Of a DNA stretch of 64,000 nt, positions 1-64,000 are shown one piece after another. The stretch spans positions 248,001-312,000 of the forward strand of contig NC_004113.1 in the NCBI RefSeq assembly GCF_000011345.1, written 5' to 3'. The notes under the pieces were generated by a model that did not search any database, had not been told where the DNA came from, and was given only the letters and a program-made list of their open reading frames with translations. This DNA is from Thermosynechococcus vestitus BP-1 (GTDB lineage: Bacteria > Cyanobacteriota > Cyanobacteriia > Thermosynechococcales > Thermosynechococcaceae). Position 1 is the first letter of the stretch. Every line of letters starts with the position of its first letter. The translations under genes were made by a program, and so were the position numbers.

Positions 1-2
1 AA

Positions 3-443
3 AAAGCCCAGCGACAACTGTCCCAACGCCTGGGTCGCGCCGCCACGATTAACGAACTGGCCGCAGAGCTGGAGTTAACTCCTGCCCAAGTGCGGGAATA
101 CCTCGAACGGGCGCGGCAGCCCCTCTCCCTTGATGTCCGTGTCGGCGATAATCAGGACACGGAGTTGGGGGAATTGCTGGAGGATTCCTCCATTTCACCC
201 GAGGAGTTTGCAACTCAATCCCTGTTGCGCAGTGACCTCGAACGGCTAATGGCGGAGCTGACGCCACAGCAACGCCACGTCCTCTCCCTACGCTTTGGTC
301 TAGAGAATGGTCAACCCCTCACCCTTGCCAAAGTGGGCGAACTGCTCAACATTAGTCGTGAGCGGGTGCGGCAAATTGAGCGGGAGGCCCTCAGCAAACT
401 CCGCAAACGCCGGGGCGATATTCACGAGTACCTTGCTAGCTAG
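3..443 (+). CDS. RNA polymerase sigma factor, group 2 (3' part, cut by window edge)
   Basis: This is the C-terminal ~146 residues of a sigma-70 family factor; the start lies left of the window. The open frame begins at base 3 and contains region 3 (an RxPLSLD stretch followed by an acidic DxELGELLED segment), then region 4 with a helix-turn-helix (TLAKVGELLNISRERVRQIEREALSKLRK) that would contact the -35 element. The short tail after region 4 and the general sequence fit the non-essential group 2 factors (SigB-SigE type) that cyanobacteria carry in several copies for stress and nitrogen/dark responses; which paralog it is cannot be told from this part. The stop is followed after 3 nt by cobO, so the two are probably co-transcribed. 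Confidence 0.9.
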   Translation, partial: KAQRQLSQRLGRAATINELAAELELTPAQVREYLERARQPLSLDVRVGDNQDTELGELLEDSSISPEEFATQSLLRSDLERLMAELTPQQRHVLSLRFGLENGQPLTLAKVGELLNISRERVRQIEREALSKLRKRRGDIHEYLAS

Positions 444-446
444 CCC

Positions 447-1049
447 ATGCTCACTGACGAACAGTACCGCCAAAAAATGCAGCAGCGCAAAGCCGTGCAG
501 GCCCAACGCCTCGCGGAGCGCACCCGTGAAAAAGGTCTCATTATTGTCCATACGGGCAACGGTAAGGGCAAAACCACAGCGGCCCTTGGCATGGTGCTGC
601 GTTCCCTGGGGCATGGCTACCGAGTGGCCATTATTCAGTTCATTAAGGGGGCGTGGGAGCCCGCGGAAAAAACCGTCCTTGGCCATTGGTCAGACCAATT
701 GGCCTTCCATGCGATGGGGGAGGGCTTTACGTGGGAAACCCAAGACCGGCAGCGGGATATTGCCTGTGCCCAAGCGGCTTGGGAGCTGGCTCTCAGCTAC
801 ATCACAAACCCGGCGTACCGGCTGGTGCTGCTGGATGAAATTAACGTTGCCCTCCAGCTGGACTACTTAAATGTGGCAGAGGTGCTCGAGGGGCTTGCCC
901 GCAAGCCAGAAATGACCCATGTGATTCTCACCGGGCGCGGTGCTCCCCAGGCCCTGATTGACACTGCGGATTTGGTGACAGAAATGACCCTTGTCAAGCA
1001 TCCCTTTCGTGAGCAGGGGGTCAAGGCACAGCCGGGGATTGAATTCTAA
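447..1049 (+). CDS. cobO: cob(I)alamin adenosyltransferase
   Basis: This 200-aa protein fits the CobO/BtuR family, which transfers the adenosyl group of ATP to the cobalt of corrinoids in the cytoplasm to make adenosylcobalamin precursors. Visible motifs are the P-loop variant GNGKGKTTAALG near residues 36-47, the Walker B-like LLDEINVAL around 126-135, and a C-terminal VTEMTLVKHPF segment typical of the family. The ATG sits 3 nt after the sigma factor stop without a strong Shine-Dalgarno, which suggests translational coupling. Its end overlaps the convergent phzF-like gene by 4 nt. Confidence 0.93.
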   Translation: MLTDEQYRQKMQQRKAVQAQRLAERTREKGLIIVHTGNGKGKTTAALGMVLRSLGHGYRVAIIQFIKGAWEPAEKTVLGHWSDQLAFHAMGEGFTWETQDRQRDIACAQAAWELALSYITNPAYRLVLLDEINVALQLDYLNVAEVLEGLARKPEMTHVILTGRGAPQALIDTADLVTEMTLVKHPFREQGVKAQPGIEF

Positions 1050-1843
1050 AGCAGCAGTTCCCCGGAGAAGATGGTAACCGCCTGACCCAATAGCAGCAGG
1101 CGATCGCCCCCTTGGGGTTGCATTCTAATCACGCCGCCCCGGGCTGAAGCTTGATAGGCCACTAGTTCCCGTTGACCGAGCTTGGCTTGCCAGTAGGGAT
1201 AAAGACTACAGTGGGCAGAGCCCGTGACGGGATCCTCTGGGATGCCCAATTGGGGGGCAAAAAAGCGAGAGATGATGTCATATTCATAGTTCTCGCTACG
1301 GGCGGTTACAATCAGTCCCCGGCAAGGCAGGCGGGCAATCTGGTCAAAATCGGGTTTCAACTGTGCTACCGCATCGGCAGCGGCCAGTTCCACCAGCAGA
1401 TCACTCCCCGCTTGTCCCATAAACAGGGGCGTTGTGCCCAGTGCTGTAATGATTGAAGCTTGCACCTGTTGATCCTCAAGGGGCGTTACGGGTTGCTGCG
1501 GAAAATCAAGGGCAATCCAATCCCCAAGGCGCTGGGCACGGAGGAGACCACTGGGGGTGTGAAATTCTAGATCCTCTACCACCCCCTCATGCTGCCAGAG
1601 GACGTGCGCCGTTGCCAGGGTGGCATGACCACAGAGAGCCACTTCTGCCACAGGGGTAAACCAGCGCAGGTGAAAGCCCCTGGCCAGCGGTACGACAAAA
1701 GCCGTTTCTGAAAGGTTCATTTCACGGGCGATCGCCGCCAAGGTCCGATCCTCAAAAAACGTCCTTAGGACACATACGGCCGCCGGGTTCCCCCGAAAGG
1801 GTTCTTGGGTAAAGGCATCAACTTGGTACAGTGGTAGCGGCAT
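1046..1843 (-). CDS. PhzF family isomerase-like protein
   Basis: The product (265 aa from the chosen ATG) has the PhzF/diaminopimelate epimerase fold signature: YQVDAFTQEPFRGNPAAV at the N-terminus, the MNLSETAFV segment that carries the family's catalytic Glu, and a C-terminal EDPVTGSAHCSLYPYW block. PhzF relatives are isomerases acting on small amino-acid-like substrates; cyanobacteria do not make phenazines, so the substrate here is unknown. An in-frame ATG at 1921 would add 26 residues with no family resemblance and would overlap ndk, so the internal ATG at 1843 is preferred. The start faces ndk across a 55-bp divergent gap. Confidence 0.85.
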   Translation of the reverse strand: MPLPLYQVDAFTQEPFRGNPAAVCVLRTFFEDRTLAAIAREMNLSETAFVVPLARGFHLRWFTPVAEVALCGHATLATAHVLWQHEGVVEDLEFHTPSGLLRAQRLGDWIALDFPQQPVTPLEDQQVQASIITALGTTPLFMGQAGSDLLVELAAADAVAQLKPDFDQIARLPCRGLIVTARSENYEYDIISRFFAPQLGIPEDPVTGSAHCSLYPYWQAKLGQRELVAYQASARGGVIRMQPQGGDRLLLLGQAVTIFSGELLL

Positions 1844-1898
1844 TCGACCCCCGAAAACCGTAAAATCAATCCTGTAGATCGAGCAGAGGACATACTGC

Positions 1899-2351
1899 GT
1901 GGAACGGACATTTCTAGCCATTAAGCCCGATGGCGTTCAGCGTGGGCTAGTGGGGACGATTATCCAACGATTTGAACAAAAAGGCTACACACTGGTCGGC
2001 CTCAAACTGATGCGCGTCAGCCGCGAACTTGCGGAGCAGCACTACGGCGAACACAAAGACAAGCCCTTCTTTCCGGGGTTAGTGAATTTCATTACCTCTG
2101 GGCCGGTGGTGGCTATGGTCTGGGAAGGACGGGGGGTGATTGCGAATGCCCGCAAACTCATTGGTGCCACCAACCCCCTCAATGCTGAACCGGGAACCCT
2201 ACGGGGCGATTTTGCGGTAGATGTGGGCCGGAATGTGATTCACGGCTCCGACAGTCCCGAAAATGCGGAACGGGAAATCAATCTCTGGTTCCAAACCCAG
2301 GAACTCGTGCCTTGGGAGCCGGCCCTTACCTCTTGGGTGTATGAGATGTAG
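1899..2351 (+). CDS. ndk: nucleoside diphosphate kinase
   Basis: At 150 aa this is a full-length NDK, which equilibrates the gamma phosphate among NTPs and dNTPs through a phosphohistidine. It shows [18 protein letters not shown] at the start, the [25 protein letters not shown] core, and the active site [16 protein letters not shown] with the catalytic His in HGSDS. The start is GTG at 1899, preceded by an AGAGGA ribosome binding site. The last 26 nt overlap the convergent TerC-like gene. Confidence 0.96.
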
Positions 2352-3066
2352 GCTTATGGGCTGATTTGGAAAGGGTTGGGGGGGTGTGTGGCTCCTCCAC
2401 CTCCCGCTTGGAAAAGCCCCACGTAAAGCAAAGGGCAATCAGGCTAATCATCACCCAGTCAGAGGGAACCAATTGCGGATTGATGACACGAATCAACAGC
2501 CGCAGACCCACCAGCGTCACTGTGAAATAGCCGGCATCCTCAAGCCGAGGAAATTCTTTGAGCCAACGAATAAATAGCTCCGCCATAAAGCGCAGCATTA
2601 TCACCCCAATCGTGCCGCCGAGTAATACCAGCCAACGCTCATCCGACAGGGCGATCGCTGTTGTCACGCTATCGAGGGAAAAGGCCAAATCCGCTAAGGC
2701 CAGCAGGGGGACGGCCTGCCAAAAAGAACGAATCACCCGCTCGTGTTCATGCTCTGGCTCAGTCGTAAAGAAAAAGTACTTCGCCGATAACCACAGCAGA
2801 TAAAGGGCCCCCGCCAACTCAAACTGCCAGAACTGCAAGACCCAAGTTGCTGTGAGGATGAGCCCAATCCGAAAAATGTAGGAAATGGCGAGTCCCAGAT
2901 TGAGTGCCCGCCGCTGTTCATCTAAATTTTCAATGCCTCGTACCAGGGCAGCGAGGGCGATCGCATTGTCCGCTGAGAGCACTGCTTCCAATGCCAACAA
3001 CACCACCAGTAACAACAGGGTATCGAGTCCCCAATTGGGCGAGAGTTCCAATAGTTCATCAATCAT
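2326..3066 (-). CDS. TerC/YkoY family integral membrane protein
   Basis: The 246-aa protein has about seven hydrophobic segments and the TerC family hallmarks: [17 protein letters not shown] near residues 26-42 and a second acidic motif [17 protein letters not shown] near 126-142. Both Asp-containing helices are characteristic of the TerC/Alx group, which is associated with manganese efflux or metal supply to exported proteins in other bacteria; the role here is inferred from family. The C-terminal ~35 residues are hydrophilic and presumably cytoplasmic. The 3' end overlaps ndk by 26 nt tail to tail. Confidence 0.85.
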
Positions 3067-3215
3067 CGGGCGAGGGAAGTTCTCCAGATTTTTGGCTGCT
3101 TATCCTTATCGTCGCACACTAGCGGTACAGCCTTTTTCCCAAGGATGGCACCCCTCACATCAGTATTGGATGCAGTATTGGCAAGCCAAGGAGTCCCTTT
3201 GTCACAGCCAGTGCC

Positions 3216-4103
3216 CTAGCCCTGAGGTAGGATACGGCGGCTAAACTGCTGAATCTCCTCGCGAATGCCTCGTGGCAATTGGTTTTGTTTGGCAAGGGCC
3301 TGCTGGAAGTATTGCCGCGCCTGCGATCGCTGGCCACTGGCGGCTAAAATTTGGGCTTTGAGATAGAGCAGTTCTGGATTGTTGGGCGCAAGTGCCAAGG
3401 CTTGATCAACGGCGTTTAAGGCTTGGGGCCATTGCTTGCGATCGCGATAGGCCAAGGCTAACCCCCGATATCTGAGGTAATCAGGAGCAGCGTAGGTTTG
3501 CAGGGTTTGAATGGCCCGCTCCATGCTGACAAAGCTGACATTACTGGCAATACCCCACTCCATAAAGCCACGGATAAGATTCAATTCCGGATCGCGAGGA
3601 TTAAGAGCTTCGGCTCGACCCACATGATCGAGAACCTGCTGTACTCGCAATAGAGCGGCTGGTGTACCCATTACAGGACCAGATCCCGCATCGGAGATTT
3701 CATAGCCAGCCATCAGGAAGTGACCGACTGCTTGGTAAAGGTTACCCCGCAGGGGATCGCGGCGCGTGAGGGCTTGGGCAGCGCGGAGGGTTTCCTCAGC
3801 ATAGCGTTTGTACCCTGCCCAGTCTTCATTGAGATAGGCAATGGCGGCAGCCAACGTCAGCGTTAGGGGTTCCTGGCGATCGCGCTCTAGGGCAGCGGGG
3901 AGTAACTCCTTACCCTTGACATAGTTGCCATCGCGAAAGAGGGCAACAAAGACGGCTTCCGTGGCATCGGAAATGGGTCGCGCCTGGGAGCCGCTGCGGA
4001 ACGGATCTCCGGCAAGGGCAGCGGTACTCAGTACCCAGGGAGCGATCGCTCCACTAAGATAGAGAGCAAAATGTTGCCATAGACGCCATTGACGTTTTTG
4101 CAC
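3216..4103 (-). CDS. exported TPR-repeat protein (Sll0314-like)
   Basis: This is a protein of about 295 aa with an N-terminal hydrophobic signal region (LWQHFALYLSGAIAPWVLSTAALA) followed by helical repeats; tetratricopeptide units are clear near the C-terminus (PQALNAVDQALALAPNNPELLYLKAQILAASGQRSQARQYFQQAL). It resembles the cyanobacterial periplasmic Sll0314/Alr family as I recall it; function unknown. An ATG at 4127 is in frame, but GTG 4103 has a strong GGAGGT ribosome binding site 7 nt upstream, so I take GTG as the start. The gene is divergent from the ABC ATPase, with only 25 nt between the two start codons. Confidence 0.8.
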   Translation of the reverse strand: MQKRQWRLWQHFALYLSGAIAPWVLSTAALAGDPFRSGSQARPISDATEAVFVALFRDGNYVKGKELLPAALERDRQEPLTLTLAAAIAYLNEDWAGYKRYAEETLRAAQALTRRDPLRGNLYQAVGHFLMAGYEISDAGSGPVMGTPAALLRVQQVLDHVGRAEALNPRDPELNLIRGFMEWGIASNVSFVSMERAIQTLQTYAAPDYLRYRGLALAYRDRKQWPQALNAVDQALALAPNNPELLYLKAQILAASGQRSQARQYFQQALAKQNQLPRGIREEIQQFSRRILPQG

Positions 4104-4110
4104 GGTCGTT

Positions 4111-4120
4111 ACCTCCGGAG
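4111..4120. promoter_or_regulatory. palindromic Shine-Dalgarno shared by two divergent genes
   Basis: The block ACCTCCGGAG reads GGAG on the plus strand, 8 nt before TTG 4129 of the ABC ATPase, and GGAGGT on the minus strand, 7 nt before GTG 4103 of the TPR gene. One palindrome (CTCCGGAG) thus serves as ribosome binding site in both directions. There is no room for promoters between the genes, so each must be transcribed from inside the other and their mRNAs overlap at the 5' ends. Confidence 0.7.
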
Positions 4121-4128
4121 TCTGCATT

Positions 4129-4794
4129 TTGTTTTCGGTTCGCCATCTCAGCTACCACCCTGCCGCCACCCCTCAACCCATTTTGCGGGACATTCATTTA
4201 GACTTGGGTATGGCTGAACTGGGATTGATTATCGGACCCAGTGGATCCGGCAAGACCACCCTACTAGAGATTTTAGCCGGCTTGGCTACCCCGAGTCGGG
4301 GAATCATCCGATGGCAGGATCAGGTTCTCACACCGGATCATTTACAACAGTTGGCCGGATTGGTTTTTCAGTTCCCAGATCGCTACTTCTGCGGCAGCAC
4401 CATTCTTGAAGAGCTGCGCTTTGGCCACCCGGAAATCCCCTACGAGAATTTTTACCGCGCTCTTGCCGATGTTGGCCTCGATCACTTGCCTTTGCACACC
4501 CGCCCTGAATCCCTCAGTGGTGGGCAGCAGCGTCGCCTTGCTCTCGCTGTGCAACTGGTGCGCCAACCCTACCTGCTCTTGCTCGACGAACCCACAGCGG
4601 GTCTAGATTGGTCCATGCGCCGCCAATTGGTCCAGGTGCTGGGCCGCCTTAAGAAACACTGGAGTCTTCTGGTGGTGACCCATGAGGCCACCGAACTGCA
4701 GGAGATTAGCGATCGCAGGTGGCGATTGGAAAACGGTTGTCTAGTGCCACTGACTTCCCATCAGTCAAGTCCTGTAATAAGTTTTAATACTTAG
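4129..4794 (+). CDS. ABC transporter ATPase, energy-coupling-factor type
   Basis: The 221-aa protein is a complete single ABC ATPase: Walker A GPSGSGKTT (~residues 37-45), Q-loop VFQFPDRYF (~79-87), signature LSGGQQRRLALA (~129-140), Walker B LLLLDEPTAG and the switch His in VVTHEATEL. The Q-loop sequence resembles EcfA/CbiO subunits rather than exporters. Initiation is at TTG 4129, because the beta-strand sequence FSVRHLSYH before Walker A is needed for the fold and GGAG lies 8 nt upstream. No membrane partner is adjacent; an EcfT-like gene occurs at 20790 in this window. Plant plastids have a related ATPase/T-component set (ABCI10/11/12). Substrate unknown. Confidence 0.85.
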   Translation: MFSVRHLSYHPAATPQPILRDIHLDLGMAELGLIIGPSGSGKTTLLEILAGLATPSRGIIRWQDQVLTPDHLQQLAGLVFQFPDRYFCGSTILEELRFGHPEIPYENFYRALADVGLDHLPLHTRPESLSGGQQRRLALAVQLVRQPYLLLLDEPTAGLDWSMRRQLVQVLGRLKKHWSLLVVTHEATELQEISDRRWRLENGCLVPLTSHQSSPVISFNT

Positions 4795-5021
4795 GTAGCA
4801 AAACTTTGCAATTTGTTACCACAGGGGCGCAAAGTCGCTCCACAGCTTGATTTTCTGCTACAACCACAAAAGGTACAGCCCTTCTTGCAACGATGGCAGA
4901 CCCACAACCCTGTGCAGGTCGATAGGGGATAGTACCTCCTCGATGTCCTCCATCGTTTTCGCAAAAGGGCCTATATCCCACTTGGGGTTTCGTCTCGATC
5001 GTTAACAAGGAGTTTGAACGC

Positions 5022-8000
5022 ATGTTCACCCACGTCAAGTCCACGATTCGGCATATCGCGCCAGCGGCGTTAAATGGGCGATCGCTGTTGCGAGTGGTGT
5101 ATGTGGTACTTGAAGCCCAATACCAGAGCGCGCTGTCGGCAGCGGTTCGCAGCATTAACGATAGCCATCCACAGGTAGCCATTGAAATCAGTGGCTATCT
5201 CCTTGAGGAACTGCGCAATCCTGAAAACTATGCCGCCTTCTGTGAAGACGTGGCGCGGGCGAATGTGTTTATTGCCTCCCTCATTTTTATTGAGGACTTG
5301 GCGGATAAGGTGGTGGAGGCCGTTCAGCCCTATCGCGATCGCCTCGATGTAGCGGTTGTCTTCCCCTCCCTGCCGCAGGTGATGCGCCTCAACAAAATGG
5401 GCAGCTTTTCCTTAGCTCAGATTGGCCAATCTAAGAGCGTGATTGCCAATTTCATGAAAAAGCGCAAGGAGAAGTCAGGTGCCGGCTTCCAAGATGCCAT
5501 GCTCAAACTCCTGCGAACCCTGCCCCAAGTCCTGAAGTATCTCCCCATTGACAAGGCACAGGATGCCCGCAACTTCATGCTCAGCTTCCAGTACTGGCTG
5601 GGGGGCTCGCCGGAGAACCTCGAAAACTTTCTCCTGATGCTGGCGGATCGCTATGTCTTCAGGGGGCAATACAGCAGCACTCTCAACTACCAAGAACCCG
5701 TCACCTACCCCGACACAGGCATTTGGCATCCCCTAGCACCTCAAATGTTTGAGGATCTCAAAGAGTACCTCAACTGGTTCAACAGTCGTCGCGATATTGG
5801 TGCCGATCTCAAAGATCCCCTGGTGCCGACCATTGGCTTGCTGTTGCAGCGCACCCACCTTGTCACCGGTGACGATGCCCACTATGTGGCCATTGTCCAA
5901 GAGTTTGAATCCCAGGGAGCGCGAGTGATTCCCGTCTTCTCCGGCGGTCTAGACTTCTCAACACCCCTGGAAAAATTTTTCTACGATCCCCTGCACAGCG
6001 ATAAACCCCTTGTGGATGTGGTGGTTTCCCTAACAGGCTTTGCCCTCGTGGGAGGCCCCGCCAAGCAGGATCATCCCAAAGCCGTAGCGGCACTGAAAAA
6101 GCTCAACCGTCCCTACATGGTGGCACTGCCCTTGGTATTTCAAACCACCGAGGAATGGGAGGATAGCGATCTGGGCTTGCACCCGATTCAAGTGGCACTG
6201 CAAATTGCCCTACCGGAACTGGATGGTGCCATTGAGCCCATTATTCTCTCGGGTCGCGATGGCATGACTGGTAAGGCGATCGCCCTCCAAGATCGCGTCG
6301 AAATGATTGTGCAGCGAGCCTTGAAGTGGGCCAATCTGCGCCGCAAACCCAAGGTAGAAAAGAAAGTTGCCATTACCATCTTTAGCTTCCCACCCGACAA
6401 GGGCAACATTGGTACGGCTGCCTACTTGGATGTCTTTGGCTCCATCTACAAAGTCATGGAAGCCCTAAAAAACAATGGCTATGATGTGCAGGACATGCCG
6501 GAGAGTCCCGAAGCCCTGATGCAGGAAATTCTCCACGACGCCCGCGCCCAAGTGGGCAGTCCTGAACTCAACATTGCCTATCGCATGAGCGTGCCCGAAT
6601 ACGAGCGCCTCACCCCCTACGCCAAGCGCCTTGAAGAAAACTGGGGCAAACCGCCGGGACACCTCAACAGCGACGGCCAAAACCTGCTCATCTACGGCAA
6701 AATCTACGGCAACATCTTTATCGGCGTGCAGCCCACCTTTGGCTACGAGGGAGATCCGATGCGGCTGCTCTTTTCTCGCTCCGCCAGTCCCCACCATGGC
6801 TTTGCTGCCTACTACACCTTCCTCAACCATATTTGGCAGGCGGACGCGGTCCTTCACTTTGGCACCCATGGCTCCCTGGAGTTTATGCCCGGCAAACAGA
6901 TGGGGATGTCCGGCGAGTGTTACCCTGATAATCTCATTGGTTGTATTCCCAACCTCTACTACTACGCCGCCAACAACCCCTCCGAGGCCACTATTGCTAA
7001 GCGCCGCAGCTACGCCAACACAATTAGCTACCTCACACCGCCGGCGGAAAATGCTGGTCTCTACAAAGGGCTACGGGAACTCAGCGATCTCATTGGTTCC
7101 TACCAAAGCCTCAAAGAGAGCGGTCGGGGTGTCCAGATTGTCAACACGATCATGGACAAGTGCCGTATGGTCAATCTCGATCAGGATGTCCCTCTCCCCG
7201 ACAAGGACGCGGCGGATCTCAGCGCCGAGGAGCGCGATACCCTCGTGGGCAAGGTCTATATCAAGCTGATGGAGATTGAAAGTCGCCTCCTGCCCTGTGG
7301 CCTGCACGTGATTGGTAAACCACCAACAACGGAAGAAGCAGTGGCCACCTTGGTGAATATTGCCAGCTTGGATCGCCCTGAAGACGGCATTAAGAGTTTG
7401 CCCCGGCTCATTGCCGAGAGCCTCGGGCGCGATATTGACGAGATTTATCAAAATAGCGATCGCGGGGTCCTGGCGGATGTCGAACTGCTGCGCCGGATTA
7501 ACGAAGCGACCCGTACTGCTGTCAGTGCCCTCGTCCAAGCCCAAGCCGATGCCGATGGTCGTGTGTCGCGGGTGTCGAAGCTGAATTTCTTTAACATGGG
7601 GCGCAAAGAGCCGTGGATTGAATCTCTCCATGGTGCAGGTTATACCCACGTGGATGCCGCTGCTCTCAAACCCCTCATGGAATATCTCGAATTCTGTTTG
7701 CAGCAGATTGTTGCTGACAATGAACTGGGAGCACTGTTGCAAGCCCTTGAGGGTGAGTACATTCTCCCGGGTCCCGGTGGCGATCCAATTCGCAATCCTG
7801 AGGTTTTGCCGACCGGCAAAAATATCCACGCCCTGGATCCCCAAGCCATTCCCACCGCCGCTGCGGTGCAGTCTGCCAAAGTGGTGGTCGATCGCCTCCT
7901 GGCACGGCAAACAGCAGAAAACAACAACCAATGGCCAGAAACCATTGCCATGGTGCTCTGGGGCACAGATAATATCAAAACCTATGGCGAGTCCCTTGCC

Positions 8001-9002
8001 CAAGTGCTGTGGCTAGTGGGGGCACGTCCTTTACCCGACTCCTTGGGGCGCGTCAACAAGGTGGAACTCATCCCCCTCGAGGAGCTGGGGCGGCCACGCA
8101 TTGATGTGGTCGTCAACTGTTCGGGTGTCTTCCGTGATCTCTTTATTAACCAGATGGCGCTGATTGACCGTGCCATCAAAATGGCTGCCGAAGCCGATGA
8201 GCCCCTTGAGCTAAACTTTATCCGCAAGCACGCACTGCAACAGGCCTCAGAACTAGGGATTGACCTGCGCCAAGCGGCCACACGGGTCTTTACCAATGCC
8301 TCTGGTTCCTACGCGGCCAATGTTAACCTAGCGGTGGAAAATAGCTCCTGGGAACAGGAGTCAGAACTTCAAGATATGTATCTCTCCCGCAAGTCCTTTG
8401 CCTTCTCGGCGGATTCTCCGGGGACGATGCAGCAGGCCCGGGAACTCTTTGAAACGGCGCTCAAAACCGTGGATGTGACATTCCAAAACCTCGACTCCTC
8501 AGAAATTAGCCTCACGGATGTCAGCCACTACTTTGACTCCGATCCCACCAAGCTGGTGGCAGCCCTGCGGGGGGATGGCAAGCAACCCAAGGCCTATATT
8601 GCCGATACCACCACCGCCAATGCCCAAGTGCGAACCCTCTCGGAAACCGTTCGCCTCGACAGCCGTACCAAGCTCCTGAATCCCAAGTGGTACGAAGGGA
8701 TGCTTGCCCACGGCTACGAAGGGGTGCGCGAGATTTCGAAGCGGCTGGTCAACACCATGGGCTGGTCGGCCACCGCAGGGGCTGTGGATAACTGGGTCTA
8801 TGAGGAGGCCAATGCCACGTTTATTCTCGATGAGCAAATGCGGCAACGGCTTCTGAATACCAACCCCCACTCCTTCCGTAAGATGGTGAGCACCTTCCTG
8901 GAACTCCATGGGCGCGGCTACTGGGAGACCAGTGAGGCCAACCTGGAACTGCTACGGCAACTCTATCAAGAGGTGGAGGACAAGATTGAAGGGGTTGAGT
9001 AA
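5022..9002 (+). CDS. chlH: magnesium chelatase subunit H
   Basis: This 1326-aa protein is the large porphyrin-binding subunit of Mg-chelatase, which with ChlI and ChlD (not in this window) inserts Mg2+ into protoporphyrin IX at the committed step of chlorophyll synthesis. The length and the sequence match ChlH/BchH, including the [31 protein letters not shown] block near residue 615-645 and the [54 protein letters not shown] block near 990-1045. ATG 5022 is preceded by AAGGAG. A 227-bp leader without a convincing gene separates it from the ABC ATPase, and a strong terminator follows. Confidence 0.98.
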
Positions 9003-9019
9003 ACAACGTTAACACCATG

Positions 9020-9043
9020 GGGGGAAGCTCCCCCCCTTTTTAT
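9020..9043 (+). terminator. rho-independent terminator of chlH
   Basis: A perfect 7-bp stem (six G plus A, paired with T plus six C) with a 3-nt AGC loop is followed by CTTTTTATTT, 17 nt after the chlH stop. Confidence 0.9.
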
Positions 9044-9114
9044 TTGGGCCCAGGTGTGAGGGAACCCTCCCTATCGACCGAGGGTCAGACCGCGCAGGAC
9101 CTTTGAGAGTTGAC

Positions 9115-9321
9115 ATGTCGAAAACACTCTCAGTAGTTGGCCTATCCCCCTTGATGGGTTTGACCACCCTTTCCTTGGCGGCTACAACCACCGCTTCAAT
9201 GAATGTCAATGGGGAGCTGGATGGTGGGTGTCAGCGGGTAGATGTGGTGCCGAGTCCCCCTAGCCAACCCGTCTATGGGGTACCCCCTCCTCAAAGCAAC
9301 CAGTGTATGGGGTACCGCTAG
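9115..9321 (+). CDS. possible small exported protein
   Basis: A 68-codon frame starts at ATG 9115. Residues 1-28 look like a signal peptide (MSK, then a Thr/Leu/Ala-rich hydrophobic stretch ending near TTTAS); the remainder is short and Pro-rich with two Cys. The DNA at 9268-9318 contains two copies of a TATGGGGTACC motif that give the VYGVP and CMGYR ends. There is no clear ribosome binding site and I recognise no family. It lies in the 430-bp gap between chlH and tnpB, which otherwise holds only the chlH terminator and the left end of the tnpB element. Confidence 0.3.
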   Translation: MSKTLSVVGLSPLMGLTTLSLAATTTASMNVNGELDGGCQRVDVVPSPPSQPVYGVPPPQSNQCMGYR

Positions 9322-9462
9322 GAGAGGTCAGTGTTCCGCCAGCCTGGCCGCGATCGCGCCATCATCTTTACCTCCGAGAGACCCCCTCCTTTAGGGAGGG
9401 GAGGGATAGGAGCGATAGTCTGTGACTGCCAAGTATAGTTGTGCTACTCACAGAATAATCGC

Positions 9463-9468
9463 TATAAT
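9463..9468 (+). promoter_or_regulatory. candidate -10 box of tnpB
   Basis: A perfect TATAAT lies 7 nt before the tnpB ATG. A possible -35, TTGTGC at 9439-9444, is 18 nt upstream. If used, the mRNA would have almost no leader. Confidence 0.4.
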
Positions 9469-9475
9469 TTAAACC

Positions 9476-10648
9476 ATGCAAAAGGCTTTCAGTTACCGCT
9501 TCTACCCAACGACCGAGCAGGAATCCCTGCTTCGGAAAACATTGGGCTGTGTTCGGTTGGTTTATAATCGAGCGCTGGCAGCGAGAACAGAAGCCTGGTA
9601 TGAACGAAAAGAGAGACTTGACTATGTTCAAACCTCTGCCTTGCTTACTCAGTGGAAGAAGCAAGATGACCTTCAGTTTTTGAATGAGGTTAGCTGTGTT
9701 CCCTTGCAGCAGGCATTGAGACATCTGCAATCTGCTTTCACTAACTTTTTTGCAGGTCGGGCAAAATATCCCAACTTCAAAAAGAAACGCAATGGCGGTA
9801 GCGCAGAATTCACCAAGTCTGCTTTTAGGTGGAAAGACGGAAAAGTATTCTTGGCAAAGTGCAACGAACCGCTGAATATTCCCTGGTCGAGACGGCTTCC
9901 AGATGGTGTTGAACCATCCACGGTGACCATCAGGCTTAACCCTGCTGGACAGTGGTACATCAGTCTGAGGTTTGATGACCCCAGAGAGTTGACACTGCAG
10001 CCCGTCGACCCGTCGGTTGGTTTGGACGTAGGGATGAGCAGTCTCATTACCCTGAGTACAGGGGAAAAGATTGCCAACCCCAAGCACTTTAACCGCTACT
10101 ACAAACGACTCCGTAAGGCGCAGCGGTCTTTGAGTCGCAAACAAAAAGGCTCTCGCAATTGGGATAAGGCGCGGTTGAAAGTTGCCAAGATTCACCAGAA
10201 AATCTCTGATTCCAGAAAAGACCATTTGCACCAGTTGACGACTCGATTGATACGTGAAAACCAAACGATCATAATCGAGTCGTTGGCTGTGAAGAATATG
10301 GTCAAGAACCGTCAGCTTGCCCGATCCATCAGTGATGCTGGATGGGGCGAACTGGTACGGCAATTGGAATACAAAGCCCAGTGGTATGGTCGGACACTGG
10401 TGAAGATTGACCGATGGTTTCCCAGTTCTAAACGCTGTGGACAGTGTGGTCACATTGTTGAGTGGTTGCCATTGAGTGTCCGAGAATGGGACTGTCCTAA
10501 GTGTGGGGCGCACCATGACCGGGATATAAATGCCGCTGGGAATATTTTGGCCGTGGGACACACGGTTACAGTCTGTGGAGCGGGTGTAAGACCTGATAGG
10601 CATACGTCTGGAGGGCAACTGCGAAGAAACAGAAAGTCTCAAAAGTGA
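9476..10648 (+). CDS. tnpB: TnpB RNA-guided nuclease of IS605 family
   Basis: The 390-aa protein is a full-length TnpB, the ancestor-type RuvC nuclease related to Cas12. All expected parts are present: an N-terminal YRFYPTTEQE..L domain, RuvC-I GLDVGMSSL (Asp184), RuvC-II IIIESLAVKNM (Glu268), a zinc finger CGQCG (321-325) and CPKCG (340-344), and RuvC-III HHDRDINAA (Asp348/350). Nothing is truncated or frameshifted, so activity is plausible. TnpB proteins use an RNA made from the right end of their element to cleave DNA next to a target-adjacent motif and favour retention of the element. A 424-codon frame on the opposite strand is a shadow. Confidence 0.93.
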   Translation: MQKAFSYRFYPTTEQESLLRKTLGCVRLVYNRALAARTEAWYERKERLDYVQTSALLTQWKKQDDLQFLNEVSCVPLQQALRHLQSAFTNFFAGRAKYPNFKKKRNGGSAEFTKSAFRWKDGKVFLAKCNEPLNIPWSRRLPDGVEPSTVTIRLNPAGQWYISLRFDDPRELTLQPVDPSVGLDVGMSSLITLSTGEKIANPKHFNRYYKRLRKAQRSLSRKQKGSRNWDKARLKVAKIHQKISDSRKDHLHQLTTRLIRENQTIIIESLAVKNMVKNRQLARSISDAGWGELVRQLEYKAQWYGRTLVKIDRWFPSSKRCGQCGHIVEWLPLSVREWDCPKCGAHHDRDINAAGNILAVGHTVTVCGAGVRPDRHTSGGQLRRNRKSQK

Positions 10649-10708
10649 TTTTGGGAATCCCCCTGCTTTAGCGGGGGGAGGATGTCAACGCAAAAAGCCC
10701 CATCGCAA
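10649..10708 (+). ncRNA. predicted TnpB guide RNA 3' part (reRNA/omegaRNA)
   Basis: TnpB guide RNAs derive from the element's right end with the scaffold ending at the boundary and the guide taken from flanking DNA. Here the scaffold hairpin (10659-10678) and GATGTCAA (10681-10688) would be followed by a guide starting at 10689, CGCAAAAAGCCCCATCGCAA. The RNA's 5' end is not determinable from sequence and probably overlaps the end of tnpB. Confidence 0.45.
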
Positions 10709-10848
10709 TCAACCGCAATGAGTGATCCCCACCAATCCGAGGGGGTACTGATGAGGTTTTCAGCATTTCAGCTAGAATCGCCACCCCTTCTGCTAAGATG
10801 GATTTGCATATCGGTATTCCGACCGGCTTATCGTAGATTGATAGTAGA

Positions 10849-11895
10849 ATGGCGACTTGGCAGCGTTTTAGGGTTTGGTTGATCTTGTTCTTACTAGCGG
10901 TAGGCCTCACTGGTCTCACCGCTTCCTGTCAATTTCAGGCTCCTCTGCCCGATGGTCGCCCTGCTCAAGTGAATCTAACCCTTTCTGGCTTCTCGGTTAC
11001 CAAAAAGGCGCACGAGGCGATTATGCCCCTGTTTGCTGCCCAATGGGAACAGGAACATCAACAAAAAGTGCGCTTTCGGACGAGTTATGGTGCCTCTGGC
11101 AGTCAGTCACGGGCAGTCATTGATGGCCTAGAGGCTGATATTGTCCACTTGTCCCTTGGCTTAGATGTGGATCGCATTGTCAAGGCAGGGTTAATTGATC
11201 CCGATTGGACTAGCCGAGCCCCCAACAACAGCATTGTCACCACTTCCGTTTGTGCCCTGATCACCCGTGAGGGCAACCCCAAAAATCTGCAAACATGGCA
11301 GGACCTTACCCGTGAGGGGGTCACATTTGTCACTGCCGACCCTAAAACCTCTGGTGCGGCTCGCTGGAACTTCCTGGCACTATGGGGATCGATCACCCAA
11401 ACCGGGGGAACCTTTGATCAGGCTCGCCAGTTTGTCACTGCCGCTTTTCGCCATGTCGCTGCCTTACCCCGCGATGGCCGTGAAGCCACCGATGCTTTTT
11501 TGAAACAGGGACAGGGGGATGCCTTAATCAACTATGAAAATGAAGTGATCTTGGCACGTCGCCAGGGGCAAACCCTCTCCTATGAAATTCCCCCTGTGAA
11601 TATCCTGATTGAAAACCCGATCGCCCTTGTGGATAAATATGCCGATCAACATGGCACGCGGGAGGTGGCCCAGGCGTATATTGACTTTCTCTATACTCCC
11701 CAAGCCCAAGAGATCTTTGCCCAGTATGGTTTTCGACCCGTGGATGCGACCGTCCTTGCTGCCCATCGTCAGGTGTTTCCACCGGTACCCAACCTCTTTA
11801 CTGTGGCCGATTTAGGGGGCTGGGAGAAAGTGCAGGCCCAATTTTTTGCCAATGGTGCCCTGTTTGATCAAATTCAGCAGGAGAATCAAGCCTGA
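10849..11895 (+). CDS. sbpA: sulfate ABC transporter, periplasmic substrate-binding protein
   Basis: A 348-aa exported solute-binding protein of the CysP/SbpA family, which captures sulfate or thiosulfate for the CysTW permease. An N-terminal hydrophobic segment (residues 8-26) ends in TASC, a weak lipobox. The family blocks are present: NLTLSGFSVTKKAHEAIMPLFA, FRTSYGASGSQSRAVIDGLEADIVHLSLGLD, and TADPKTSGAARWNFLALWG (ligand-contact region). It is followed with a 1-nt stop/start overlap (TGATG) by cysT, so the three genes form one operon. No cysA ATPase follows. Confidence 0.95.
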   Translation: MATWQRFRVWLILFLLAVGLTGLTASCQFQAPLPDGRPAQVNLTLSGFSVTKKAHEAIMPLFAAQWEQEHQQKVRFRTSYGASGSQSRAVIDGLEADIVHLSLGLDVDRIVKAGLIDPDWTSRAPNNSIVTTSVCALITREGNPKNLQTWQDLTREGVTFVTADPKTSGAARWNFLALWGSITQTGGTFDQARQFVTAAFRHVAALPRDGREATDAFLKQGQGDALINYENEVILARRQGQTLSYEIPPVNILIENPIALVDKYADQHGTREVAQAYIDFLYTPQAQEIFAQYGFRPVDATVLAAHRQVFPPVPNLFTVADLGGWEKVQAQFFANGALFDQIQQENQA

Positions 11896-12746
11896 TGAGC
11901 GCTCCTCACCCTGTTTCCGCGGCCCTCTCTCCTCAGAAACCGCACTGGCAGTTCCCTTGGGTCTGGAGAATCACCGTCTTTTACTTGCTGGTGATGCTGG
12001 CTGTACCCATTGCTGCCCTCCTCAGCCGCGCCAGCAGTGCCGGGCCGCTGCATTTTTGGCAGGTGGCAACGCGGGCGATCGCCCTGTCGGCCTATGAAGT
12101 TACGTTTGTCACTGCTCTTATTGCAGCGCTGATCAATGGCGTCTTTGGTACCCTGATTGCTTGGGTGCTGGTGCGCTACTCCTTTCCGGGGAAGCGCTTC
12201 TTTGATGCCGTAGTGGATCTGCCCTTTGCCCTGCCGACGGCGGTGGCCGGTCTTACCCTAGCAACGGTATATAGCGAAAATGGTTGGCTGGGTCGCTTAC
12301 TGGCCCCCTTAGGCATCAGAATTGCCTTTACCCGCTGGGGGGTGGCGGTGGCGATGCTCTTTATTTCCTTACCCTTTGTCATTCGCACGGTTCAGCCGGT
12401 CCTCACGGAAATGGAAAAGGATGTGGAGGAGGCTGCATGGTCACTGGGGGCCACCCATGGGCAGACCTTTTGGCGAGTCATTTTGCCGCCTTTGCTGCCC
12501 GCTATTCTCACGGGGGTTGCCCTAGGCTTCTCACGGGCCGTAGGGGAATTTGGCTCAATTGTGATTATTTCGTCCAACACCCCCTTTCGAGACTTGATTG
12601 CCGCGGTGCTCGTCTTTCAGAGCTTAGAGCAGTATGACTATGAGGCGGCAACCATTATTGGTACGGTGATGCTCTTGGTCTCCTTAGGGATTTTATTTCT
12701 GATTAATCTGCTGCAAACATGGGGGCGACGCTATGCGGAGCGCTAA
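11895..12746 (+). CDS. cysT: sulfate ABC transporter permease CysT
   Basis: The 283-aa inner-membrane permease has about six hydrophobic spans and the EAA-type loop EEAAWSLGATHGQTFWRVILPPLLPAILTG (~residues 177-206) that docks on the CysA ATPase. It matches CysT/CysU in length. The ATG overlaps the sbpA stop by one nucleotide, and the 3' end overlaps cysW by 14 nt, indicating tight translational coupling. Confidence 0.95.
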   Translation: MSAPHPVSAALSPQKPHWQFPWVWRITVFYLLVMLAVPIAALLSRASSAGPLHFWQVATRAIALSAYEVTFVTALIAALINGVFGTLIAWVLVRYSFPGKRFFDAVVDLPFALPTAVAGLTLATVYSENGWLGRLLAPLGIRIAFTRWGVAVAMLFISLPFVIRTVQPVLTEMEKDVEEAAWSLGATHGQTFWRVILPPLLPAILTGVALGFSRAVGEFGSIVIISSNTPFRDLIAAVLVFQSLEQYDYEAATIIGTVMLLVSLGILFLINLLQTWGRRYAER

Positions 12747-13572
12747 ACCCTCTCCCACTCAAGAAAAGCCGTGGTTACACGTCCTTTTGATTGTTGTTGC
12801 CCTCGGCTACTTGACCCTTGTGCTCCTGATTCCAGTGGCCAATGTGCTTTTCCAAGCCTTTCACAGGGGAGTCATGCCTTTTCTGGAAAATTTGCTGGCG
12901 CCAGATTTTCTCCATGCCCTGTGGCTGACGTTTGCCCTGGCCTTGGTGGTGGTGCCCCTAAACACAGTCTTTGGTCTCTGTGCCGCTTGGGCGATCGCCC
13001 GCCATCGTTTTCCAGGCCGTACCCTCTTACTCAGCATAATTGACTTACCTTTTTCCATTTCCCCCGTGGTTGCCGGACTGATGCTGGTACTGGTCTATGG
13101 CCGCAATGGCTGGTTCGGGGGCTGGTTGCAAGCGCTGGATATTCGCGTTATGTTCTCCTTTCCAGGGATGGTGCTGGCAACAGCCTTTGTCAGTTTGCCC
13201 TTTGTAGTGCGAGAAGTCATCCCTGTGCTGGAGGAAATCGGCACCGAGCAGGAGGAGGCCGCAAAAACCCTTGGCGCCAATGAGTGGCAAACTTTTTGGC
13301 GGGTCACTTTACCCAATATTCGCTGGGGGCTGCTCTATGGGGTCCTGTTGACCAATGCGCGGGCAATGGGGGAGTTTGGTGCTGTGGCAGTGGTCTCTGG
13401 CAATGTGGCTGGTTTGACCCAAACCCTGCCCCTCTTTGTCGAAGACGCCTATAAAAACTACAACACCGAGTCAGCCTATGCCGCAGCAGTTATTCTGGCA
13501 CTCTTGGCCCTGGTCACGCTGGTGGTGAAGGAAATTTTGGAGCGCAAAACAGGGATCAAGCCCAATCCTTAG
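12733..13572 (+). CDS. cysW: sulfate ABC transporter permease CysW
   Basis: The 279-aa partner permease of CysT has six predicted spans and its own EAA loop, EEAAKTLGANEWQTFWRVTLPNIRWGLLYG (~residues 175-204), plus the CysW-type GEFGAVAVVSGNVAGLTQTLPLFVEDAYKNYN segment. It starts 14 nt inside cysT. The operon ends here: the next gene is convergent (hom, 4-nt overlap), so the CysA ATPase must be encoded elsewhere. Confidence 0.95.
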   Translation: MRSAKPSPTQEKPWLHVLLIVVALGYLTLVLLIPVANVLFQAFHRGVMPFLENLLAPDFLHALWLTFALALVVVPLNTVFGLCAAWAIARHRFPGRTLLLSIIDLPFSISPVVAGLMLVLVYGRNGWFGGWLQALDIRVMFSFPGMVLATAFVSLPFVVREVIPVLEEIGTEQEEAAKTLGANEWQTFWRVTLPNIRWGLLYGVLLTNARAMGEFGAVAVVSGNVAGLTQTLPLFVEDAYKNYNTESAYAAAVILALLALVTLVVKEILERKTGIKPNP

Positions 13573-14855
13573 GAAGTGCCCAAAACTCGCAAAATCGAGG
13601 GCACAGCTTCAATATCTGCCATCTGGGCAATCTCAGCCATCGCTTGGCGAAACTCGCCCTCGCGCACGTGGTGGGTGACGATCACAATTTCTGCCAGCTC
13701 ATTGTGGCTGCCAATTTGGACAAGGGATTCCAAGCTGACATTGTGGTTGCCAAAGCACGTGCCCAGTTTCCCCAGTACCCCCGGATGATCCTGGGCATGG
13801 ACACGGGCATAGAAGCGACTATCCACCTCTGCCATAGGCAACAGGGGGACAAACTCCTCATGCTGGCAGGTGAGCAAAGGATGCGTCGCCCGTCCTTGGG
13901 GTAGCAGGGCCGCAATATTAATTAAATCGGCCACGACGGCACTAGCGGTGGCACCGGCACCGGCACCCGGACCATAGAACATCACTTGTCCTAAAGGTTC
14001 TGCCTCTAGGAGAATGGCATTATAGACGCCATTGACACCCGCCAGGGGATGATCGAGGGGCACGAGGGTGGGATGAACGCGCACCTCCAGGGGCTGACCG
14101 CTGAGTTGGCGGGCGATCGCCAGCAGTTTAATGCGAAACCCCAGTTTTTCGGCGTAGGCAATATCCACCGCTGTGATCCCACCAATGCCCTCCGCATACA
14201 CTTCCTCGCGGCGAATCCGTCCTCCAAAGGCAAGGCTGGCCAAAATGGCAATTTTATCCGCTGCATCCCAACCTTCAATGTCGGCACTGGGATCAGCTTC
14301 AGCATAGCCTAGGCGCTGGGCATCGGCAAGGATGGGAGCAAAATCCCCCTGCTCCTGCTGCATGCGGGTCAAAATATAGTTGGTAGTACCGTTGAGAATG
14401 CCGCTGATACTGTGGATACGATTGGCCCCTAGGCTCTGTCTCAGGGCTTGAATCACGGGAATGCCACCGGCTACGGCAGCTTCGAGCATGACATAGACCC
14501 CTTGGGCATTGGCAGCATCAAAAATTTCGGCACCATGACGGGCAATAACGGCCTTGTTGGCGGTAACAATGTGCTTGCCATAGGCAATGGCTTTGAGGAT
14601 GAGCGATCGCGCCGGTTCAATACCGCCGAGGACCTCCACCACAATGTCAATGGCTGGGTTAGTGACAATGCTTTCCAAATCCGTTGTCAAAAGCTGCCGA
14701 TCAAGGGCAACGGCGCGGGGCTTATGGGGATCCCGTACGCCCACTTGAGCGATCGCCAGTTCCTTGAGCAGCGGATGGCGCCCCACTGGATCCGCCAAAA
14801 TTTGCGCCACACCGCCACCGACAGTGCCCAACCCTAGTAAACCAATGTGATACAT
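13569..14855 (-). CDS. hom: homoserine dehydrogenase
   Basis: The 428-aa enzyme reduces aspartate semialdehyde to homoserine for threonine and methionine synthesis. It has an N-terminal Rossmann motif GLLGLGTVGGGV, the catalytic domain with LNGTTNYILTRM and EAEPSADIEG-like (YAEADPSADIEGWDAADK) blocks, and a C-terminal ACT domain from about residue 345 (YARVHAQDHPGVLGKLGTCFGNHNVSLESLVQ), which usually mediates threonine feedback. Monofunctional, with no aspartokinase fusion. Confidence 0.96.
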   Translation of the reverse strand: MYHIGLLGLGTVGGGVAQILADPVGRHPLLKELAIAQVGVRDPHKPRAVALDRQLLTTDLESIVTNPAIDIVVEVLGGIEPARSLILKAIAYGKHIVTANKAVIARHGAEIFDAANAQGVYVMLEAAVAGGIPVIQALRQSLGANRIHSISGILNGTTNYILTRMQQEQGDFAPILADAQRLGYAEADPSADIEGWDAADKIAILASLAFGGRIRREEVYAEGIGGITAVDIAYAEKLGFRIKLLAIARQLSGQPLEVRVHPTLVPLDHPLAGVNGVYNAILLEAEPLGQVMFYGPGAGAGATASAVVADLINIAALLPQGRATHPLLTCQHEEFVPLLPMAEVDSRFYARVHAQDHPGVLGKLGTCFGNHNVSLESLVQIGSHNELAEIVIVTHHVREGEFRQAMAEIAQMADIEAVPSILRVLGTS

Positions 14856-14899
14856 CAGACCCGTCCTATTGCACTGTTCCTATTATCGGTTGCCTCGTC

Positions 14900-16423
14900 C
14901 TAGTCACACACATGGCGAACGTAGGGTTCCTCCTCAGGCAAAAAGGGTTCAAAACTAGCCATTTGGGTAGCAATCAGATCAGGGGTCGCCTCGGCAATAT
15001 CCCCTTGGCGAGCGCTCAAGCGACGGTGCAGCTCCTCCGGGGGGGCACTACAGAAATGAATCTCTAGGGGGACATGCAGTTTCTTGGCTAAGGCAATCAC
15101 TGGTTGGCGCAGCGCCACGCGATCGTATTTCGCATCCAAAATCACCGTTTGTCCCTGAGGCAGCAACAATTCCGCATAGGCTAAGAGTTGGTCATAGGTT
15201 TTTTCGGTCATGGCATCGGAATAGAGATCCACCTCAGGAAAATCCGTACTGCGGCGATCTAGGGGTAAGTGGGCCAAGTGTTTGCGCACTGCATCGGAGC
15301 GAATTTGAATGGCTTGCTCCGCCTGGGCGAGTCGCCGTCCCCGGGTACTTTTGCCTGCTCCCGACAGGCCGCACATCATATAGAGCTTTGCTTGACGGGG
15401 TTGGGTATAGCGATAGGCAGCCCCATAGTAGGCCGCAGCAGTGGCTTGGATCTGTGCCTTTTCGGCCCCGCTAATGGCGGGATCATTGAGGGCTAAGGCG
15501 TTGACATTGCCCCGAATATAGGCCCTCACGCACAGGTACAGCGGCAAGAGCACAGCCCCCTCATAGTCACCACTCCATTCCAAGTAGGTGTTGAGGAAAA
15601 GATTGGCCAAGTCGCCACGCCTGCGAAACTCCAAATCCATCAGCAAAAAAGCGGCGTCATAGATGCCATCAATGTTGCGAAATTCTTCGTTGAACTCAAT
15701 ACAGTCAAAGATTTGTACTTTGCCGTTGTAAAGACAGATATTATTGAGGTGCAGGTCCCCGTGGCACTCGCGGATTTTGCCCCCTGCCTGCCGCCGCACA
15801 AACCACTCTTGACGACGACTCAAAAAGTCATCGGTAAAGGCTTGAATTGCCGCGTACTGCTCGGGGGATTGACACCGACCGACAAACTGGGCAGCCAAGG
15901 CGTGGCAGTTGTTAATCACTTGGGCGATCGCCCGCGGCGAGCCAAATTCACTAATGCGCGGACTCGTGGCAGCACAGCGGTGGAAGTGGGCTAGTTCTTT
16001 GCCAAGGGATTCAATCAGGTGGGGGGTGACTTGGTTGGCCGCAAAGAGGTGCGAAAACAGTTGCGACTGATCAAATTGCCGCATTTGCACAGCATACTCA
16101 ATCACCTCAGCCCCCGCCGGTAAGTCTTGGGGATGCGCCACACAATAGCGATCGCCCACCGCCACAATGGGCACCACCGCCAAGTAGAGATCCGGCGCCA
16201 AGCGGCGATTAAGCCGCAACTCCTCCTGACAGTAAAACAGCCGCCTTTCCAGGGTCGTAAAGTTCAAAAAACCAAAGTCCGCCGGCTTTTTCACCTTATA
16301 GGCATAGTCCCCCGTCAGAAACACATAGGAAATATGCGTTTGCAGCAATTGAATGGGCGTGGTGACCGCATGGGGGTAGGCCGCAGGGGTTAATAGGGCT
16401 TCAACAAAGGCAGGCAAGGACAT
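14900..16423 (-). CDS. fusion of aminoglycoside-phosphotransferase-like and P-loop kinase domains
   Basis: The ~507-aa protein has two parts. Residues ~25-330 resemble the APH/choline kinase-like COG2187 family, with a catalytic-loop-like CHGDLHLNNICLYNGKVQIFDCIEFNE stretch (HGDxxxxN then D). Residues ~345-507 form a small P-loop kinase: Walker A CGLSGAGKSTRGRRLA and a later DAKYDRVALRQPVIALAKKL region as in gluconate/zeta-toxin-like kinases (COG0645). The family is common in cyanobacteria and proteobacteria; its substrate is unknown to me. ATG 16423 begins the family-like MSLPAFVEALL; an upstream ATG at 16450 would add 9 residues. Confidence 0.8.
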   Translation of the reverse strand: MSLPAFVEALLTPAAYPHAVTTPIQLLQTHISYVFLTGDYAYKVKKPADFGFLNFTTLERRLFYCQEELRLNRRLAPDLYLAVVPIVAVGDRYCVAHPQDLPAGAEVIEYAVQMRQFDQSQLFSHLFAANQVTPHLIESLGKELAHFHRCAATSPRISEFGSPRAIAQVINNCHALAAQFVGRCQSPEQYAAIQAFTDDFLSRRQEWFVRRQAGGKIRECHGDLHLNNICLYNGKVQIFDCIEFNEEFRNIDGIYDAAFLLMDLEFRRRGDLANLFLNTYLEWSGDYEGAVLLPLYLCVRAYIRGNVNALALNDPAISGAEKAQIQATAAAYYGAAYRYTQPRQAKLYMMCGLSGAGKSTRGRRLAQAEQAIQIRSDAVRKHLAHLPLDRRSTDFPEVDLYSDAMTEKTYDQLLAYAELLLPQGQTVILDAKYDRVALRQPVIALAKKLHVPLEIHFCSAPPEELHRRLSARQGDIAEATPDLIATQMASFEPFLPEEEPYVRHVCD

Positions 16424-16540
16424 GGGTATTGTGGCTAACCTCGCGAACAATCATACACCAGCGTCTATCCCCTAGGGCGTAATTGACGTTTGCGCCTCTC
16501 CCTTAGAGGATGGGGATACGACCCTCCCCTGGTGTATGGA

Positions 16541-17329
16541 ATGATGGTGCGTCGCTCTGTAACCTTACCCCAACTCCAAGCAAAAAAAGCGCTGGGAGAA
16601 CCCATTACCATGCTCACGGCTTGGGATTATCTGTGGGCACGCCTGTTGGATGCGGCCGGGGTGGATGTGATCCTTGTGGGGGATTCCCTGGGGATGGTTG
16701 CCCTTGGATATCCAACCACATTGCCTGTGACCCTTGACCAGATGATTCACCATGCCCAAGCGGTGCGCCGAGGCGTTAGCCATAGTTTCCTTGTGTGTGA
16801 TCTGCCCTTTTTGAGCTACCAAGAAAGCCCTGAACAGGCTCTGAGATCGGCGGGGCGCTTAATCAAAGAGGCAGAAGTGCAAGCCGTGAAAATGGAAGGT
16901 GCCTCCCCTGTGGTCCAGGCAGCAACGCGGCGCTTAGTGGAGGCTGGAATTCCAGTGCTGGGTCATGTGGGTCTATTGCCCCAACGGGTACATCAGTTGG
17001 GAGGATGGCGACAACAGGGGAATACTCCCCAAGACGCAGCAGCGATTCTAGCGGGTGCCCTTGCCCTTGCTGAAGCAGGTGTCTTTGCGGTGATTTTGGA
17101 GCATATTCCTGCGGCCTTAGCGCAGCAGATTACCGCCCAGTTGAAGATTCCCACAATTGGAATTGGCGCAGGCCCCCACTGTGATGGTCAGGTACTGGTG
17201 ACAGCAGATGTTTTGGGCTTGAGTCCCCAGGTGCCCCCCTTTGCTAAGGTGTATGCCGACTTGGGAACACAGGCGATCGCCGCCATTGAAAATTACTGCC
17301 AAGCCGTCAAATCGCGGCAATTTCCCTGA
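16541..17329 (+). CDS. panB: 3-methyl-2-oxobutanoate hydroxymethyltransferase
   Basis: PanB makes ketopantoate from ketoisovalerate and methylenetetrahydrofolate in pantothenate/CoA synthesis. The ~262-aa protein has the family landmarks: [32 protein letters not shown] (metal-binding Asp), [32 protein letters not shown], and [27 protein letters not shown]. The start is at the ATG pair 16541/16544; the frame is open further upstream, but that part does not resemble the family. It ends 1 nt before the convergent DnaJ-like gene. Confidence 0.95.
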
Positions 17330-17330
17330 C

Positions 17331-18266
17331 TTAGATCGGCCAATGGCCACGGGGATTGAAACTACGGAGCGATCGCAATTTTTCGTAGAGTTCTTTTTCT
17401 TGGGCGCTCAGGGATTTGGGGGGCACAATTTGCACCTTGGCAAGGAGATCGCCAGCAATGCCGCCACTACTGCGCCAGCCCTTGCCCCGTAACCGGAGCG
17501 ATTGCCCGGATCGCGTTCCCGCAGGCACATTCAAAACCACATTCCCCGAGGGTGTCGGCACCGTCACTTGCGCCCCCAAAGCCGCTTCATCGGGAGTGAT
17601 GGGCAAATCAATCACCAGTTGATCATCCTCAAAGCGGAAGAGGGGATGGGGCGCCACCTGTACCGTGAGATATAGATCTCCCCGCTGTTGAGTGTAGGGG
17701 TTATATTGACCTTTGCCCCGCAGCCGCAACTTCGTCCCCGGCTTAATGCCAGCGGGAATCGTCACGGTCACCTGCTCATTACCAATGGCAAATGATTTTT
17801 GGCAGCCCTGAAAGGCCTCTTGAAAGCTAATTTGCATCTCCGCTTCGACATCGGCACTGCCAAATCCAGAGGTATCAAAGCCAACGGTGCTCCAAGAGCG
17901 GGTACGCCCTGTGCCTGTGGCAAATCGTCCTAGCAATTCATTGATAAAGTCTTCAAAGTTGGCAAACTGACTAAAATCAGCGCCAAAGTCGCCCACATTG
18001 ACATTAAAGCCACCCGCCTCCGCTGCACTGGCCTGTTGCCAGTACTGACCAAATTGATCGTATTTGCGTCGTTTTTGCGGATCTGAAAGAACTTCGTGGG
18101 CTTCGTTAATTTCCTTAAAACGAGCTTCTGCCTCTTTATCCCCCGGATTTAAGTCCGGGTGATATTTGCGAGCAAGACGGCGAAAGGCCTGCCGAATTTC
18201 AGCCTCCGTGGCATTTTTGCTGACCCCGAGGATTTGGTAGTAATCTTTGAAGTCGGTACGCGCCAT
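17331..18266 (-). CDS. DnaJ-type co-chaperone without zinc finger (CbpA-like)
   Basis: The 311-aa protein has a J domain at residues ~6-73 with the HPD motif (RKYHPDLNPGD) that stimulates DnaK ATPase, a linker of about 60 residues containing Gly/Phe/Ala-rich sequence, and two C-terminal substrate-binding beta-domains (ISFQEAFQGCQKSF..., VPTPSGNVVLNVPAGTRSGQSLRLRGKG). The cysteine-rich zinc domain of DnaJ is absent, so it is a type II/CbpA-like J protein. Cyanobacteria carry several such paralogs. Confidence 0.9.
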   Translation of the reverse strand: MARTDFKDYYQILGVSKNATEAEIRQAFRRLARKYHPDLNPGDKEAEARFKEINEAHEVLSDPQKRRKYDQFGQYWQQASAAEAGGFNVNVGDFGADFSQFANFEDFINELLGRFATGTGRTRSWSTVGFDTSGFGSADVEAEMQISFQEAFQGCQKSFAIGNEQVTVTIPAGIKPGTKLRLRGKGQYNPYTQQRGDLYLTVQVAPHPLFRFEDDQLVIDLPITPDEAALGAQVTVPTPSGNVVLNVPAGTRSGQSLRLRGKGWRSSGGIAGDLLAKVQIVPPKSLSAQEKELYEKLRSLRSFNPRGHWPI

Positions 18267-18380
18267 AGGAACATTCGCCTCTACGTAATCAAAAGATGAA
18301 GATTGAGTGTCAGGGCTGGCAGCAAATTAGGGCAAAAAGCTCAGTGCTATTATAGTTGAATCCCTTTATACCGTCTTGGC

Positions 18381-19496
18381 ATGGCGACGTTTCTTCGTCC
18401 AGAACTGAGCAACTTCCGCGCCTACTCCACCCCCACCAGCGACTCCCTACCGCTAGAACTGGACTACCTCGATACCAATGAGTTTCCGTGGGACTTGCCC
18501 ACTGCCCTTAAGGAGGTCTTAGCTCAGCAGTACGTCAGCACCCTCGCCAGTCATCGCTATCCCGATAGTCACCACTGGCCCCTGCGGCAGGCGATCGCCC
18601 GCTACGTCAGTGAACAGAGCCCAACTGAAATTTCCCCACACCAAATTGCGGTTGGCAACGGCTCCGATGAGCTGATTCGCTCCATACTGCTGGCCACGGC
18701 GATTGGCGGCTACGGTTCTATCCTAGTGGCAGAACCGACATTTTCCATATACGGGATCCTCGCCCAAACCCTAGGGATTCCCGTCCATCGGGCAACCCGT
18801 GATCCTGACACGTTTGCAGTGGAAATTGCCGCCGCCAATACCCTCATTGCCCAAGCGGCTCCACCGGTGCGCGTTCTCTTTATGCTGCAACCCAACTCAC
18901 CGACGGGAAACCCCCTAACTGCAGCCGAGGTGGACTGGCTACGGCAGCTTCCTGAGGATATTTTAGTGGTGATTGATGAGGCCTATTTTGAGTTTTCCGG
19001 CAAGACACTGGTGGGGGACTTGGCAGCTCATCCTAACTGGTTGATTCTGCGGACCTTTTCTAAGGCCTTTCGACTGGCGGCGCATCGGGTGGGCTATGCC
19101 ATTGGCAATGCAGAGGTGATTGCGGTTTTAGAAAAGGTTCGTCTGCCCTATAACCTACCTACGTTTTCTCAAGTGGCGGCGCAAGTGGTCCTTGACCATC
19201 GTCAGGCGCTGCTCGCAGAAATTCCCACGGTGCTAGCGCAGCGGGATCGGCTCTATAAATGGTTGCAGTCATGCCCCCAACTGCACGTGTGGCCGAGTGT
19301 GGCCAATTTCCTCTTTTTCCGTTTGCGGGAACCCCAACACACCCCGTCCCTGTGGGATGCCTTGAGGGATCAGGGCACCCTGGTGCGGGCGATCGCCGGC
19401 GGCATTCGGGTGACAATTGGCACACCTGCGCAGATGGAGCGCTTTTGGCAACGGCTGCAAGCCTCTTTGAACCAACAGAAGTCAACCGACAACTAA
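18381..19496 (+). CDS. hisC: histidinol-phosphate aminotransferase
   Basis: The 371-aa PLP enzyme of fold type I converts imidazole-acetol phosphate to histidinol phosphate. Visible are the substrate/PLP regions NGSDELIRSILLA, MLQPNSPTGNPLTAAEV, VVIDEAYFEFSGKTL and the PLP-lysine motif RTFSKAFRLAAHRVGYAIGN. The family also contains aromatic aminotransferases, so broader specificity is possible. A TATTATAG-like sequence at 18347-18354 could be its -10. The 3' end overlaps the convergent pentapeptide gene by 4 nt. Confidence 0.9.
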   Translation: MATFLRPELSNFRAYSTPTSDSLPLELDYLDTNEFPWDLPTALKEVLAQQYVSTLASHRYPDSHHWPLRQAIARYVSEQSPTEISPHQIAVGNGSDELIRSILLATAIGGYGSILVAEPTFSIYGILAQTLGIPVHRATRDPDTFAVEIAAANTLIAQAAPPVRVLFMLQPNSPTGNPLTAAEVDWLRQLPEDILVVIDEAYFEFSGKTLVGDLAAHPNWLILRTFSKAFRLAAHRVGYAIGNAEVIAVLEKVRLPYNLPTFSQVAAQVVLDHRQALLAEIPTVLAQRDRLYKWLQSCPQLHVWPSVANFLFFRLREPQHTPSLWDALRDQGTLVRAIAGGIRVTIGTPAQMERFWQRLQASLNQQKSTDN

Positions 19497-19906
19497 TCCG
19501 ACAACCGGCCATTGGGAAGAACTGTGGCCCGCAGGGTTGCCGTGGCCAAGGAAGTGTGGGTGAGTTTAGCACCTCGCAGATTGGCTCGACTAAGATTCGC
19601 CTGGCGCAGTTGCACATCTGTGAGTTCAGCATGGATCAGCCGAACCTCAATCAGCTTGGCAGCCGTCAAATCGACATTGATCAGTGTGGCATTGCTGAAA
19701 TCCGAACCACTGAGATCGGCCCCTGCTAAATTCACGTCTTCTAGGGTGATACCGCGCAAATCAAGCCGCCGAAAGTCACGCCGCCCCCTGGCATAGTCCG
19801 CCAGCATCTGATCAGCTCTACTTTGATTAATAATGGCTGGGGCGTAGCGACTGAGAAAACCATGTTTATCAAAGGCGTCTGAAGATTGCCCCGAAGAAGC
19901 AGACAT
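19493..19906 (-). CDS. pentapeptide-repeat protein
   Basis: From ATG 19906 the product is 137 aa. Residues ~45-130 form tandem A(D/N)LxX pentapeptides (RRLDLRGITLEDVNLAGADLSGSDFSNATLINVDL..., then RQANLSRANLRGAKLTHTSLATATL), predicting a right-handed quadrilateral beta-helix. The frame is open upstream, and the residues before the Met (KKIIRILLLTLV) look like the core of a signal peptide, but I see no ATG, GTG or TTG placed to include them apart from a GTG directly before the ATG. Either the protein is cytoplasmic or the start is non-standard. Function unknown. Confidence 0.65.
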   Translation of the reverse strand: MSASSGQSSDAFDKHGFLSRYAPAIINQSRADQMLADYARGRRDFRRLDLRGITLEDVNLAGADLSGSDFSNATLINVDLTAAKLIEVRLIHAELTDVQLRQANLSRANLRGAKLTHTSLATATLRATVLPNGRLSD

Positions 19907-20048
19907 CACTAAAGTTAGGAGCAGGATTCGGATGATTTTTTTACTATAGCTTAAGTCTACGGCAGTGACGGTTTTTTGGACTCGGGGCCAAAGAATCTGA
20001 AGAAAGTGGCATACTGCTATAGGTAAGGAACCAATAGGGAGATAAGCT

Positions 20049-20780
20049 GTGGGACTGTTTGATCGCGTCAGCCGGGTGGTTCGCAGTTGGCTCAATGCGC
20101 TGGTGGGTGCTGCCGAAGATCCCGAAAAAATTCTCGAGCAGACCCTGATCGAAATGCAGGACAATCTGGTAACACTGCGGCAAGCTGTTGCCCAAGCGAT
20201 CGCCTCCCAAAAGCGGTTAGAGCAACAGTTCAACCAAAATCAACAGCAGGCGGCTGAGTGGGAACGCCGGGCCAAAATTGCCCTGCAGCATGGCGATGAG
20301 CAACTGGCGCTGGAGGCCTTGAGTCGCAAAAAAACAGCCCTCAATGCAGCCATGGCTCTCAAGGGGCAGCTGGAGCAGTCTGTGACTCAAGTGGAAGCTC
20401 TCAAAAAACAAATGCAACAGCTTGAAAGCAAGATTGCTGAAGCGAGAACCCGCAAAGAAATGCTAGTGGCACGGGCACGGGCAGCCAAGGCCTCAGAGCA
20501 ACTGCAACAAACCTTTAGCAGTCTGAATATCAACGCCCCCATGGCCGCCTTTGAGCGCATGGAAGAACGGGTTCAGGAACTGGAGGCTCGCTCCCAAGCG
20601 GTGGCTGAACTCAATAGCGATACCCTCGAAGCCAAATTTGCTGCCCTAGAAGCGGGCAGTGTGGAGGAGGACTTAGCGCGGCTGAAGGCAGAGTTAGCCA
20701 ACCCACAACTGTCCCCCAGTAGCACCCCTGCCTACGATCCAGAGTTGGAAGCCCTGCGGCGGCAACTGGAGAAAAACTAA
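20049..20780 (+). CDS. vipp1: Vipp1/IM30 (PspA family) membrane-remodelling protein
   Basis: The 243-aa coiled-coil protein begins MGLFDRVSRVVRSWLNALVGAAEDPEKILEQ, the amphipathic helix and first coil of the PspA/Vipp1 family, followed by long heptad helices to residue ~215. A C-terminal extension (LSPSSTPAYDPELEALRRQLEKN) after a short linker is what separates Vipp1 from PspA. Vipp1 assembles into ESCRT-III-like rings and maintains thylakoid membranes. The start codon is GTG 20049. The gene is followed after 9 nt by ecfT-like and then pabB/trpE-like, likely one transcript. Confidence 0.92.
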   Translation: MGLFDRVSRVVRSWLNALVGAAEDPEKILEQTLIEMQDNLVTLRQAVAQAIASQKRLEQQFNQNQQQAAEWERRAKIALQHGDEQLALEALSRKKTALNAAMALKGQLEQSVTQVEALKKQMQQLESKIAEARTRKEMLVARARAAKASEQLQQTFSSLNINAPMAAFERMEERVQELEARSQAVAELNSDTLEAKFAALEAGSVEEDLARLKAELANPQLSPSSTPAYDPELEALRRQLEKN

Positions 20781-20789
20781 CGATTTTCC

Positions 20790-21692
20790 ATGGATTTGCT
20801 GCGATCGCTCCCCCTCGGGCTATACCTTGAACAACCCATCACTTGGCTGCACCGCCTTGATCCACGGGTCAAATTGGCATGGTTGATGACGTTTCTGTTG
20901 GCACCTATCTTAGCGGATGTCCCTTGGCGGTTGGGGCTAGTGGTCAGTTTAATTCTCCTGACGCTCCTAGGGGGAATTCCTGCACGGGTATGGCGGCGGC
21001 AACTGCTGTGGCTCCTCCTGCTGGGTAGTTTAATTCTGGTGATCACAGCGTTGATGCCCGATGGGATGGCTGTAACCTATCAACCCCGTCGTCCCTTGGC
21101 AGCCACGGTTCCACCCACGAGTTACCGCTATATCCTGTGGCAATTTCACACCCAAGTGGGTCAGTTTCCCATTCAGCTGCAAGTCTCCCAGCGATCGCTG
21201 GATTTAGGCATCCGCCTGAGTACGCTCCTGTTTACACTCCTCTACAGTACACATTTGTTTTTGCTCACCACTGCTCCTGAGGAAGTGACCGCTGGCTTAG
21301 AAAATCTCATGCAGCCCCTGAAACGCTTTAAGCTGCCGGTGGCCGAAATTGCCCTGACTTTGACCCTTTCACTGCGGTTTATTCCCTTGGTCTTGGAAGA
21401 AGTGCAAAACCTGAGCCGCTCGGTGCGGACTCGTGCCATTAATTGGCGACTCGTGGGCATTAAGGGCAGTATCCAGCTATGGCTCACCTTGGCGGTACGG
21501 CTGTTGGAAAATTTGCTCCTGCGGGCAGAGCAGGTGGCCTGTGCCATGCAAGTGCGGGGCTTTCAAGAACCGGGAACCTACGATAATCCGTGGCACCATC
21601 TGCGATTGCAGCGGCGAGATTGGTTGGCCTTGGGGGGTATGGGGCTATTTTGGTTAATTCGCCTGGGTTGGTTGGGGGTTGAGCACTCGTGA
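20790..21692 (+). CDS. EcfT/CbiQ-like energy-coupling transmembrane protein
   Basis: A 300-aa membrane protein with hydrophobic spans near residues 30-90 and 135-160 and C-terminal spans. It carries the two Arg-containing coupling motifs of T components: SRSVRTRAINW (~residues 207-217) and ACAMQVRGFQEPG (~250-262), which bind the ATPase pair. Family members assemble with two EcfA ATPases and a vitamin- or metal-specific S component; neither is adjacent. The ECF-type ATPase at 4129 is a candidate partner, by analogy with plastid ABCI10/11/12. Substrate unknown. It starts 9 nt after vipp1 and overlaps the next gene by 4 nt. Confidence 0.85.
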   Translation: MDLLRSLPLGLYLEQPITWLHRLDPRVKLAWLMTFLLAPILADVPWRLGLVVSLILLTLLGGIPARVWRRQLLWLLLLGSLILVITALMPDGMAVTYQPRRPLAATVPPTSYRYILWQFHTQVGQFPIQLQVSQRSLDLGIRLSTLLFTLLYSTHLFLLTTAPEEVTAGLENLMQPLKRFKLPVAEIALTLTLSLRFIPLVLEEVQNLSRSVRTRAINWRLVGIKGSIQLWLTLAVRLLENLLLRAEQVACAMQVRGFQEPGTYDNPWHHLRLQRRDWLALGGMGLFWLIRLGWLGVEHS

Positions 21693-23065
21693 TGGGCCCC
21701 TGTGAGCCGTGGCTTTGGCGTTCTCTGCCCCTGGGTGGGCGCACGGGTCGCGTGATTTTTCAACAGTTGTTTTTGAGGGAGCCGATTGCTGTCCTACTGG
21801 AAAGTCCAGCCCAAGCCCCCACACCCCAAGCTCGCTACTCCATTTGTGCGGGGTCACCGCGGCGCGATCGCCAGTGGGTGTTATCCCTCGGTGAAGTGCT
21901 GCCAACATTACAAACATTTCCCCAGGGAAGCACTGTGCCTGAAGCAGTCAGCCATCTGCCCTTTGCAGGCGGGTGGTTGGGATGGCTGGGGTACGAATTG
22001 GCATGGGAAATTGAAGCGCTACCCCCGCCCAAACCCGATCCGCTTCCTTTTCCAGTGGCCTTTTGGTATGAGCCTCAAGCCTTTGCTGTCTTGGATCATC
22101 AGGCGGATTGCCTGTATCTGGCGGCGTCGAGCGCGAGTCAACTGGCGGCGCTGCAACAAACTCTTGAAGAGCCTTCCCCTGAGCAGTCCCTCTTATTCCC
22201 CGATCGCCCCGGCAGGATTGAGCTAGCGGCGGGCTGGCAGCCCCATACCTACCAAGCAGCCGTTGAGCACATTCTCCGCCATATCCGCGCTGGCGATATT
22301 TTTCAGGCCAATCTGTCGGCGCGCTTTTGCCATGATGGCGGCGTTGATCCGTGGCAACAATATCTGCGGCTACAGCAGATTAACCCCTCTCCCTTTGCCA
22401 GCTTTTGGCAGACCCCTTGGGGCTACATTGTCAGTTGTTCACCGGAACGCTTGGTGCAGGTTCAGGGCGATTGGGTGCAAACACGACCCATTGCCGGTAC
22501 CCGTCCCCGTGGCCAAACCCCTGCGGCCGATCGCGCCTATGCCGAGGAACTCCGTAGCAATATCAAGGAACAGGCAGAACACATTATGCTTGTGGATTTG
22601 GAGCGCAACGACTTGGGGCGGATCTGCCAATGGGGCACTGTGGTGGTGGATGAACTCCTAAGTTTGGAGTACTACAGCCATGTGATGCACCTCGTGAGCA
22701 ATGTGCGCGGCAAGTTGCAGCCGGGGAGATCCCCCGTGGATGTCATCCGTGCTCTCTTTCCGGGTGGCACCATCACTGGCTGTCCCAAGGTGCGCTGCAT
22801 GGAGATTTTGGCAGGTCTTGAGCCCTTTCCCCGCAATTTGTTCTACGGTTCCTGTGGCTACTGGGATCAGCGAGGGCATCTGGACTTGAATATCCTCATC
22901 CGTACCCTCTTGGTGGGGCGCGATCGCCAGACAACTTGGGGACAAGTCGGTGCCGGTATTGTGGCCGACAGCGCTCCAGAGCGGGAATGGCACGAATCCC
23001 TGAGCAAAGCCCAAGCCCTACTCCTTGCCCTCGGAACACCAACGCCCATTGCCACCCATTCCTAA
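21689..23065 (+). CDS. chorismate-binding enzyme, anthranilate/aminodeoxychorismate synthase component I
   Basis: The 458-aa protein belongs to the TrpE/PabB/MenF family; the C-terminal chorismate-binding domain is complete (DIFQANLSARF, SPERLVQVQGDWVQTRPIAGTRPRG, EHIMLVDLERNDLGRICQWGTV, FPGGTITGCPKVRCMEIL, GAGIVADSAPEREWHES). The residue in the PIxGT motif is Ala269. TrpE-type enzymes have Ala here, whereas PabB enzymes usually have Lys, so anthranilate synthase-like chemistry is favoured, although the length and gene context fit what is often annotated pabB. No glutaminase subunit is adjacent. It overlaps the EcfT-like gene by 4 nt at its start and the convergent DUF3122 gene by 4 nt at its end. 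Confidence 0.85.
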   Translation: MMGPCEPWLWRSLPLGGRTGRVIFQQLFLREPIAVLLESPAQAPTPQARYSICAGSPRRDRQWVLSLGEVLPTLQTFPQGSTVPEAVSHLPFAGGWLGWLGYELAWEIEALPPPKPDPLPFPVAFWYEPQAFAVLDHQADCLYLAASSASQLAALQQTLEEPSPEQSLLFPDRPGRIELAAGWQPHTYQAAVEHILRHIRAGDIFQANLSARFCHDGGVDPWQQYLRLQQINPSPFASFWQTPWGYIVSCSPERLVQVQGDWVQTRPIAGTRPRGQTPAADRAYAEELRSNIKEQAEHIMLVDLERNDLGRICQWGTVVVDELLSLEYYSHVMHLVSNVRGKLQPGRSPVDVIRALFPGGTITGCPKVRCMEILAGLEPFPRNLFYGSCGYWDQRGHLDLNILIRTLLVGRDRQTTWGQVGAGIVADSAPEREWHESLSKAQALLLALGTPTPIATHS

Positions 23066-23538
23066 ACTCCCGCCCTCAGGGTCTGCCACTCAATGACCAC
23101 AGCAGCAGGAACAGCAATCTCAATCCCCTGCTCCTCTAGGGGCGGACGCAGAACCAAGGGTTCACTCCTCGGCAGTTGCCAGGCGAGGGGCAACAGATCA
23201 AACTGTCCTACATTGGCAACGGTGTCTGCCTTGGGAAAGTCATCCGCGGCGGTGAGGGTTTGACCGCTGGAGGTGATTAACACCAAGGGATCGGGATGGC
23301 GAAAATGGTACTGCTCTGGAAAGCCCACCAAGCGCAACTGCAACTGGTCAGGACGAGAAAAAAGAATCACCTGCCACGTAAAGCCACGATTATCCCGCAG
23401 CGGATGCCGCGACTGCACCACCACTTGATTGGGAGCCTCTTCAATGGTGCGAATCATGGCATGGCTCCTGGGGGACACCGCCAGCCACAGGGGAATGACT
23501 AACAGGAGCAAAAGTAAACAACGTTGCCAACGGGCCAT
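23062..23538 (-). CDS. exported DUF3122 protein
   Basis: A 158-aa protein with a cleavable signal peptide (MARWQRCLLLLLLVIPLWLAVSPRSHA) and a compact beta-rich body containing the cyanobacterial DUF3122 pattern (IRTIEEAPNQVVVQSRHPLRD, then DNRGFTWQVILFSRPDQLQLRLVGFP). Function is unknown. It starts 12 nt after the stop of the heme-PAS gene and probably shares its transcript. Confidence 0.75.
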   Translation of the reverse strand: MARWQRCLLLLLLVIPLWLAVSPRSHAMIRTIEEAPNQVVVQSRHPLRDNRGFTWQVILFSRPDQLQLRLVGFPEQYHFRHPDPLVLITSSGQTLTAADDFPKADTVANVGQFDLLPLAWQLPRSEPLVLRPPLEEQGIEIAVPAAVVIEWQTLRAGV

Positions 23539-23550
23539 GGGAGCACCTCC

Positions 23551-24126
23551 TTAGGGTGAGGTTTGCAGGGCCTGCTGAATTTGGGGAATCGTGACAGCGT
23601 ACATGCCCCGCAGATCGCCAACACGGAAGCCATAGGCGCGATCGCTGGGATATTTTTCCTGAATAAAGGCGGGACGGCGATTTTTAGCCCCATGGCAGGC
23701 AAGACAACTGGCTTGGACATCAATGCGACGGAAGTAGTGCACCCCTTCCTTATCGGTTTGCCAAAAGGCTTGCAGGTGGTGGTTGTTATCAAACTGATTG
23801 AGGGCTTGCACATCCAGTGCAGTGCGCGGGGCATGGTTGGGGTTGCGGTACTTGAGTGCCACCTGACGCACTTGCCAGCCATTGGCAGCGGCAATTTCCT
23901 TGGCTTGCTTGCCCACGGGGGCACAGACGGCCTTAAAGGTGTCAAGGGTCGGTTCGCTAGTCCCCCCTTCTAGGGTAGAGGCAAGGCCAATGCGCATTTG
24001 ATCCAACTGTTCAATGGCCGTAACCACTTTCCCCAGTTCCTCAGGATTCGCACTGGCCAAGGGGGCTGGGGAACCCTGAATCCATAGGGATGCCATCAAG
24101 AGAGCCATGAGAAAGATGCGCACCAT
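23551..24126 (-). CDS. c-type heme PAS-fold sensor (Tll0287-like, DUF3365)
   Basis: The 191-aa exported protein has a signal peptide (residues ~1-26), a helical N-terminal part, and a single heme-attachment motif CLACH (Cys141, Cys144, His145). It closely resembles my recollection of T. elongatus Tll0287, whose structure showed a c-type heme in a PAS-like fold with a Cys axial ligand; the only Cys outside the CxxCH motif is Cys68 (AVCAPVG), so that would be the ligand here. Such proteins are thought to be redox or gas sensors. It lies directly downstream of the sulfide:quinone reductase gene (44-nt gap) and upstream of the DUF3122 gene. Confidence 0.85.
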   Translation of the reverse strand: MVRIFLMALLMASLWIQGSPAPLASANPEELGKVVTAIEQLDQMRIGLASTLEGGTSEPTLDTFKAVCAPVGKQAKEIAAANGWQVRQVALKYRNPNHAPRTALDVQALNQFDNNHHLQAFWQTDKEGVHYFRRIDVQASCLACHGAKNRRPAFIQEKYPSDRAYGFRVGDLRGMYAVTIPQIQQALQTSP

Positions 24127-24170
24127 AGAAATGACCTCTCTATTAAATTTATTTTGTCAATGTTTGTCTG

Positions 24171-25469
24171 TCAAACTTTCATGATAGGTTGCTGCTCTGG
24201 AAACACCGTGGGTTGCAGGGGACGCACAAGGGAAAGACCAAAGAATAGCCGCAGTCCCCACTGTTCAAACCAAGGGACACCCAATCCCCACCGCATTTTC
24301 AGTAGGAAGTAGCGTTCAAAGGCAGCCTTCACCCAACTGACCCACAATCCTTGAAGGGCGCAGGCCAAGCGGCGGTTCTCCCCAGGGGGTTCAGGAATGA
24401 CCGGAGCGGCAATATAGGCAATACCGGTATTGCCAAAGTCAGCAAAACATAGGGCATCCAGTGTCGGTACCACAGGGTCAGCCACTAATTCCCCAAGGGC
24501 AACGGCAATGTTGTGGCTCGCAGCGATCGCCATCTCCTCGGTCATTTGACCAGTTTTGGGCACTCCCACAGGCACAGGGGTCACTTCTAAAGGTGGAAGG
24601 TGAACACTGATGCCCACCCCATAGATTTCAGGATAGTTGGGATGCTGTAGGGTCGGTAGCAAGGGTAAAAACCCCTTCTCATTGCCAAGGCCAGAGGCGC
24701 GCACAAAGGGCACTCCGCGAAAAGGCGGCAAAATCATGCTGTAGCCAAAGGGAATCACCGGTCTATCCCGCAGTAGGATTCGATGCGGCTCAATGGCAGT
24801 GATCTCCGCATTGGTGATTGTTTCAATCCCCCGTTTCTCTATCAGGTTGCGGGTGAGTTGATCGCTGTTGGCCAAGCCGCCAATCCCCAAGTGGCCAACG
24901 TAGGGTTCAGGGGTAATGAAGGTGATCTTGACGCGATCGCGCAACCCATGATGCCGCAGGGCGTGCTCTGCCAAAAAGAGAAATTCATAGGCAGGCCCAA
25001 AGCAACTGGCGCCGGGAGCAGCACCCACAACTAAGTCCCTTGGCTCTTTGAGGAATTCTTGCCATGCTCGCTGGGCGGCAACTGCGTGGGCGGGAGTACA
25101 CACGGAATGGCTGTGGATACCAAGGCCGGGAATGAGATCAACAGCGAGTTCTGCCCCTGTGGCAATCACCAAATAGTCGTAGTCAAGGGCTTGTTCAGGC
25201 AAGTAAATTTTCTTTTCCTGAGGAGCCAGCCGCTGAACCTTGCCTTGCACCCACCTCAACCCATGGCGCCGGCTCACTGTCTCGAGGGGCACTTGCAGCC
25301 GTTCGAGGGAATTGTGTCCGAGGGCAACCGCTACTAGTCCGGGAATAAATGTAAAGCGATCCACATCAGAAACCAAGATCACTTCATGGCGATCGCCTAA
25401 ACGATGTTTCAATTCGTAGGCTGTGGGCAATCCACCAATGCCCGCGCCAAGGACAACTACCCGTGCCAT
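24171..25469 (-). CDS. sqr: sulfide:quinone oxidoreductase
   Basis: The 432-aa flavoprotein has an N-terminal FAD motif VVVLGAGIGGLPTAYEL and the C-terminal amphipathic region of membrane-bound quinone reductases. It carries the three cysteines of catalytic SQRs: Cys124 (SVCTPAHA), Cys156 (GASCFGPAYEF) and Cys341 (ALCFADFGNTGIAYIA). That argues for genuine sulfide oxidation rather than a type II NADH dehydrogenase. Electrons from H2S would enter the plastoquinone pool at the membrane. The gene is divergent from ssb across 176 bp of AT-rich DNA and heads a probable operon with the heme sensor. Confidence 0.88.
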   Translation of the reverse strand: MARVVVLGAGIGGLPTAYELKHRLGDRHEVILVSDVDRFTFIPGLVAVALGHNSLERLQVPLETVSRRHGLRWVQGKVQRLAPQEKKIYLPEQALDYDYLVIATGAELAVDLIPGLGIHSHSVCTPAHAVAAQRAWQEFLKEPRDLVVGAAPGASCFGPAYEFLFLAEHALRHHGLRDRVKITFITPEPYVGHLGIGGLANSDQLTRNLIEKRGIETITNAEITAIEPHRILLRDRPVIPFGYSMILPPFRGVPFVRASGLGNEKGFLPLLPTLQHPNYPEIYGVGISVHLPPLEVTPVPVGVPKTGQMTEEMAIAASHNIAVALGELVADPVVPTLDALCFADFGNTGIAYIAAPVIPEPPGENRRLACALQGLWVSWVKAAFERYFLLKMRWGLGVPWFEQWGLRLFFGLSLVRPLQPTVFPEQQPIMKV

Positions 25470-25645
25470 GACTGTATCTCTGCAAATTTATTTAATTAAC
25501 TATATACTAGTGCAAGAATATGAAATTGGCCACAGCCGTCTGTGCAAAGGAAAACCCCAGAGTTGCGCTGCAGTCATCTTGTGGCCTTGTTGCGGCAGCC
25601 ATTGGGACTATACTGGAAAAAACATGAGCGGTTGGAAGCCCACAG

Positions 25646-26059
25646 ATGAATAGTTGCGTCCTCTTTGCGGAAGTCATCCAAGGCCCAGAACTACGCTACA
25701 CCCAAGAAAATCAGATGGCGGTGGCGACAATGGTAGTGCAGTTTGCTAGCCTTCGCAGTGAAGAACCACCCATGAGCTTGCGAACAGTTGCTTGGGGTAA
25801 CTTAGGACAAAAAATGCATGCAGAGTGCAAGGTGGGCGATCGCCTGATTTTAGAAGGTCGGCTAAAAATGGACACCATTGACCGCCCCGAGGGCTTCAAA
25901 GAAAAACGCGCCGAGCTAGTGGTGAGCCGTTTTTACACAGTTGACGGCAACATTGTGGATCACCCTGCCCAGCCCGCCGCCACCGTACCCGTGACACCTA
26001 GGGTGGCCCCCCCACCCCCCGAATTCGAGGATATTAGCTTGGACGAAGTGCCCTTCTAA
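25646..26059 (+). CDS. ssb: single-stranded DNA-binding protein
   Basis: The 137-aa protein has an N-terminal OB fold (NSCVLFAEVIQGPELRYTQENQMAVATMVVQF..., VAWGNLGQKMHAECKVGDRLILEGRLKMDT) and a Pro-rich linker ending in the acidic tip ISLDEVPF, the partner-binding tail of SSBs. It resembles the cyanobacterial SSB-like paralog (slr1034 type) more than the canonical replication SSB, a tentative judgement. The end overlaps the convergent mannosidase gene by 4 nt. Confidence 0.85.
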   Translation: MNSCVLFAEVIQGPELRYTQENQMAVATMVVQFASLRSEEPPMSLRTVAWGNLGQKMHAECKVGDRLILEGRLKMDTIDRPEGFKEKRAELVVSRFYTVDGNIVDHPAQPAATVPVTPRVAPPPPEFEDISLDEVPF

Positions 26060-29000
26060 GTTTCCAGCCGCAGGGTTACCACTTCCCATGGCTTTAGGGT
26101 CATTGCGTTTCCACCGTCTGTGGGCATCTCGAGAAGGGTTTGTCGCGCTTTGATCTGCCATGGGATGAGGGTTGAGTGCAGTTCCAAGGGGCCCCCTTCC
26201 CCAGCCACGTCTGCCACGCGCAATTGCCAGCCTTCTCCATCTTCTGCTTCCTTGAGAGCAAGGCATTGAATGCCGGCCTCCGACCAATGGAGCAGATGGG
26301 CGTAGGCGGGTAAGGCTCCTGGAGAGGGGTCAAACGGCTTCGTTGCCCCGTGACCGATCGCGCTCCTGAGGGGATGATGAAACTGAGCCGCCCATTGGGG
26401 GACAGCCGCCGCCTGCCATGAGCCACTGTGGGGAAACACGCCATAGCTGAAGCAGTGCTGACAGCGATCGCTGGTCGGATCTGGCCATGTGGGCGATCGC
26501 AAGAGGGTCAAGCGCAGTTGATTGGCTTGGGCATCAAGGCCGTGCTTGCAGTCGCTGAAAAGACTCACCCCATACTCTGGCGTACTCAAATCTACCCAAG
26601 TGAGAAAGGGCACCTCCCATTTTGTTTGTTCATGGGGACTGAGGTGGGGATTAGGGAGTGTCGGGCGCACCGTAACGCCGCCGGGAGTTTCACAGGTGAT
26701 CTGCTCAGCACTGATTGCCAAGGGAAAAGCCGCCTTCAGGAGAATATGTTCCTCCTGCCAGTCAATGACCGTATCAATGCGCAGCCAGGGGGTTTGATAC
26801 TGCAACACATATTCCTGCTGAATCCACGAGGACTGAAAGCGCCACCTTACCCGTAGGCGTTGCTCCAGTTGATGCCACGTCACCCATTCAATGGACTCTA
26901 GGATCGCGCCCGCTAGTCGATGCCGCCCATAGTTGGGATCAATGTTCCAGGCATCCCAGTATTGCCCCTGATCACGGAAAAATTGCAGTTGATTGCCGCG
27001 ATCGCCCAAACAGGGACGATGATTCAACTTGTCGTAGAGGTTCGTGATTTCCCCCGTTGCCGGATCAATCTCAACGTGGAGATAGTTATTTTCCAAGACA
27101 TAGCCTAAGGGGGGGGTGGGTAAGGTCTCAGGGCGCGATCGCGGGCAGAGCCACAGCAGTGTGTAGCCAATTCCCGGCACCTCAGGGGTAGAAAACGTCA
27201 GACACCCTTGGGGCGCATTCAACTGTGCTGGTAAATCGTAGTTGCCCCGTGGACAATACACCCGCCACGAGGGGATCTCCTGCGGTAGCTGTGCCAAATC
27301 GATGTGGACAACCCCGGCGCGATCGCCCACCCCACTATTGAAAATAACCACAGGAATGGCCCCTGCCACGGGGGGGGTGCCGTAGTCTATCGACGCACAC
27401 AGAGCGGTTTGGGCCGCAGCCAGTAACGTTTCTGTGGTTTTCAGAAGCTGCTGCCATGTCGGATTGACCTCAGCATAGACCTCAGGAATTGAGGAGCCGG
27501 GGAGAATGTCGTGGAACTGGTTAAAGAGCAGTTGTTGCCAACTGGTTTTGAGTTCTTCCCTGGGGTAGGCAAAAGAAGTCGTAATTGCGGCGAGGGCACA
27601 CCAGCGCTCTGCTTCTTGTAGTTGCCGTTGGGCGCGATCGTGGGCAGCCTTTTGATCGCCATGACTGGTGTAGCAACCGCGGTGGAATTCTAAATACAGT
27701 TCCCCTTGCCACTGCGGGGTCGGCGGTGTTTCTTGGCTCAACTGTGCCAAATACTCTCGCACGGTGGTCCATTGCCACTGCGGTCCAATGCCGCCGAGGC
27801 GTTGCCAGCGTCGCACCCGTTCCAACATTTCTGCCGTTGGCCCACCACCATGATTGCCAACACCGGGGAGCCAGAGGCTGCGCTGCGATCCCGTTTGTTG
27901 CCACCACTGTTGGGCGTAGGTAGCCATTTTCACCGGATCAATCCCCTCGCCAATGGGTGCTGACATCAGGGCATGGATCTCAGCCCCTGCCACATCCCGC
28001 CAGACAAACCAACCGTAGGGAAAGCGGGTGGTGTCATTCCAGCGCAATTTTTGGGTGACAAAGTAGCGAATTCCCCCTTGGGCCAAGAAACTGGGCAAGC
28101 GTTCCGGAAAGCCAAAGGTATCGGGTAACCAAGCAATGGGGCTCATTTCACCAAAGACCTGCTGCACGTACTGCTGCCCATAGAGAATTTGACGGGCAAT
28201 GGACTCAGCATGAATGAGATTTAGCTCCGGTTCCACCCAAAGACCCGCGGCCACATCCCACCAACCGGCGGCAACGGCGGCCTGAATTTGCCCAAAGAGT
28301 TCTGGGGCATGGGTTTGTAAATGGGCATACAAAGCTGGGGTGGAGTGGGTAAAGGTCAGCTCAGGGTAGCGTTTCTTGAGCCCCAAGACGGATTGAAAAG
28401 TGGACTGTGCCACTTGCCATGTTTCTGCGATGGGCCACAGCCAAGCCAAGTCTAAATGGGCATGGCCACATAGATGGATGGTGAACTCCCGTAAAGGGGT
28501 GGCGATCGCCAGCATGCTGTCATGCATCTGCGCCAGCAACGAATCTAAGATGGGGCGCTGCCCTTGACTGTTTAAAACCTCCTGAAGCAGCAATTCAAGG
28601 GGTTCTAGGTTGAGGGTTTCAGCAAAAATCTCCAAAATGTTCAACTCAGCGGCAACAAAGGCGGGGTCAACTCCCGTGGGCGATTCAAACCGCAGGCAGG
28701 ATTTCACCAAAGCACCGTCATCGTGGCCGGGACTGATGAGATGCAACATCACCTCCCAGGTTTGGCCGGGGGTTACGGCTTCCCCTAGGCAAAGGCTCAC
28801 CGAATGATCAAATAAATCCCCTTGGTGAACCGCCTGGCCATTGACATACACCGTTGCCTGATCCGCCCACCACCTCAGATCAAGGCGTAGAGTTAAACCC
28901 GCTACGCTATAGCCCTGAACCATCGCCGGTACACTGAGCCGCTGCCCCAACCACAGGGAGTGCCGACCCTTGGGCCACGTCAGATGACCTTTAGCATTCA

Positions 29001-29130
29001 CACCATAGGGGGTCGTCCCTACATCCTTGAGGGAGGGTGAGGTGAGAGGAAACCACTGGGAATGAATCTCAATGACTGCCAATGAACGTAAATAGTCACG
29101 AGATTTCTTGATTAATTCTGTCAAGACCAT
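26056..29130 (-). CDS. alpha-mannosidase, glycoside hydrolase family 38
   Basis: A 1024-aa GH38 enzyme, full length. The metal-binding CGHAHLDLAWLWPIAET motif (~residues 222-238), the nucleophile segment WLPDTFGFPERLPSFLAQGG and the FHDILPGSSIPEVY motif near residue 540 are all intact, followed by the all-beta C-terminal domains. There is no signal peptide, so it is probably cytoplasmic and acts in mannose-oligosaccharide turnover. The first ~200 residues form the N-terminal beta domain (GDLFDHSVSLCLGEAV...). Confidence 0.93.
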   Translation of the reverse strand: MVLTELIKKSRDYLRSLAVIEIHSQWFPLTSPSLKDVGTTPYGVNAKGHLTWPKGRHSLWLGQRLSVPAMVQGYSVAGLTLRLDLRWWADQATVYVNGQAVHQGDLFDHSVSLCLGEAVTPGQTWEVMLHLISPGHDDGALVKSCLRFESPTGVDPAFVAAELNILEIFAETLNLEPLELLLQEVLNSQGQRPILDSLLAQMHDSMLAIATPLREFTIHLCGHAHLDLAWLWPIAETWQVAQSTFQSVLGLKKRYPELTFTHSTPALYAHLQTHAPELFGQIQAAVAAGWWDVAAGLWVEPELNLIHAESIARQILYGQQYVQQVFGEMSPIAWLPDTFGFPERLPSFLAQGGIRYFVTQKLRWNDTTRFPYGWFVWRDVAGAEIHALMSAPIGEGIDPVKMATYAQQWWQQTGSQRSLWLPGVGNHGGGPTAEMLERVRRWQRLGGIGPQWQWTTVREYLAQLSQETPPTPQWQGELYLEFHRGCYTSHGDQKAAHDRAQRQLQEAERWCALAAITTSFAYPREELKTSWQQLLFNQFHDILPGSSIPEVYAEVNPTWQQLLKTTETLLAAAQTALCASIDYGTPPVAGAIPVVIFNSGVGDRAGVVHIDLAQLPQEIPSWRVYCPRGNYDLPAQLNAPQGCLTFSTPEVPGIGYTLLWLCPRSRPETLPTPPLGYVLENNYLHVEIDPATGEITNLYDKLNHRPCLGDRGNQLQFFRDQGQYWDAWNIDPNYGRHRLAGAILESIEWVTWHQLEQRLRVRWRFQSSWIQQEYVLQYQTPWLRIDTVIDWQEEHILLKAAFPLAISAEQITCETPGGVTVRPTLPNPHLSPHEQTKWEVPFLTWVDLSTPEYGVSLFSDCKHGLDAQANQLRLTLLRSPTWPDPTSDRCQHCFSYGVFPHSGSWQAAAVPQWAAQFHHPLRSAIGHGATKPFDPSPGALPAYAHLLHWSEAGIQCLALKEAEDGEGWQLRVADVAGEGGPLELHSTLIPWQIKARQTLLEMPTDGGNAMTLKPWEVVTLRLET

Positions 29131-29252
29131 AAAAATTCGTTAATTTGCCGGCGATCGGTCGAGGCCAATTGCTATGCTGGAGATGGGAGGAGCCGTTGTC
29201 ATTCATTGAACCAAACTGTCAATAAAAAATTTTATTTAAGGGGAGTGACCTC

Positions 29253-30053
29253 ATGGTAACCCGATTTGAGCCGCGGCGGGGCTTTTTGATCTCCTCAGTC
29301 TGTGGGATACTGACCACCCTCGCGATCGCCCCAGTGATGCTTGCCCAATCCCAAGGACCCCCTGCCCCCGATCAACCTGTAGAAACTGTTGTCGCGGATC
29401 CCCTCCAGAGTTCCTTCCCGCTCCCTTGGAAATGGATTGAGGACGGCCACGCTGCCGCCGTAAAAGCCAAGAAATCCCTCCGCTTCACGCAGCAGACGCC
29501 CCAGTATTTCTCTCCCGATGGCCGCTATGGGGCACAGGCCACCCTCTACTTTAGGGCTGAGCCCGAGGCGCAACGGCAGCAACTGGTGAGCGTTCTTGAA
29601 ATTCGCGATCGCCAGAGTGGTCGCCGGCAGCGGATTGCAAGTCTCAAGGAAATGCCGCCGGAATTTTTGGCAGAGGTGCCCCAAGGCCAAGGTCTGATTG
29701 CGGTGCTGGTTCCTGTCGGTTGGTCAGCAACGGGCGATCGTCTTTTGGTGCGACAGGTCGCTGGGCTTTTTGCCACGGATTTAATAAGTGACAGTGCGTG
29801 GATTTGGCAGGCGGGGGTGGGTCATGTGGCCACAGTTTATCCCACTGCTGAGGAATACGACTTTGCCACCCTCCTCGGCTGGAGCACAACGGATCCCCAA
29901 CGGGTGCTCTTTCAAACCCAAACGATGGGGAATCCCAAAGTGACGATTTGGGCGGTAGATACCCAAGGCAGCACCCAATTGGCCCAGGGCGATCGCCCCC
30001 GTGTCTATGGCACCACCCTACCCGCCACTGCGAATGCCCAGCCTCAGCCCTAG
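29253..30053 (+). CDS. exported protein of unknown function, possible Tat substrate
   Basis: A 266-aa protein. The N-terminus (RFEPRRGFLISSVCGILTTLAIAPVMLAQ) contains RRGFL followed by a hydrophobic stretch and an AQ cleavage region, resembling a twin-arginine signal. The body has repeated beta-type segments (YFSPDGRYGAQATLYFRAE..., DRLLVRQVAGLF, RVLFQTQTMGNPKVTIWAVDTQG) that look like propeller blades, but I recognise no family. ATG 29253 is preceded by GGGGAGTGA. It stands alone between divergent and convergent neighbours. Confidence 0.8.
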   Translation: MVTRFEPRRGFLISSVCGILTTLAIAPVMLAQSQGPPAPDQPVETVVADPLQSSFPLPWKWIEDGHAAAVKAKKSLRFTQQTPQYFSPDGRYGAQATLYFRAEPEAQRQQLVSVLEIRDRQSGRRQRIASLKEMPPEFLAEVPQGQGLIAVLVPVGWSATGDRLLVRQVAGLFATDLISDSAWIWQAGVGHVATVYPTAEEYDFATLLGWSTTDPQRVLFQTQTMGNPKVTIWAVDTQGSTQLAQGDRPRVYGTTLPATANAQPQP

Positions 30054-30113
30054 GGCAATTCAGAGATAGAGGGAAATGGTATCCAAAATTCCAAGGGCTG
30101 CAAGGGGAAGCCC

Positions 30114-30986
30114 TTACCTCAATTGGCTCAGATAGCGATCGATGAAGCCAATCATCACCGCCGGGCACTCCAGCTGGGGCGTTAGGCCCACCCCTGGAAT
30201 CACATCAAAGGCACGAATCGCCTCCCGGTTTAACTGGGCCAAGCGTTGACCGACACTCAGAGGCGGAAGTTTTGCCTGCTCTCCCCAAACGATATAGGTC
30301 GGTACCGTCAAATGGGGCAAGAAGCGACTGAGGTCGCAGCAGAGATCACCCCTCACAAAAGCCAGTGCCGCCAATTCTGCCCCCGGCGACTGTGCCACTT
30401 GGGTATAGGTGGCAACCATTTCGGGGCTGATGCGGCTAGGTCGGGCAAACTGTTGATGAGCCATAAAGGATTGCACACTCAGGGGATTGGCGACACCAAG
30501 GCGATAAAAGGCTATATCCACATAGGGCTGGCGGGCAATCTGGGCAAGGGGAGTTTGGCGGTAATCTTGACCAAAATCACTCAAACCCGTGGGGCAGGTG
30601 AGAATGAGGCCACGGAAGCGTTGGGGATGGGCGATCGCCCCCTGGATGGCAAAGGCTGCCGTCAGTGAAGACGTGATCACCACCGCTGGTTCTGCCGTCA
30701 ATTGGCCAAGGCACTCCAGCAAGTGATCCCCATAGGCCGCCACCGTATAGGGTTGATCGCGATGCTCAGAAGCTCCCCAACCGGGCAAATCCAAAGCAAA
30801 AAGGGAATACTCGGCTGCAAAGGCGGGATAAACCGCCGACCACTCATAGCGGCTCGAGCCACCGCCAAAGCCATGCCAAAAAAATAGGGGCGGCCGGGCA
30901 TGGTTCGCCGTGCTGACATCATTCGTTACGTAGGCTACCTCACCCATCGCCGTTGTGAGGGTGCGCGATCGCAGGCAATCAAACAT
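30114..30986 (-). CDS. alpha/beta-hydrolase fold protein lacking a normal catalytic triad
   Basis: The 290-aa protein has the overall alpha/beta-hydrolase layout: an oxyanion-type LFFWHGFGGGSSRYEW at ~34-49, LFALDLPGWGAS at ~62-73 and a cap region. The nucleophile elbow, normally GxSxG, reads TSSLT (Ser107 kept, both Gly replaced). In the usual acid position (WGEQAK) there is Ala238, and the usual GHxPxxE His position reads GLTPQLE with Leu268. It is therefore probably a non-hydrolytic or altered member of the fold. Similar proteins are common in cyanobacteria; function unknown. Confidence 0.75.
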   Translation of the reverse strand: MFDCLRSRTLTTAMGEVAYVTNDVSTANHARPPLFFWHGFGGGSSRYEWSAVYPAFAAEYSLFALDLPGWGASEHRDQPYTVAAYGDHLLECLGQLTAEPAVVITSSLTAAFAIQGAIAHPQRFRGLILTCPTGLSDFGQDYRQTPLAQIARQPYVDIAFYRLGVANPLSVQSFMAHQQFARPSRISPEMVATYTQVAQSPGAELAALAFVRGDLCCDLSRFLPHLTVPTYIVWGEQAKLPPLSVGQRLAQLNREAIRAFDVIPGVGLTPQLECPAVMIGFIDRYLSQLR

Positions 30987-31014
30987 GGGGATTTCCTAAA
31001 GAGAAGAAACCTGC

Positions 31015-31020
31015 TATGAT
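31015..31020 (+). promoter_or_regulatory. candidate extended -10 upstream of secE
   Basis: TGCTATGAT supplies an extended -10 (TGn) plus TATGAT 62 nt before the secE GTG. No convincing -35 is seen 17 nt upstream. Confidence 0.35.
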
Positions 31021-31081
31021 AATAAATCGCGCTGAATTAAACGGGTAGCAACGGGCTGCCCCGCCCCAGTGGAGTGCCGCC

Positions 31082-31297
31082 GTGAGCAAGAGTACCGAAG
31101 GCGAAAAGCCCAGTCGTGGCTTTAATCTAACTGAGTTTTTCCGCGAAACCAAGGAAGAACTCAATAAAGTGGTGTGGCCCGATCGCCAGCGCCTGATTGG
31201 CGAATCTGCGGCAGTCATTCTCATTGTTTCCCTTTCCGCTGCTGTCATCTACCTAGTGGATGAACTCTTTCGTTGGCTGGCCACACTGATTTTTTAG
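31082..31297 (+). CDS. secE: preprotein translocase subunit SecE
   Basis: The 71-aa protein has a hydrophilic N-terminus with FFRETKEELNKVVWPDRQRLIGES, the conserved amphipathic cytoplasmic helix of SecE, followed by one membrane span (residues ~44-62). SecE clamps SecY in the Sec channel. GTG 31082 is the start. It sits in the classical secE-nusG-rplKAJL order. Confidence 0.95.
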   Translation: MSKSTEGEKPSRGFNLTEFFRETKEELNKVVWPDRQRLIGESAAVILIVSLSAAVIYLVDELFRWLATLIF

Positions 31298-31327
31298 ACA
31301 GCCAAAGATTTCTACGAGTACGCGCCT

Positions 31328-32011
31328 ATGGTGAGTGAATTTACTGATCATGCCGATCTGGACGATCCCCTTGACGATACCGTTGAAGTGTCGGAAGGGG
31401 AGCAAGCGGGTAAGGTCAAACGGTTTTGGTATGCCGTGCAAGTAGCCTCTGGCTGCGAAAAAAAAGTGAAAAGCACCATCGAGCAGCGGCTCCATACGCT
31501 GGATGTGGCCGATCGCATCTTTCGCATTGAAATTCCCCAAACCCCCGTCATCAAAATCAAAAAAGATGGCTCGCGGCAAACCATTGAGGAAAAAGTTTTT
31601 CCCGGTTATGTGCTCGTCCAAGTGCGGGCACAGCAATCTCCCGAAACCGGCGAATGGCAAATTGATGATGAAGCTTGGCAGGTGATTAAAAACACCCCCA
31701 ATGTGATTAACTTTGTCGGTGCTGAGCAGCGCCGCAGTACAGGCCGGGGACGCGGTCATGTCAAGCCTATGCCCCTGAGTCCAGCCGAAGTGGAGCGTAT
31801 CTTCCGCAAAGCCCAAGAACAAGAACCGGTTCACCGCATTGATCTCAACAGTGGTGATAAGATCAAAGTTCTCAATGGTCCCTTTAAGGACTTTGAGGGC
31901 GAGGTAATTGAAGTCAGTGCTGAGCGCAGCAAACTGAAAGCATTACTCTCGATTTTTGGCCGCGAAACGCCGGTCGAACTCGAAGTCACTCAAGTGGAAA
32001 AAGTAGATTAG
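31328..32011 (+). CDS. nusG: transcription antitermination/pausing factor NusG
   Basis: The 227-aa NusG has an acidic N-terminal extension of ~35 residues seen in cyanobacteria, the NGN domain (KRFWYAVQVASGCEKKVKSTIEQR..., EEKVFPGYVLVQV) which binds RNA polymerase, and a C-terminal KOW domain (LNSGDKIKVLNGPFKDFEGEVIEVSAERSKLKALLSIFGRETPVELE) which contacts ribosomal protein S10 or Rho. It lies 30 nt after secE and 14 nt before rplK. Confidence 0.97.
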   Translation: MVSEFTDHADLDDPLDDTVEVSEGEQAGKVKRFWYAVQVASGCEKKVKSTIEQRLHTLDVADRIFRIEIPQTPVIKIKKDGSRQTIEEKVFPGYVLVQVRAQQSPETGEWQIDDEAWQVIKNTPNVINFVGAEQRRSTGRGRGHVKPMPLSPAEVERIFRKAQEQEPVHRIDLNSGDKIKVLNGPFKDFEGEVIEVSAERSKLKALLSIFGRETPVELEVTQVEKVD

Positions 32012-32025
32012 GACGCTAACTCACT

Positions 32026-32451
32026 ATGGCGAAAAAGGTCGTCGCAGTTATTAAACTGGCCATTCAAGCAGGTAAAGCCAACCCTGCTCCCCCCATTGGT
32101 CCAGCCCTTGGTCAGCACGGTGTGAACATCATGATGTTCTGTAAAGAGTACAATGCGCGCACCGCCGATCAAGTGGGGATGGTGGTTCCCGTTGAAATTT
32201 CGGTCTATGAAGATCGCAGTTTCACCTTTGTTCTCAAAACGCCGCCCGCTTCCGTACTGATCCAAAAAGCTGCTGGCATTGAAAAGGGCTCCGGCGAACC
32301 CAATAAGAAAAAAGTGGGCAGCATCACCCGTGCCCAACTGCGGGAAATTGCTGAGAAGAAAATGCCGGATCTGAATGCTAACGATATTGAAGCGGCCATG
32401 CGCATTATCGAGGGCACGGCCCGCAATATGGGTGTGACCATTACCGACTAA
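32026..32451 (+). CDS. rplK: 50S ribosomal protein L11
   Basis: The 141-aa L11 has the Pro-rich N-terminal switch [32 protein letters not shown] and the C-terminal rRNA-binding domain ([53 protein letters not shown]). It sits at the GTPase-associated centre of the large subunit. An 86-bp gap with no obvious terminator leads to rplA. Confidence 0.98.
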
Positions 32452-32537
32452 AGCTTTTTGAGTGTGTGCCTGTTGAGTCCTTTGTTGTGTTGGGGGAGAA
32501 ACGTTGTTTCGTTGGTACCCCGTGGAGGTAAATTCTG

Positions 32538-33251
32538 ATGCGTAAACTCTCGCGACGACTGCGCGAACTCTATGCCAAGGTGGAGGATCGTCCCTACGCT
32601 CCCCTTGAGGCCCTACAACTGCTCAAGGAAACGGCCACCGCTAAATTTCCTGAATCGGCGGAGGCCCACATCCGCTTGGGCATTGATCCAAAATATACCG
32701 ATCAACAATTGCGTACTACCGTGGCGCTCCCCAAGGGCACCGGTCAAACCATTCGCGTGGCGGTGATTGCCCGTGGTGAAAAAGTGACCGAAGCGAGTGC
32801 CGCCGGCGCCGATGTTGTCGGTTCAGAGGAGCTGATTGACGAAATTCAAAAGGGGCGGATGGACTTTGACCTCCTCATTGCCACCCCCGATATGATGCCC
32901 CAAGTGGCCAAAGTGGGTCGGATTCTGGGGCCACGGGGACTCATGCCATCCCCTAAAGCCGGTACGGTGACTTTTGACTTGCCCCAAGCCATTCAGGAGT
33001 TCAAAGCGGGGAAAGTGGAATTCCGCGCCGATCGCAGCGGGATTGTCCATGTGCTCTTTGGCAAAGCCAGCTTCAGCGCCGAGGACCTGCTCGTTAACCT
33101 CAAGGCACTGCAAGAAAGTATTGACCGCAACCGCCCGAGTGGTGCCAAGGGGCGCTACTGGCGCAGTGTCTATGTGGCTGCGACCATGGGGCCGAGCATT
33201 CAGGTGGACATTAACGCTCTGCGGGAGCTCAAACTGGCCGAAGCCGCCTAA
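32538..33251 (+). CDS. rplA: 50S ribosomal protein L1
   Basis: The 237-aa L1 carries the family block [31 protein letters not shown] and the C-terminal [20 protein letters not shown]-type region ([35 protein letters not shown]). It forms the L1 stalk and in many bacteria represses its own mRNA. ATG 32538 has GGAGG 9 nt upstream. Confidence 0.98.
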
Positions 33252-33285
33252 GGAGGACTTGCCTATTGCCCAATCATTGACAACT

Positions 33286-33412
33286 CAAGACTAAAACCGA
33301 AGACCGCAGGGGTCTGGCTGAGACATAATCTTCCTGCCGAGGTTTGCGAAGTCCATCCGTTGCGATTGGGCGATCGCCCCGGCACCCTTGCTGGGGTTTT
33401 TCTTTCACTGAC
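33286..33412 (+). ncRNA. ribosomal protein L10 leader (autoregulatory mRNA element)
   Basis: The 178-nt gap between rplA and rplJ contains the purine-rich ACCGAAGACCGCAGGGGTCTGG and later ATCTTCCTGCCGAGG segments typical of bacterial L10 leaders, where the L10(L12)4 complex binds its own message. The call rests on position and these motifs; a covariance search was not possible. It ends in an intrinsic terminator hairpin, which suggests attenuation. Confidence 0.75.
33377..33404 (+). terminator. attenuator terminator inside the L10 leader
   Basis: CCCCGGCA pairs with TGCTGGGG (8 bp, one G-T) around a CCCT loop and is followed by TTTTTCTTT, 25 nt before the rplJ start. It would stop transcription before rplJ-rplL when L10-L12 is in excess. 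Confidence 0.8.
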
Positions 33413-33429
33413 TAGAGGAGGTGATGCGC

Positions 33430-33957
33430 GTGGGACGCACGCTAGCAAACAAAAAAGAAATTGTGGCGGAGCTCAAGGAGCGCTTGAGGGAGTCACAGAT
33501 GGCACTGGTGATTGACTACCAGGGTCTCAGCGATGCTGAGATGAAGGATTTGCGGCAACGCTTGCGCAAGTGCAATGCCAGTTGCAAGGTTACTAAAAAT
33601 ACGCTGATGGAATTGGCGGTCAAAGAAAGTGACACTTGGCAACCCATAACCCAATTCCTCAAGGGACCGTCAGCGTTCCTCTTGCTCAAGGATGACATTG
33701 GAGGCGCAATTAAGGCCTACCAAGAATTCCAAAAGGCCACGAAAAAAACCACCCTCCGCGGTGGGGTCATGGAGGGACGTGCCCTTGACGAAGCGCAAGT
33801 GAAGGCCATTGGTGATCTGCCCTCAAAAGAACAACTCATGGCGCAGATTGCCGGTGCCCTCAACGCCGTCACAGCGAAGATTGCCATTGGCATCAAGGAA
33901 GTTCCTGCTTCCTTGGCGCGGGCAACGCAGGCGATCGCCGACAAAGGTGCGGCATAG
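33430..33957 (+). CDS. rplJ: 50S ribosomal protein L10
   Basis: The ~175-aa L10 (GRTLANKKEIVAELKERL..., MALVIDYQGLSDAEMKDLRQRLR, KVTKNTLMELAV) anchors the L7/L12 stalk. Possible starts are GTG 33421, ATG 33424 and GTG 33430. The ribosome binding site GAGGAGGTG at 33415-33423 only leaves proper spacing for GTG 33430, which also yields the MGRTL N-terminus normal for cyanobacterial L10. Confidence 0.96.
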   Translation: MGRTLANKKEIVAELKERLRESQMALVIDYQGLSDAEMKDLRQRLRKCNASCKVTKNTLMELAVKESDTWQPITQFLKGPSAFLLLKDDIGGAIKAYQEFQKATKKTTLRGGVMEGRALDEAQVKAIGDLPSKEQLMAQIAGALNAVTAKIAIGIKEVPASLARATQAIADKGAA

Positions 33958-34032
33958 ATCGATCCTGTTTTCGGTTTCCCTTGGGAAGCCACCTGTTCTT
34001 GTTTGCCAACTTTGAAACGATAGGAGTTTACA

Positions 34033-34431
34033 ATGTCTGCTGCAACCGATGAAATTCTCGAAAAGTTGAAATCCTTGACCCTCTTGGAAGCGGCCGAGCT
34101 GGTCAAGCAAATTGAAGAGACCTTTGGCGTCAGTGCCGCTGCCCCTGTTGGTGGGATGATGGTGGCCGCGCCCGTGGCCGGTGCTGCGGCTGCTCCCGCA
34201 GAAGAAGTCGAAGAGAAAACCGCCTTCGATGTCATTCTTGAAGAAGTCCCCGCTGACAAGAAGATTGCTGTGCTCAAAGTGGTGCGCTCTTTGACTGGCT
34301 TGGGTCTCAAGGAAGCCAAGGAAGTGGTGGAATCCACACCCAAACCCGTGAAAGAAGGTGCCAGCAAAGAAGACGCCGAAGCCGCCAAGAAAGAACTCGA
34401 GGAAGCCGGCGCCAAAGTGAGCATCAAGTAA
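34033..34431 (+). CDS. rplL: 50S ribosomal protein L7/L12
   Basis: The 132-aa protein has an N-terminal dimerisation helix pair ([31 protein letters not shown]), an Ala/Pro/Val hinge and the factor-binding C-terminal domain ([49 protein letters not shown]). ATG 34033 has AGGAG upstream. It ends the ribosomal cluster, followed by a terminator. Confidence 0.98.
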
Positions 34432-34454
34432 TCTTTGGTATTGATTTGTTTCGA

Positions 34455-34480
34455 GGGTGGTGTTCTGGCCACCCTTTTTT
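34455..34480 (+). terminator. terminator of the rplJ-rplL transcript
   Basis: GGGTGG pairs with CCACCC (6 bp) around an 8-nt loop and is followed by six T, 24 nt after rplL. Confidence 0.85.
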
Positions 34481-34504
34481 AGTATTTGGAGAGTATAGAG
34501 ACCC

Positions 34505-34984
34505 ATGACCCATATTCGTGCCATCTATACCGATGGTGCCTGTGAAGGCAATCCCGGACCGGGGGGGTGGGGCGTGGTTATTTACTTTACCGATGGCTCT
34601 GTGCACGAGCTCGGGGGACACCACCCGGCCACGACGAATAATCGCATGGAATTACAGGCTGCGATTGAAGCTCTCAAGGCATGGCGCCAACTGGCCCCTG
34701 GGAGCGCGATCGCCCTTTACACCGACAGCGAGTATGTCCTCAGGGGAATTACTGAGTGGATTCACCACTGGAAACGGCGGGGCTGGAAAACAGCCGCCAA
34801 AAAGCCGGTTCTCAACCAAGACCTCTGGCAGGAGTTAGATGCCCTCAATGATCCCTTAGTCCAATGGCACCATGTCCGCGGCCATAGGGGAGATGTCGGC
34901 AATGAACGCTGCGATCTTATTGCCCGCCGTTTGAGTCGTGGGCAGCCAATTGCCCTAAGAACGCTGCCACCACCGCTGGGGTAA
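34505..34984 (+). CDS. rnhA: ribonuclease HI
   Basis: The 159-aa enzyme degrades RNA in RNA:DNA hybrids. The DEDD catalytic set is visible: Asp in [16 protein letters not shown], Glu in [11 protein letters not shown], Asp in [12 protein letters not shown], and the last Asp in [11 protein letters not shown]. The C-terminal ~20 residues are encoded in a 68-nt overlap with the convergent HAD gene, an unusually long tail-to-tail overlap. Confidence 0.96.
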
Positions 34985-35714
34985 TGTCGCAGGTGCGTTC
35001 AAAAACTGCACTGGCGCCCGCGGCGCGTAGGCGATCGCCATAGAGTTGCCGATCCTCAGGCTTGACATGGGGAGGAATCACTCCGAGGGCAATCCACGGC
35101 GTTGTTGCTTGTTCTTTGCGAGCATTGGCAACAGTTTGCATATCCGCCACGGTGTCCCCCACATAAAAGGCGGGAATGGTTTCTTGATCAGTGACCTGAC
35201 GGTAGGCCATGCGGAGTCCTGTGGGGTCAGGCTTGCCGGGGGCATCTTCCATGGCGATCAACAGGGGCTGAGCCAGCCCCAAACGGTGTTTCAGGACATA
35301 TTCTGCCGAGTCCCGCGGGGCACCACTGACAAACCCCCAGTGGATCTGCGCTTGATCGAGGGTCTGAAAATAGGCAACATCCACGAGTAGGGGCTCATCT
35401 TGGATATAGCCTGACCAATCTTTGCCACTATAGCGCTCCTCAAAAAAGATCACTAAGCGTTTGTAGTCCAAGGGCACTTGGGAACGGGGGCTTCCTTGGC
35501 GTTCAAAGTAGCGATAAATGAGTTCGCGGGCTCCTTCCCAGTCATTATTCCAGCAGCCTTCCGCCTTGAGGTCGTCAATTTCCTTTTGACTGGGACGATA
35601 GGCACCCCCCGTAAAATGCTCAACGGTATCCGCTAGGGCACGGCGATAGGAACGACTGACGTCGCGAATCACCCCATCAATATCAAAAAAGACACAGGCA
35701 CAGGGGGTCCTCAA
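34917..35714 (-). CDS. HAD superfamily IA hydrolase (TIGR01548-like)
   Basis: The 265-aa protein has HAD motif [20 protein letters not shown] (nucleophile Asp in DID), motif II VSGAP, motif III Lys in [13 protein letters not shown] and motif [14 protein letters not shown]. The RDVSxSYRRAL sequence is characteristic of the TIGR01548 group, often near histidine genes in other bacteria. Substrate unknown. Confidence 0.85.
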
Positions 35715-35804
35715 CTGTAGCCCTCCAGAAACTTGTATGCAGTTGGCCTGATTGGTTATTATAAGGGATGGTCTTTTGTGAAAATAAGTTTTAGGAGGTT
35801 AGAG

Positions 35805-36104
35805 TTGTCCCGCTTTACCCTAAGAGTGCTTTGGTTAGAGAAAGACGTGGCGATCGCTGTCGATCAAATTGTTGGCAAAGGGACAAGCCCCCTCACCTCC
35901 TACTTCTTTTGGCCGCGCACCGATGCTTGGGAACTCCTCAAGGCGGAGTTAGAGAAGAAATCTTGGATTACGGAAGCCGAGCGCATTGAACTCCTCAACC
36001 GTGCCACCGAAATCATTAACTACTGGCAAGAGGAGGGCAAAAATCATCCCGTCAGTGAAGCACAAAAACGATTCAGTGATGTTAGTTTTGTAGGCACAGC
36101 CTAG
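35805..36104 (+). CDS. 30S ribosomal protein PSRP-3 / Ycf65
   Basis: The 99-aa product [45 protein letters not shown]... is the cyanobacterial and plastid-specific small-subunit protein PSRP-3 (Ycf65). The start is TTG 35805, preceded by TAGGAGGT at the right distance; the open frame extends upstream to an ATG at 35733, but those 24 residues do not belong to the family. Residues ~50-75 ([24 protein letters not shown]) are the conserved C-terminal helix. Confidence 0.92.
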
Positions 36105-36152
36105 GGTCCTCTCAATCCCAGGGTGAATGATTGCAAGTTGAGGAGAAACAAA

Positions 36153-36245
36153 ATGGGAGTTGTTTTGTACTTTGTCATTGTTGCGGGCGCGATCGCCCTG
36201 GCGACGATTTTGTTTCACACCCTACGTACCGTGAAGCTCATTTAG
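36153..36245 (+). CDS. 30-residue single-span membrane peptide, PetL-like
   Basis: ATG 36153, preceded by GAGGAG, opens 30 codons: [12 protein letters not shown]..., one hydrophobic helix, then the basic end LRTVKLI. The pattern of an N-terminal span followed by R/K-x-x-K-L-I matches cytochrome b6f subunit PetL of cyanobacteria (whose ends include KSIKLI), so PetL is my best guess. Other tiny photosynthetic or NDH subunits cannot be excluded by eye. It lies between PSRP-3 and the dehydrogenase gene. Confidence 0.6.
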
Positions 36246-36303
36246 CTGCATCCTACCCTCCGGGTATCTCTGTATTGAAATTCTGTATAGGGAGAGAAAA
36301 TTC

Positions 36304-37380
36304 ATGTCCCACGCTGTCACCTTAATTCGCGGCGACGGTATTGGTCCTGAGGTTGCCGCGGCAGCTCGCACCGCCATTGATGCCACAGGCGTCAAAATTG
36401 ACTGGGTGGTGGTGGATGCCGGCGTGGCCATGATGGAGCGCTACGGTACCCCCTTGCCCGAAGAGGTTATCGATGCCATCAAAAGTACGAAAACTGCCAT
36501 CAAAGGCCCAATTACCACCCCCGTGGGGACAGGCTTTCGTTCTGTCAATGTCGAGATCCGCAAGCGGCTCAATCTCTATGCGAACCTACGGCCTGCTAAA
36601 TCCATTGTTGGGGTGAAAAGCTATTTTCAAAACATTGACCTCGTCATTGTTCGCGAGAATACCGAAGACCTCTACGCCGGGATTGAGTTTGCATACACCA
36701 GTCCCGAAGCAGCTAAAGCTCGCGCCTTTTTGAGTGATCTATCGGGCAAGCCGATTCGGGAGGATGCAGCCATTGGTGTTAAGCCCATTTCTGTCCTAGG
36801 GAGCGATCGCATCCTGGAGTTTGCCTTCAAATATGCCAAGGCTAACGGCCGCAAAAAAGTGACAGCCGTTCACAAGGCCAACATCATGAAATTTACCGAT
36901 GGCCTCTTCCTTGAACGTGCCCGCGAAATTGCCAGCCGTTACCCCGATATTGTCTTTGAAGATCGCATTGTCGATAACATGTGCATGCAGTTGATGCAGA
37001 AGCCCGAACTCTACGATGTGATGGTGATGCCAAACCTCTACGGCGATATTCTGTCAGACCTTTGTGCAGGGATGATTGGTGGTCTAGGGGTGGCTCCCGG
37101 CGCCAATATTGGCGATGAATGTGCGGTTTTTGAGGCGATTCACGGTTCAGCCCCCAAATATGCAGGTCAAAACAAAGCCAATCCCACGGCCTTGATTCTC
37201 TCAGGGGTTTTGATGCTGCAACACCTGGGTGAAATGGAGGCGGCACAGCGTCTGCAAGCGGCTGTCGAAAAAGTAATTGCTGAGGGGCGCTTTGTCACCT
37301 ACGATTTGGCGGCGCCGGGCAAAGAACCCGTAGGTACCCAAGAGATGGCTGCGGCGATTGCCGAGTACGCCGCCCCCTAA
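36304..37380 (+). CDS. isocitrate dehydrogenase-like enzyme, short type
   Basis: The 358-aa protein belongs to the isocitrate/isopropylmalate dehydrogenase family. The substrate helix [23 protein letters not shown] and [14 protein letters not shown] are of the isocitrate type, with catalytic Tyr124 in DLYAG and Lys191 in [11 protein letters not shown], and metal Asp residues in [11 protein letters not shown]. At the cofactor site HGSAPKYAG it has Lys285-Tyr286, the pair that gives NADP preference in E. coli Icd, whereas short NAD enzymes usually have Asp-Ile. It is about 115 residues shorter than the usual cyanobacterial Icd. SD GGAGAG precedes ATG 36304; the end overlaps ktrB by 4 nt. Confidence 0.85.
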
Positions 37381-38741
37381 CCCACTAGCAGATTCTCCTC
37401 GGGATATTGAACGTTAGAAGGCTGGGGATCACCGATAATTGCAGCCATTAGCAGCAGGATACCCACCCGTCCAGCATACATCGTTACAATCAAGACCAAC
37501 TTGGAAAAGATGCTGAGATCACTGGTAATACCAGTGGAAAGCCCAACGGTGGCAAAGGCGGAAACCGTTTCAAAGAGGATATTGATGAAATTCTCTTCCG
37601 GGTCGGCGATCGCAATCAGAGTGGTTGAAACCAGCACCGTAAACATTGAGCCAAAGGCAACGGCGACGGCCTTCATGATCAGGGAGGGGGGCACTTGCCG
37701 GCGGTAGAGCAGTACCACCTCTTTCCCTTGGAGCGCCGACTTGGTAATCCCTGCCAGAATCCGTAACGTGGTTGTTTTAATGCCCCCTGCCGTGCCACCG
37801 GGGCTGCCGCCAATAAACATTAGGGCAATCATAATAAATAGCCCGCTATTATTGAATTCACCAATGTTGACGGTATTAAAGCCCGCTGTGCGCGCCGTAA
37901 CCGACTGAAACCACGCCAAGAGGAGCTTCTGATCCCAAGAAAAAAGACCAAATCGCGCGGGCGATCGCATCTCCGTCAGGAACAGCATGACTGTTCCCAA
38001 AATGAGGAGAGTCGCTGTTGTACTTGTTACAATTTTGAAATTGAGGCTAAACGTCATCTGGCTGGCCTTGCGGATCAAGTAGGCGGGTTTGCCCCAGTAG
38101 CGCAGATGCTCCCGTAGCCAAAGGTAAAACTCAAAGATGACCTCATAGCCAATGCCACCAAAAATAATCAGTAGGGAAATCACCAAATTCAAAGGCACTG
38201 AGGTTTGATACCCCATTAAACTGTTGCTAAAGAGACTAAACCCGGCATTATTCCAAGCACTGATACTGTGAAACACCGCAAGCCACAGGGCCTGTGGATC
38301 CCTAAAGTCTTGGCGAAAAATGAGCCACAGCAAAAAGGTACCCGTCAATTCAAAGAGAAAGGTCAAGCCCAAAATTGAGCGCACCAGTTGCCGTGCCCCC
38401 TCAATGCCCCGCCGATCCAAGGCCTGCTGTAACGCTATTTTTTGCCGTAGGTTAAACTTCCGTCCTAGTAAAATAATTAAAAATGTCGTGGCCGTCATGT
38501 ACCCCAGACCACCCACTTGAATCAAGAGCAGAATCACCAATTGGCCAAAGGGGGAAAAATGGGTGGCCGTATCAACAATGATGTGACCTGTGACACAAAC
38601 CGCGGAAGTGGCTGTAAATAGGGCAATAACGAAGGGATTCCAATGCCCATTACTGGTGGACCAAGGCAGCCAGAGTAGGCACGTCCCCACCATGATCACT
38701 GCTAAAAATCCCAGGCAAATTGTTCGTGGAACCGTCAACAT
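37377..38741 (-). CDS. ktrB: K+ transporter, Trk/Ktr membrane subunit
   Basis: The ~454-aa multi-span protein matches KtrB/TrkH. Selectivity-filter-like Gly segments are visible at [43 protein letters not shown] and [19 protein letters not shown], one per pore repeat. ATG 38741 ([11 protein letters not shown]) is chosen over the upstream in-frame ATG at 38801. A KtrA regulatory subunit is not adjacent. In cyanobacteria Ktr systems support salt tolerance and Na+-dependent K+ uptake. Confidence 0.9.
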
Positions 38742-38822
38742 CAATGAATGCGTATGCAAAAGCCCTGAGGCTAATCTATCGCAGGATTGGATTGGCAACA
38801 ATCTTTTGGTTTACGGTTCTGA

Positions 38823-38896
38823 TCGGGATGACAGGATTTGAACCTGCGACCCTCTGCTCCCAAAGCAGATGCGCTACCAAGCTGCGCTACATCCCG
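38823..38896 (-). tRNA. trnP: tRNA-Pro (anticodon UGG)
   Basis: The minus strand folds into a complete cloverleaf: acceptor CGGGATG/CATCCCG with discriminator A, D arm GCGC/GCGC with a GG-containing loop, anticodon arm TCTGC-TTTGGGA-GCAGA giving anticodon TGG (38860-38862), and T arm GCAGG-TTCAAAT-CCTGT. CCA is not encoded. It lies between the divergent ktrB and lepA genes. Confidence 0.95.
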
Positions 38897-38999
38897 GCAG
38901 TTCATTTCTATCCTACCACTGAATTCTCAGCACAATAGGACAGGGACCCTTAGAATCAAGAAAGGAGTTTTTCATTTTGTTAAGGTTGCCCTCGCTGGT

Positions 39000-40811
39000 A
39001 TGACCGACGTCCCTGTTTCCCACATTCGCAATTTCTCGATCATTGCCCACATTGATCACGGCAAATCGACCCTTGCCGATCGCCTGCTGCAGTTGACGGG
39101 CACGGTGGATCCCCGTGAAATGAAGGAACAGTTTCTCGACAACATGGAACTGGAGCGGGAGCGGGGAATTACAATTAAGCTGCAGGCAGCCCGCATGACC
39201 TACACCAGTCGCGATGGTGAAACGTACATCTTGAATTTGATTGACACCCCCGGCCACGTGGATTTTTCCTATGAGGTGTCGCGATCGCTGGCGGCCTGTG
39301 AGGGGGCGCTGTTGGTAGTGGATGCCTCCCAAGGGGTAGAAGCGCAAACACTGGCCAATGTCTATCTGGCGTTGGAGCACAATTTAGAGATTATTCCTGT
39401 TCTCAATAAAATTGATCTGCCGGGAGCTGAACCGGATCGCGTGAAGGCGGAAATTGAAGAGATTATTGGTCTCGACTGCTCCCAAGCAGTTCTAGCCTCT
39501 GCTAAGGAGGGGATTGGCATTGAGGAGATTCTGGAATCCATTGTGCATTTGGTGCCACCCCCGCGCGATACGGTGGACCAACCCCTGCGGGCGTTGATTT
39601 TTGATAGCTACTACGATGCCTACCGCGGGGTGATTGTCTATTTTCGGGTCATGGATGGCATTGTCCGCAGGGGCGATCGCATTCGCTTGATGGCCTCCGG
39701 CAAAGAGTACGAAATTGATGAACTAGGTGTCCTTGCCCCCAACCAAAAACCCGTGGAGAGTCTCCATGCCGGGGAAGTCGGCTACCTCGCCGCCGCCATT
39801 AAAGCCGTTGGCGATGCCCGTGTCGGCGACACGATTACATTGGCACACAATCCAGCCAAAGAGCCTCTTCCGGGTTACACTGAGGCCAAACCCATGGTCT
39901 TTTGTGGTCTCTTTCCCACGGATGCGGATCAGTTTGAGGATCTGCGGGAGGCCCTGGAAAAATTGAAGCTCAACGATGCCTCGCTCCACTACGAGCCGGA
40001 AACCTCCAGTGCCATGGGCTTTGGGTTCCGCTGTGGCTTTTTGGGACTGCTGCATATGGAAATTATCCAAGAGCGGCTAGAGCGGGAATACAATCTGGAT
40101 TTAATCATTACTGCTCCTTCGGTGGTTTATCGCGTCACCACGGTCAAAGGGGAAGTGCTGATGATTGATAACCCCAGCCTCCTGCCGGAACCCCAATACC
40201 GCGAAAAAATTGAGGAACCCTACGTACAACTGGAGATGATTACCCCCGAAACCTATGTGGGTACCCTCATGGAGTTGGCGCAGTCGCGACGGGGCATCTT
40301 TAAGGATATGCGCTACCTCACCCAGGGGCGGACGACCTTGGTCTATGAAATGCCCTTGGCGGAAATTGTGACGGACTTTTTCGATGAAATGAAGTCGCGA
40401 TCGCGGGGCTATGCCAGTATGGAGTATCACCTCATTGGCTACCGTGCCAACGACTTAGTGAAACTGGATATCCTGATCAATAACGACCCTGTGGATTCCC
40501 TGGCGGCTATTGTCCACCGCGATAAGGCCTACCATGTGGGGCGAGCCCTTGTTAGCAAACTCAAGGATTTGATCCCACGCCACCAGTTTAAAATTCCCAT
40601 TCAAGCGGCCATTGGCTCACGGGTAATTGCCAGTGAAAGCATTCCCGCTTTGCGCAAGGATGTCTTGGCCAAGTGCTATGGTGGCGACGTCACCCGCAAA
40701 CGCAAGCTCCTGGAAAAACAAAAAGCGGGTAAAAAACGGATGAAGGCGATTGGGCGGGTGGATGTGCCCCAAGAGGCCTTTATGGCAGTATTGCGACTCA
40801 AGAATGAATAG
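39000..40811 (+). CDS. lepA: elongation factor 4 (LepA)
   Basis: The 603-aa translational GTPase shows G1 [16 protein letters not shown]2 [11 protein letters not shown]3 [16 protein letters not shown]4 NKIDLPGA, an EF-G-like body and the LepA-specific C-terminal domain ([51 protein letters not shown]). ATG 39000 is the family start; the open frame runs upstream through the tRNA-Pro gene and is not coding there. It is followed after 10 nt by a 51-aa membrane protein gene. Confidence 0.97.
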
Positions 40812-40821
40812 GAGGCTGAGA

Positions 40822-40977
40822 ATGTCTCAACGGTCATCGGGCAAATGGGTGGCGATCGTTACCGGTGCAATTTCCCTGCTATTGGGCATTGGCTACTTGG
40901 TGTTAGTACAGCTTTTGGATTGGCGCGGCGATTGGCAGCCGGCTCCCTTGGGACTACTGCCCTTGCTCCTGCCTTAG
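40822..40977 (+). CDS. small membrane protein, 51 aa
   Basis: ATG 40822 follows AGGAGG (40811-40816), overlapping the lepA stop region. The peptide MSQRSSGKWVAIVTGAI... has one clear hydrophobic span (residues ~9-32), a Trp/Asp-containing loop and a Leu-rich end. It appears translationally coupled to lepA. I do not recognise the family. Confidence 0.65.
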   Translation: MSQRSSGKWVAIVTGAISLLLGIGYLVLVQLLDWRGDWQPAPLGLLPLLLP

Positions 40978-40983
40978 AACTGT

Positions 40984-42714
40984 TTAGAGAAGCGGGGGCA
41001 GTTCACTGTGAATGGTAAAGCGCACATGGTTGAGGGCTAAATCGCCAAGGCGTACCCCGCGATCGCGATAATTTGTGGTCTCAAAGCGAATGCCTTTGCC
41101 CACTTCCACGTGGTACCAAGGCAGTGCCATAAAGAACCGCGTTGGGTAGGGACCACGCTCCACAACATCATCGGGATTAGACTCCATGGGCACCCAGCCA
41201 ACTCCCGGCACATAAAACTCCAACCAAACATGGTTATAGGTAGGCTGGAGGGGAATACCGCGCTTTTGGGGATAGGGGGGGCATTTGTAGCGACCCACCG
41301 TACGGCAGGCAATGCCATTCAATCGCGCCAAGGCAAGGAGCACCCCCACGTACTCACCACAGGACCCAGTCCCCCGTTTCAAAACTACATCAGGGGTTTC
41401 AATGGTGGGGCGCATGGCATAGCTGAGGCGATCGTACACATAGTTACGAATTTTGAGCATCTTGCGCAGGATATTGGTCTCTGTGCCCACCGCTTCCCGC
41501 GCCGCTTCTTGGACAATGGGTTGATCCATTGCCAACTCATCGTTATCGACGAGATACTGTGCTGCAAATTCCGAGGGCAGCGGTTGCGTCTCGTCAATAT
41601 TGTCAAAACTAAGATGGTACTTCATGCCCCTCACTTCTAGCCAAGCACGCCAGCCAAAAAGGCGAGCTTCGTAGGGACGCAGCTCAGGAAAATCAAACAC
41701 CGCCACCTGCTGATCCGCCACCGTTTCCAAGCGAAAGGGAGTACCCACGGGTTCGACCCGCAGTAGTTTTTGGCGCGGGGAATTGGCCGGCAGAGCAATC
41801 CGCCACTCTAAGTTATCTAGGTGCAAGGCATCAAGGGGAGACAGTTCCTCCACGTAGGCCATCTCAATCAGATAGCCATTGGAGAGGGTGTAATGCTGCT
41901 CCCTATGGGTGTGGTAGAGCAGCGGATGAATCAGGCAAATATCACGATAATCAATTTCGAGGGGGGCTTCGCGGTTGTTGGGGTTATCCCGCAGATAGGC
42001 TTCTTCACCGCCATAGGCCACCCACAACTGTCCTGTCGCATCAAACGTGAACGCTGTTGGCTGGGCAAAGGGGGTCAAGGCCACCCATTCAACATGGCCA
42101 CTGTGGCGATCGAGACAATAAATGGATTGCTCTAGGCGATCGCTCACCCACAAATAGCCATCCTTGAGGGCTAAATTTTCACAGCCAATACCCGGGGCAC
42201 TGAGGCGATACTGCTCTCGACCGGTCTCATCAAAACAGTGGATGTAACCGGATTTTTGACAGGCCACATAGATGCCTGTCTCATCCACCGCCACACCGTA
42301 AATGGGATAGCGGCACTCCAGCATCTTTTCTACATGCCAGTCAGGGAGATGACAACGATAGAGCCATGTGTCCCGACAAAACCAGAGGGTCTCGCGATAG
42401 AGACAGAGGCCATTGGCATCAAGAAATGGCTCTAGATCGTAGGGATTGAGAATCTCGCTGTGGTCATTTTCACCGTTAATGAGCAAAATAAAGCCCCGCA
42501 CCCGATCCAAGGCCAAAAAGCTGGCGCCAAGGGTTGCTTGGCAAAAGGGTAAACGAGGCAATTGACGTAACCACAGGGCCTGGGGATCGACCCATGCCAG
42601 ACCGGAGAGTTGGTAAGCCCCTAGGGGATAAATAGTGCGCCAGTTGTGATCCAGCGCTAGGGAGCTGAGGGTGTTCCCATAACCCTCTGCCGGTGTATCT
42701 GGCATAGGCAGCAA
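40984..42714 (-). CDS. transglutaminase-like protease-fold protein
   Basis: The 576-aa protein has two parts. Residues ~15-260 resemble a beta-propeller or SMP-30-like region (repeats such as GLAWVDPQALWL, GFILLINGENDHSE, GVAVDETGIYVACQKSGYIHCFD, DGYLWVSDRLEQSIYCLDRHSG). The C-terminal region has a transglutaminase/cysteine protease core: RGTGSCGEYVGVLLALARLNGIACRTVGRYKC (catalytic Cys in SCGE), HVWLEFYVPGVGWVPMESNPDD (His and Asp). No signal peptide is evident. Substrate unknown. Confidence 0.85.
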   Translation of the reverse strand: MLPMPDTPAEGYGNTLSSLALDHNWRTIYPLGAYQLSGLAWVDPQALWLRQLPRLPFCQATLGASFLALDRVRGFILLINGENDHSEILNPYDLEPFLDANGLCLYRETLWFCRDTWLYRCHLPDWHVEKMLECRYPIYGVAVDETGIYVACQKSGYIHCFDETGREQYRLSAPGIGCENLALKDGYLWVSDRLEQSIYCLDRHSGHVEWVALTPFAQPTAFTFDATGQLWVAYGGEEAYLRDNPNNREAPLEIDYRDICLIHPLLYHTHREQHYTLSNGYLIEMAYVEELSPLDALHLDNLEWRIALPANSPRQKLLRVEPVGTPFRLETVADQQVAVFDFPELRPYEARLFGWRAWLEVRGMKYHLSFDNIDETQPLPSEFAAQYLVDNDELAMDQPIVQEAAREAVGTETNILRKMLKIRNYVYDRLSYAMRPTIETPDVVLKRGTGSCGEYVGVLLALARLNGIACRTVGRYKCPPYPQKRGIPLQPTYNHVWLEFYVPGVGWVPMESNPDDVVERGPYPTRFFMALPWYHVEVGKGIRFETTNYRDRGVRLGDLALNHVRFTIHSELPPLL

Positions 42715-42719
42715 ATACC

Positions 42720-45194
42720 CTACTCAACCGCCTGGGGCAATAGCTCACGCCGAGGTTGAGCTTGGATCTTCACTTGACCGGATTCATCCACATCAATGAG
42801 GGCAGTGTCGCCTTCGCGGATGCGGCCAGAGAGCATTTCCTCAGCCAAGGTGTCCTCCAAAAGGCGCATAATTGCCCGCCGCAGGGGCCGCGCTCCATAG
42901 CTGGGGTTGTAGCCCTCATCAATGAGCCGTTCCTTGAAGCGTTCGGTCACCTCCAAGGTGATGCCTTTTTCTGTGAGGCGCGAGAACACTTCCTTAAGGA
43001 GAATGTCGGCAATTTGCTTGACTTCGTCCTTCGTCAATTGACGGAAGACAATAATCTCATCAAGGCGGTTGAGGAATTCAGGGCGGAAGTATTGCTTCAG
43101 TTCCTCATTCACCAAGGAGCGAATGCGGTTGTATTGGGATTCGGCGGCATCCTCAGTGCCAAACTCAAAGCCAAGGCCCGCCGCCCCCTTCTCAATCACC
43201 TTGGAGCCAATGTTCGAGGTCATGATCAAGAGGGTATTCTTGAAGTCAACGGTACGTCCCTTGGAGTCAGTAAGACGGCCATCCTCAAGGATTTGCAGTA
43301 GCAGGTTAAAGACATCGGGGTGAGCTTTCTCGATTTCATCGAAGAGCACCACCGTATAGGGACGCCGCCGCACGGCTTCGGTGAGCTGACCGCCCTCGTT
43401 GTAGCCAACATAGCCGGGGGGCGAACCGATGAGCTTGGAGACGGTATGCCGCTCCATGTATTCGGACATATCCAAGCGGATCATCGCCTCTTCCGAGCCA
43501 AAGAAGTAGGCCGCCAAGGCTTTCGTTAACTCGGTTTTACCGACACCGGTTGGCCCCGAGAAGATAAAGCTGGCAATGGGACGATTGGGATTTTTGAGAC
43601 CGACACGGGCACGGCGAATGGCGCGGGAGATCGCTTTCACCGCTTCATCTTGGCCAATGACCCGCTGGTGCAAGGTCTCCTCCATGTGCAGCAGTTTTTC
43701 CGACTCGCTTTCGGTGAGCTTGCTAACGGGCACACCCGTCCACGAGGCGACAATGTGGGCAATGTCCTCTTCGGTGACGACGGGGGTCTCCTCTTCACCG
43801 TTGGCGATTTCGGCTTTTTTCTGCTGGGCAATGGCACGGATTTGTGCTTTCAGTTCCATCTCGCGATCGCGCAGTTCACCCGCTTTGTCAAAGTTTTGGG
43901 CCCGCACGGCATCGTCTTTTTCTTTGAGCACTTGCCGCAATTCGCGATCCAGTTCCTTGGCCGCAGGGGGTAGTTGCGAGTTAATCAGGCGCACCCGTGA
44001 GCCTGCTTCGTCAATGAGGTCAATGGCCTTGTCCGGTAGATAGCGATCGCTAATGTAGCGATCGGACAGCTTCGCTGCCGCCTCAAGGGCTTCATCGGAA
44101 ATTTTCAGTTTGTGGTGCTTCTCATAGCGTTCCCGCAGGCCGTAGAGGATCTCAATGGTTTCCTCAACGGAGGGCTCACCCACCATCACCGGTTGGAAGC
44201 GCCGCTCCAAGGCGGCATCCCGCTCAATGTGTTTGCGGTACTCATCCAAAGTAGTGGCACCAATGCACTGCAACTCCCCACGAGCCAGGGCGGGTTTGAG
44301 GATATTGGCTGCATCAATAGCACCCTCCGCCGCCCCAGCCCCAATTAACGTGTGCACCTCGTCAATCACCAAGATCACGTTACCGGCTTGGCGGATTTCA
44401 TCCATGATCTTTTTCAGCCGCTCTTCAAATTCACCCCGGTACTTCGTGCCTGCCACCAAGAGGCCGATATCGAGGGTGACCACCCGCTTGTCTTCAAGAA
44501 TGTCGGGAACATCTTTGTTGGCAATGCGCTGGGCCAGGCCTTCAGCAATCGCGGTTTTACCCACCCCCGGTTCACCGATCAGCACGGGGTTATTTTTGGT
44601 GCGACGGCCCAGAATTTGAATCACCCGCTCAATTTCTTTTTGCCGACCCACCACGGGATCTAGCTTGCCCTCAATAGCCAGCTGGGTGAGGTTGACACCA
44701 AATTCGTCCAGCGTCGGCGTTTTGGTACGTCCTTGGCTAGCGCCAGCGGTCACTTCTGCGGTTTCACCCAGCATCCGAATGACTTGGGTGCGCACTTTCG
44801 ATAGATCAACACCCAAATTTTCAAGGACGCGGGCGGCCACCCCTTCCCCTTCGCGGATCAGTCCCAGCAGGAGGTGTTCAGTACCAATGTAGTTGTGACC
44901 CAGTTGACGAGCTTCTTCAAGGGAGAGTTCTAACACTCGCTTGGCACGGGGGGTAAAGGGAATCTCCACCGCGACAAAACCAGATCCACGGCCAATAATT
45001 TTTTCCACTTCGATGCGGGCATCCTTGAGGTTCACGCCCATAGAACGTAGAACCTTGGCGGCCACACCGGTACCTTCACCAATCAGTCCGAGGAGAATTT
45101 GTTCGGTACCGACAAAGTTGTGGCCGAGGCGGCGAGCCTCTTCCTGTGCCAGCATGATGACTTTAATGGCTTTTTCTGTAAAGCGTTCAAACAT
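42720..45194 (-). CDS. clpC: ATP-dependent Clp protease ATP-binding subunit ClpC
   Basis: The 824-aa Hsp100 unfoldase has two N-terminal Clp repeats ([33 protein letters not shown]..., [26 protein letters not shown]), AAA-1 with [15 protein letters not shown], a UVR motif in the middle domain ([27 protein letters not shown]), AAA-2 with [20 protein letters not shown], and a ClpP-docking tripeptide region. The UVR motif identifies ClpC rather than ClpB. It works with ClpP/ClpR in the cyanobacterial cytoplasm and is essential in related species. Confidence 0.98.
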
Positions 45195-46033
45195 GACCCT
45201 TCCCCTAATGGCTCCTGCGTGCTGGTAACACTCATCTTAACACGTCCACTTTGGCGTGTTTTTGTATGCCAATTTACAGCCCTTTTTCCAAAATATGGAA
45301 CAGACTTAGAAGCGTCAAATCCACCCTCAAACGGGATGAACGTCCCTTGACCTACCCTATGGCATCGTCTAGATGCAGGGCTGTACTCTTACTATAGATG
45401 TTGACGTGCGACGCGAAAGCTAGCCAGATGATTGTCCCACTAGCCCAACAAGCTAGAACGGGACCGGTTGTTCCCCCAACCGTAGCCTAGGGAGGCATGC
45501 GCGACTGGTAACGGTCAGGTATGAAGCCCTCCCGACAACGGAGCCCGAACCGAAAGGTTGAAGCCGAATCCGTGAGGAGGAAGCAACTTTGCCAGCGTCA
45601 GGCGATAGGGAGCTAGGCTTGAGGGTATGGTGAACGCAAGTGAAGTGACGCCAGAAGCCTCGTTACTATAAACAGGCCAAAGACGCCGATAGGCCTGAGC
45701 CAAAATGGCAAACGGACTGGTTTCACTGCTGTCATCTCAGTGGACGGGGACAATAGTTCCGTCGGGGTAAAGTCACCACCTAACCCCTCGCGTCATCTGG
45801 TTGGAACGCGGTAAGCCCGTATCTTCGCCTTGAACATTCAAGGCAGGCAAACCGTAAGGAATGCTGATGAGGGTGCGGGTATGGGATGCAGGAGAAAGCG
45901 AATGCTGGTCTGTAACGGACCGGATAGGGGTTGAGGAAACAATCCAACATCACCCCGCCCGAAAGGGAGCAGACTTCCTGCTGGTCTCCCTTTGCGAGAT
46001 AACCTGTAGAACCTCTTGAATGGAGACAAGGCA

Positions 46034-46872
46034 GTGCGACGCGAAAGCTAGCCAGATGATTGTCCCACTAGCCCAACAAGCTAGAACGGGACCGGTTGTT
46101 CCCCCAACCGTAGCCTAAGGAGGCATGCGTGACTGGTAACGGTCAGGTATGAAGCCCTCCCGACAATGAAGCCCGAACCGGAAGGTTGGAGCCGAATCCG
46201 TGAGGAGGAAGCAACTTCACCAGCGTCAGGTGATAGGGAGCTAGGCTTGAGGGTATGGTGAACGCAAGTGAAGTGACGCTAGAAGCCTCGTTACTCCAAG
46301 CAGGCCAAAGATGCTGATAGGCCTGAGCCAAAATGGCAAAGCGGATTGGATTCACTGCTTGCTTTTCAGTGAACGGGGACAGCAACTCCGCCGGGGTATA
46401 GTCACCACCTAACCCCTCGTGTCATCTGGTTGGAACGCGGTAAGCCCGTATCTTCGCCTTGAACATTCAAGGCAGGCAAACCGTAAGGAATGCTGATGGG
46501 GGTGCGGGTAGAGGAGGTGGGAAAAAGCGAATGCTAGCCTGTAATGGGCTAGATAGGGATTGAGAATGCTGGCAGGACATTCAACATCATCCCACTCGAA
46601 AGAGGGCAGACTTCCCGCCGGTCCCCCCTTACGAGAAAGTCTATAGAACCTTCCTAATGGTGACAATGCAAATGGCGGTGATCTTGAGTCACTGGTGCGG
46701 TCACCAACCTGCTCAAAAGGTAGAGAGGCTGTAGATGAGTATCGTAAAGGTTGCATGCACAACCGGTTCCTCTTAAATGAGGGGTCCTGGGGGGCTCGAG
46801 CCGGATGCGGGGAAACTTGCACGTCCGGTTCCTAGGGGGCTAGGGGGCAGCGATGCCCCCCTGCTACCCGAC
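46034..46872 (+). mobile_element. inner ORF-less group II intron nested in the maturase gene
   Basis: This 839-nt intron begins GTGCGACG and ends CTACCCGAC. Its first ~620 nt are a close copy of the outer intron's 5' part. Domain V is at 46798-46831. Where the outer intron carries the maturase ORF, this copy keeps only a decayed start (ATG 46657, then in-frame stop TAG at about 46734) fused to the last bases of the ORF, so it is an internal-deletion derivative that must use a maturase from another copy. Its EBS1 (TGCTTT, loop 46358-46366) pairs with all six bases of the upstream AAGGCA, with one G-T. Confidence 0.92.
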
Positions 46873-46873
46873 A

Positions 46874-48547
46874 ATGACGGTGGACCAAACCACTGGTGCG
46901 GTCACCAACCAAACGGAAACAAGCTGGCACAGCATAAACTGGACCAAAGCCAACCGTGAGGTAAAGAGGCTGCAAGTGCGTATCGCAAAGGCTGTGAAGG
47001 AAGGACGCTGGGGCAAAGTGAAAGCTTTGCAATGGCTCCTGACCCACTCGTTCTACGGCAAAGCCCTCGCCGTGAAACGGGTAACTGACAACTCAGGCAG
47101 TAGAACACCTGGTGTGGACGGGATAACCTGGTCCACACAAGAGCAGAAAACCCAAGCCATAAAGTCCCTCAGGAGAAGAGGCTATAAACCCCAACCCCTG
47201 AGGCGGGTATACATCCCGAAAGCAAACGGCAAACAGCGCCCGCTAGGAATCCCGACAATGAAGGACAGGGCAATGCAGGCACTATATGCCCTAGCCCTAG
47301 AACCAGTCGCGGAAACCACAGCGGACCGGAACTCCTATGGGTTCCGCCGAGGGCGATGTACGGCAGATGCGGCAGGACAATGCTTCCTTGCTCTGGCAAA
47401 AGCCAAGTCGGCTGAACACGTCCTTGACGCTGACATATCCGGATGCTTTGATAACATCAGCCATGAGTGGCTACTAGCCAACACTCCACTGGACAAAGGG
47501 ATCTTACGGAAATGGCTTAAATCTGGGTTCGTCTGGAAACAGCAACTCTTCCCCACCCATGCTGGGACACCTCAGGGAGGGGTAATCTCCCCAGTTCTTG
47601 CCAATATAACCCTAGATGGGATGGAAGAACTGTTGGCCAAACACCTCAGAGGTCAAAAAGTCAACCTCATCCGATATGCTGACGATTTTGTCGTGACGGG
47701 AAAAGATGAGGAAACCCTGGAGAAAGCCAGAAACCTAATCCAGGAGTTCCTAAAAGAACGGGGCTTGACCCTGTCCCCCGAGAAGACAAAAATCGTCCAT
47801 ATTGAGGAAGGCTTCGACTTTCTCGGATGGAACATTCGCAAGTACAACGGGGTTCTTCTCATCAAACCCGCGAAGAAGAACGTGAAAGCGTTCCTCAAGA
47901 AAATCCGAGACACTCTAAGGGAACTTAGGACAGCAACCCAGGAAATCGTGATAGACACACTCAACCCAATCATTAGAGGTTGGGCCAACTATCACAAAGG
48001 ACAAGTCTCTAAGGAAACCTTCAACCGAGTGGACTTCGCCACCTGGCACAAATTGTGGCGATGGGCAAGGCGCCGGCACCCAAACAAACCTGCCCAATGG
48101 GTGAAGGACAAATACTTCATCAAAAACGGAAGCAGAGACTGGGTGTTCGGTATGGTGATGAAAGACAAGAACGGGGAACTGAGGACCAAACGCCTAATCA
48201 AAACCTCTGACACCCGAATCCAACGCCACGTCAAAATCAAGGCAGACGCCAATCCGTTTCTCCCAGAGTGGGCAGAATACTTTGAGAAACGCAAGAAACT
48301 CAAAAAAGCCCCTGCTCAATATCGGCGCATCCGCCGAGAACTATGGAAGAAACAGGGTGGTATCTGTCCAGTATGCGGGGGTGAAATTGAGCAAGACATG
48401 CTCACTGACATCCACCACATATTGCCCAAACACAAGGGTGGTTCTGACGACCTGGATAATCTTGTCTTAATCCACGCCAACTGCCACAAACAGGTGCACA
48501 GCCGAGATGGTCAGCACAGCCGGTCCCTCTTGAAAGAGGGGCTTTGA
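46874..48547 (+). CDS. group II intron reverse transcriptase/maturase/endonuclease
   Basis: The intron-encoded protein has RT domains ([64 protein letters not shown], active site RYADDFVV), a maturase/thumb region ([11 protein letters not shown]..., [10 protein letters not shown]) and a C-terminal HNH endonuclease with [38 protein letters not shown]. All are intact. The original start is ATG 46020 with codons METR-CA; the inner intron interrupts codon 5, and splicing joins 46020-46033 to 46873, restoring METRQMTVDQTT (562 aa). Without splicing, ATG 46874 (residue 6) could still initiate a 557-aa protein. It is very similar to thermostable TeI4c-type enzymes from memory. Confidence 0.93.
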
Positions 48548-48628
48548 GAGGCCTGAGCCGGATGCTGGGAAACTAGCACGTCCGGTTCTTAGGGGGCTAG
48601 GGGGCAGTAATGCCCCCCGCTACCCGAC

Positions 48629-48741
48629 TCATTATTTTTGCAGGTGTGGTTGCCCGTATTTTAATTGAGATTTTGTGGGCTGTCCTGTGGCAAGATTCCA
48701 TTGATGAATTGGCCAGCCTCCTTAGGCGCAAAAGGCGATAG
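48629..48741 (+). pseudogene. 3' exon fragment reading as a short protein tail
   Basis: Directly after the outer intron one frame is open for 36 codons to TAG 48741: IIFAGVVARILIEILWAVL..., then DELASLLRRKRR. It looks like the end of a small membrane or amphipathic protein. Joined to the 5' exon, the frame meets a TGA two bases before the junction, so no intact host gene spans the intron. It may be a gene remnant or a tiny ORF from GTG 48646. Confidence 0.3.
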
Positions 48742-48773
48742 ACTACAGTTGCTGATGCCCAAATTTTTCCGCA

Positions 48774-49466
48774 ATGGCTAATTCTTCTGAGTTTTTTGCC
48801 GTTGACCCCTCCCAGCGTGCCCTGATTTTCGACATGGATGGGGTCATCTGCCATACGATGCCCTATCACCTGGAAGCTTGGTGCATCTATGTCGATCGCA
48901 CCCCTGAACTGCGGCAGCACATCAACTTGGAGCACCTGCGGCACATGGGGGGCAAACGCAACGCAGAACTCCTGCCGGAACTTTTAGGGCGATCGCTGAG
49001 CGCAGCGGAAATAGAGCGTTGGGGCGCGGGCAAAGAGGCGGTTTTTCGGGAACTGCTGGCACCCCATTTGGAACTGTTACCGGGGTTATTGCCCTTTCTC
49101 AAAAGTGCCAAGGAAAAAGGCTATCGCTTGGGCTTAGGCACCTCCGCCTGTGCCGCCAATGTGGAACTAGTGCTCTCCTGTGAAGGGGTGGGTCACTTTT
49201 TCGATACGGTGGTGATGGAGCAGGATGTGCAGCGGGGCAAGCCCGATCCAGAATGCTATCTACTAGTGGCGGAGCGGTTACAGGTGGTGCCGCAGTATTG
49301 TCTTGTCTTTGAGGATGCCGTGGCGGGGGTTATGGCAGCGGTGCAGGCAGGAATGCTCTGCTGGGGAGTGTTGACAACCCAATCGGCAATGACCCTTCAA
49401 GCCGCAGGGGCAGAGGTCTGTATTGAGGACTTTACCGATCCACGCCTTCAACGGCTATTGTCCTAG
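48774..49466 (+). CDS. HAD superfamily hydrolase, beta-phosphoglucomutase-like
   Basis: The 230-aa protein has HAD motif I IFDMDGVICHTMPYHLEAW (nucleophile DMD, second Asp as acid/base), a helical cap with GGKRNAELLPELLG, motif II GTSACAAN, motif III Lys in GKPDPECYLLVAERL and motif IV VFEDAVAGVMAAVQAGM. This is the pattern of beta-phosphoglucomutase and related sugar phosphatases; the substrate is not determinable. Confidence 0.88.
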   Translation: MANSSEFFAVDPSQRALIFDMDGVICHTMPYHLEAWCIYVDRTPELRQHINLEHLRHMGGKRNAELLPELLGRSLSAAEIERWGAGKEAVFRELLAPHLELLPGLLPFLKSAKEKGYRLGLGTSACAANVELVLSCEGVGHFFDTVVMEQDVQRGKPDPECYLLVAERLQVVPQYCLVFEDAVAGVMAAVQAGMLCWGVLTTQSAMTLQAAGAEVCIEDFTDPRLQRLLS

Positions 49467-49513
49467 GGAATTTTCGGCGATGATGGGTACTGGCGCGTTA
49501 GGAATCCACCACA

Positions 49514-50152
49514 TTGGGCGTTGATCTGCGCAGTTATGTCTATCTCGATTCTATCCAGCCGCAACACGCGGCCTATTTGGGGACTGTGGCCCAAGGGTTT
49601 TTGCCGTTGCCGGGGGACTGCTCCCTTTGGGTGGAGATTTCACCGGGGATTGATGTGAACCGCCTTTTGGATATTGCCCTGAAGTCTGCGGTGGTGCGGC
49701 CGGGAGTCCTATTTATTGAGCGACTCTACGGACTACTGGAGGTGCATTCGGGCAATCAGGGGGAAGTGCGGGCAGCGGGACAGGCAATTTTAGATGCCAT
49801 TGGCGCTCGGGTCCAGGATTGCATGCGGCCACGGGTGATTTCGAGTCAAGTGATTCGCAACATTGATGCCCACCACACGCAACTGATTAACCGCTCCCGT
49901 CGGGGCAACATGATTCTAGCGGGACAAACCCTCTATGTCTTTGAGGTGGAACCGGCAGCCTATGCGGCACTGGCAGCTAATGAGGCTGAAAAGGCAGCCC
50001 TCATTAATATCCTGCAGATTTCTGCGGTGGGCAGCTTTGGCCGTCTCTTTTTGGGGGGCGCGGAGCGGGATATTCTGGCGGCGGAACGGGCAGTCTTGGC
50101 GGCCATGGAACGCTTACCGGGGCGCGATAGTTTTAGCGATCGCCGGGAGTAG
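49514..50152 (+). CDS. ccmP: carboxysome shell protein CcmP (tandem BMC domain)
   Basis: The 212-aa protein [55 protein letters not shown]... matches CcmP, a BMC-T shell protein with two fused BMC domains (residues ~1-100 and ~105-205) that forms stacked pseudohexamers with a gated pore in beta-carboxysomes. The segments [24 protein letters not shown] and [46 protein letters not shown] are typical. The start is TTG 49514. It is away from the main ccm operon, as usual, and overlaps the convergent helicase gene by 20 nt. Confidence 0.93.
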
Positions 50153-52457
50153 GTGCTGCATGGGCCTTTAACTGTCTCTCAAGGTCTTTGATAAAAGGAC
50201 AAGGGGGACTGTCGTGCAGTTGCAGTTGATCAAACCCTCGCCAATTAAAGTTTTGCCAGTTAAAGGGAGCTTGCTGGGCAGCCGCTAGCCACAGGAGGCG
50301 CTTGGCACGGGTCATGGCGACGTAGAGTAGGCGATATTCCTCGGCGATTTTGGCGGCTGTGGCTTTTTTGGAGGCCGTTTGCCAGTTGGGCAGGGGCTGG
50401 TGATGGCCATAGGCCCGCAGTTGCGATCGCACCACGTCTATAAAATCCACCTCAGGACTGAGGAACTTAGCATTGGCAGCAACCCAACTCTGACCGGGGA
50501 GGGTTCTTTCCTCCAAAAAGGGGACAAAAACCGCATCCCAATCTAGGCCCTTGGCGCGATGCATCGTCATAATGGTCACCTGGCCCGATCGCACTAGGCG
50601 GCTATGGAGATCTTCCATCTCCACCGCTTGAAAGCGATCCGCGGCCACCAATTCTTGCCAACGGGGATAGATACGCTCCCACAGTTGCGTCGGTTCCTGC
50701 TGGCTCAATTCCCAGATCAGGCGATCAACAGTGGCCAATTCAGCGGCGTCATAGCCCAATTCCTGAGCGCAGTAGGTGATCAAGGGAAATAGAGACAGCT
50801 CTAGGCGGGCGTTGAGGAGACAGTGGCAGTAGTGGCGTGCCTTGAGCACCGGTTCTTCGTCAGGGGGGTCTAAAGGCCCGGGGTAGAGGAAGACCTCCGG
50901 CTGAGCCGCCAAGCGATCCAAATTTTGGGGTGGAATGCGTTTGCGCTCCTGAAGCACCGTTAGGGCTGCCTTGACCGCTGCAGGAGAATAGGGGCAGTGG
51001 AGAAAGTAGAGAATGTCCAGCAATTCCTTGGGCACCTGCGATCGCCGTTCGATGCCGGCCACATCCAGCAGTGGAATGCCTTGAGCACAAAGGTCACTAT
51101 CAAGGTTGAAGTCAGTGGGCGATCGCAAGACATCGGCAACAAATTCAGCCTGGCGGTTAGTGCGCACCAGCACCGCCACTGAAGCCTCTGGATGCGCCGC
51201 CAGCACCTGAGAAATGCGCTGCGCCAGATGTTTAACCGTCTCAACAACCGTTTTTGGTCGGGCAATTTCTACCCCTTGTCCCCAGGGGGCTGGGTTGGCC
51301 CCCGATTCTAAACCCGTCGGCGACACACAGTCAATGAATTGCTCACGGAAGGGGGGTTCTTGATCTTTGAGGGCGTAATTGGCCCAGCGCACCAAATAGT
51401 TAGCAGCGCGAATGATCAAAGGGGTCGATCGCCCCGCTTGGGTCATTTCATAAAAGGCCTGCTGCTGAGCACATTTGTCACAGAATTCATTAAAGAAGAG
51501 AGGGTCTGCTGCCGTAAAAGTGGAGTTAATGGCTTGGTTGGGATCCCCCACCCGCACAAAATTCACTTGCCCGGTGGTGTGGTCTGCCGCTAGAAGGTGT
51601 AGTAACTGCGATTGCAGGGGGGTCGAGTCTTGCGCTTCATCCTCAAAGACGGCATACACTCGCTGTTGCCATTCGTGGCGGTACTGGCGATCGCCCTCTA
51701 GAAGTCGAACGGCTGCCAAAATCATTTCATCGTAGTCAATTTGCTCCCCCTGTGCCAGATGGTGCTGGTACAGTTCCAAAAGGTCAGCACCAATCTCTAA
51801 AAAAGGGTAGGGTTCCGCTTCGGCTGCCCCTGGGGAGCGCAACTGCTGGGACAACTGCCGCAGATCATGGGGCGTCAAAGCCATACTGCGGGCACTGCTA
51901 ATAACGGTCTGTGCCAACTTCACCAAAATGTCGGTCAACAGTGCACTTTTGCGGCCCTCGTGTTCAACGTTGCTCAGGGGACTGGTATCGCGGCCTTGAA
52001 TGAGTCGCTCGAGGAGGTTGGGGTGCGATCGCGCCCACTCCTTAACACAGGTGACACAGAGGCGGCGCTGCTCATGCTCACTCATTAAATTTTCACCCCT
52101 CGAACGCAGACCCGCTGTGGGGTGACTGGTGGCAATTTTCAAGGCCAAACTGTGGAGCGTCTGCACACTAAAACCATTGCGGGGCAGCCCCATTTCTCGT
52201 AGGTACTGGCGGATGCGCACCTTGATATTGGCGGCAGCTGAACGACTGTAGGTGACGACCACCAGTTGCCGCTGTTGATGGAGCTTTTCGCGAGCGATGG
52301 CGATCGCTGCCCCTACCGCCATGCCGTGGGATTTGCCCGCTCCCGGCACTGCCGACACCGCCAGCATTCCCCCCTGCCATTCACTGATTTCCCGTTGACC
52401 CGGACGTAGGGTGCTTAGGAGGTGACTCACCGTCGGGGAGAGGGGCAACAAGTTCAT
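50133..52457 (-). CDS. UvrD/Rep-type superfamily 1 DNA helicase
   Basis: The 774-aa protein has the SF1A motif set: Walker [12 protein letters not shown], motif Ia [17 protein letters not shown] with [12 protein letters not shown], motif [22 protein letters not shown], motif [17 protein letters not shown], motif [22 protein letters not shown] and motif [19 protein letters not shown]. It is a probable 3'-5' helicase in repair or recombination and lacks the RecB nuclease domain. The regions between motifs differ from UvrD and PcrA, so it is a distinct paralog. Confidence 0.9.
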
Positions 52458-52528
52458 AGGAGGACTCTTGGGAGAGCAAAAGATTTATTACAACAACTGG
52501 CGTTTACCGTATGAATATTGGAAAATCG

Positions 52529-52534
52529 TATAAT
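52529..52534 (+). promoter_or_regulatory. candidate -10 box before the DUF4278 gene
   Basis: A perfect TATAAT lies about 100 nt upstream of ATG 52633. The leader between them contains a small hairpin AGGGAC-AAATG-GTCCCT (52550-52566) without a T-run. No good -35 is seen at 17 nt. Confidence 0.4.
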
Positions 52535-52632
52535 AGAATACAGAAAGTTAGGGACAAATGGTCCCTTGAGATACACCACCTACATGCCTAAAGACAAGCC
52601 AATAGTATTCACCTAGGAGCCTTGATTTAATT

Positions 52633-53007
52633 ATGCAACTAATCTATCGCGGCGCTAAATACAAAACTTCGGAGCAGCACATTCCCCTCGTTGAATCGGG
52701 AGCCAAGGGTCTCTACCGCGGCGCCCCATGGGTGGGGCACAAGCCGGCTGAAACGGTTCCTCAACCCAATCATGTTCTCTGCTGGCGGGGGGTCACCTAC
52801 CAAACCAACGGGCAGCCAGTGGCCACAACGGCTCCCAGGGTGAGTGCTGCCCCTTCTGTCGTGCCCCAGCGTAAGCGCGACTCCTGGGTCGAAGCCCATC
52901 GCCGCGCGATTCTCGAAACGCTGGAGCGGCGGCTGCAAGTGGCCCGCAGTCAGGGCAACCAGGAGCTCATCAGTCTGCTAGAAGAAGAGTGGCAGCAATT
53001 TGCCTAA
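52633..53007 (+). CDS. DUF4278 protein
   Basis: The 124-aa protein begins with the DUF4278 motif QLIYRGAKYKTSEQHIPL and has further YRG/WRG elements (GLYRGAPW, LCWRGVTYQT), then a charged C-terminal helix (RDSWVEAHRRAILETLERRLQVARSQGNQELISLLEEEWQQF). The family is small, cyanobacterial and of unknown function, in my recollection often stress-responsive. It is followed by an AT-rich tandem repeat. Confidence 0.75.
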   Translation: MQLIYRGAKYKTSEQHIPLVESGAKGLYRGAPWVGHKPAETVPQPNHVLCWRGVTYQTNGQPVATTAPRVSAAPSVVPQRKRDSWVEAHRRAILETLERRLQVARSQGNQELISLLEEEWQQFA

Positions 53008-53059
53008 GGTTGGATCACCGAAACCCAAACTGGGGTGCCGTTGGTTACAGCGGCACTTT

Positions 53060-53101
53060 TTATTTTTTAACTTTTTTATTTTATTTTTTAACTTTTTTAT
53101 T
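53060..53101. repeat. perfect 21-bp AT-rich tandem duplication
   Basis: Two identical head-to-tail copies of a 21-bp unit (first copy 53060-53080, second 53081-53101), each T-rich with a central TTAAC, lie between the DUF4278 gene and the convergent GT2 gene. The poly-T blocks may act as terminator tails on the plus strand, but no GC stem precedes them. Confidence 0.85.
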
Positions 53102-53106
53102 GGTTT

Positions 53107-54204
53107 TTATTGAGGATGCGCCTTCCCTTGGCGCAAGGCTGCTGCTTGGGCAAAGGCCGCCGCCGCCCGCTCGCGATCGCCCAGGGCTTCATAGGCACGC
53201 CCCAATTGTTCCGCAGCAATTTCGCGCACATAACCCAAAGGAAAAATCATCTGTTTGCTGTAGCCATTGGTGCGCCCCAGTTCAAGGCAATACTCAAAGT
53301 AGGCCGTTGCCCCCAAAGGAAATCCCAAGGTCATCAGCCAGCGACCAGCCAAATCATTGAGGGGAGGATAGGTGGGAAACCAAGCCAAACCTTGCTGACA
53401 CAGGAGTTGCAAGGTATCGTGATCCCCTGTGGCCAAGAGGCGCCGTCCCAGTTGATTGAGGATTTCCGGCAGGGCACCGGGGGCATTCTCAGGCAGTTGG
53501 CCGCTGAGGAGGTGGGGCAGCAGGCGGTCAAAGAGTTCCTGGTAGCAGTTCTCCGCTTCAACGGGATTATTCACCGCCTGGTACATATCTGCCAAGGCAA
53601 AGAGGAGATGCAAAGGCAGACCTTCGCTGGCACGGATGCGCTCCAAAATCGGGATGTTGCGATCGCGCATCTTGGCTTGAATTTGGGCGGGTTGATAGCC
53701 ATAGTGATCGATGCGCAGCGTTTCCAGAGTACCAATGGTCAGGGGTGCTGCGGCTGTGGAAACCAACTGTTCATGGAAGCGCCCCTGATAGCGCAGCGTC
53801 GGCAGATTGCGAAAGAGCCGCACAATGGCAAAGTCGGAAAATTGCTCCCCCGTGCCGATTTCCCGCCGTAGGAGTTGGTAGGCAGTGAAGGGACTGCCCG
53901 CCAGTTGTTGGCCCAGGGGCACCGGCGGCTCCTGCAATGTCACGAGCACCTCATCGGCATCTATCACTAAAATCCAATCGCCCGTCGCCTGTTCTAGGGA
54001 GTAATTGCGAGCGGCGGCAAAATCATCCTGCCAAGGAAAGGTAAAGAGGCGCTCCGTAAACTGGCGAGCGATCGCCGGCGTCTCATCTGTGGAGCCAGTG
54101 TCAACAACAACAATGTCATCTACCCAGGGCTGAACACTGCCCAGACAGCGTGCCAAATGGGCAGCTTCATTTTTCACAATCAGACAGGCACAAACCCGCA
54201 CCAT
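53107..54204 (-). CDS. family 2 glycosyltransferase with TPR-like C-terminus
   Basis: The 365-aa protein has a GT-A domain (residues ~1-200) with CLIVKNEAAHLARCLGSV, DIVVVDTGSTDET and the metal-binding WILVIDADE, then a helical region with repeat character (LFALADMYQAVNNPVEAENCYQELF..., LGRAYEALGDRERAAAAFAQAAALRQG). SunS-type and cell-envelope transferases have this architecture; the acceptor is unknown. Its ATG directly abuts the stop of the DUF3110 gene, so they form an operon. Confidence 0.88.
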   Translation of the reverse strand: MVRVCACLIVKNEAAHLARCLGSVQPWVDDIVVVDTGSTDETPAIARQFTERLFTFPWQDDFAAARNYSLEQATGDWILVIDADEVLVTLQEPPVPLGQQLAGSPFTAYQLLRREIGTGEQFSDFAIVRLFRNLPTLRYQGRFHEQLVSTAAAPLTIGTLETLRIDHYGYQPAQIQAKMRDRNIPILERIRASEGLPLHLLFALADMYQAVNNPVEAENCYQELFDRLLPHLLSGQLPENAPGALPEILNQLGRRLLATGDHDTLQLLCQQGLAWFPTYPPLNDLAGRWLMTLGFPLGATAYFEYCLELGRTNGYSKQMIFPLGYVREIAAEQLGRAYEALGDRERAAAAFAQAAALRQGKAHPQ

Positions 54205-54606
54205 CTATAGGAGCTTTTCAAATTGTTGGCGCAGACGATTTAGCTCACTTTCGGAGAACTCACTCTCCGCAGCGGGCGGCACGCGATTTTCCCGTTCCCA
54301 GTCGGTTTCTTCAACATTGCGTTCGGGGGGCGCCAAAAAGAGACGCTCAGCCTCATTTGTTGGCACAAATCCCTCGGGAACCAAGTGACAGCTATAGCCT
54401 GAGGATTCACAAAAGTCCTCAACTTCCTTGGCATCAATGGCAACGACGCTGGGGGCATGAAAATCCTGGGCCTCTAGGAGCATGGCGTAGCGATTGGCAT
54501 CGTCTTCGCTTTCAAACATCAGAATAAGGTTGCGATCGCCCAGTTGCAGAGAGTGAATGCCCTCATTTTCAGTTCCCGGGTTATAGAGCAACACGTAAAC
54601 GCGCAT
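54205..54606 (-). CDS. DUF3110 protein
   Basis: The 133-aa product starting MRVYVLLYNPGTENEGIHSLQLGDRNLILMFESEDDANRYAMLLEAQDFHAPSVVAIDAKEVEDFC fits the DUF3110 family of cyanobacteria and plants, with a short alpha/beta domain (~90 aa) and a low-complexity acidic tail. Function unknown. ATG 54606 is preferred to the in-frame ATG at 54630. It is directly followed by the GT2 gene. Confidence 0.78.
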   Translation of the reverse strand: MRVYVLLYNPGTENEGIHSLQLGDRNLILMFESEDDANRYAMLLEAQDFHAPSVVAIDAKEVEDFCESSGYSCHLVPEGFVPTNEAERLFLAPPERNVEETDWERENRVPPAAESEFSESELNRLRQQFEKLL

Positions 54607-54781
54607 GATGCCTCGCCCATCAAATCTCAACAGCGATTATAACGATTTTAGTTCACCCTACCCGTGGGATTTTTGCGTGGCGGGTCATCGCTGGCGATCG
54701 GCACCCCTACTGACTACCCTTACCGCCTACGAACGCCTCTGGGAACGCCTTGACCCAAATGCAAAAATAGATTTTAAGTGA
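54605..54781 (+). CDS. possible 58-aa protein divergent from the DUF3110 gene
   Basis: An ATG-ATG pair at 54605 opens a 58-codon frame ending with TGA at 54781, filling the gap between two minus-strand genes. The peptide is soluble and aromatic-rich (SPYPWDFCVAGHRWRSAP, then LTAYERLWERLDPNAKIDFK), and the composition looks protein-like. There is no clear ribosome binding site, and the start overlaps the DUF3110 start codon on the other strand, so it remains tentative. Confidence 0.3.
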   Translation: MMPRPSNLNSDYNDFSSPYPWDFCVAGHRWRSAPLLTTLTAYERLWERLDPNAKIDFK

Positions 54782-54793
54782 GAACAATGTTTT

Positions 54794-55453
54794 TTAGAAC
54801 AAGGTTTTTTCGGCTTCCCCTTTGATCCGCTGCTCAAGCCATGCTTGGCGATAGGTGAGTTCTAATTCATTGCCAGTGCGACGAAAAATTTGTGCCTGCT
54901 GCAAGAGAAAAGCTTGAAAGAGCCGCTGAAAGGCAAGGGCAATAATCGCGATCACCAAGCCAGATGCGGTACTAATTAAGGCCTCACTAATGCCCAGACC
55001 CACGCCCAGGGTTGCGGGTGTGCCAATATCTCCCAAGCGAATAGAACTGAGGGCACTAATTAGACCGAGCACCGTTCCCAACAAACCCAGGAGAGGTGCC
55101 ATTGTAATCGTTGCCTCTAGGACCTTTTCGCCTCGCCGCATGGCACTCAGTTCCTCATCAGCCGCAGCCTCTAGAGCCAAGCGAAAGATTTCTGGGTTGG
55201 TGTCAATCAGTTGTAAAGGAGTGTAGAGGAAGCGCCCAATGGGTTGATCACAGGCATTGGCTGCTAGCTCAAGCGCTTCTTGCCAATCGTGGCGAGCGGC
55301 ATCCAGAATTTGCTCTGCCAGTTTGGTTTCTCCTCGGAGAACCATGCCCCAAAACCAAAGCCGCTCAAAAATGGTGCCTAAGGTCAAGATCGAGAGGATC
55401 AGTAGTGGCCACATGGCCAGGCCACCACGGTTAAAAATTTCAGCGATATTCAC
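54794..55453 (-). CDS. exbB: ExbB/TolQ/MotA-type proton channel subunit
   Basis: The ~219-aa membrane protein (NIAEIFNRGGLAMWPLLILSILTLGTIFERLWFW...) has a first span near residues 14-34 and the family pair of spans around EATITMAPLLGLLGTVLGLISALSSI and ISEALISTASGLVIAIIALAFQRLFQ. It would use the proton gradient to energise outer-membrane transport with ExbD and TonB. The start is GTG 55453; the open frame extends to 55651 but the upstream part is not family-like. No exbD follows. Confidence 0.88.
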   Translation of the reverse strand: MNIAEIFNRGGLAMWPLLILSILTLGTIFERLWFWGMVLRGETKLAEQILDAARHDWQEALELAANACDQPIGRFLYTPLQLIDTNPEIFRLALEAAADEELSAMRRGEKVLEATITMAPLLGLLGTVLGLISALSSIRLGDIGTPATLGVGLGISEALISTASGLVIAIIALAFQRLFQAFLLQQAQIFRRTGNELELTYRQAWLEQRIKGEAEKTLF

Positions 55454-55611
55454 GATCGATTCCCTGTTAGAGCATCCGAGGTTTAGTATAGTCCAGCCCG
55501 TAGCAGTAATTGTTTCCCAAATTCTGGCAAAGCGCACTGCCAAGGGTCTTGAACCATTGTCTTTGCTGCCCTGTCTAAATAGGTGATTACGTTCATGGAG
55601 CGATACCTCGC

Positions 55612-56217
55612 ATGAGTGTATCTTTATCCCTATCAGCGGCAACCGCATCAACGGCTATCGTCACCCAATCCCCAGTGAACGATCCCGATCGCCCCCTGAT
55701 TGAGCAGTGCCTTGCCGGGCATCCCAAGGGCTTTCGGGAGCTGTATCAACGCCATCAGCAACGGGTGCGATCGCTCCTCTTTCAACTGTGCGGCGCGGTT
55801 GCCCTTGATGATTTGGTGCAGGAGGTTTTCCTGCGGGCATGGAAAGGGCTAAAGGGTCTCAAACACGAGGCCAAGTTTTCCACATGGCTCTATCGCATTG
55901 CCTGGAATGTGGCGTGTGACTATCGCCGCCAACTGGCAACGCGTAAATCCCGACATCAGCAATACCTTGACCAACAGCAGCCATTCACCACTGCACCTGA
56001 TCTGCGGCAATTGCACTATGAAGATTTGGTACAGCGAGGGTTGGCGACATTGCCCCTAGAGTATCGCAGCATTTTGGTCATGCACGATCTCCAGGGCTTA
56101 CCCCAAAAAGAAATTGCTGAAATTCTGAACATTCCAGTGGGTACTGTAAAATCCCGCCTCTTTCGCGCCCGTGGTAGCTTGCGGACGTTCTTTACTGAAG
56201 CCGGAGTCAGCCTATGA
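55612..56217 (+). CDS. ECF-type RNA polymerase sigma factor
   Basis: The 201-aa factor has sigma region 2 (RPLIEQCLAGHPKGFRELYQRHQQRVRSLLFQLCGAVALDDLVQEVFLRAWKGLKGLKHEAKFSTWLYRIAWNVACDYRRQ) and region 4 (LPLEYRSILVMHDLQGLPQKEIAEILNIPVGTVKSRLFRARGSLRTF) and no region 3, as in extracytoplasmic function sigmas. The stop overlaps the next gene by 4 nt; that gene encodes a single-span protein likely to be its anti-sigma factor. Confidence 0.93.
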   Translation: MSVSLSLSAATASTAIVTQSPVNDPDRPLIEQCLAGHPKGFRELYQRHQQRVRSLLFQLCGAVALDDLVQEVFLRAWKGLKGLKHEAKFSTWLYRIAWNVACDYRRQLATRKSRHQQYLDQQQPFTTAPDLRQLHYEDLVQRGLATLPLEYRSILVMHDLQGLPQKEIAEILNIPVGTVKSRLFRARGSLRTFFTEAGVSL

Positions 56218-56537
56218 AACGTGAACCGCCACCTACCGAGGATACAAATTTGGTTAAGTTTTTGCAGACCTATGCGGGCACGCCCCCGCCACCCCCTCCC
56301 GATTTGCAGGAGCGCATTATCAAAGCAGCAGTGCAACAGCACAATTGGCACAAACGCTGTTGGCGACTAGGCTATTTCCTTGGCGTGGGAGCGATCGCCA
56401 CCACTGCCGCCAGTGTGTGGTTCCTCAAACCCACTGCTCAAGTGGCGGAGCAGAGACCGGCCGATGGCCTAGAAACCTTCATTGCCAGCAACTGGCAAGA
56501 CCTCTTTGAGAGTGCGGAACCTGCCCTTTTCGAGTAA
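56214..56537 (+). CDS. probable membrane anti-sigma factor
   Basis: The 107-aa protein has a cytoplasmic N-terminal segment of ~50 residues with a Pro stretch (GTPPPPPPDLQERIIKAAVQ), one membrane span (~residues 52-68, YFLGVGAIATTAASVWFL) and a short periplasmic tail. It starts inside the ECF sigma stop (ATGA overlap), the classic sigma/anti-sigma arrangement. No zinc (HxxxCxxC) anti-sigma motif is present, so the role rests on context. Confidence 0.65.
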   Translation: MKREPPPTEDTNLVKFLQTYAGTPPPPPPDLQERIIKAAVQQHNWHKRCWRLGYFLGVGAIATTAASVWFLKPTAQVAEQRPADGLETFIASNWQDLFESAEPALFE

Positions 56538-56620
56538 ATCCTCTTGGACTGATTGACTGTATTTTTTGTTTTTTTCTGTTTTTTATTCTTTTGTAAACTT
56601 TTGACAGAGGAGAACCAGCC

Positions 56621-57049
56621 ATGTTGAAACAATCCCTTGCTACCCTTTTGCTCTGTAGCACCCTCAGTCCCTTGGCGGTTGTCTTGCCCACCTTGGCCGG
56701 TCCGGGTGACGGTGGCATGGGGTGGGGCGCCAAAGTAGAGAATCTCAATCTCACCCCTGAACAACGCCAAAACCTACAGGCGATACGGCAGCGATATCAA
56801 AGCCAAATCGAGGAAACCCGCACCCAACTGCGCACTGCTAAAGATGAACTGCGGCGGCTAATGGCCAGCAATGCCAGCGATGAGCAAATCCGCGCCAAAC
56901 ATGCCCAAGTGCAACAGCTGCAGCAGAAACTAGCCACATTGCGGTTTGAAAGCATGCTGGCCACACGGAAAATTTTGACTCCTGAGCAGCGCCAAGCCCT
57001 GGCAGAACGCATGCAAAACCGTCAGGGTCAACGGCGACTAGAGCGCTAG
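56621..57049 (+). CDS. Spy/CpxP/CnrX-like periplasmic protein
   Basis: The 142-aa protein has a signal peptide (residues ~1-26) followed by a helical hairpin with two LTPEQRQ motifs (NLTPEQRQNLQAIRQRYQSQIEETRTQLRTAKDELRRLM..., ILTPEQRQALAERMQ), the LTxxQ pattern of Spy, CpxP and ZraP chaperones and the sensor CnrX. It lies 83 nt after the anti-sigma-like gene and before a strong terminator, completing a sigma / anti-sigma / periplasmic-sensor unit. Confidence 0.82.
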   Translation: MLKQSLATLLLCSTLSPLAVVLPTLAGPGDGGMGWGAKVENLNLTPEQRQNLQAIRQRYQSQIEETRTQLRTAKDELRRLMASNASDEQIRAKHAQVQQLQQKLATLRFESMLATRKILTPEQRQALAERMQNRQGQRRLER

Positions 57050-57082
57050 GCAACTGTTTTATAGGGCTTTGAGCCCTATTGG

Positions 57083-57116
57083 CGGTCAGGGCATCAGGCT
57101 CTGGCCGTTTTATTTT
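57083..57116 (+). terminator. terminator after the Spy-like gene
   Basis: A 10-bp stem (CGGTCAGGGC with GCTCTGGCCG, two G-T pairs) and ATCAG loop precede TTTTATTTT. A second perfect hairpin ATAGGGCT-TTG-AGCCCTAT (57061-57079) lies just upstream. Confidence 0.88.
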
Positions 57117-57240
57117 GATTGTTTTGATTAGTCAAAATCTATGATTGCCTTAATAAAAATTAAAAAATACCAAAATCAACTATTCTGTACTTTGTGTAAT
57201 AGTGAGTTTAAATCAGTCGAAAAAAACTGCTCAAGGGACT

Positions 57241-59889
57241 ATGGAAGCGCCAAATCTCGTCTACCGGAAATTTCAGGCTGCGAGAGACATCGCCCAAGGG
57301 TTCAAAGGTCAGTGGCAGCAATTCTCGGAGCGGTTTATCGATTGCCTTGAGCAGACCCACAAGGCGGGGCAGGTGGAGGCAGGCTTTCTCCAGCAATGCA
57401 AAGCTGACATTGCAGCACTTCACTCAAGTTTAGAAGAGGCGTTACAGGCACTCAACGCAAGGCTAGACAGCCCCCTACTCACCCTTGCCACCACCGGTAC
57501 GACTAGCAGCGGCAAAAGTACCCTTGTCAACTTCCTCTGTGGTGCTGAACTTCTCCCTGTTGCCGTCAGTGAAATGAGCGCCGGCACCGTTACCCTTGAG
57601 GATGGCGACGTCCCCTCCCTGACCATTGCAGCCACACCGGGGGCCCTTTGGGAATGCGGCACTTGGGAAAACATTAGTGCAGCCACCATCTATGACAAGC
57701 TAGAGGAGGCAATGCAACAGTACCTAGACACCAAGGACAGGAACCCTTCCCTAGCGCCCCCCAAAGCCAACATCACCTACCCCATCCAGTTTCTGCGGCA
57801 GCATCGGCACCAGTTGGGCCTGCCCCCTCAAACTCGTGTTCAGCTCCTTGACCTGCCCGGCTTTGCCTATGTGGGGGATGAGCGGAATGCCCAGATTATC
57901 CGTGAGCAATGTCGGCAGGCGCTATGCCTTGTCACCTACAACAGCGCTGAAACGGACGCCAAGAAAACCGAACAACTCCTTGAGGAAGTGGTGATCCAAG
58001 TCAAAAACCTAGGGGGGTCCCCGGCACGGATGCTCTTTGTCCTCAATCGCATTGATGTGTTTCAGGAGGATAAAGACCCCCAGAAGTCGGAACAGCGCTT
58101 TGTGAGCAAGACCGTTGGCCAGATCAAAGATAAGCTTAAAGAGAAGTTGCCGGAGCATGAGGAGGCGATTGAGACGCTGAAGGTGCTGAAGCTGAGTGCC
58201 CGGGCGGCTTTGTATAGTCAACTCATCCAGCAAAGCGTAGGGGAAGAACGAGCAAAGATTTGTGAGCGAGTGGACCAACAGCACCAAGTGTTAATTGGCA
58301 AAGGCATTTTAGAAGACTTGCCCCGTAATCCAGCGAAATGGACTGATCACGATTGCCAGCGGGTGGCAGAGAGTCTGTGGGAAAATTCCTATGGTCAAGA
58401 ACTCTTTAAGGAACTGGTTGAGCAAGTTCAACAGCACTTTCCCGAGCTCGTCATTCCCCAAATTGTGGCGGACTTCAACGAGGGTGCAGTAAATAAGGTT
58501 CTAGAGTGGTGTACCCAAGAGGTCCATGCCATCTGCAACAGTATAGAAGAGAAGTATCGCCAAGAGTGTGAGAGGCTAGAGGAGACTGGGGTTCAACTTT
58601 CAGAGAAACTACGACGAGCAGGGGAAAACCTGAAGGTACCTTTTGAGGAGATGAAAGAGCTCATTACCAGCCATTCACCCATTACCAACCATTCGATTGT
58701 GTTATTAGAACCTATTATGCTCGAATTTATTGGAAATAAAGAACAAACTGAGTGCGAACCCGAAGTTGATGATAATGATGATGATGAGTGGTCGGATAAA
58801 ATACGGCAATGGCGCGATAAAATACAGCAATGGCATAGTCAGGTTGATGATGAGTGGAGGGATAAAATAAAGCTAGATGAAGAAATATTACCTCTGATAT
58901 ACACTTGGAGACGTGAGGTATTCAGCTCAATTGACAAACTACTAGAGCAAGTTTACCTTTCTATACAAGATGGCAAGGTCGATTTTTCAGCGGATGTGAA
59001 CCTTAAGCAGTTGCCACCCCCTGACCAGAAATACGTGCAGGAACTTGAGGAAAAATTAAGAGAGTTCATTGAATTCATCAACGCTATAGATTGTAACTGT
59101 GCAGACGTCGCTGAACAAGGAATGACCATTCGGCAAGAGCCCCAGAAAGATACCAAAATTATCCACTTTCAGTCCATCATCCAAGATATCCAAAAGCGTC
59201 TTAGTGAGGTTGTCAAAGTTCTTGTCAAAAGTGTCCTAGCTCGTGAGCAGGGTCGTATTTACGACGCCCTGAGCCTCTTATTTAGAAACCATTTAGAATA
59301 CCTACAGGAGAGTGCTCAGAGAATTGCCCCAGAGCTTGGGATTCAGTTCCCGATGAGTACTTTAAGTCAAGTTCAGAAAGAACTCAATTGGGGCATCTCT
59401 CTAGAAAAAGCCTTTTCTCCAGAAGCAAAAGAGGCGACATGGACCGCTACTGAAAGAAGGAAAACAAGACCTTGGTGGCTGCTCTGGTTGTTCGAAATAG
59501 AAACAAAAGTAACTGTACAAAAGTCTGGCTTAGAGCTTGAAGTTCCCAGCATGGCAAAGCTCTGTGAAGACTGGAGCGCTGCCTGTAAAAATCGGGTGTA
59601 TGAGTGCTTATGGCCTGCATATCTTGATTGGTTTGTAGAGCAAACCAATTTGCTCACAGAACAAGCGAATGAATATCAGCAAGCGGTACTAGAGCGCTAT
59701 CGCTCTAAATTAAGCGAATGCCACCAAGCGCTCAGCATAGATTATGAAACCCGCAAGCAGTTTTGGGAGCTAATGCACACAAGTGTGGCCGAGCTAGAAC
59801 AAGAGCGACCTTCTTGGGATAAGATTAAGCAGTCTGAAAATGCTGGAGTAACGTCCGTTGAGCTAAACGCTGAAACTAGCTCAGTATAG
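57241..59889 (+). CDS. dynamin-like GTPase
   Basis: The 882-aa protein (from ATG 57241, preceded by AAGGGA; a GTG at 57202 would add 13 residues) has a GTPase domain in residues ~70-290: G1 TGTTSSGKSTLVN, a G2-like Thr in MSAGTVTLED, G3 LLDLPGFAYVGDERN and G4 LNRID. The remaining ~550 residues are helical with coiled-coil character and an acidic insert (EVDDNDDDEW). WWLLWLF near residue 745 could touch a membrane. Bacterial dynamin-like proteins remodel membranes or act in defence. The 3' half is AT-richer than its neighbours, suggesting horizontal origin. Confidence 0.85.
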   Translation: MEAPNLVYRKFQAARDIAQGFKGQWQQFSERFIDCLEQTHKAGQVEAGFLQQCKADIAALHSSLEEALQALNARLDSPLLTLATTGTTSSGKSTLVNFLCGAELLPVAVSEMSAGTVTLEDGDVPSLTIAATPGALWECGTWENISAATIYDKLEEAMQQYLDTKDRNPSLAPPKANITYPIQFLRQHRHQLGLPPQTRVQLLDLPGFAYVGDERNAQIIREQCRQALCLVTYNSAETDAKKTEQLLEEVVIQVKNLGGSPARMLFVLNRIDVFQEDKDPQKSEQRFVSKTVGQIKDKLKEKLPEHEEAIETLKVLKLSARAALYSQLIQQSVGEERAKICERVDQQHQVLIGKGILEDLPRNPAKWTDHDCQRVAESLWENSYGQELFKELVEQVQQHFPELVIPQIVADFNEGAVNKVLEWCTQEVHAICNSIEEKYRQECERLEETGVQLSEKLRRAGENLKVPFEEMKELITSHSPITNHSIVLLEPIMLEFIGNKEQTECEPEVDDNDDDEWSDKIRQWRDKIQQWHSQVDDEWRDKIKLDEEILPLIYTWRREVFSSIDKLLEQVYLSIQDGKVDFSADVNLKQLPPPDQKYVQELEEKLREFIEFINAIDCNCADVAEQGMTIRQEPQKDTKIIHFQSIIQDIQKRLSEVVKVLVKSVLAREQGRIYDALSLLFRNHLEYLQESAQRIAPELGIQFPMSTLSQVQKELNWGISLEKAFSPEAKEATWTATERRKTRPWWLLWLFEIETKVTVQKSGLELEVPSMAKLCEDWSAACKNRVYECLWPAYLDWFVEQTNLLTEQANEYQQAVLERYRSKLSECHQALSIDYETRKQFWELMHTSVAELEQERPSWDKIKQSENAGVTSVELNAETSSV

Positions 59890-59928
59890 GAAATACTCGT
59901 TAATCAAAAGTGGCAGGAGGATTATTAC

Positions 59929-60405
59929 ATGTCAAAACCTTGGGGGGAGCCCCTTTGTAAACTCCTGAGATGTCAACTCCTGAGACCAAGAGCAGGTCTT
60001 TTAGGGTCTTCTAAAGTTCAGGCTTCTATTGCTTTAATTCTCCAAGCAAAGTATGCACCTTCTCTTAAGGAAAATCGAACCATTCATGAACTAAAACTAG
60101 ATGAACTTTTAGGATACATTGACAAGGCAGCCTACTATTTGGTTGTGAGAACTCAAGAGATAGATAACATCGAGAAAAATTTAAATTTATCTCTTGGGAA
60201 ATTGGATGATAAGGTATATGAACAAGATATTTACCTGCGCATAGACATCGATCGAGTTCCTGAGGAAATATGCAATGCAAAGAGTAAGCTAGCCATCAAA
60301 TCCTTCCTTCGAAAGCATGAAAATCAATTGAAATTTAAGAATTTTAAGGTGTCCCGTTTGAAGTTAAGCCTGAGTAGCAGAGGCTTAGAAAAATTCAGTT
60401 GTTAA
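59929..60405 (+). CDS. unknown 158-aa protein linked to the dynamin-like GTPase
   Basis: ATG 59929 follows GGCAGGAGGATT, a good ribosome binding site. The product has a basic N-terminus with CKLLRCQLLRPRAG, a helical segment (LKLDELLGYIDKAAYYLVVRTQEIDNIEKNLNLSL) and a Lys-rich C-terminus. No family is recognised. It lies 39 nt after the GTPase stop and has the same AT-rich composition, so the two probably form one operon. The ~200 bp after it hold no gene that I can support. Confidence 0.65.
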   Translation: MSKPWGEPLCKLLRCQLLRPRAGLLGSSKVQASIALILQAKYAPSLKENRTIHELKLDELLGYIDKAAYYLVVRTQEIDNIEKNLNLSLGKLDDKVYEQDIYLRIDIDRVPEEICNAKSKLAIKSFLRKHENQLKFKNFKVSRLKLSLSSRGLEKFSC

Positions 60406-60608
60406 CAGCTAGTGGCAGCGCTATGGCATCGCCCCTGGGGAGACTGCAGAAACTAGACCTGGCCGCCCCTCCCATGCCTCTTTTTTGCAGAAAGATGGTC
60501 ATGGTGGACTACGCTATTAAAACTGGTTGCTGACCTGTTTGACAACCTCTCTGATCTTCAATTGGATAGATCTTAGATTGGATACAAGAGTCCCTCAGCA
60601 ACCTGAAA

Positions 60609-61772
60609 TTAGCCATTTTGGGGGATTAGATTCAGAATCTCTGTAGCGGCGCGATCGACGACGCCGGCAGTTCCCATGGCCGCTCGCATTTCCGCGTAGC
60701 CCGCCTGCATGGCCAATCGTTTTTCCGGGTGATCCAATAGGGCAAAAGCTGCCGCGGTGATGTTGTCAATGGTGGCGCGATCCTGTAGGAGCTCAGGGAC
60801 AATTTCTCTGCCAACCAGTAGGTTTGGAGGCGATACAAACTGGAGATTGAATTTGAGGAAGCGCTGATAAAGCCACAAACTCAGGGGATGCACACGGTAG
60901 ATGACCACTTGGGGCACATTCAAAAGCGCTGTTTCTAAATTCACTGTGCCCGATTTGGCGATCGCCAGATCCGCTGCCGCCAGCACTTGCAGTGAGTCTT
61001 CCGCAAGGGTGACGCAAATGGGATATTGCTTGAGAACTGCTTCAATGGCTGGGCGATACTGCTGCAGAGACAACGGTAACCAAAAGCGGGCTTGAGGATA
61101 GGCCTTAGCGATATTCGTGGCAGCCCCTAAAATCAGTGGCAAGAGGGATTGAATTTCCTGTTTGCGCGAAAGGGGCAATAGGGCGATCGCCAGCTCATCG
61201 GCAGCAATCCCCAGACTTTGGCGTGCCACCTCACGACTAGGGGCGGCGGCAATACGATCCAACAGCGGATGCCCGACCCACACCACATTGGCCCCGTGAC
61301 GGCGATAATAGCTGGCCTCCTCCGGAAAAATGGCTAGCAGGCGATCGCTGAGGGCAACAATCTGCTGGGTGGTCTTGAGGCCATGGGACCAGACCCACTC
61401 TTGGGGGGCAATGTAATAGACGATTGGGATGGCAAAGTGCCGCCGAATAAACTGCCCCATGGCAACATTGCCGCCAATGTAATCAATCAAAACCACCAAG
61501 TCCGGCGGATGCTGCTGTAGGTAGCGGCGAGCCTTCAGTTGCAGGGCGATCGTGGGTTTGATGAGGGGCAGGGCTTCTAGAAGTCCCACCGAGCCAATGC
61601 TCCCCGTATTAAAGAGCACCTTTGCCCCTGCGGCGGCCATGCGATCGCCCCCAAGGGCAGAAATTTCTAAGGGCATTCCCCGCTCTGCCGCCAAGCGATA
61701 GAGCGCCTTCACCAGCAGGGCACCCTGCAAATCCCCAGAGACTTCCCCCGTACTAATGAAAAGATGTGCCAT
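60609..61772 (-). CDS. lpxB: lipid-A-disaccharide synthase
   Basis: The 387-aa GT-B enzyme joins UDP-diacylglucosamine and lipid X in lipid A synthesis at the inner membrane. Family features include the N-terminal IFISTGEVSGDLQGA-type sequence (LFISTGEVSGDLQG), YYIAPQEWVWSHG, VWVGHPLLDRI, LPLSRKQEIQSLLPLILGAA and the C-terminal SGTVNLETALLNVPQVVIYRVHPLS. It begins 2 nt after gshA. Confidence 0.95.
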   Translation of the reverse strand: MAHLFISTGEVSGDLQGALLVKALYRLAAERGMPLEISALGGDRMAAAGAKVLFNTGSIGSVGLLEALPLIKPTIALQLKARRYLQQHPPDLVVLIDYIGGNVAMGQFIRRHFAIPIVYYIAPQEWVWSHGLKTTQQIVALSDRLLAIFPEEASYYRRHGANVVWVGHPLLDRIAAAPSREVARQSLGIAADELAIALLPLSRKQEIQSLLPLILGAATNIAKAYPQARFWLPLSLQQYRPAIEAVLKQYPICVTLAEDSLQVLAAADLAIAKSGTVNLETALLNVPQVVIYRVHPLSLWLYQRFLKFNLQFVSPPNLLVGREIVPELLQDRATIDNITAAAFALLDHPEKRLAMQAGYAEMRAAMGTAGVVDRAATEILNLIPQNG

Positions 61773-61774
61773 AC

Positions 61775-62914
61775 TTAGCCTTGAACCGTTGCCAGCGGCG
61801 GACAGAGTTGGTCAGCAAATTCCTGTTCATTGGCAGCCATCTCCTGCACCGCTTGGGCCATGATCTCAGGAATGGTCTGCCCCGCTGCGTATTGTGCCAA
61901 CCATTGTTGAGCTGTATTCCCTTGGCGCAGAATTTTTTTGATCGGTACCAGAAAGCAGCTAAATCCTTGGGCTTTGGCGATCGGCCACACCTCTTCATAG
62001 AGTTCTGCAATCCAAGCGGCGGCTGTGAGTTGCCGGCGATCGCGCCAGTGGGTCAACACCGCCTCAAGGCTACGTTTTGCCGCAAGCTGCTCATTCTCAT
62101 CTGCCAGTTGGGCCAAGGTCTCGCGATCGCCCCAGCGCAAAGGATCCAGGTCAGGGGTATCGAGCAATTGCAGCAGCCGCGCCTCCAGGAGAGCCGTAAT
62201 GGCCAGTAGGGCAATGGGATCCGTCACCAAATCACAAATGCGCAGTTCCAGACGGTTTAGATCGTAGGGCCGGCGATCGCCATTAGGACGCACGGCACTC
62301 CAGAGATGCCGCACATTTTGCATCGTGCCCTGTTGAAGTTGCGCCTCCGTCCACTCAATAAAGTGGGCATGGCTAGTAAATAGGGGCACTTGGGGGGGCG
62401 TTTTGGGAAAGATGGCCCAGCGGGTGGAGTGATAGCCCGTCACCTGACCATCGAGAAACGGTGAAGCAGCACTGAGGGCTAGAAACAGGGGTGCCTCCAG
62501 CCGCACAAGCCGACAGGCACGCATCAATGCCTCTGGCTCCCGCAAACCAATATTGATGTGGACACTGGCTGTCACCACCCGGGTGCCGTAGGTTTGCTCA
62601 ATGTAGGTGTGATAAGGATTCTGGGGGTCAGAACGATAAAAGCGTTGAGTGTCACCAAGACTGAGGGTGCTGCCCGGAACCAGCGTTAAGTCCCCCAAGG
62701 ATTGCAGATAGGCCCGCAGCCGAAAGCGGGGGCGCAGCAAGTCACAGAGGGCCTGATCATAGAGATACACAGGGGGCGTAGTAAATTCCACATTGCGGCT
62801 ATCGGGTTCACGCACAAACCCCGGCAAGTCTTTCACAATGCGATCCGACAATCCCACAATCTCGCCTGTGGGTTTACCCGTGTAGAGTTCAACCTCAAAG
62901 CCCTTTGACAGCAT
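61775..62914 (-). CDS. gshA: glutamate-cysteine ligase, cyanobacterial type
   Basis: The 379-aa protein begins MLSKGFEVELYTGKPTGEIVGLSDRIVKDLPGFVREPDSRNVEFTTPPV, typical of the cyanobacterial GshA family, and contains the ASVHINIGLREPEAL and RPYDLNRLELRICDLVTDP blocks. It makes gamma-glutamylcysteine, the first step of glutathione synthesis. The downstream lpxB starts 2 nt after the stop, so they share a transcript although their pathways are unrelated. Confidence 0.94.
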   Translation of the reverse strand: MLSKGFEVELYTGKPTGEIVGLSDRIVKDLPGFVREPDSRNVEFTTPPVYLYDQALCDLLRPRFRLRAYLQSLGDLTLVPGSTLSLGDTQRFYRSDPQNPYHTYIEQTYGTRVVTASVHINIGLREPEALMRACRLVRLEAPLFLALSAASPFLDGQVTGYHSTRWAIFPKTPPQVPLFTSHAHFIEWTEAQLQQGTMQNVRHLWSAVRPNGDRRPYDLNRLELRICDLVTDPIALLAITALLEARLLQLLDTPDLDPLRWGDRETLAQLADENEQLAAKRSLEAVLTHWRDRRQLTAAAWIAELYEEVWPIAKAQGFSCFLVPIKKILRQGNTAQQWLAQYAAGQTIPEIMAQAVQEMAANEQEFADQLCPPLATVQG

Positions 62915-63115
62915 GGCAGCCCCTTAACTGAGTTGGGTGAGCGGGCAACCCCGCGTAGATGGGGAGTTTTTAGCTACTTAGTCACCATACCACGCTCTCG
63001 CCCTTGCCGCATATATGAACATTCGTGAAACTGCCACTGTAAGCATAACAATAAGCACAACAATCTGATACGATAACCTGTAATGCAAACTACACTGGCC
63101 AGTAGGGGTTTTCGC

Positions 63116-63553
63116 ATGTTTGGTCAGCGGCGAGTCCAAGCGGATGTGCGTGTCGCGCGTCTCTTAGATCAATTGGGGATCCGTTACCGAGTAGATGAGG
63201 ATGGCGATTACCGTGTTATTTTTGATCTGGGTAACGGGCGATCGCAACAAGCCTTTATTGACTCGCAGACCCAACAACTGGGCAGCTACGAGATTCGCGA
63301 TGTCTGGTCAATTGGCTACATCTCCGACGGCCATCTGGACCAAGAGATAGCTAACTATCTCTTAATTGAAAATGCTACTAAGAAAATTGGCGCTTGGGAA
63401 CTACGCCCCCTTGCTAACAATAAATACATTGCTGTCTTCTGTAACAAAGTCGCCGCTGATTGCGATGCAGAAGCCCTCGATATGAGTATCCGTATTGTTT
63501 TACAGGTGGCCGACGAATTAGAGAAAATTCTTGAGGCGGGCGATCGCCTCTAG
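63116..63553 (+). CDS. YbjN-like domain protein
   Basis: The 145-aa protein (FGQRRVQADVRVARLLDQLGIRYRVDEDGDYRVIFDLGNGRSQQAFIDSQ...) resembles the YbjN / type III secretion chaperone-like fold in its alternating strand and helix pattern, with the C-terminal helix VADELEKILEAGDRL. ATG 63116 has AGGGG 7 nt upstream; ATG 63083 would add 11 residues without a ribosome binding site. Function unknown. Confidence 0.7.
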   Translation: MFGQRRVQADVRVARLLDQLGIRYRVDEDGDYRVIFDLGNGRSQQAFIDSQTQQLGSYEIRDVWSIGYISDGHLDQEIANYLLIENATKKIGAWELRPLANNKYIAVFCNKVAADCDAEALDMSIRIVLQVADELEKILEAGDRL

Positions 63554-63598
63554 TTTTGAGTTGTTCTAGCCCATCCTCAGCAATGGTCGCCATCTAGG

Positions 63599-64000
63599 AT
63601 GACTCCAGAGGCGAGCTACTGGCTGACTCAAGCCCCCGCCGCCACACCTCAAGGGTGGGTAAATCATTTCAAAGATGGAAAAAGACTTTTTGGTGTGCCC
63701 CTGCTCCATATTCCGACTCACGGCCTTGGAACAAGCGCACAAGGAGCCGGTATGCTTCGAAGAGTGTAGCACGACTTCTGGGAATATAATGATGCAGGAC
63801 CTGACACCTTTTGGGAACTTCCCGATAGCCTCCAGAAATTCAAGAAAAAATTTCGAAATCAACTGCGTAAATTCTATCAAGCCCTAAATGGGCTGAGTAA
63901 CTGCAACATTGACCCCAATCAACCTAAACTACGGAGCATTGGCACTGTAACCCGTAACCAATGGAAGGAAATAGTTGACCAAAACTGCCGTATCGTTGTG
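63599..64000 (+). pseudogene. unknown gene broken by an in-frame TAG, runs off the window
   Basis: From ATG 63599 one frame codes 56 residues (TPEASYWLTQAPAATPQGWVN..., HIPTHGLGTSAQGAGMLRRV), hits TAG at 63767-63769, and then stays open to the window end (HDFWEYNDAGPDTFWELPDSLQKF..., NQWKEIVDQNCRIVV). Both halves look like natural protein, and the second part has no ATG, GTG or TTG before the last codon, so it is best read as one gene inactivated by an amber codon. I recognise no family. Confidence 0.45.

Follow-up and report, generated by a model that had tools for sequence, protein, structure and literature searches.

Gene models and features of the locus

The window analyzed here is a stretch of 64,000 nucleotides from Thermosynechococcus vestitus BP-1 (contig NC_004113.1, positions 248,001 to 312,000), which carries two adjacent genes encoding a dynamin-like GTPase, designated DLP-A, and a small partner protein, designated S (Table 1). 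Both gene models, proposed in a preliminary description made from the sequence alone, were confirmed as real. An alternative GTG start at position 57202 would extend DLP-A to 895 amino acids; the ATG listed in Table 1 is preferred because homology with the sister copies of the gene starts only at 57222. The identification of the larger protein as dynamin-like is borne out by a match above the cut-off to the Pfam family Dynamin_N (3.1e-11) and by a dynamin-type GTPase domain with G1, G3, and G4 motifs, as compared across 10 DLP-A sequences. A low-confidence AlphaFold2 model of DLP-A from a two-sequence alignment (mean pLDDT of 44.7) predicts long helices around and after the GTPase domain, and a fold search of the PDB with this model gave no match at an E value of 0.001. 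The S model, also from a two-sequence alignment, had a pLDDT of 35.2. The good ribosome binding site ascribed to the S gene was likewise found.

Table 1. Positions of the features discussed, numbered from the first nucleotide of the window
Feature	Position	Strand	Evidence
Terminator-like stem-loop of the upstream gene	57081..57109	+	12-pair stem, 7 G-C, T-rich tail; consensus match only
Strain-specific segment with the pair	57122..60586		Absent from the syntenic site in 7 of 9 congeners
DLP-A, dynamin-like GTPase of 882 aa	57241..59889	+	ORF from ATG; Dynamin_N match
P-loop GTTSSGKS, DLP-A residues 86-93	57496..57519	+	Invariant except S90 (nearly invariant) in 10 DLP-A sequences
G3 motif DLPG, DLP-A residues 204-207	57850..57861	+	Invariant in 10 of 10 DLP-A sequences
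G4 motif NRID, DLP-A residues 269-272	58045..58056	+	In 10 DLP-A sequences, R nearly invariant and the other three residues fully so
Ribosome binding site of the S gene, AGGAGG	59915..59920	+	8 bases 5' of the ATG; same in both sister copies
S partner, 158 aa	59929..60405	+	Aligns with 232-aa and 196-aa sister proteins; member of alignment A6
Conserved C-terminal domain of S	60012..60402	+	DNA homology to sister copies restarts at 60012
54-bp piece of the repeat-unit boundary element	60413..60466		98% identity with the element that precedes copies B and C of the tandem

The pair had been described as AT rich and compositionally distinct, situated between a strong terminator and lpxB. Low G+C content is seen only in the last two thirds of the DLP-A gene (44.4% after the first 1,000 bases) and in the S gene (37.5%), and the description does not hold for the first 1,000 bases of the DLP-A gene, which at 55.3% are close to the window as a whole (53.9%). 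The third-position GC of the S gene (0.346) is the lowest among the 47 ORFs of at least 150 amino acids that were compared (mean, 0.581; standard deviation, 0.053), and that of the DLP-A gene falls from 0.64 in the first third to 0.438 beyond it. A stem-loop with a T-rich tail does precede the pair; the region contains 2 terminator-like sites, fewer than the mean of 4.4 in shuffled sequences. The stem appears to be part of the flank because it is retained, as judged by eye, in both of the relatives inspected. The gene downstream of the pair occupies positions 60609 to 61772 on the minus strand, and its name, lpxB, is that of the preliminary description.

Three copies of the pair in the BP-1 genome

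The BP-1 genome is a single contig of 2,593,857 bases in which the DLP-A and S pair is present three times. Copies B (882 and 232 amino acids) and C (861 and 196 amino acids) lie in tandem at genome positions 354,876 to 361,683, about 46 kb from the window pair, and their GTPases are 92% and 90% identical to the window DLP-A, respectively. The preliminary description mentioned neither this repetition nor the fact that the window partner lacks the membrane segment kept by most of its relatives.

Ten other genomes of the genus were searched; none has the pair, and one (G005) carries a different dynamin, 29% identical. At the window site, compared in 9 of the 10 congeners (the tenth, G006, had no lpxB match), both flanks were syntenic and the insert was missing in 7, the other 2 matching the lpxB side only; one such locus, L116, has 75 bp where the window genome has 3,465 bp. 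At the tandem site, compared in 8 congeners (those left out gave no or a fragmentary marker match), both flanks were syntenic and the insert was missing in 6, the other 2 matching one side only. Because the flanks are syntenic and the inserts are missing in congeners, both inserts are additions in the window lineage or losses in the others. No clear target duplication was seen by eye at either site. An 84-bp boundary element precedes both copy B and copy C, and 54 bp of it follow the window pair; a genome-wide search found the element only at these three places. Its placement suggests that the window copy was cut out of a tandem array.

Divergence among the copies is uneven. Between the window and copy B, the DLP-A genes differ by 25.7 synonymous and 83.3 nonsynonymous changes in all, with a dN/dS of 0.43 in codons 1 to 330, 1.1 to 1.4 in the later parts, and 0.88 overall. 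Copies B and C show no amino acid difference in codons 1 to 716 and 27 nonsynonymous differences in the following 145 codons compared, which points to a recent event of duplication or conversion in which the tail changed. An in-frame TAG removes the last 19 residues of the copy C GTPase. The three S genes agree from base 60012 onward, and the indels in their C-terminal domain are, by eye from the alignment, all multiples of three; together with the dN/dS of 0.43 in codons 1 to 330, this makes the genes look used.

A three-gene dynamin operon in other cyanobacteria

When DLP-A was searched against 388 genomes of the class, 31 had matches at 1e-10, namely, BP-1, 12 genomes with strong relatives (3.9e-135 to 7.4e-47), 1 with a remnant (G350), and 17 with a more distant dynamin (29 to 38% identical). 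The GTPase half of DLP-A is 43 to 54% identical to relatives in 11 other genomes, and the match in a 12th consists of shorter pieces. A second search covered 291 genomes from the order to which one of these belongs and found 32 with a match at 1e-60, including one of the distant kind (G071). In total, 42 loci, picked through DLP-A or DLP-B matches and not through S, were read. Twenty-seven of them contain an unbroken DLP-A of at least 700 amino acids outside BP-1, and one (L141) was set aside because it lies at a contig end.

In all 26 testable loci, DLP-A is followed on the same strand by S and then by a second dynamin, designated DLP-B (A-S-B order), and the gap between S and DLP-B is 8 to 15 bp in 22 of them. 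These 26 include loci in which DLP-B is cut by the contig end (L144) or broken into two ORFs (L150), S consists of two overlapping ORFs (L138), the DLP-A start is cut by the contig (L056), or a small DLP-A ORF lies immediately 5' of the long one (L148). The other 15 loci comprise contig ends, half operons, a copy in which DLP-A is interrupted by an IS1-type transposase (L058), L145 (DLP-B missing and DLP-A broken), L159 (S missing), and remnants, which are common (L159 to L161, L134 to L136, and L075). In G044, a truncated second DLP-A and S pair lies upstream of the operon. A DLP-B profile matched 15 of the 388 genomes at 1e-30, including all 12 with strong DLP-A; the 3 further genomes are G049, with S and DLP-B at a contig end, and G061 and G288, with partial matches. 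Two DLP-B proteins were scanned, and both scored above the cut-off for Pfam MMR_HSR1 and Dynamin_N. A breadth scan of genome contigs yielded at least two loci, and the one exception to a cyanobacterial origin is a fragment from a contig with the title Acetobacter MAG; the searches were centered on cyanobacteria.

These results bear on the proposal that the pair is an undescribed two-component membrane system. The co-occurrence of the two genes is upheld, and the case in which the GTPase would be common without the partner did not occur, with S next to unbroken DLP-A in 26 of 26 loci. A dynamin partner not described before is thus retained from the proposal; the number of components is not, since DLP-B follows S in every one of these loci.

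BP-1 is the only genome seen with unbroken DLP-A and S and no DLP-B. The DLP-B profile found no DLP-B in the BP-1 genome at 1e-30, and Dynamin_N matches there, apart from those of the three copies, fall in reading frames no longer than 554 codons. In the phylogenetic tree, the three BP-1 copies cluster together within DLP-A at the end of a branch of length 1.53, and the group that encloses them has support of 82/96. This position makes a loss of DLP-B in the BP-1 lineage likely, though not proven.

The S family and a second dynamin operon

The 36 S proteins (alignment A6) vary at the N terminus, usually carry a hydrophobic helix, and continue through a linker into a conserved C-terminal domain; their overall conservation is poor. 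A profile (A3) built from 17 initial members recovered S from 17 of 22 loci retrieved afterwards, and it matched the window S, itself part of the profile, at 6.4e-39. The window protein belongs to this family by its position as the next gene after DLP-A and by its conserved C-terminal domain. The claim that the partner matches no family stood: neither the window S nor the 36-member family had a credible match in Pfam, NCBIfam, or PADLOC. For the window S, nothing was returned from NCBIfam or PADLOC and the only Pfam line was RIBIOP_C (0.005, below its cut-off); for the family, there were weak lines of one member each, with one line covering two. No earlier description of S or of the BP-1 dynamins was found in the literature searched, which was mostly open-access main text.

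A hydrophobic stretch precedes the C-terminal domain in 27 of the 36 S proteins, as scored by plain hydropathy rather than a dedicated predictor (at least 1.3 over 19 residues). The 9 others, one of them just below the threshold, include two of the three BP-1 copies, where the highest values before the C-terminal domain are 0.49 (window), 0.47 (copy B), and 2.79 (copy C). The window S therefore has no hydrophobic helix by this measure. Its gene shares the start codon and the ribosome binding site with the sister genes, but its N terminus is short and does not resemble theirs; copy C has the helix, copy B has a repeated LKFDGQKVEV-like segment, and the window copy has neither. Among the 27 proteins with the stretch, lysine and arginine are more numerous after it than before it in 18, fewer in 5, and equal in 4, which suggests that the C-terminal domain is cytoplasmic.

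The distant dynamins also have small neighbors. In 14 of the 18 loci with a distant dynamin, a small protein comes next (A7, picked by position), followed in 12 of the 14 by a protein of 391 to 462 amino acids. Alignment of A7 with S by hhalign, with E values that refer to one comparison, gave 95.8% (E = 8e-9) over the whole and 85% (E = 6e-6; 75 columns) for the C-terminal domain alone; in controls on the C-terminal domain, 100 column shuffles reached no more than 9.2% and 0.0035, and reversal gave 0.1%. The case that S is related to the small protein of this second operon type is good, if not beyond doubt.

Proposed role and alternative explanations

The BP-1 pair is best read, with a probability of about 0.5, as a cut-down version of the chromosomal three-gene dynamin system in which S is a membrane anchor and adaptor, DLP-B was lost, and DLP-A and S were amplified. 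S is taken for the anchor because the two dynamins mostly have no hydrophobic stretch (in 19 of the 21 DLP-A and DLP-B sequences, no run of 19 residues reaches a hydropathy of 1.6) and S mostly has one. The helix of S would be embedded in the plasma membrane or the thylakoid membrane, and the C-terminal domain would face the cytoplasm and bind soluble DLP-A, and DLP-B where present; S may also control their assembly. DLP-A and DLP-B would work together as a heterotypic pair, as has been suggested for other bacterial dynamins encoded side by side, and their GTP-driven assembly on the anchored complex would tether or reshape the membrane, most likely for membrane repair or maintenance under stress, by analogy to DynA and SynDLP. 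In BP-1, the paralogous DLP-A proteins may pair with one another, and the window S, having no helix, would either serve as a soluble partner or regulate the version that is anchored. An anchor may be unnecessary, because bacterial dynamins such as SynDLP and NosDLP can themselves bind lipid, according to the reports on them. A wider reading, offered only tentatively, is that A-S-B is an undescribed three-part machine in which S is a family of membrane adaptors serving two different dynamin operons of cyanobacteria; in BP-1, amplified DLP-A paralogues would have replaced DLP-B, and S proteins that differ at the N terminus (helix, repeats, or neither) would allow anchored and soluble assemblies to be mixed.

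Decay after the loss of DLP-B would fit several of the same observations, namely, the dN/dS of 1.1 to 1.4, the TAG in copy C, and the very long branch. The three copies would then be nonfunctional relics shaped by chance recombination and drift, as might also be read from the missing N terminus of the window S and from the frequency of remnants in other genomes. Relics would be expected to collect stop codons, and with 4.9% of changes creating stops, about 5 should occur among the 109 differences between the window and copy B; none is seen. With the low dN/dS of the GTPase part and the in-frame indels of the S C-terminal domain, this makes decay appear rather unlikely.

A role in phage defense was raised in the preliminary description; it is quite unlikely and is not supported by the present data, which test it weakly. 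In such a system, the dynamins would delay lysis or seal the membrane and S would be a sensor. The patchy, strain-specific, amplified, and fast-changing occurrence of the genes would suit such a role, the DynA protein of B. subtilis delays phage lysis according to one report (PMC8844932), and of 10 DLP-A members, all 10 match the PADLOC model LeoBC (best value, 2.4e-10) and 6 match LeoA (best value, 3.8e-12). One operon (L052) adjoins an nSTAND1 protein. The flanks of 26 loci gave 141 proteins, ORFs of more than 1,500 amino acids being omitted, and 130 of these from 24 loci were scanned with PADLOC at 1e-10. At least one of the 130 was matched by 129 of 5,027 models, a raw count with no background set, but each of the 25 models listed of these 129 matches at most 4 of the 130 proteins, and the commonest among those listed are Cas12f models. 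We take the proteins matched by the Cas12f models to be TnpB-like transposases. The flank scan thus neither shows nor excludes a link to defense. No relative was found in phage records or among viral contigs scanned by two short peptide patterns (6 pattern matches). On plasmids, two DLP-A queries found one distant Nostoc dynamin, at only 28 and 29% identity, and DLP-B had a single weak match, on a Bacillus plasmid. The word dynamin was absent from the portions seen of two papers on conflict systems (PMC8195603 and PMC7159879).

In one family, four operons (L057, L058, L151, and L153) adjoin genes that are presumably psaA/psaB-like. This tells against defense and would favor a thylakoid-specific maintenance role in which S selects the photosynthetic membrane under light or heat stress, as would the occurrence of the system in cyanobacteria, save for the fragment on the contig titled Acetobacter MAG; the searches were centered on cyanobacteria, however, and the taxonomic range is no fair test. 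A report on the Synechocystis dynamin describes its interaction with thylakoid lipids (PMC9950537). The system is nevertheless missing from most of the cyanobacteria searched, including all 10 congeners, and so is not needed for thylakoids, which leaves a thylakoid-specific role very improbable.

If the reading as a cut-down, S-anchored system is right, S would be a direct candidate for how soluble dynamins choose their membrane. BP-1, without one dynamin and with the other amplified together with its partner, would be a natural experiment on the parts required, in organisms whose thylakoid remodeling is still under study.

Comparison with known systems

The closest three-gene system is LeoABC of enterotoxigenic Escherichia coli, which (PMC4159319) likewise consists of three adjacent genes with heterotypic dynamins and in which LeoC has a predicted transmembrane helix comparable to the hydrophobic helix of S. 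LeoC and LeoB jointly make up a split dynamin whose GTPase domain lies in the LeoC part, a feature that A-S-B does not share: S shows no GTPase domain and none of the 36 S members matches a Leo model at 0.01, whereas DLP-A and DLP-B are each full-length dynamins. The window DLP-A itself matches the PADLOC models modestly (LeoA, 5.8e-6; LeoBC, 1.6e-4), the window S matches none, and no convincing match of the pair to a defense model was found; among DLP-B proteins, LeoBC matches 2 of 11 and LeoA 1 of 11.

The combination of DLP-A and DLP-B may already have been described as the "HSR1 clade" of Jilly et al. in 2018 (PMC5827413), in which, as far as the consulted text goes, a cyanobacterial DLP is accompanied by a GTP-binding HSR1-like protein downstream. 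DLP-B would fit such a downstream gene by its MMR_HSR1 match in the two proteins scanned, and BP-1 has no DLP-B. That text names no small membrane protein for this clade and names a small KGK-domain protein in another. SynDLP (Slr0869) and Nostoc BDLP1 are cyanobacterial dynamin-like GTPases like DLP-A and DLP-B; in a search of the PDB, the DLP-B profile matched them at 3.7e-5 and 4.4e-4 along some 60 residues within the GTPase region, and DLP-A, by phmmer with the single sequence or by profile, did not match either at an E value of 0.01. The adjacent genes of Cj-DLP1/2, of Streptomyces DynA/DynB, and of other paired bacterial dynamins encode proteins thought to act as heterotypic pairs, as bacterial dynamins generally are and as is proposed here for DLP-A and DLP-B, and the pages consulted (PMC6104087) mention no S-like small protein between them. 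Heterotypic bacterial dynamin systems are therefore known already as a kind, and what appears to be new, as judged from sequence comparison, is S itself, its probable relationship to the small protein encoded in another type of dynamin operon, and the triplicate in BP-1 without DLP-B.

Duplication and decay in dynamin operons

Duplication of the DLP-A gene (encoding the 882-aa dynamin-like GTPase) with that of its small partner S also occurs outside the Thermosynechococcus vestitus BP-1 genome, since in genome G044 a DLP-A truncated to 474 aa and accompanied by a separate S precedes a full A-S-B operon, in which DLP-B is the second dynamin. An nSTAND1 protein adjoins these genes. Upstream of tandem copy B in BP-1, a 77-bp repeat that is 82% identical to the 3' end of a nearby gene overlaps the 84-bp boundary element.

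The S of genome G265 reads as only 151 aa and lacks the hydrophobic helix (judged by hydropathy), whereas that of a congener (L151) has 263 aa and the helix, so this looks like a second, independent anchor loss. Decaying operons were observed at L159, L160, and L161, where S is gone or a deletion has joined remnants of DLP-A and DLP-B.

Other dynamin loci and a group II intron

One contig, named by its title as an Acetobacter metagenome-assembled genome from sheep abomasum, carries a dynamin fragment with 43% identity to DLP-A at its end, possibly through transfer or contamination. The window also contains a group II intron ORF, in the scanned part of which the Pfam families RVT_1 (3.6e-47) and GIIM (4e-27) matched.

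Loci L018, L060-L066, L068-L070, and L074 show a second type of dynamin operon in cyanobacteria, in which the dynamin is followed by a small S-like protein and then by a 391- to 462-aa protein that often has an RYGSVIR-like motif close to its start. None of four of these larger proteins scanned matched a Pfam family over the cutoff.

Locations of the features described
Feature	Location	Basis
Group II intron ORF (reverse transcriptase/maturase, HNH domain)	window 46853..48547	Pfam
G044 dynamin genes	L052:7376-15168	
77-bp repeat	L015:4615-4691	
Matching 3' gene end	L015:3296-3372	
G265 S	L057:6693-7148	
Dynamin fragment, Acetobacter-titled contig	L139:6827-7453
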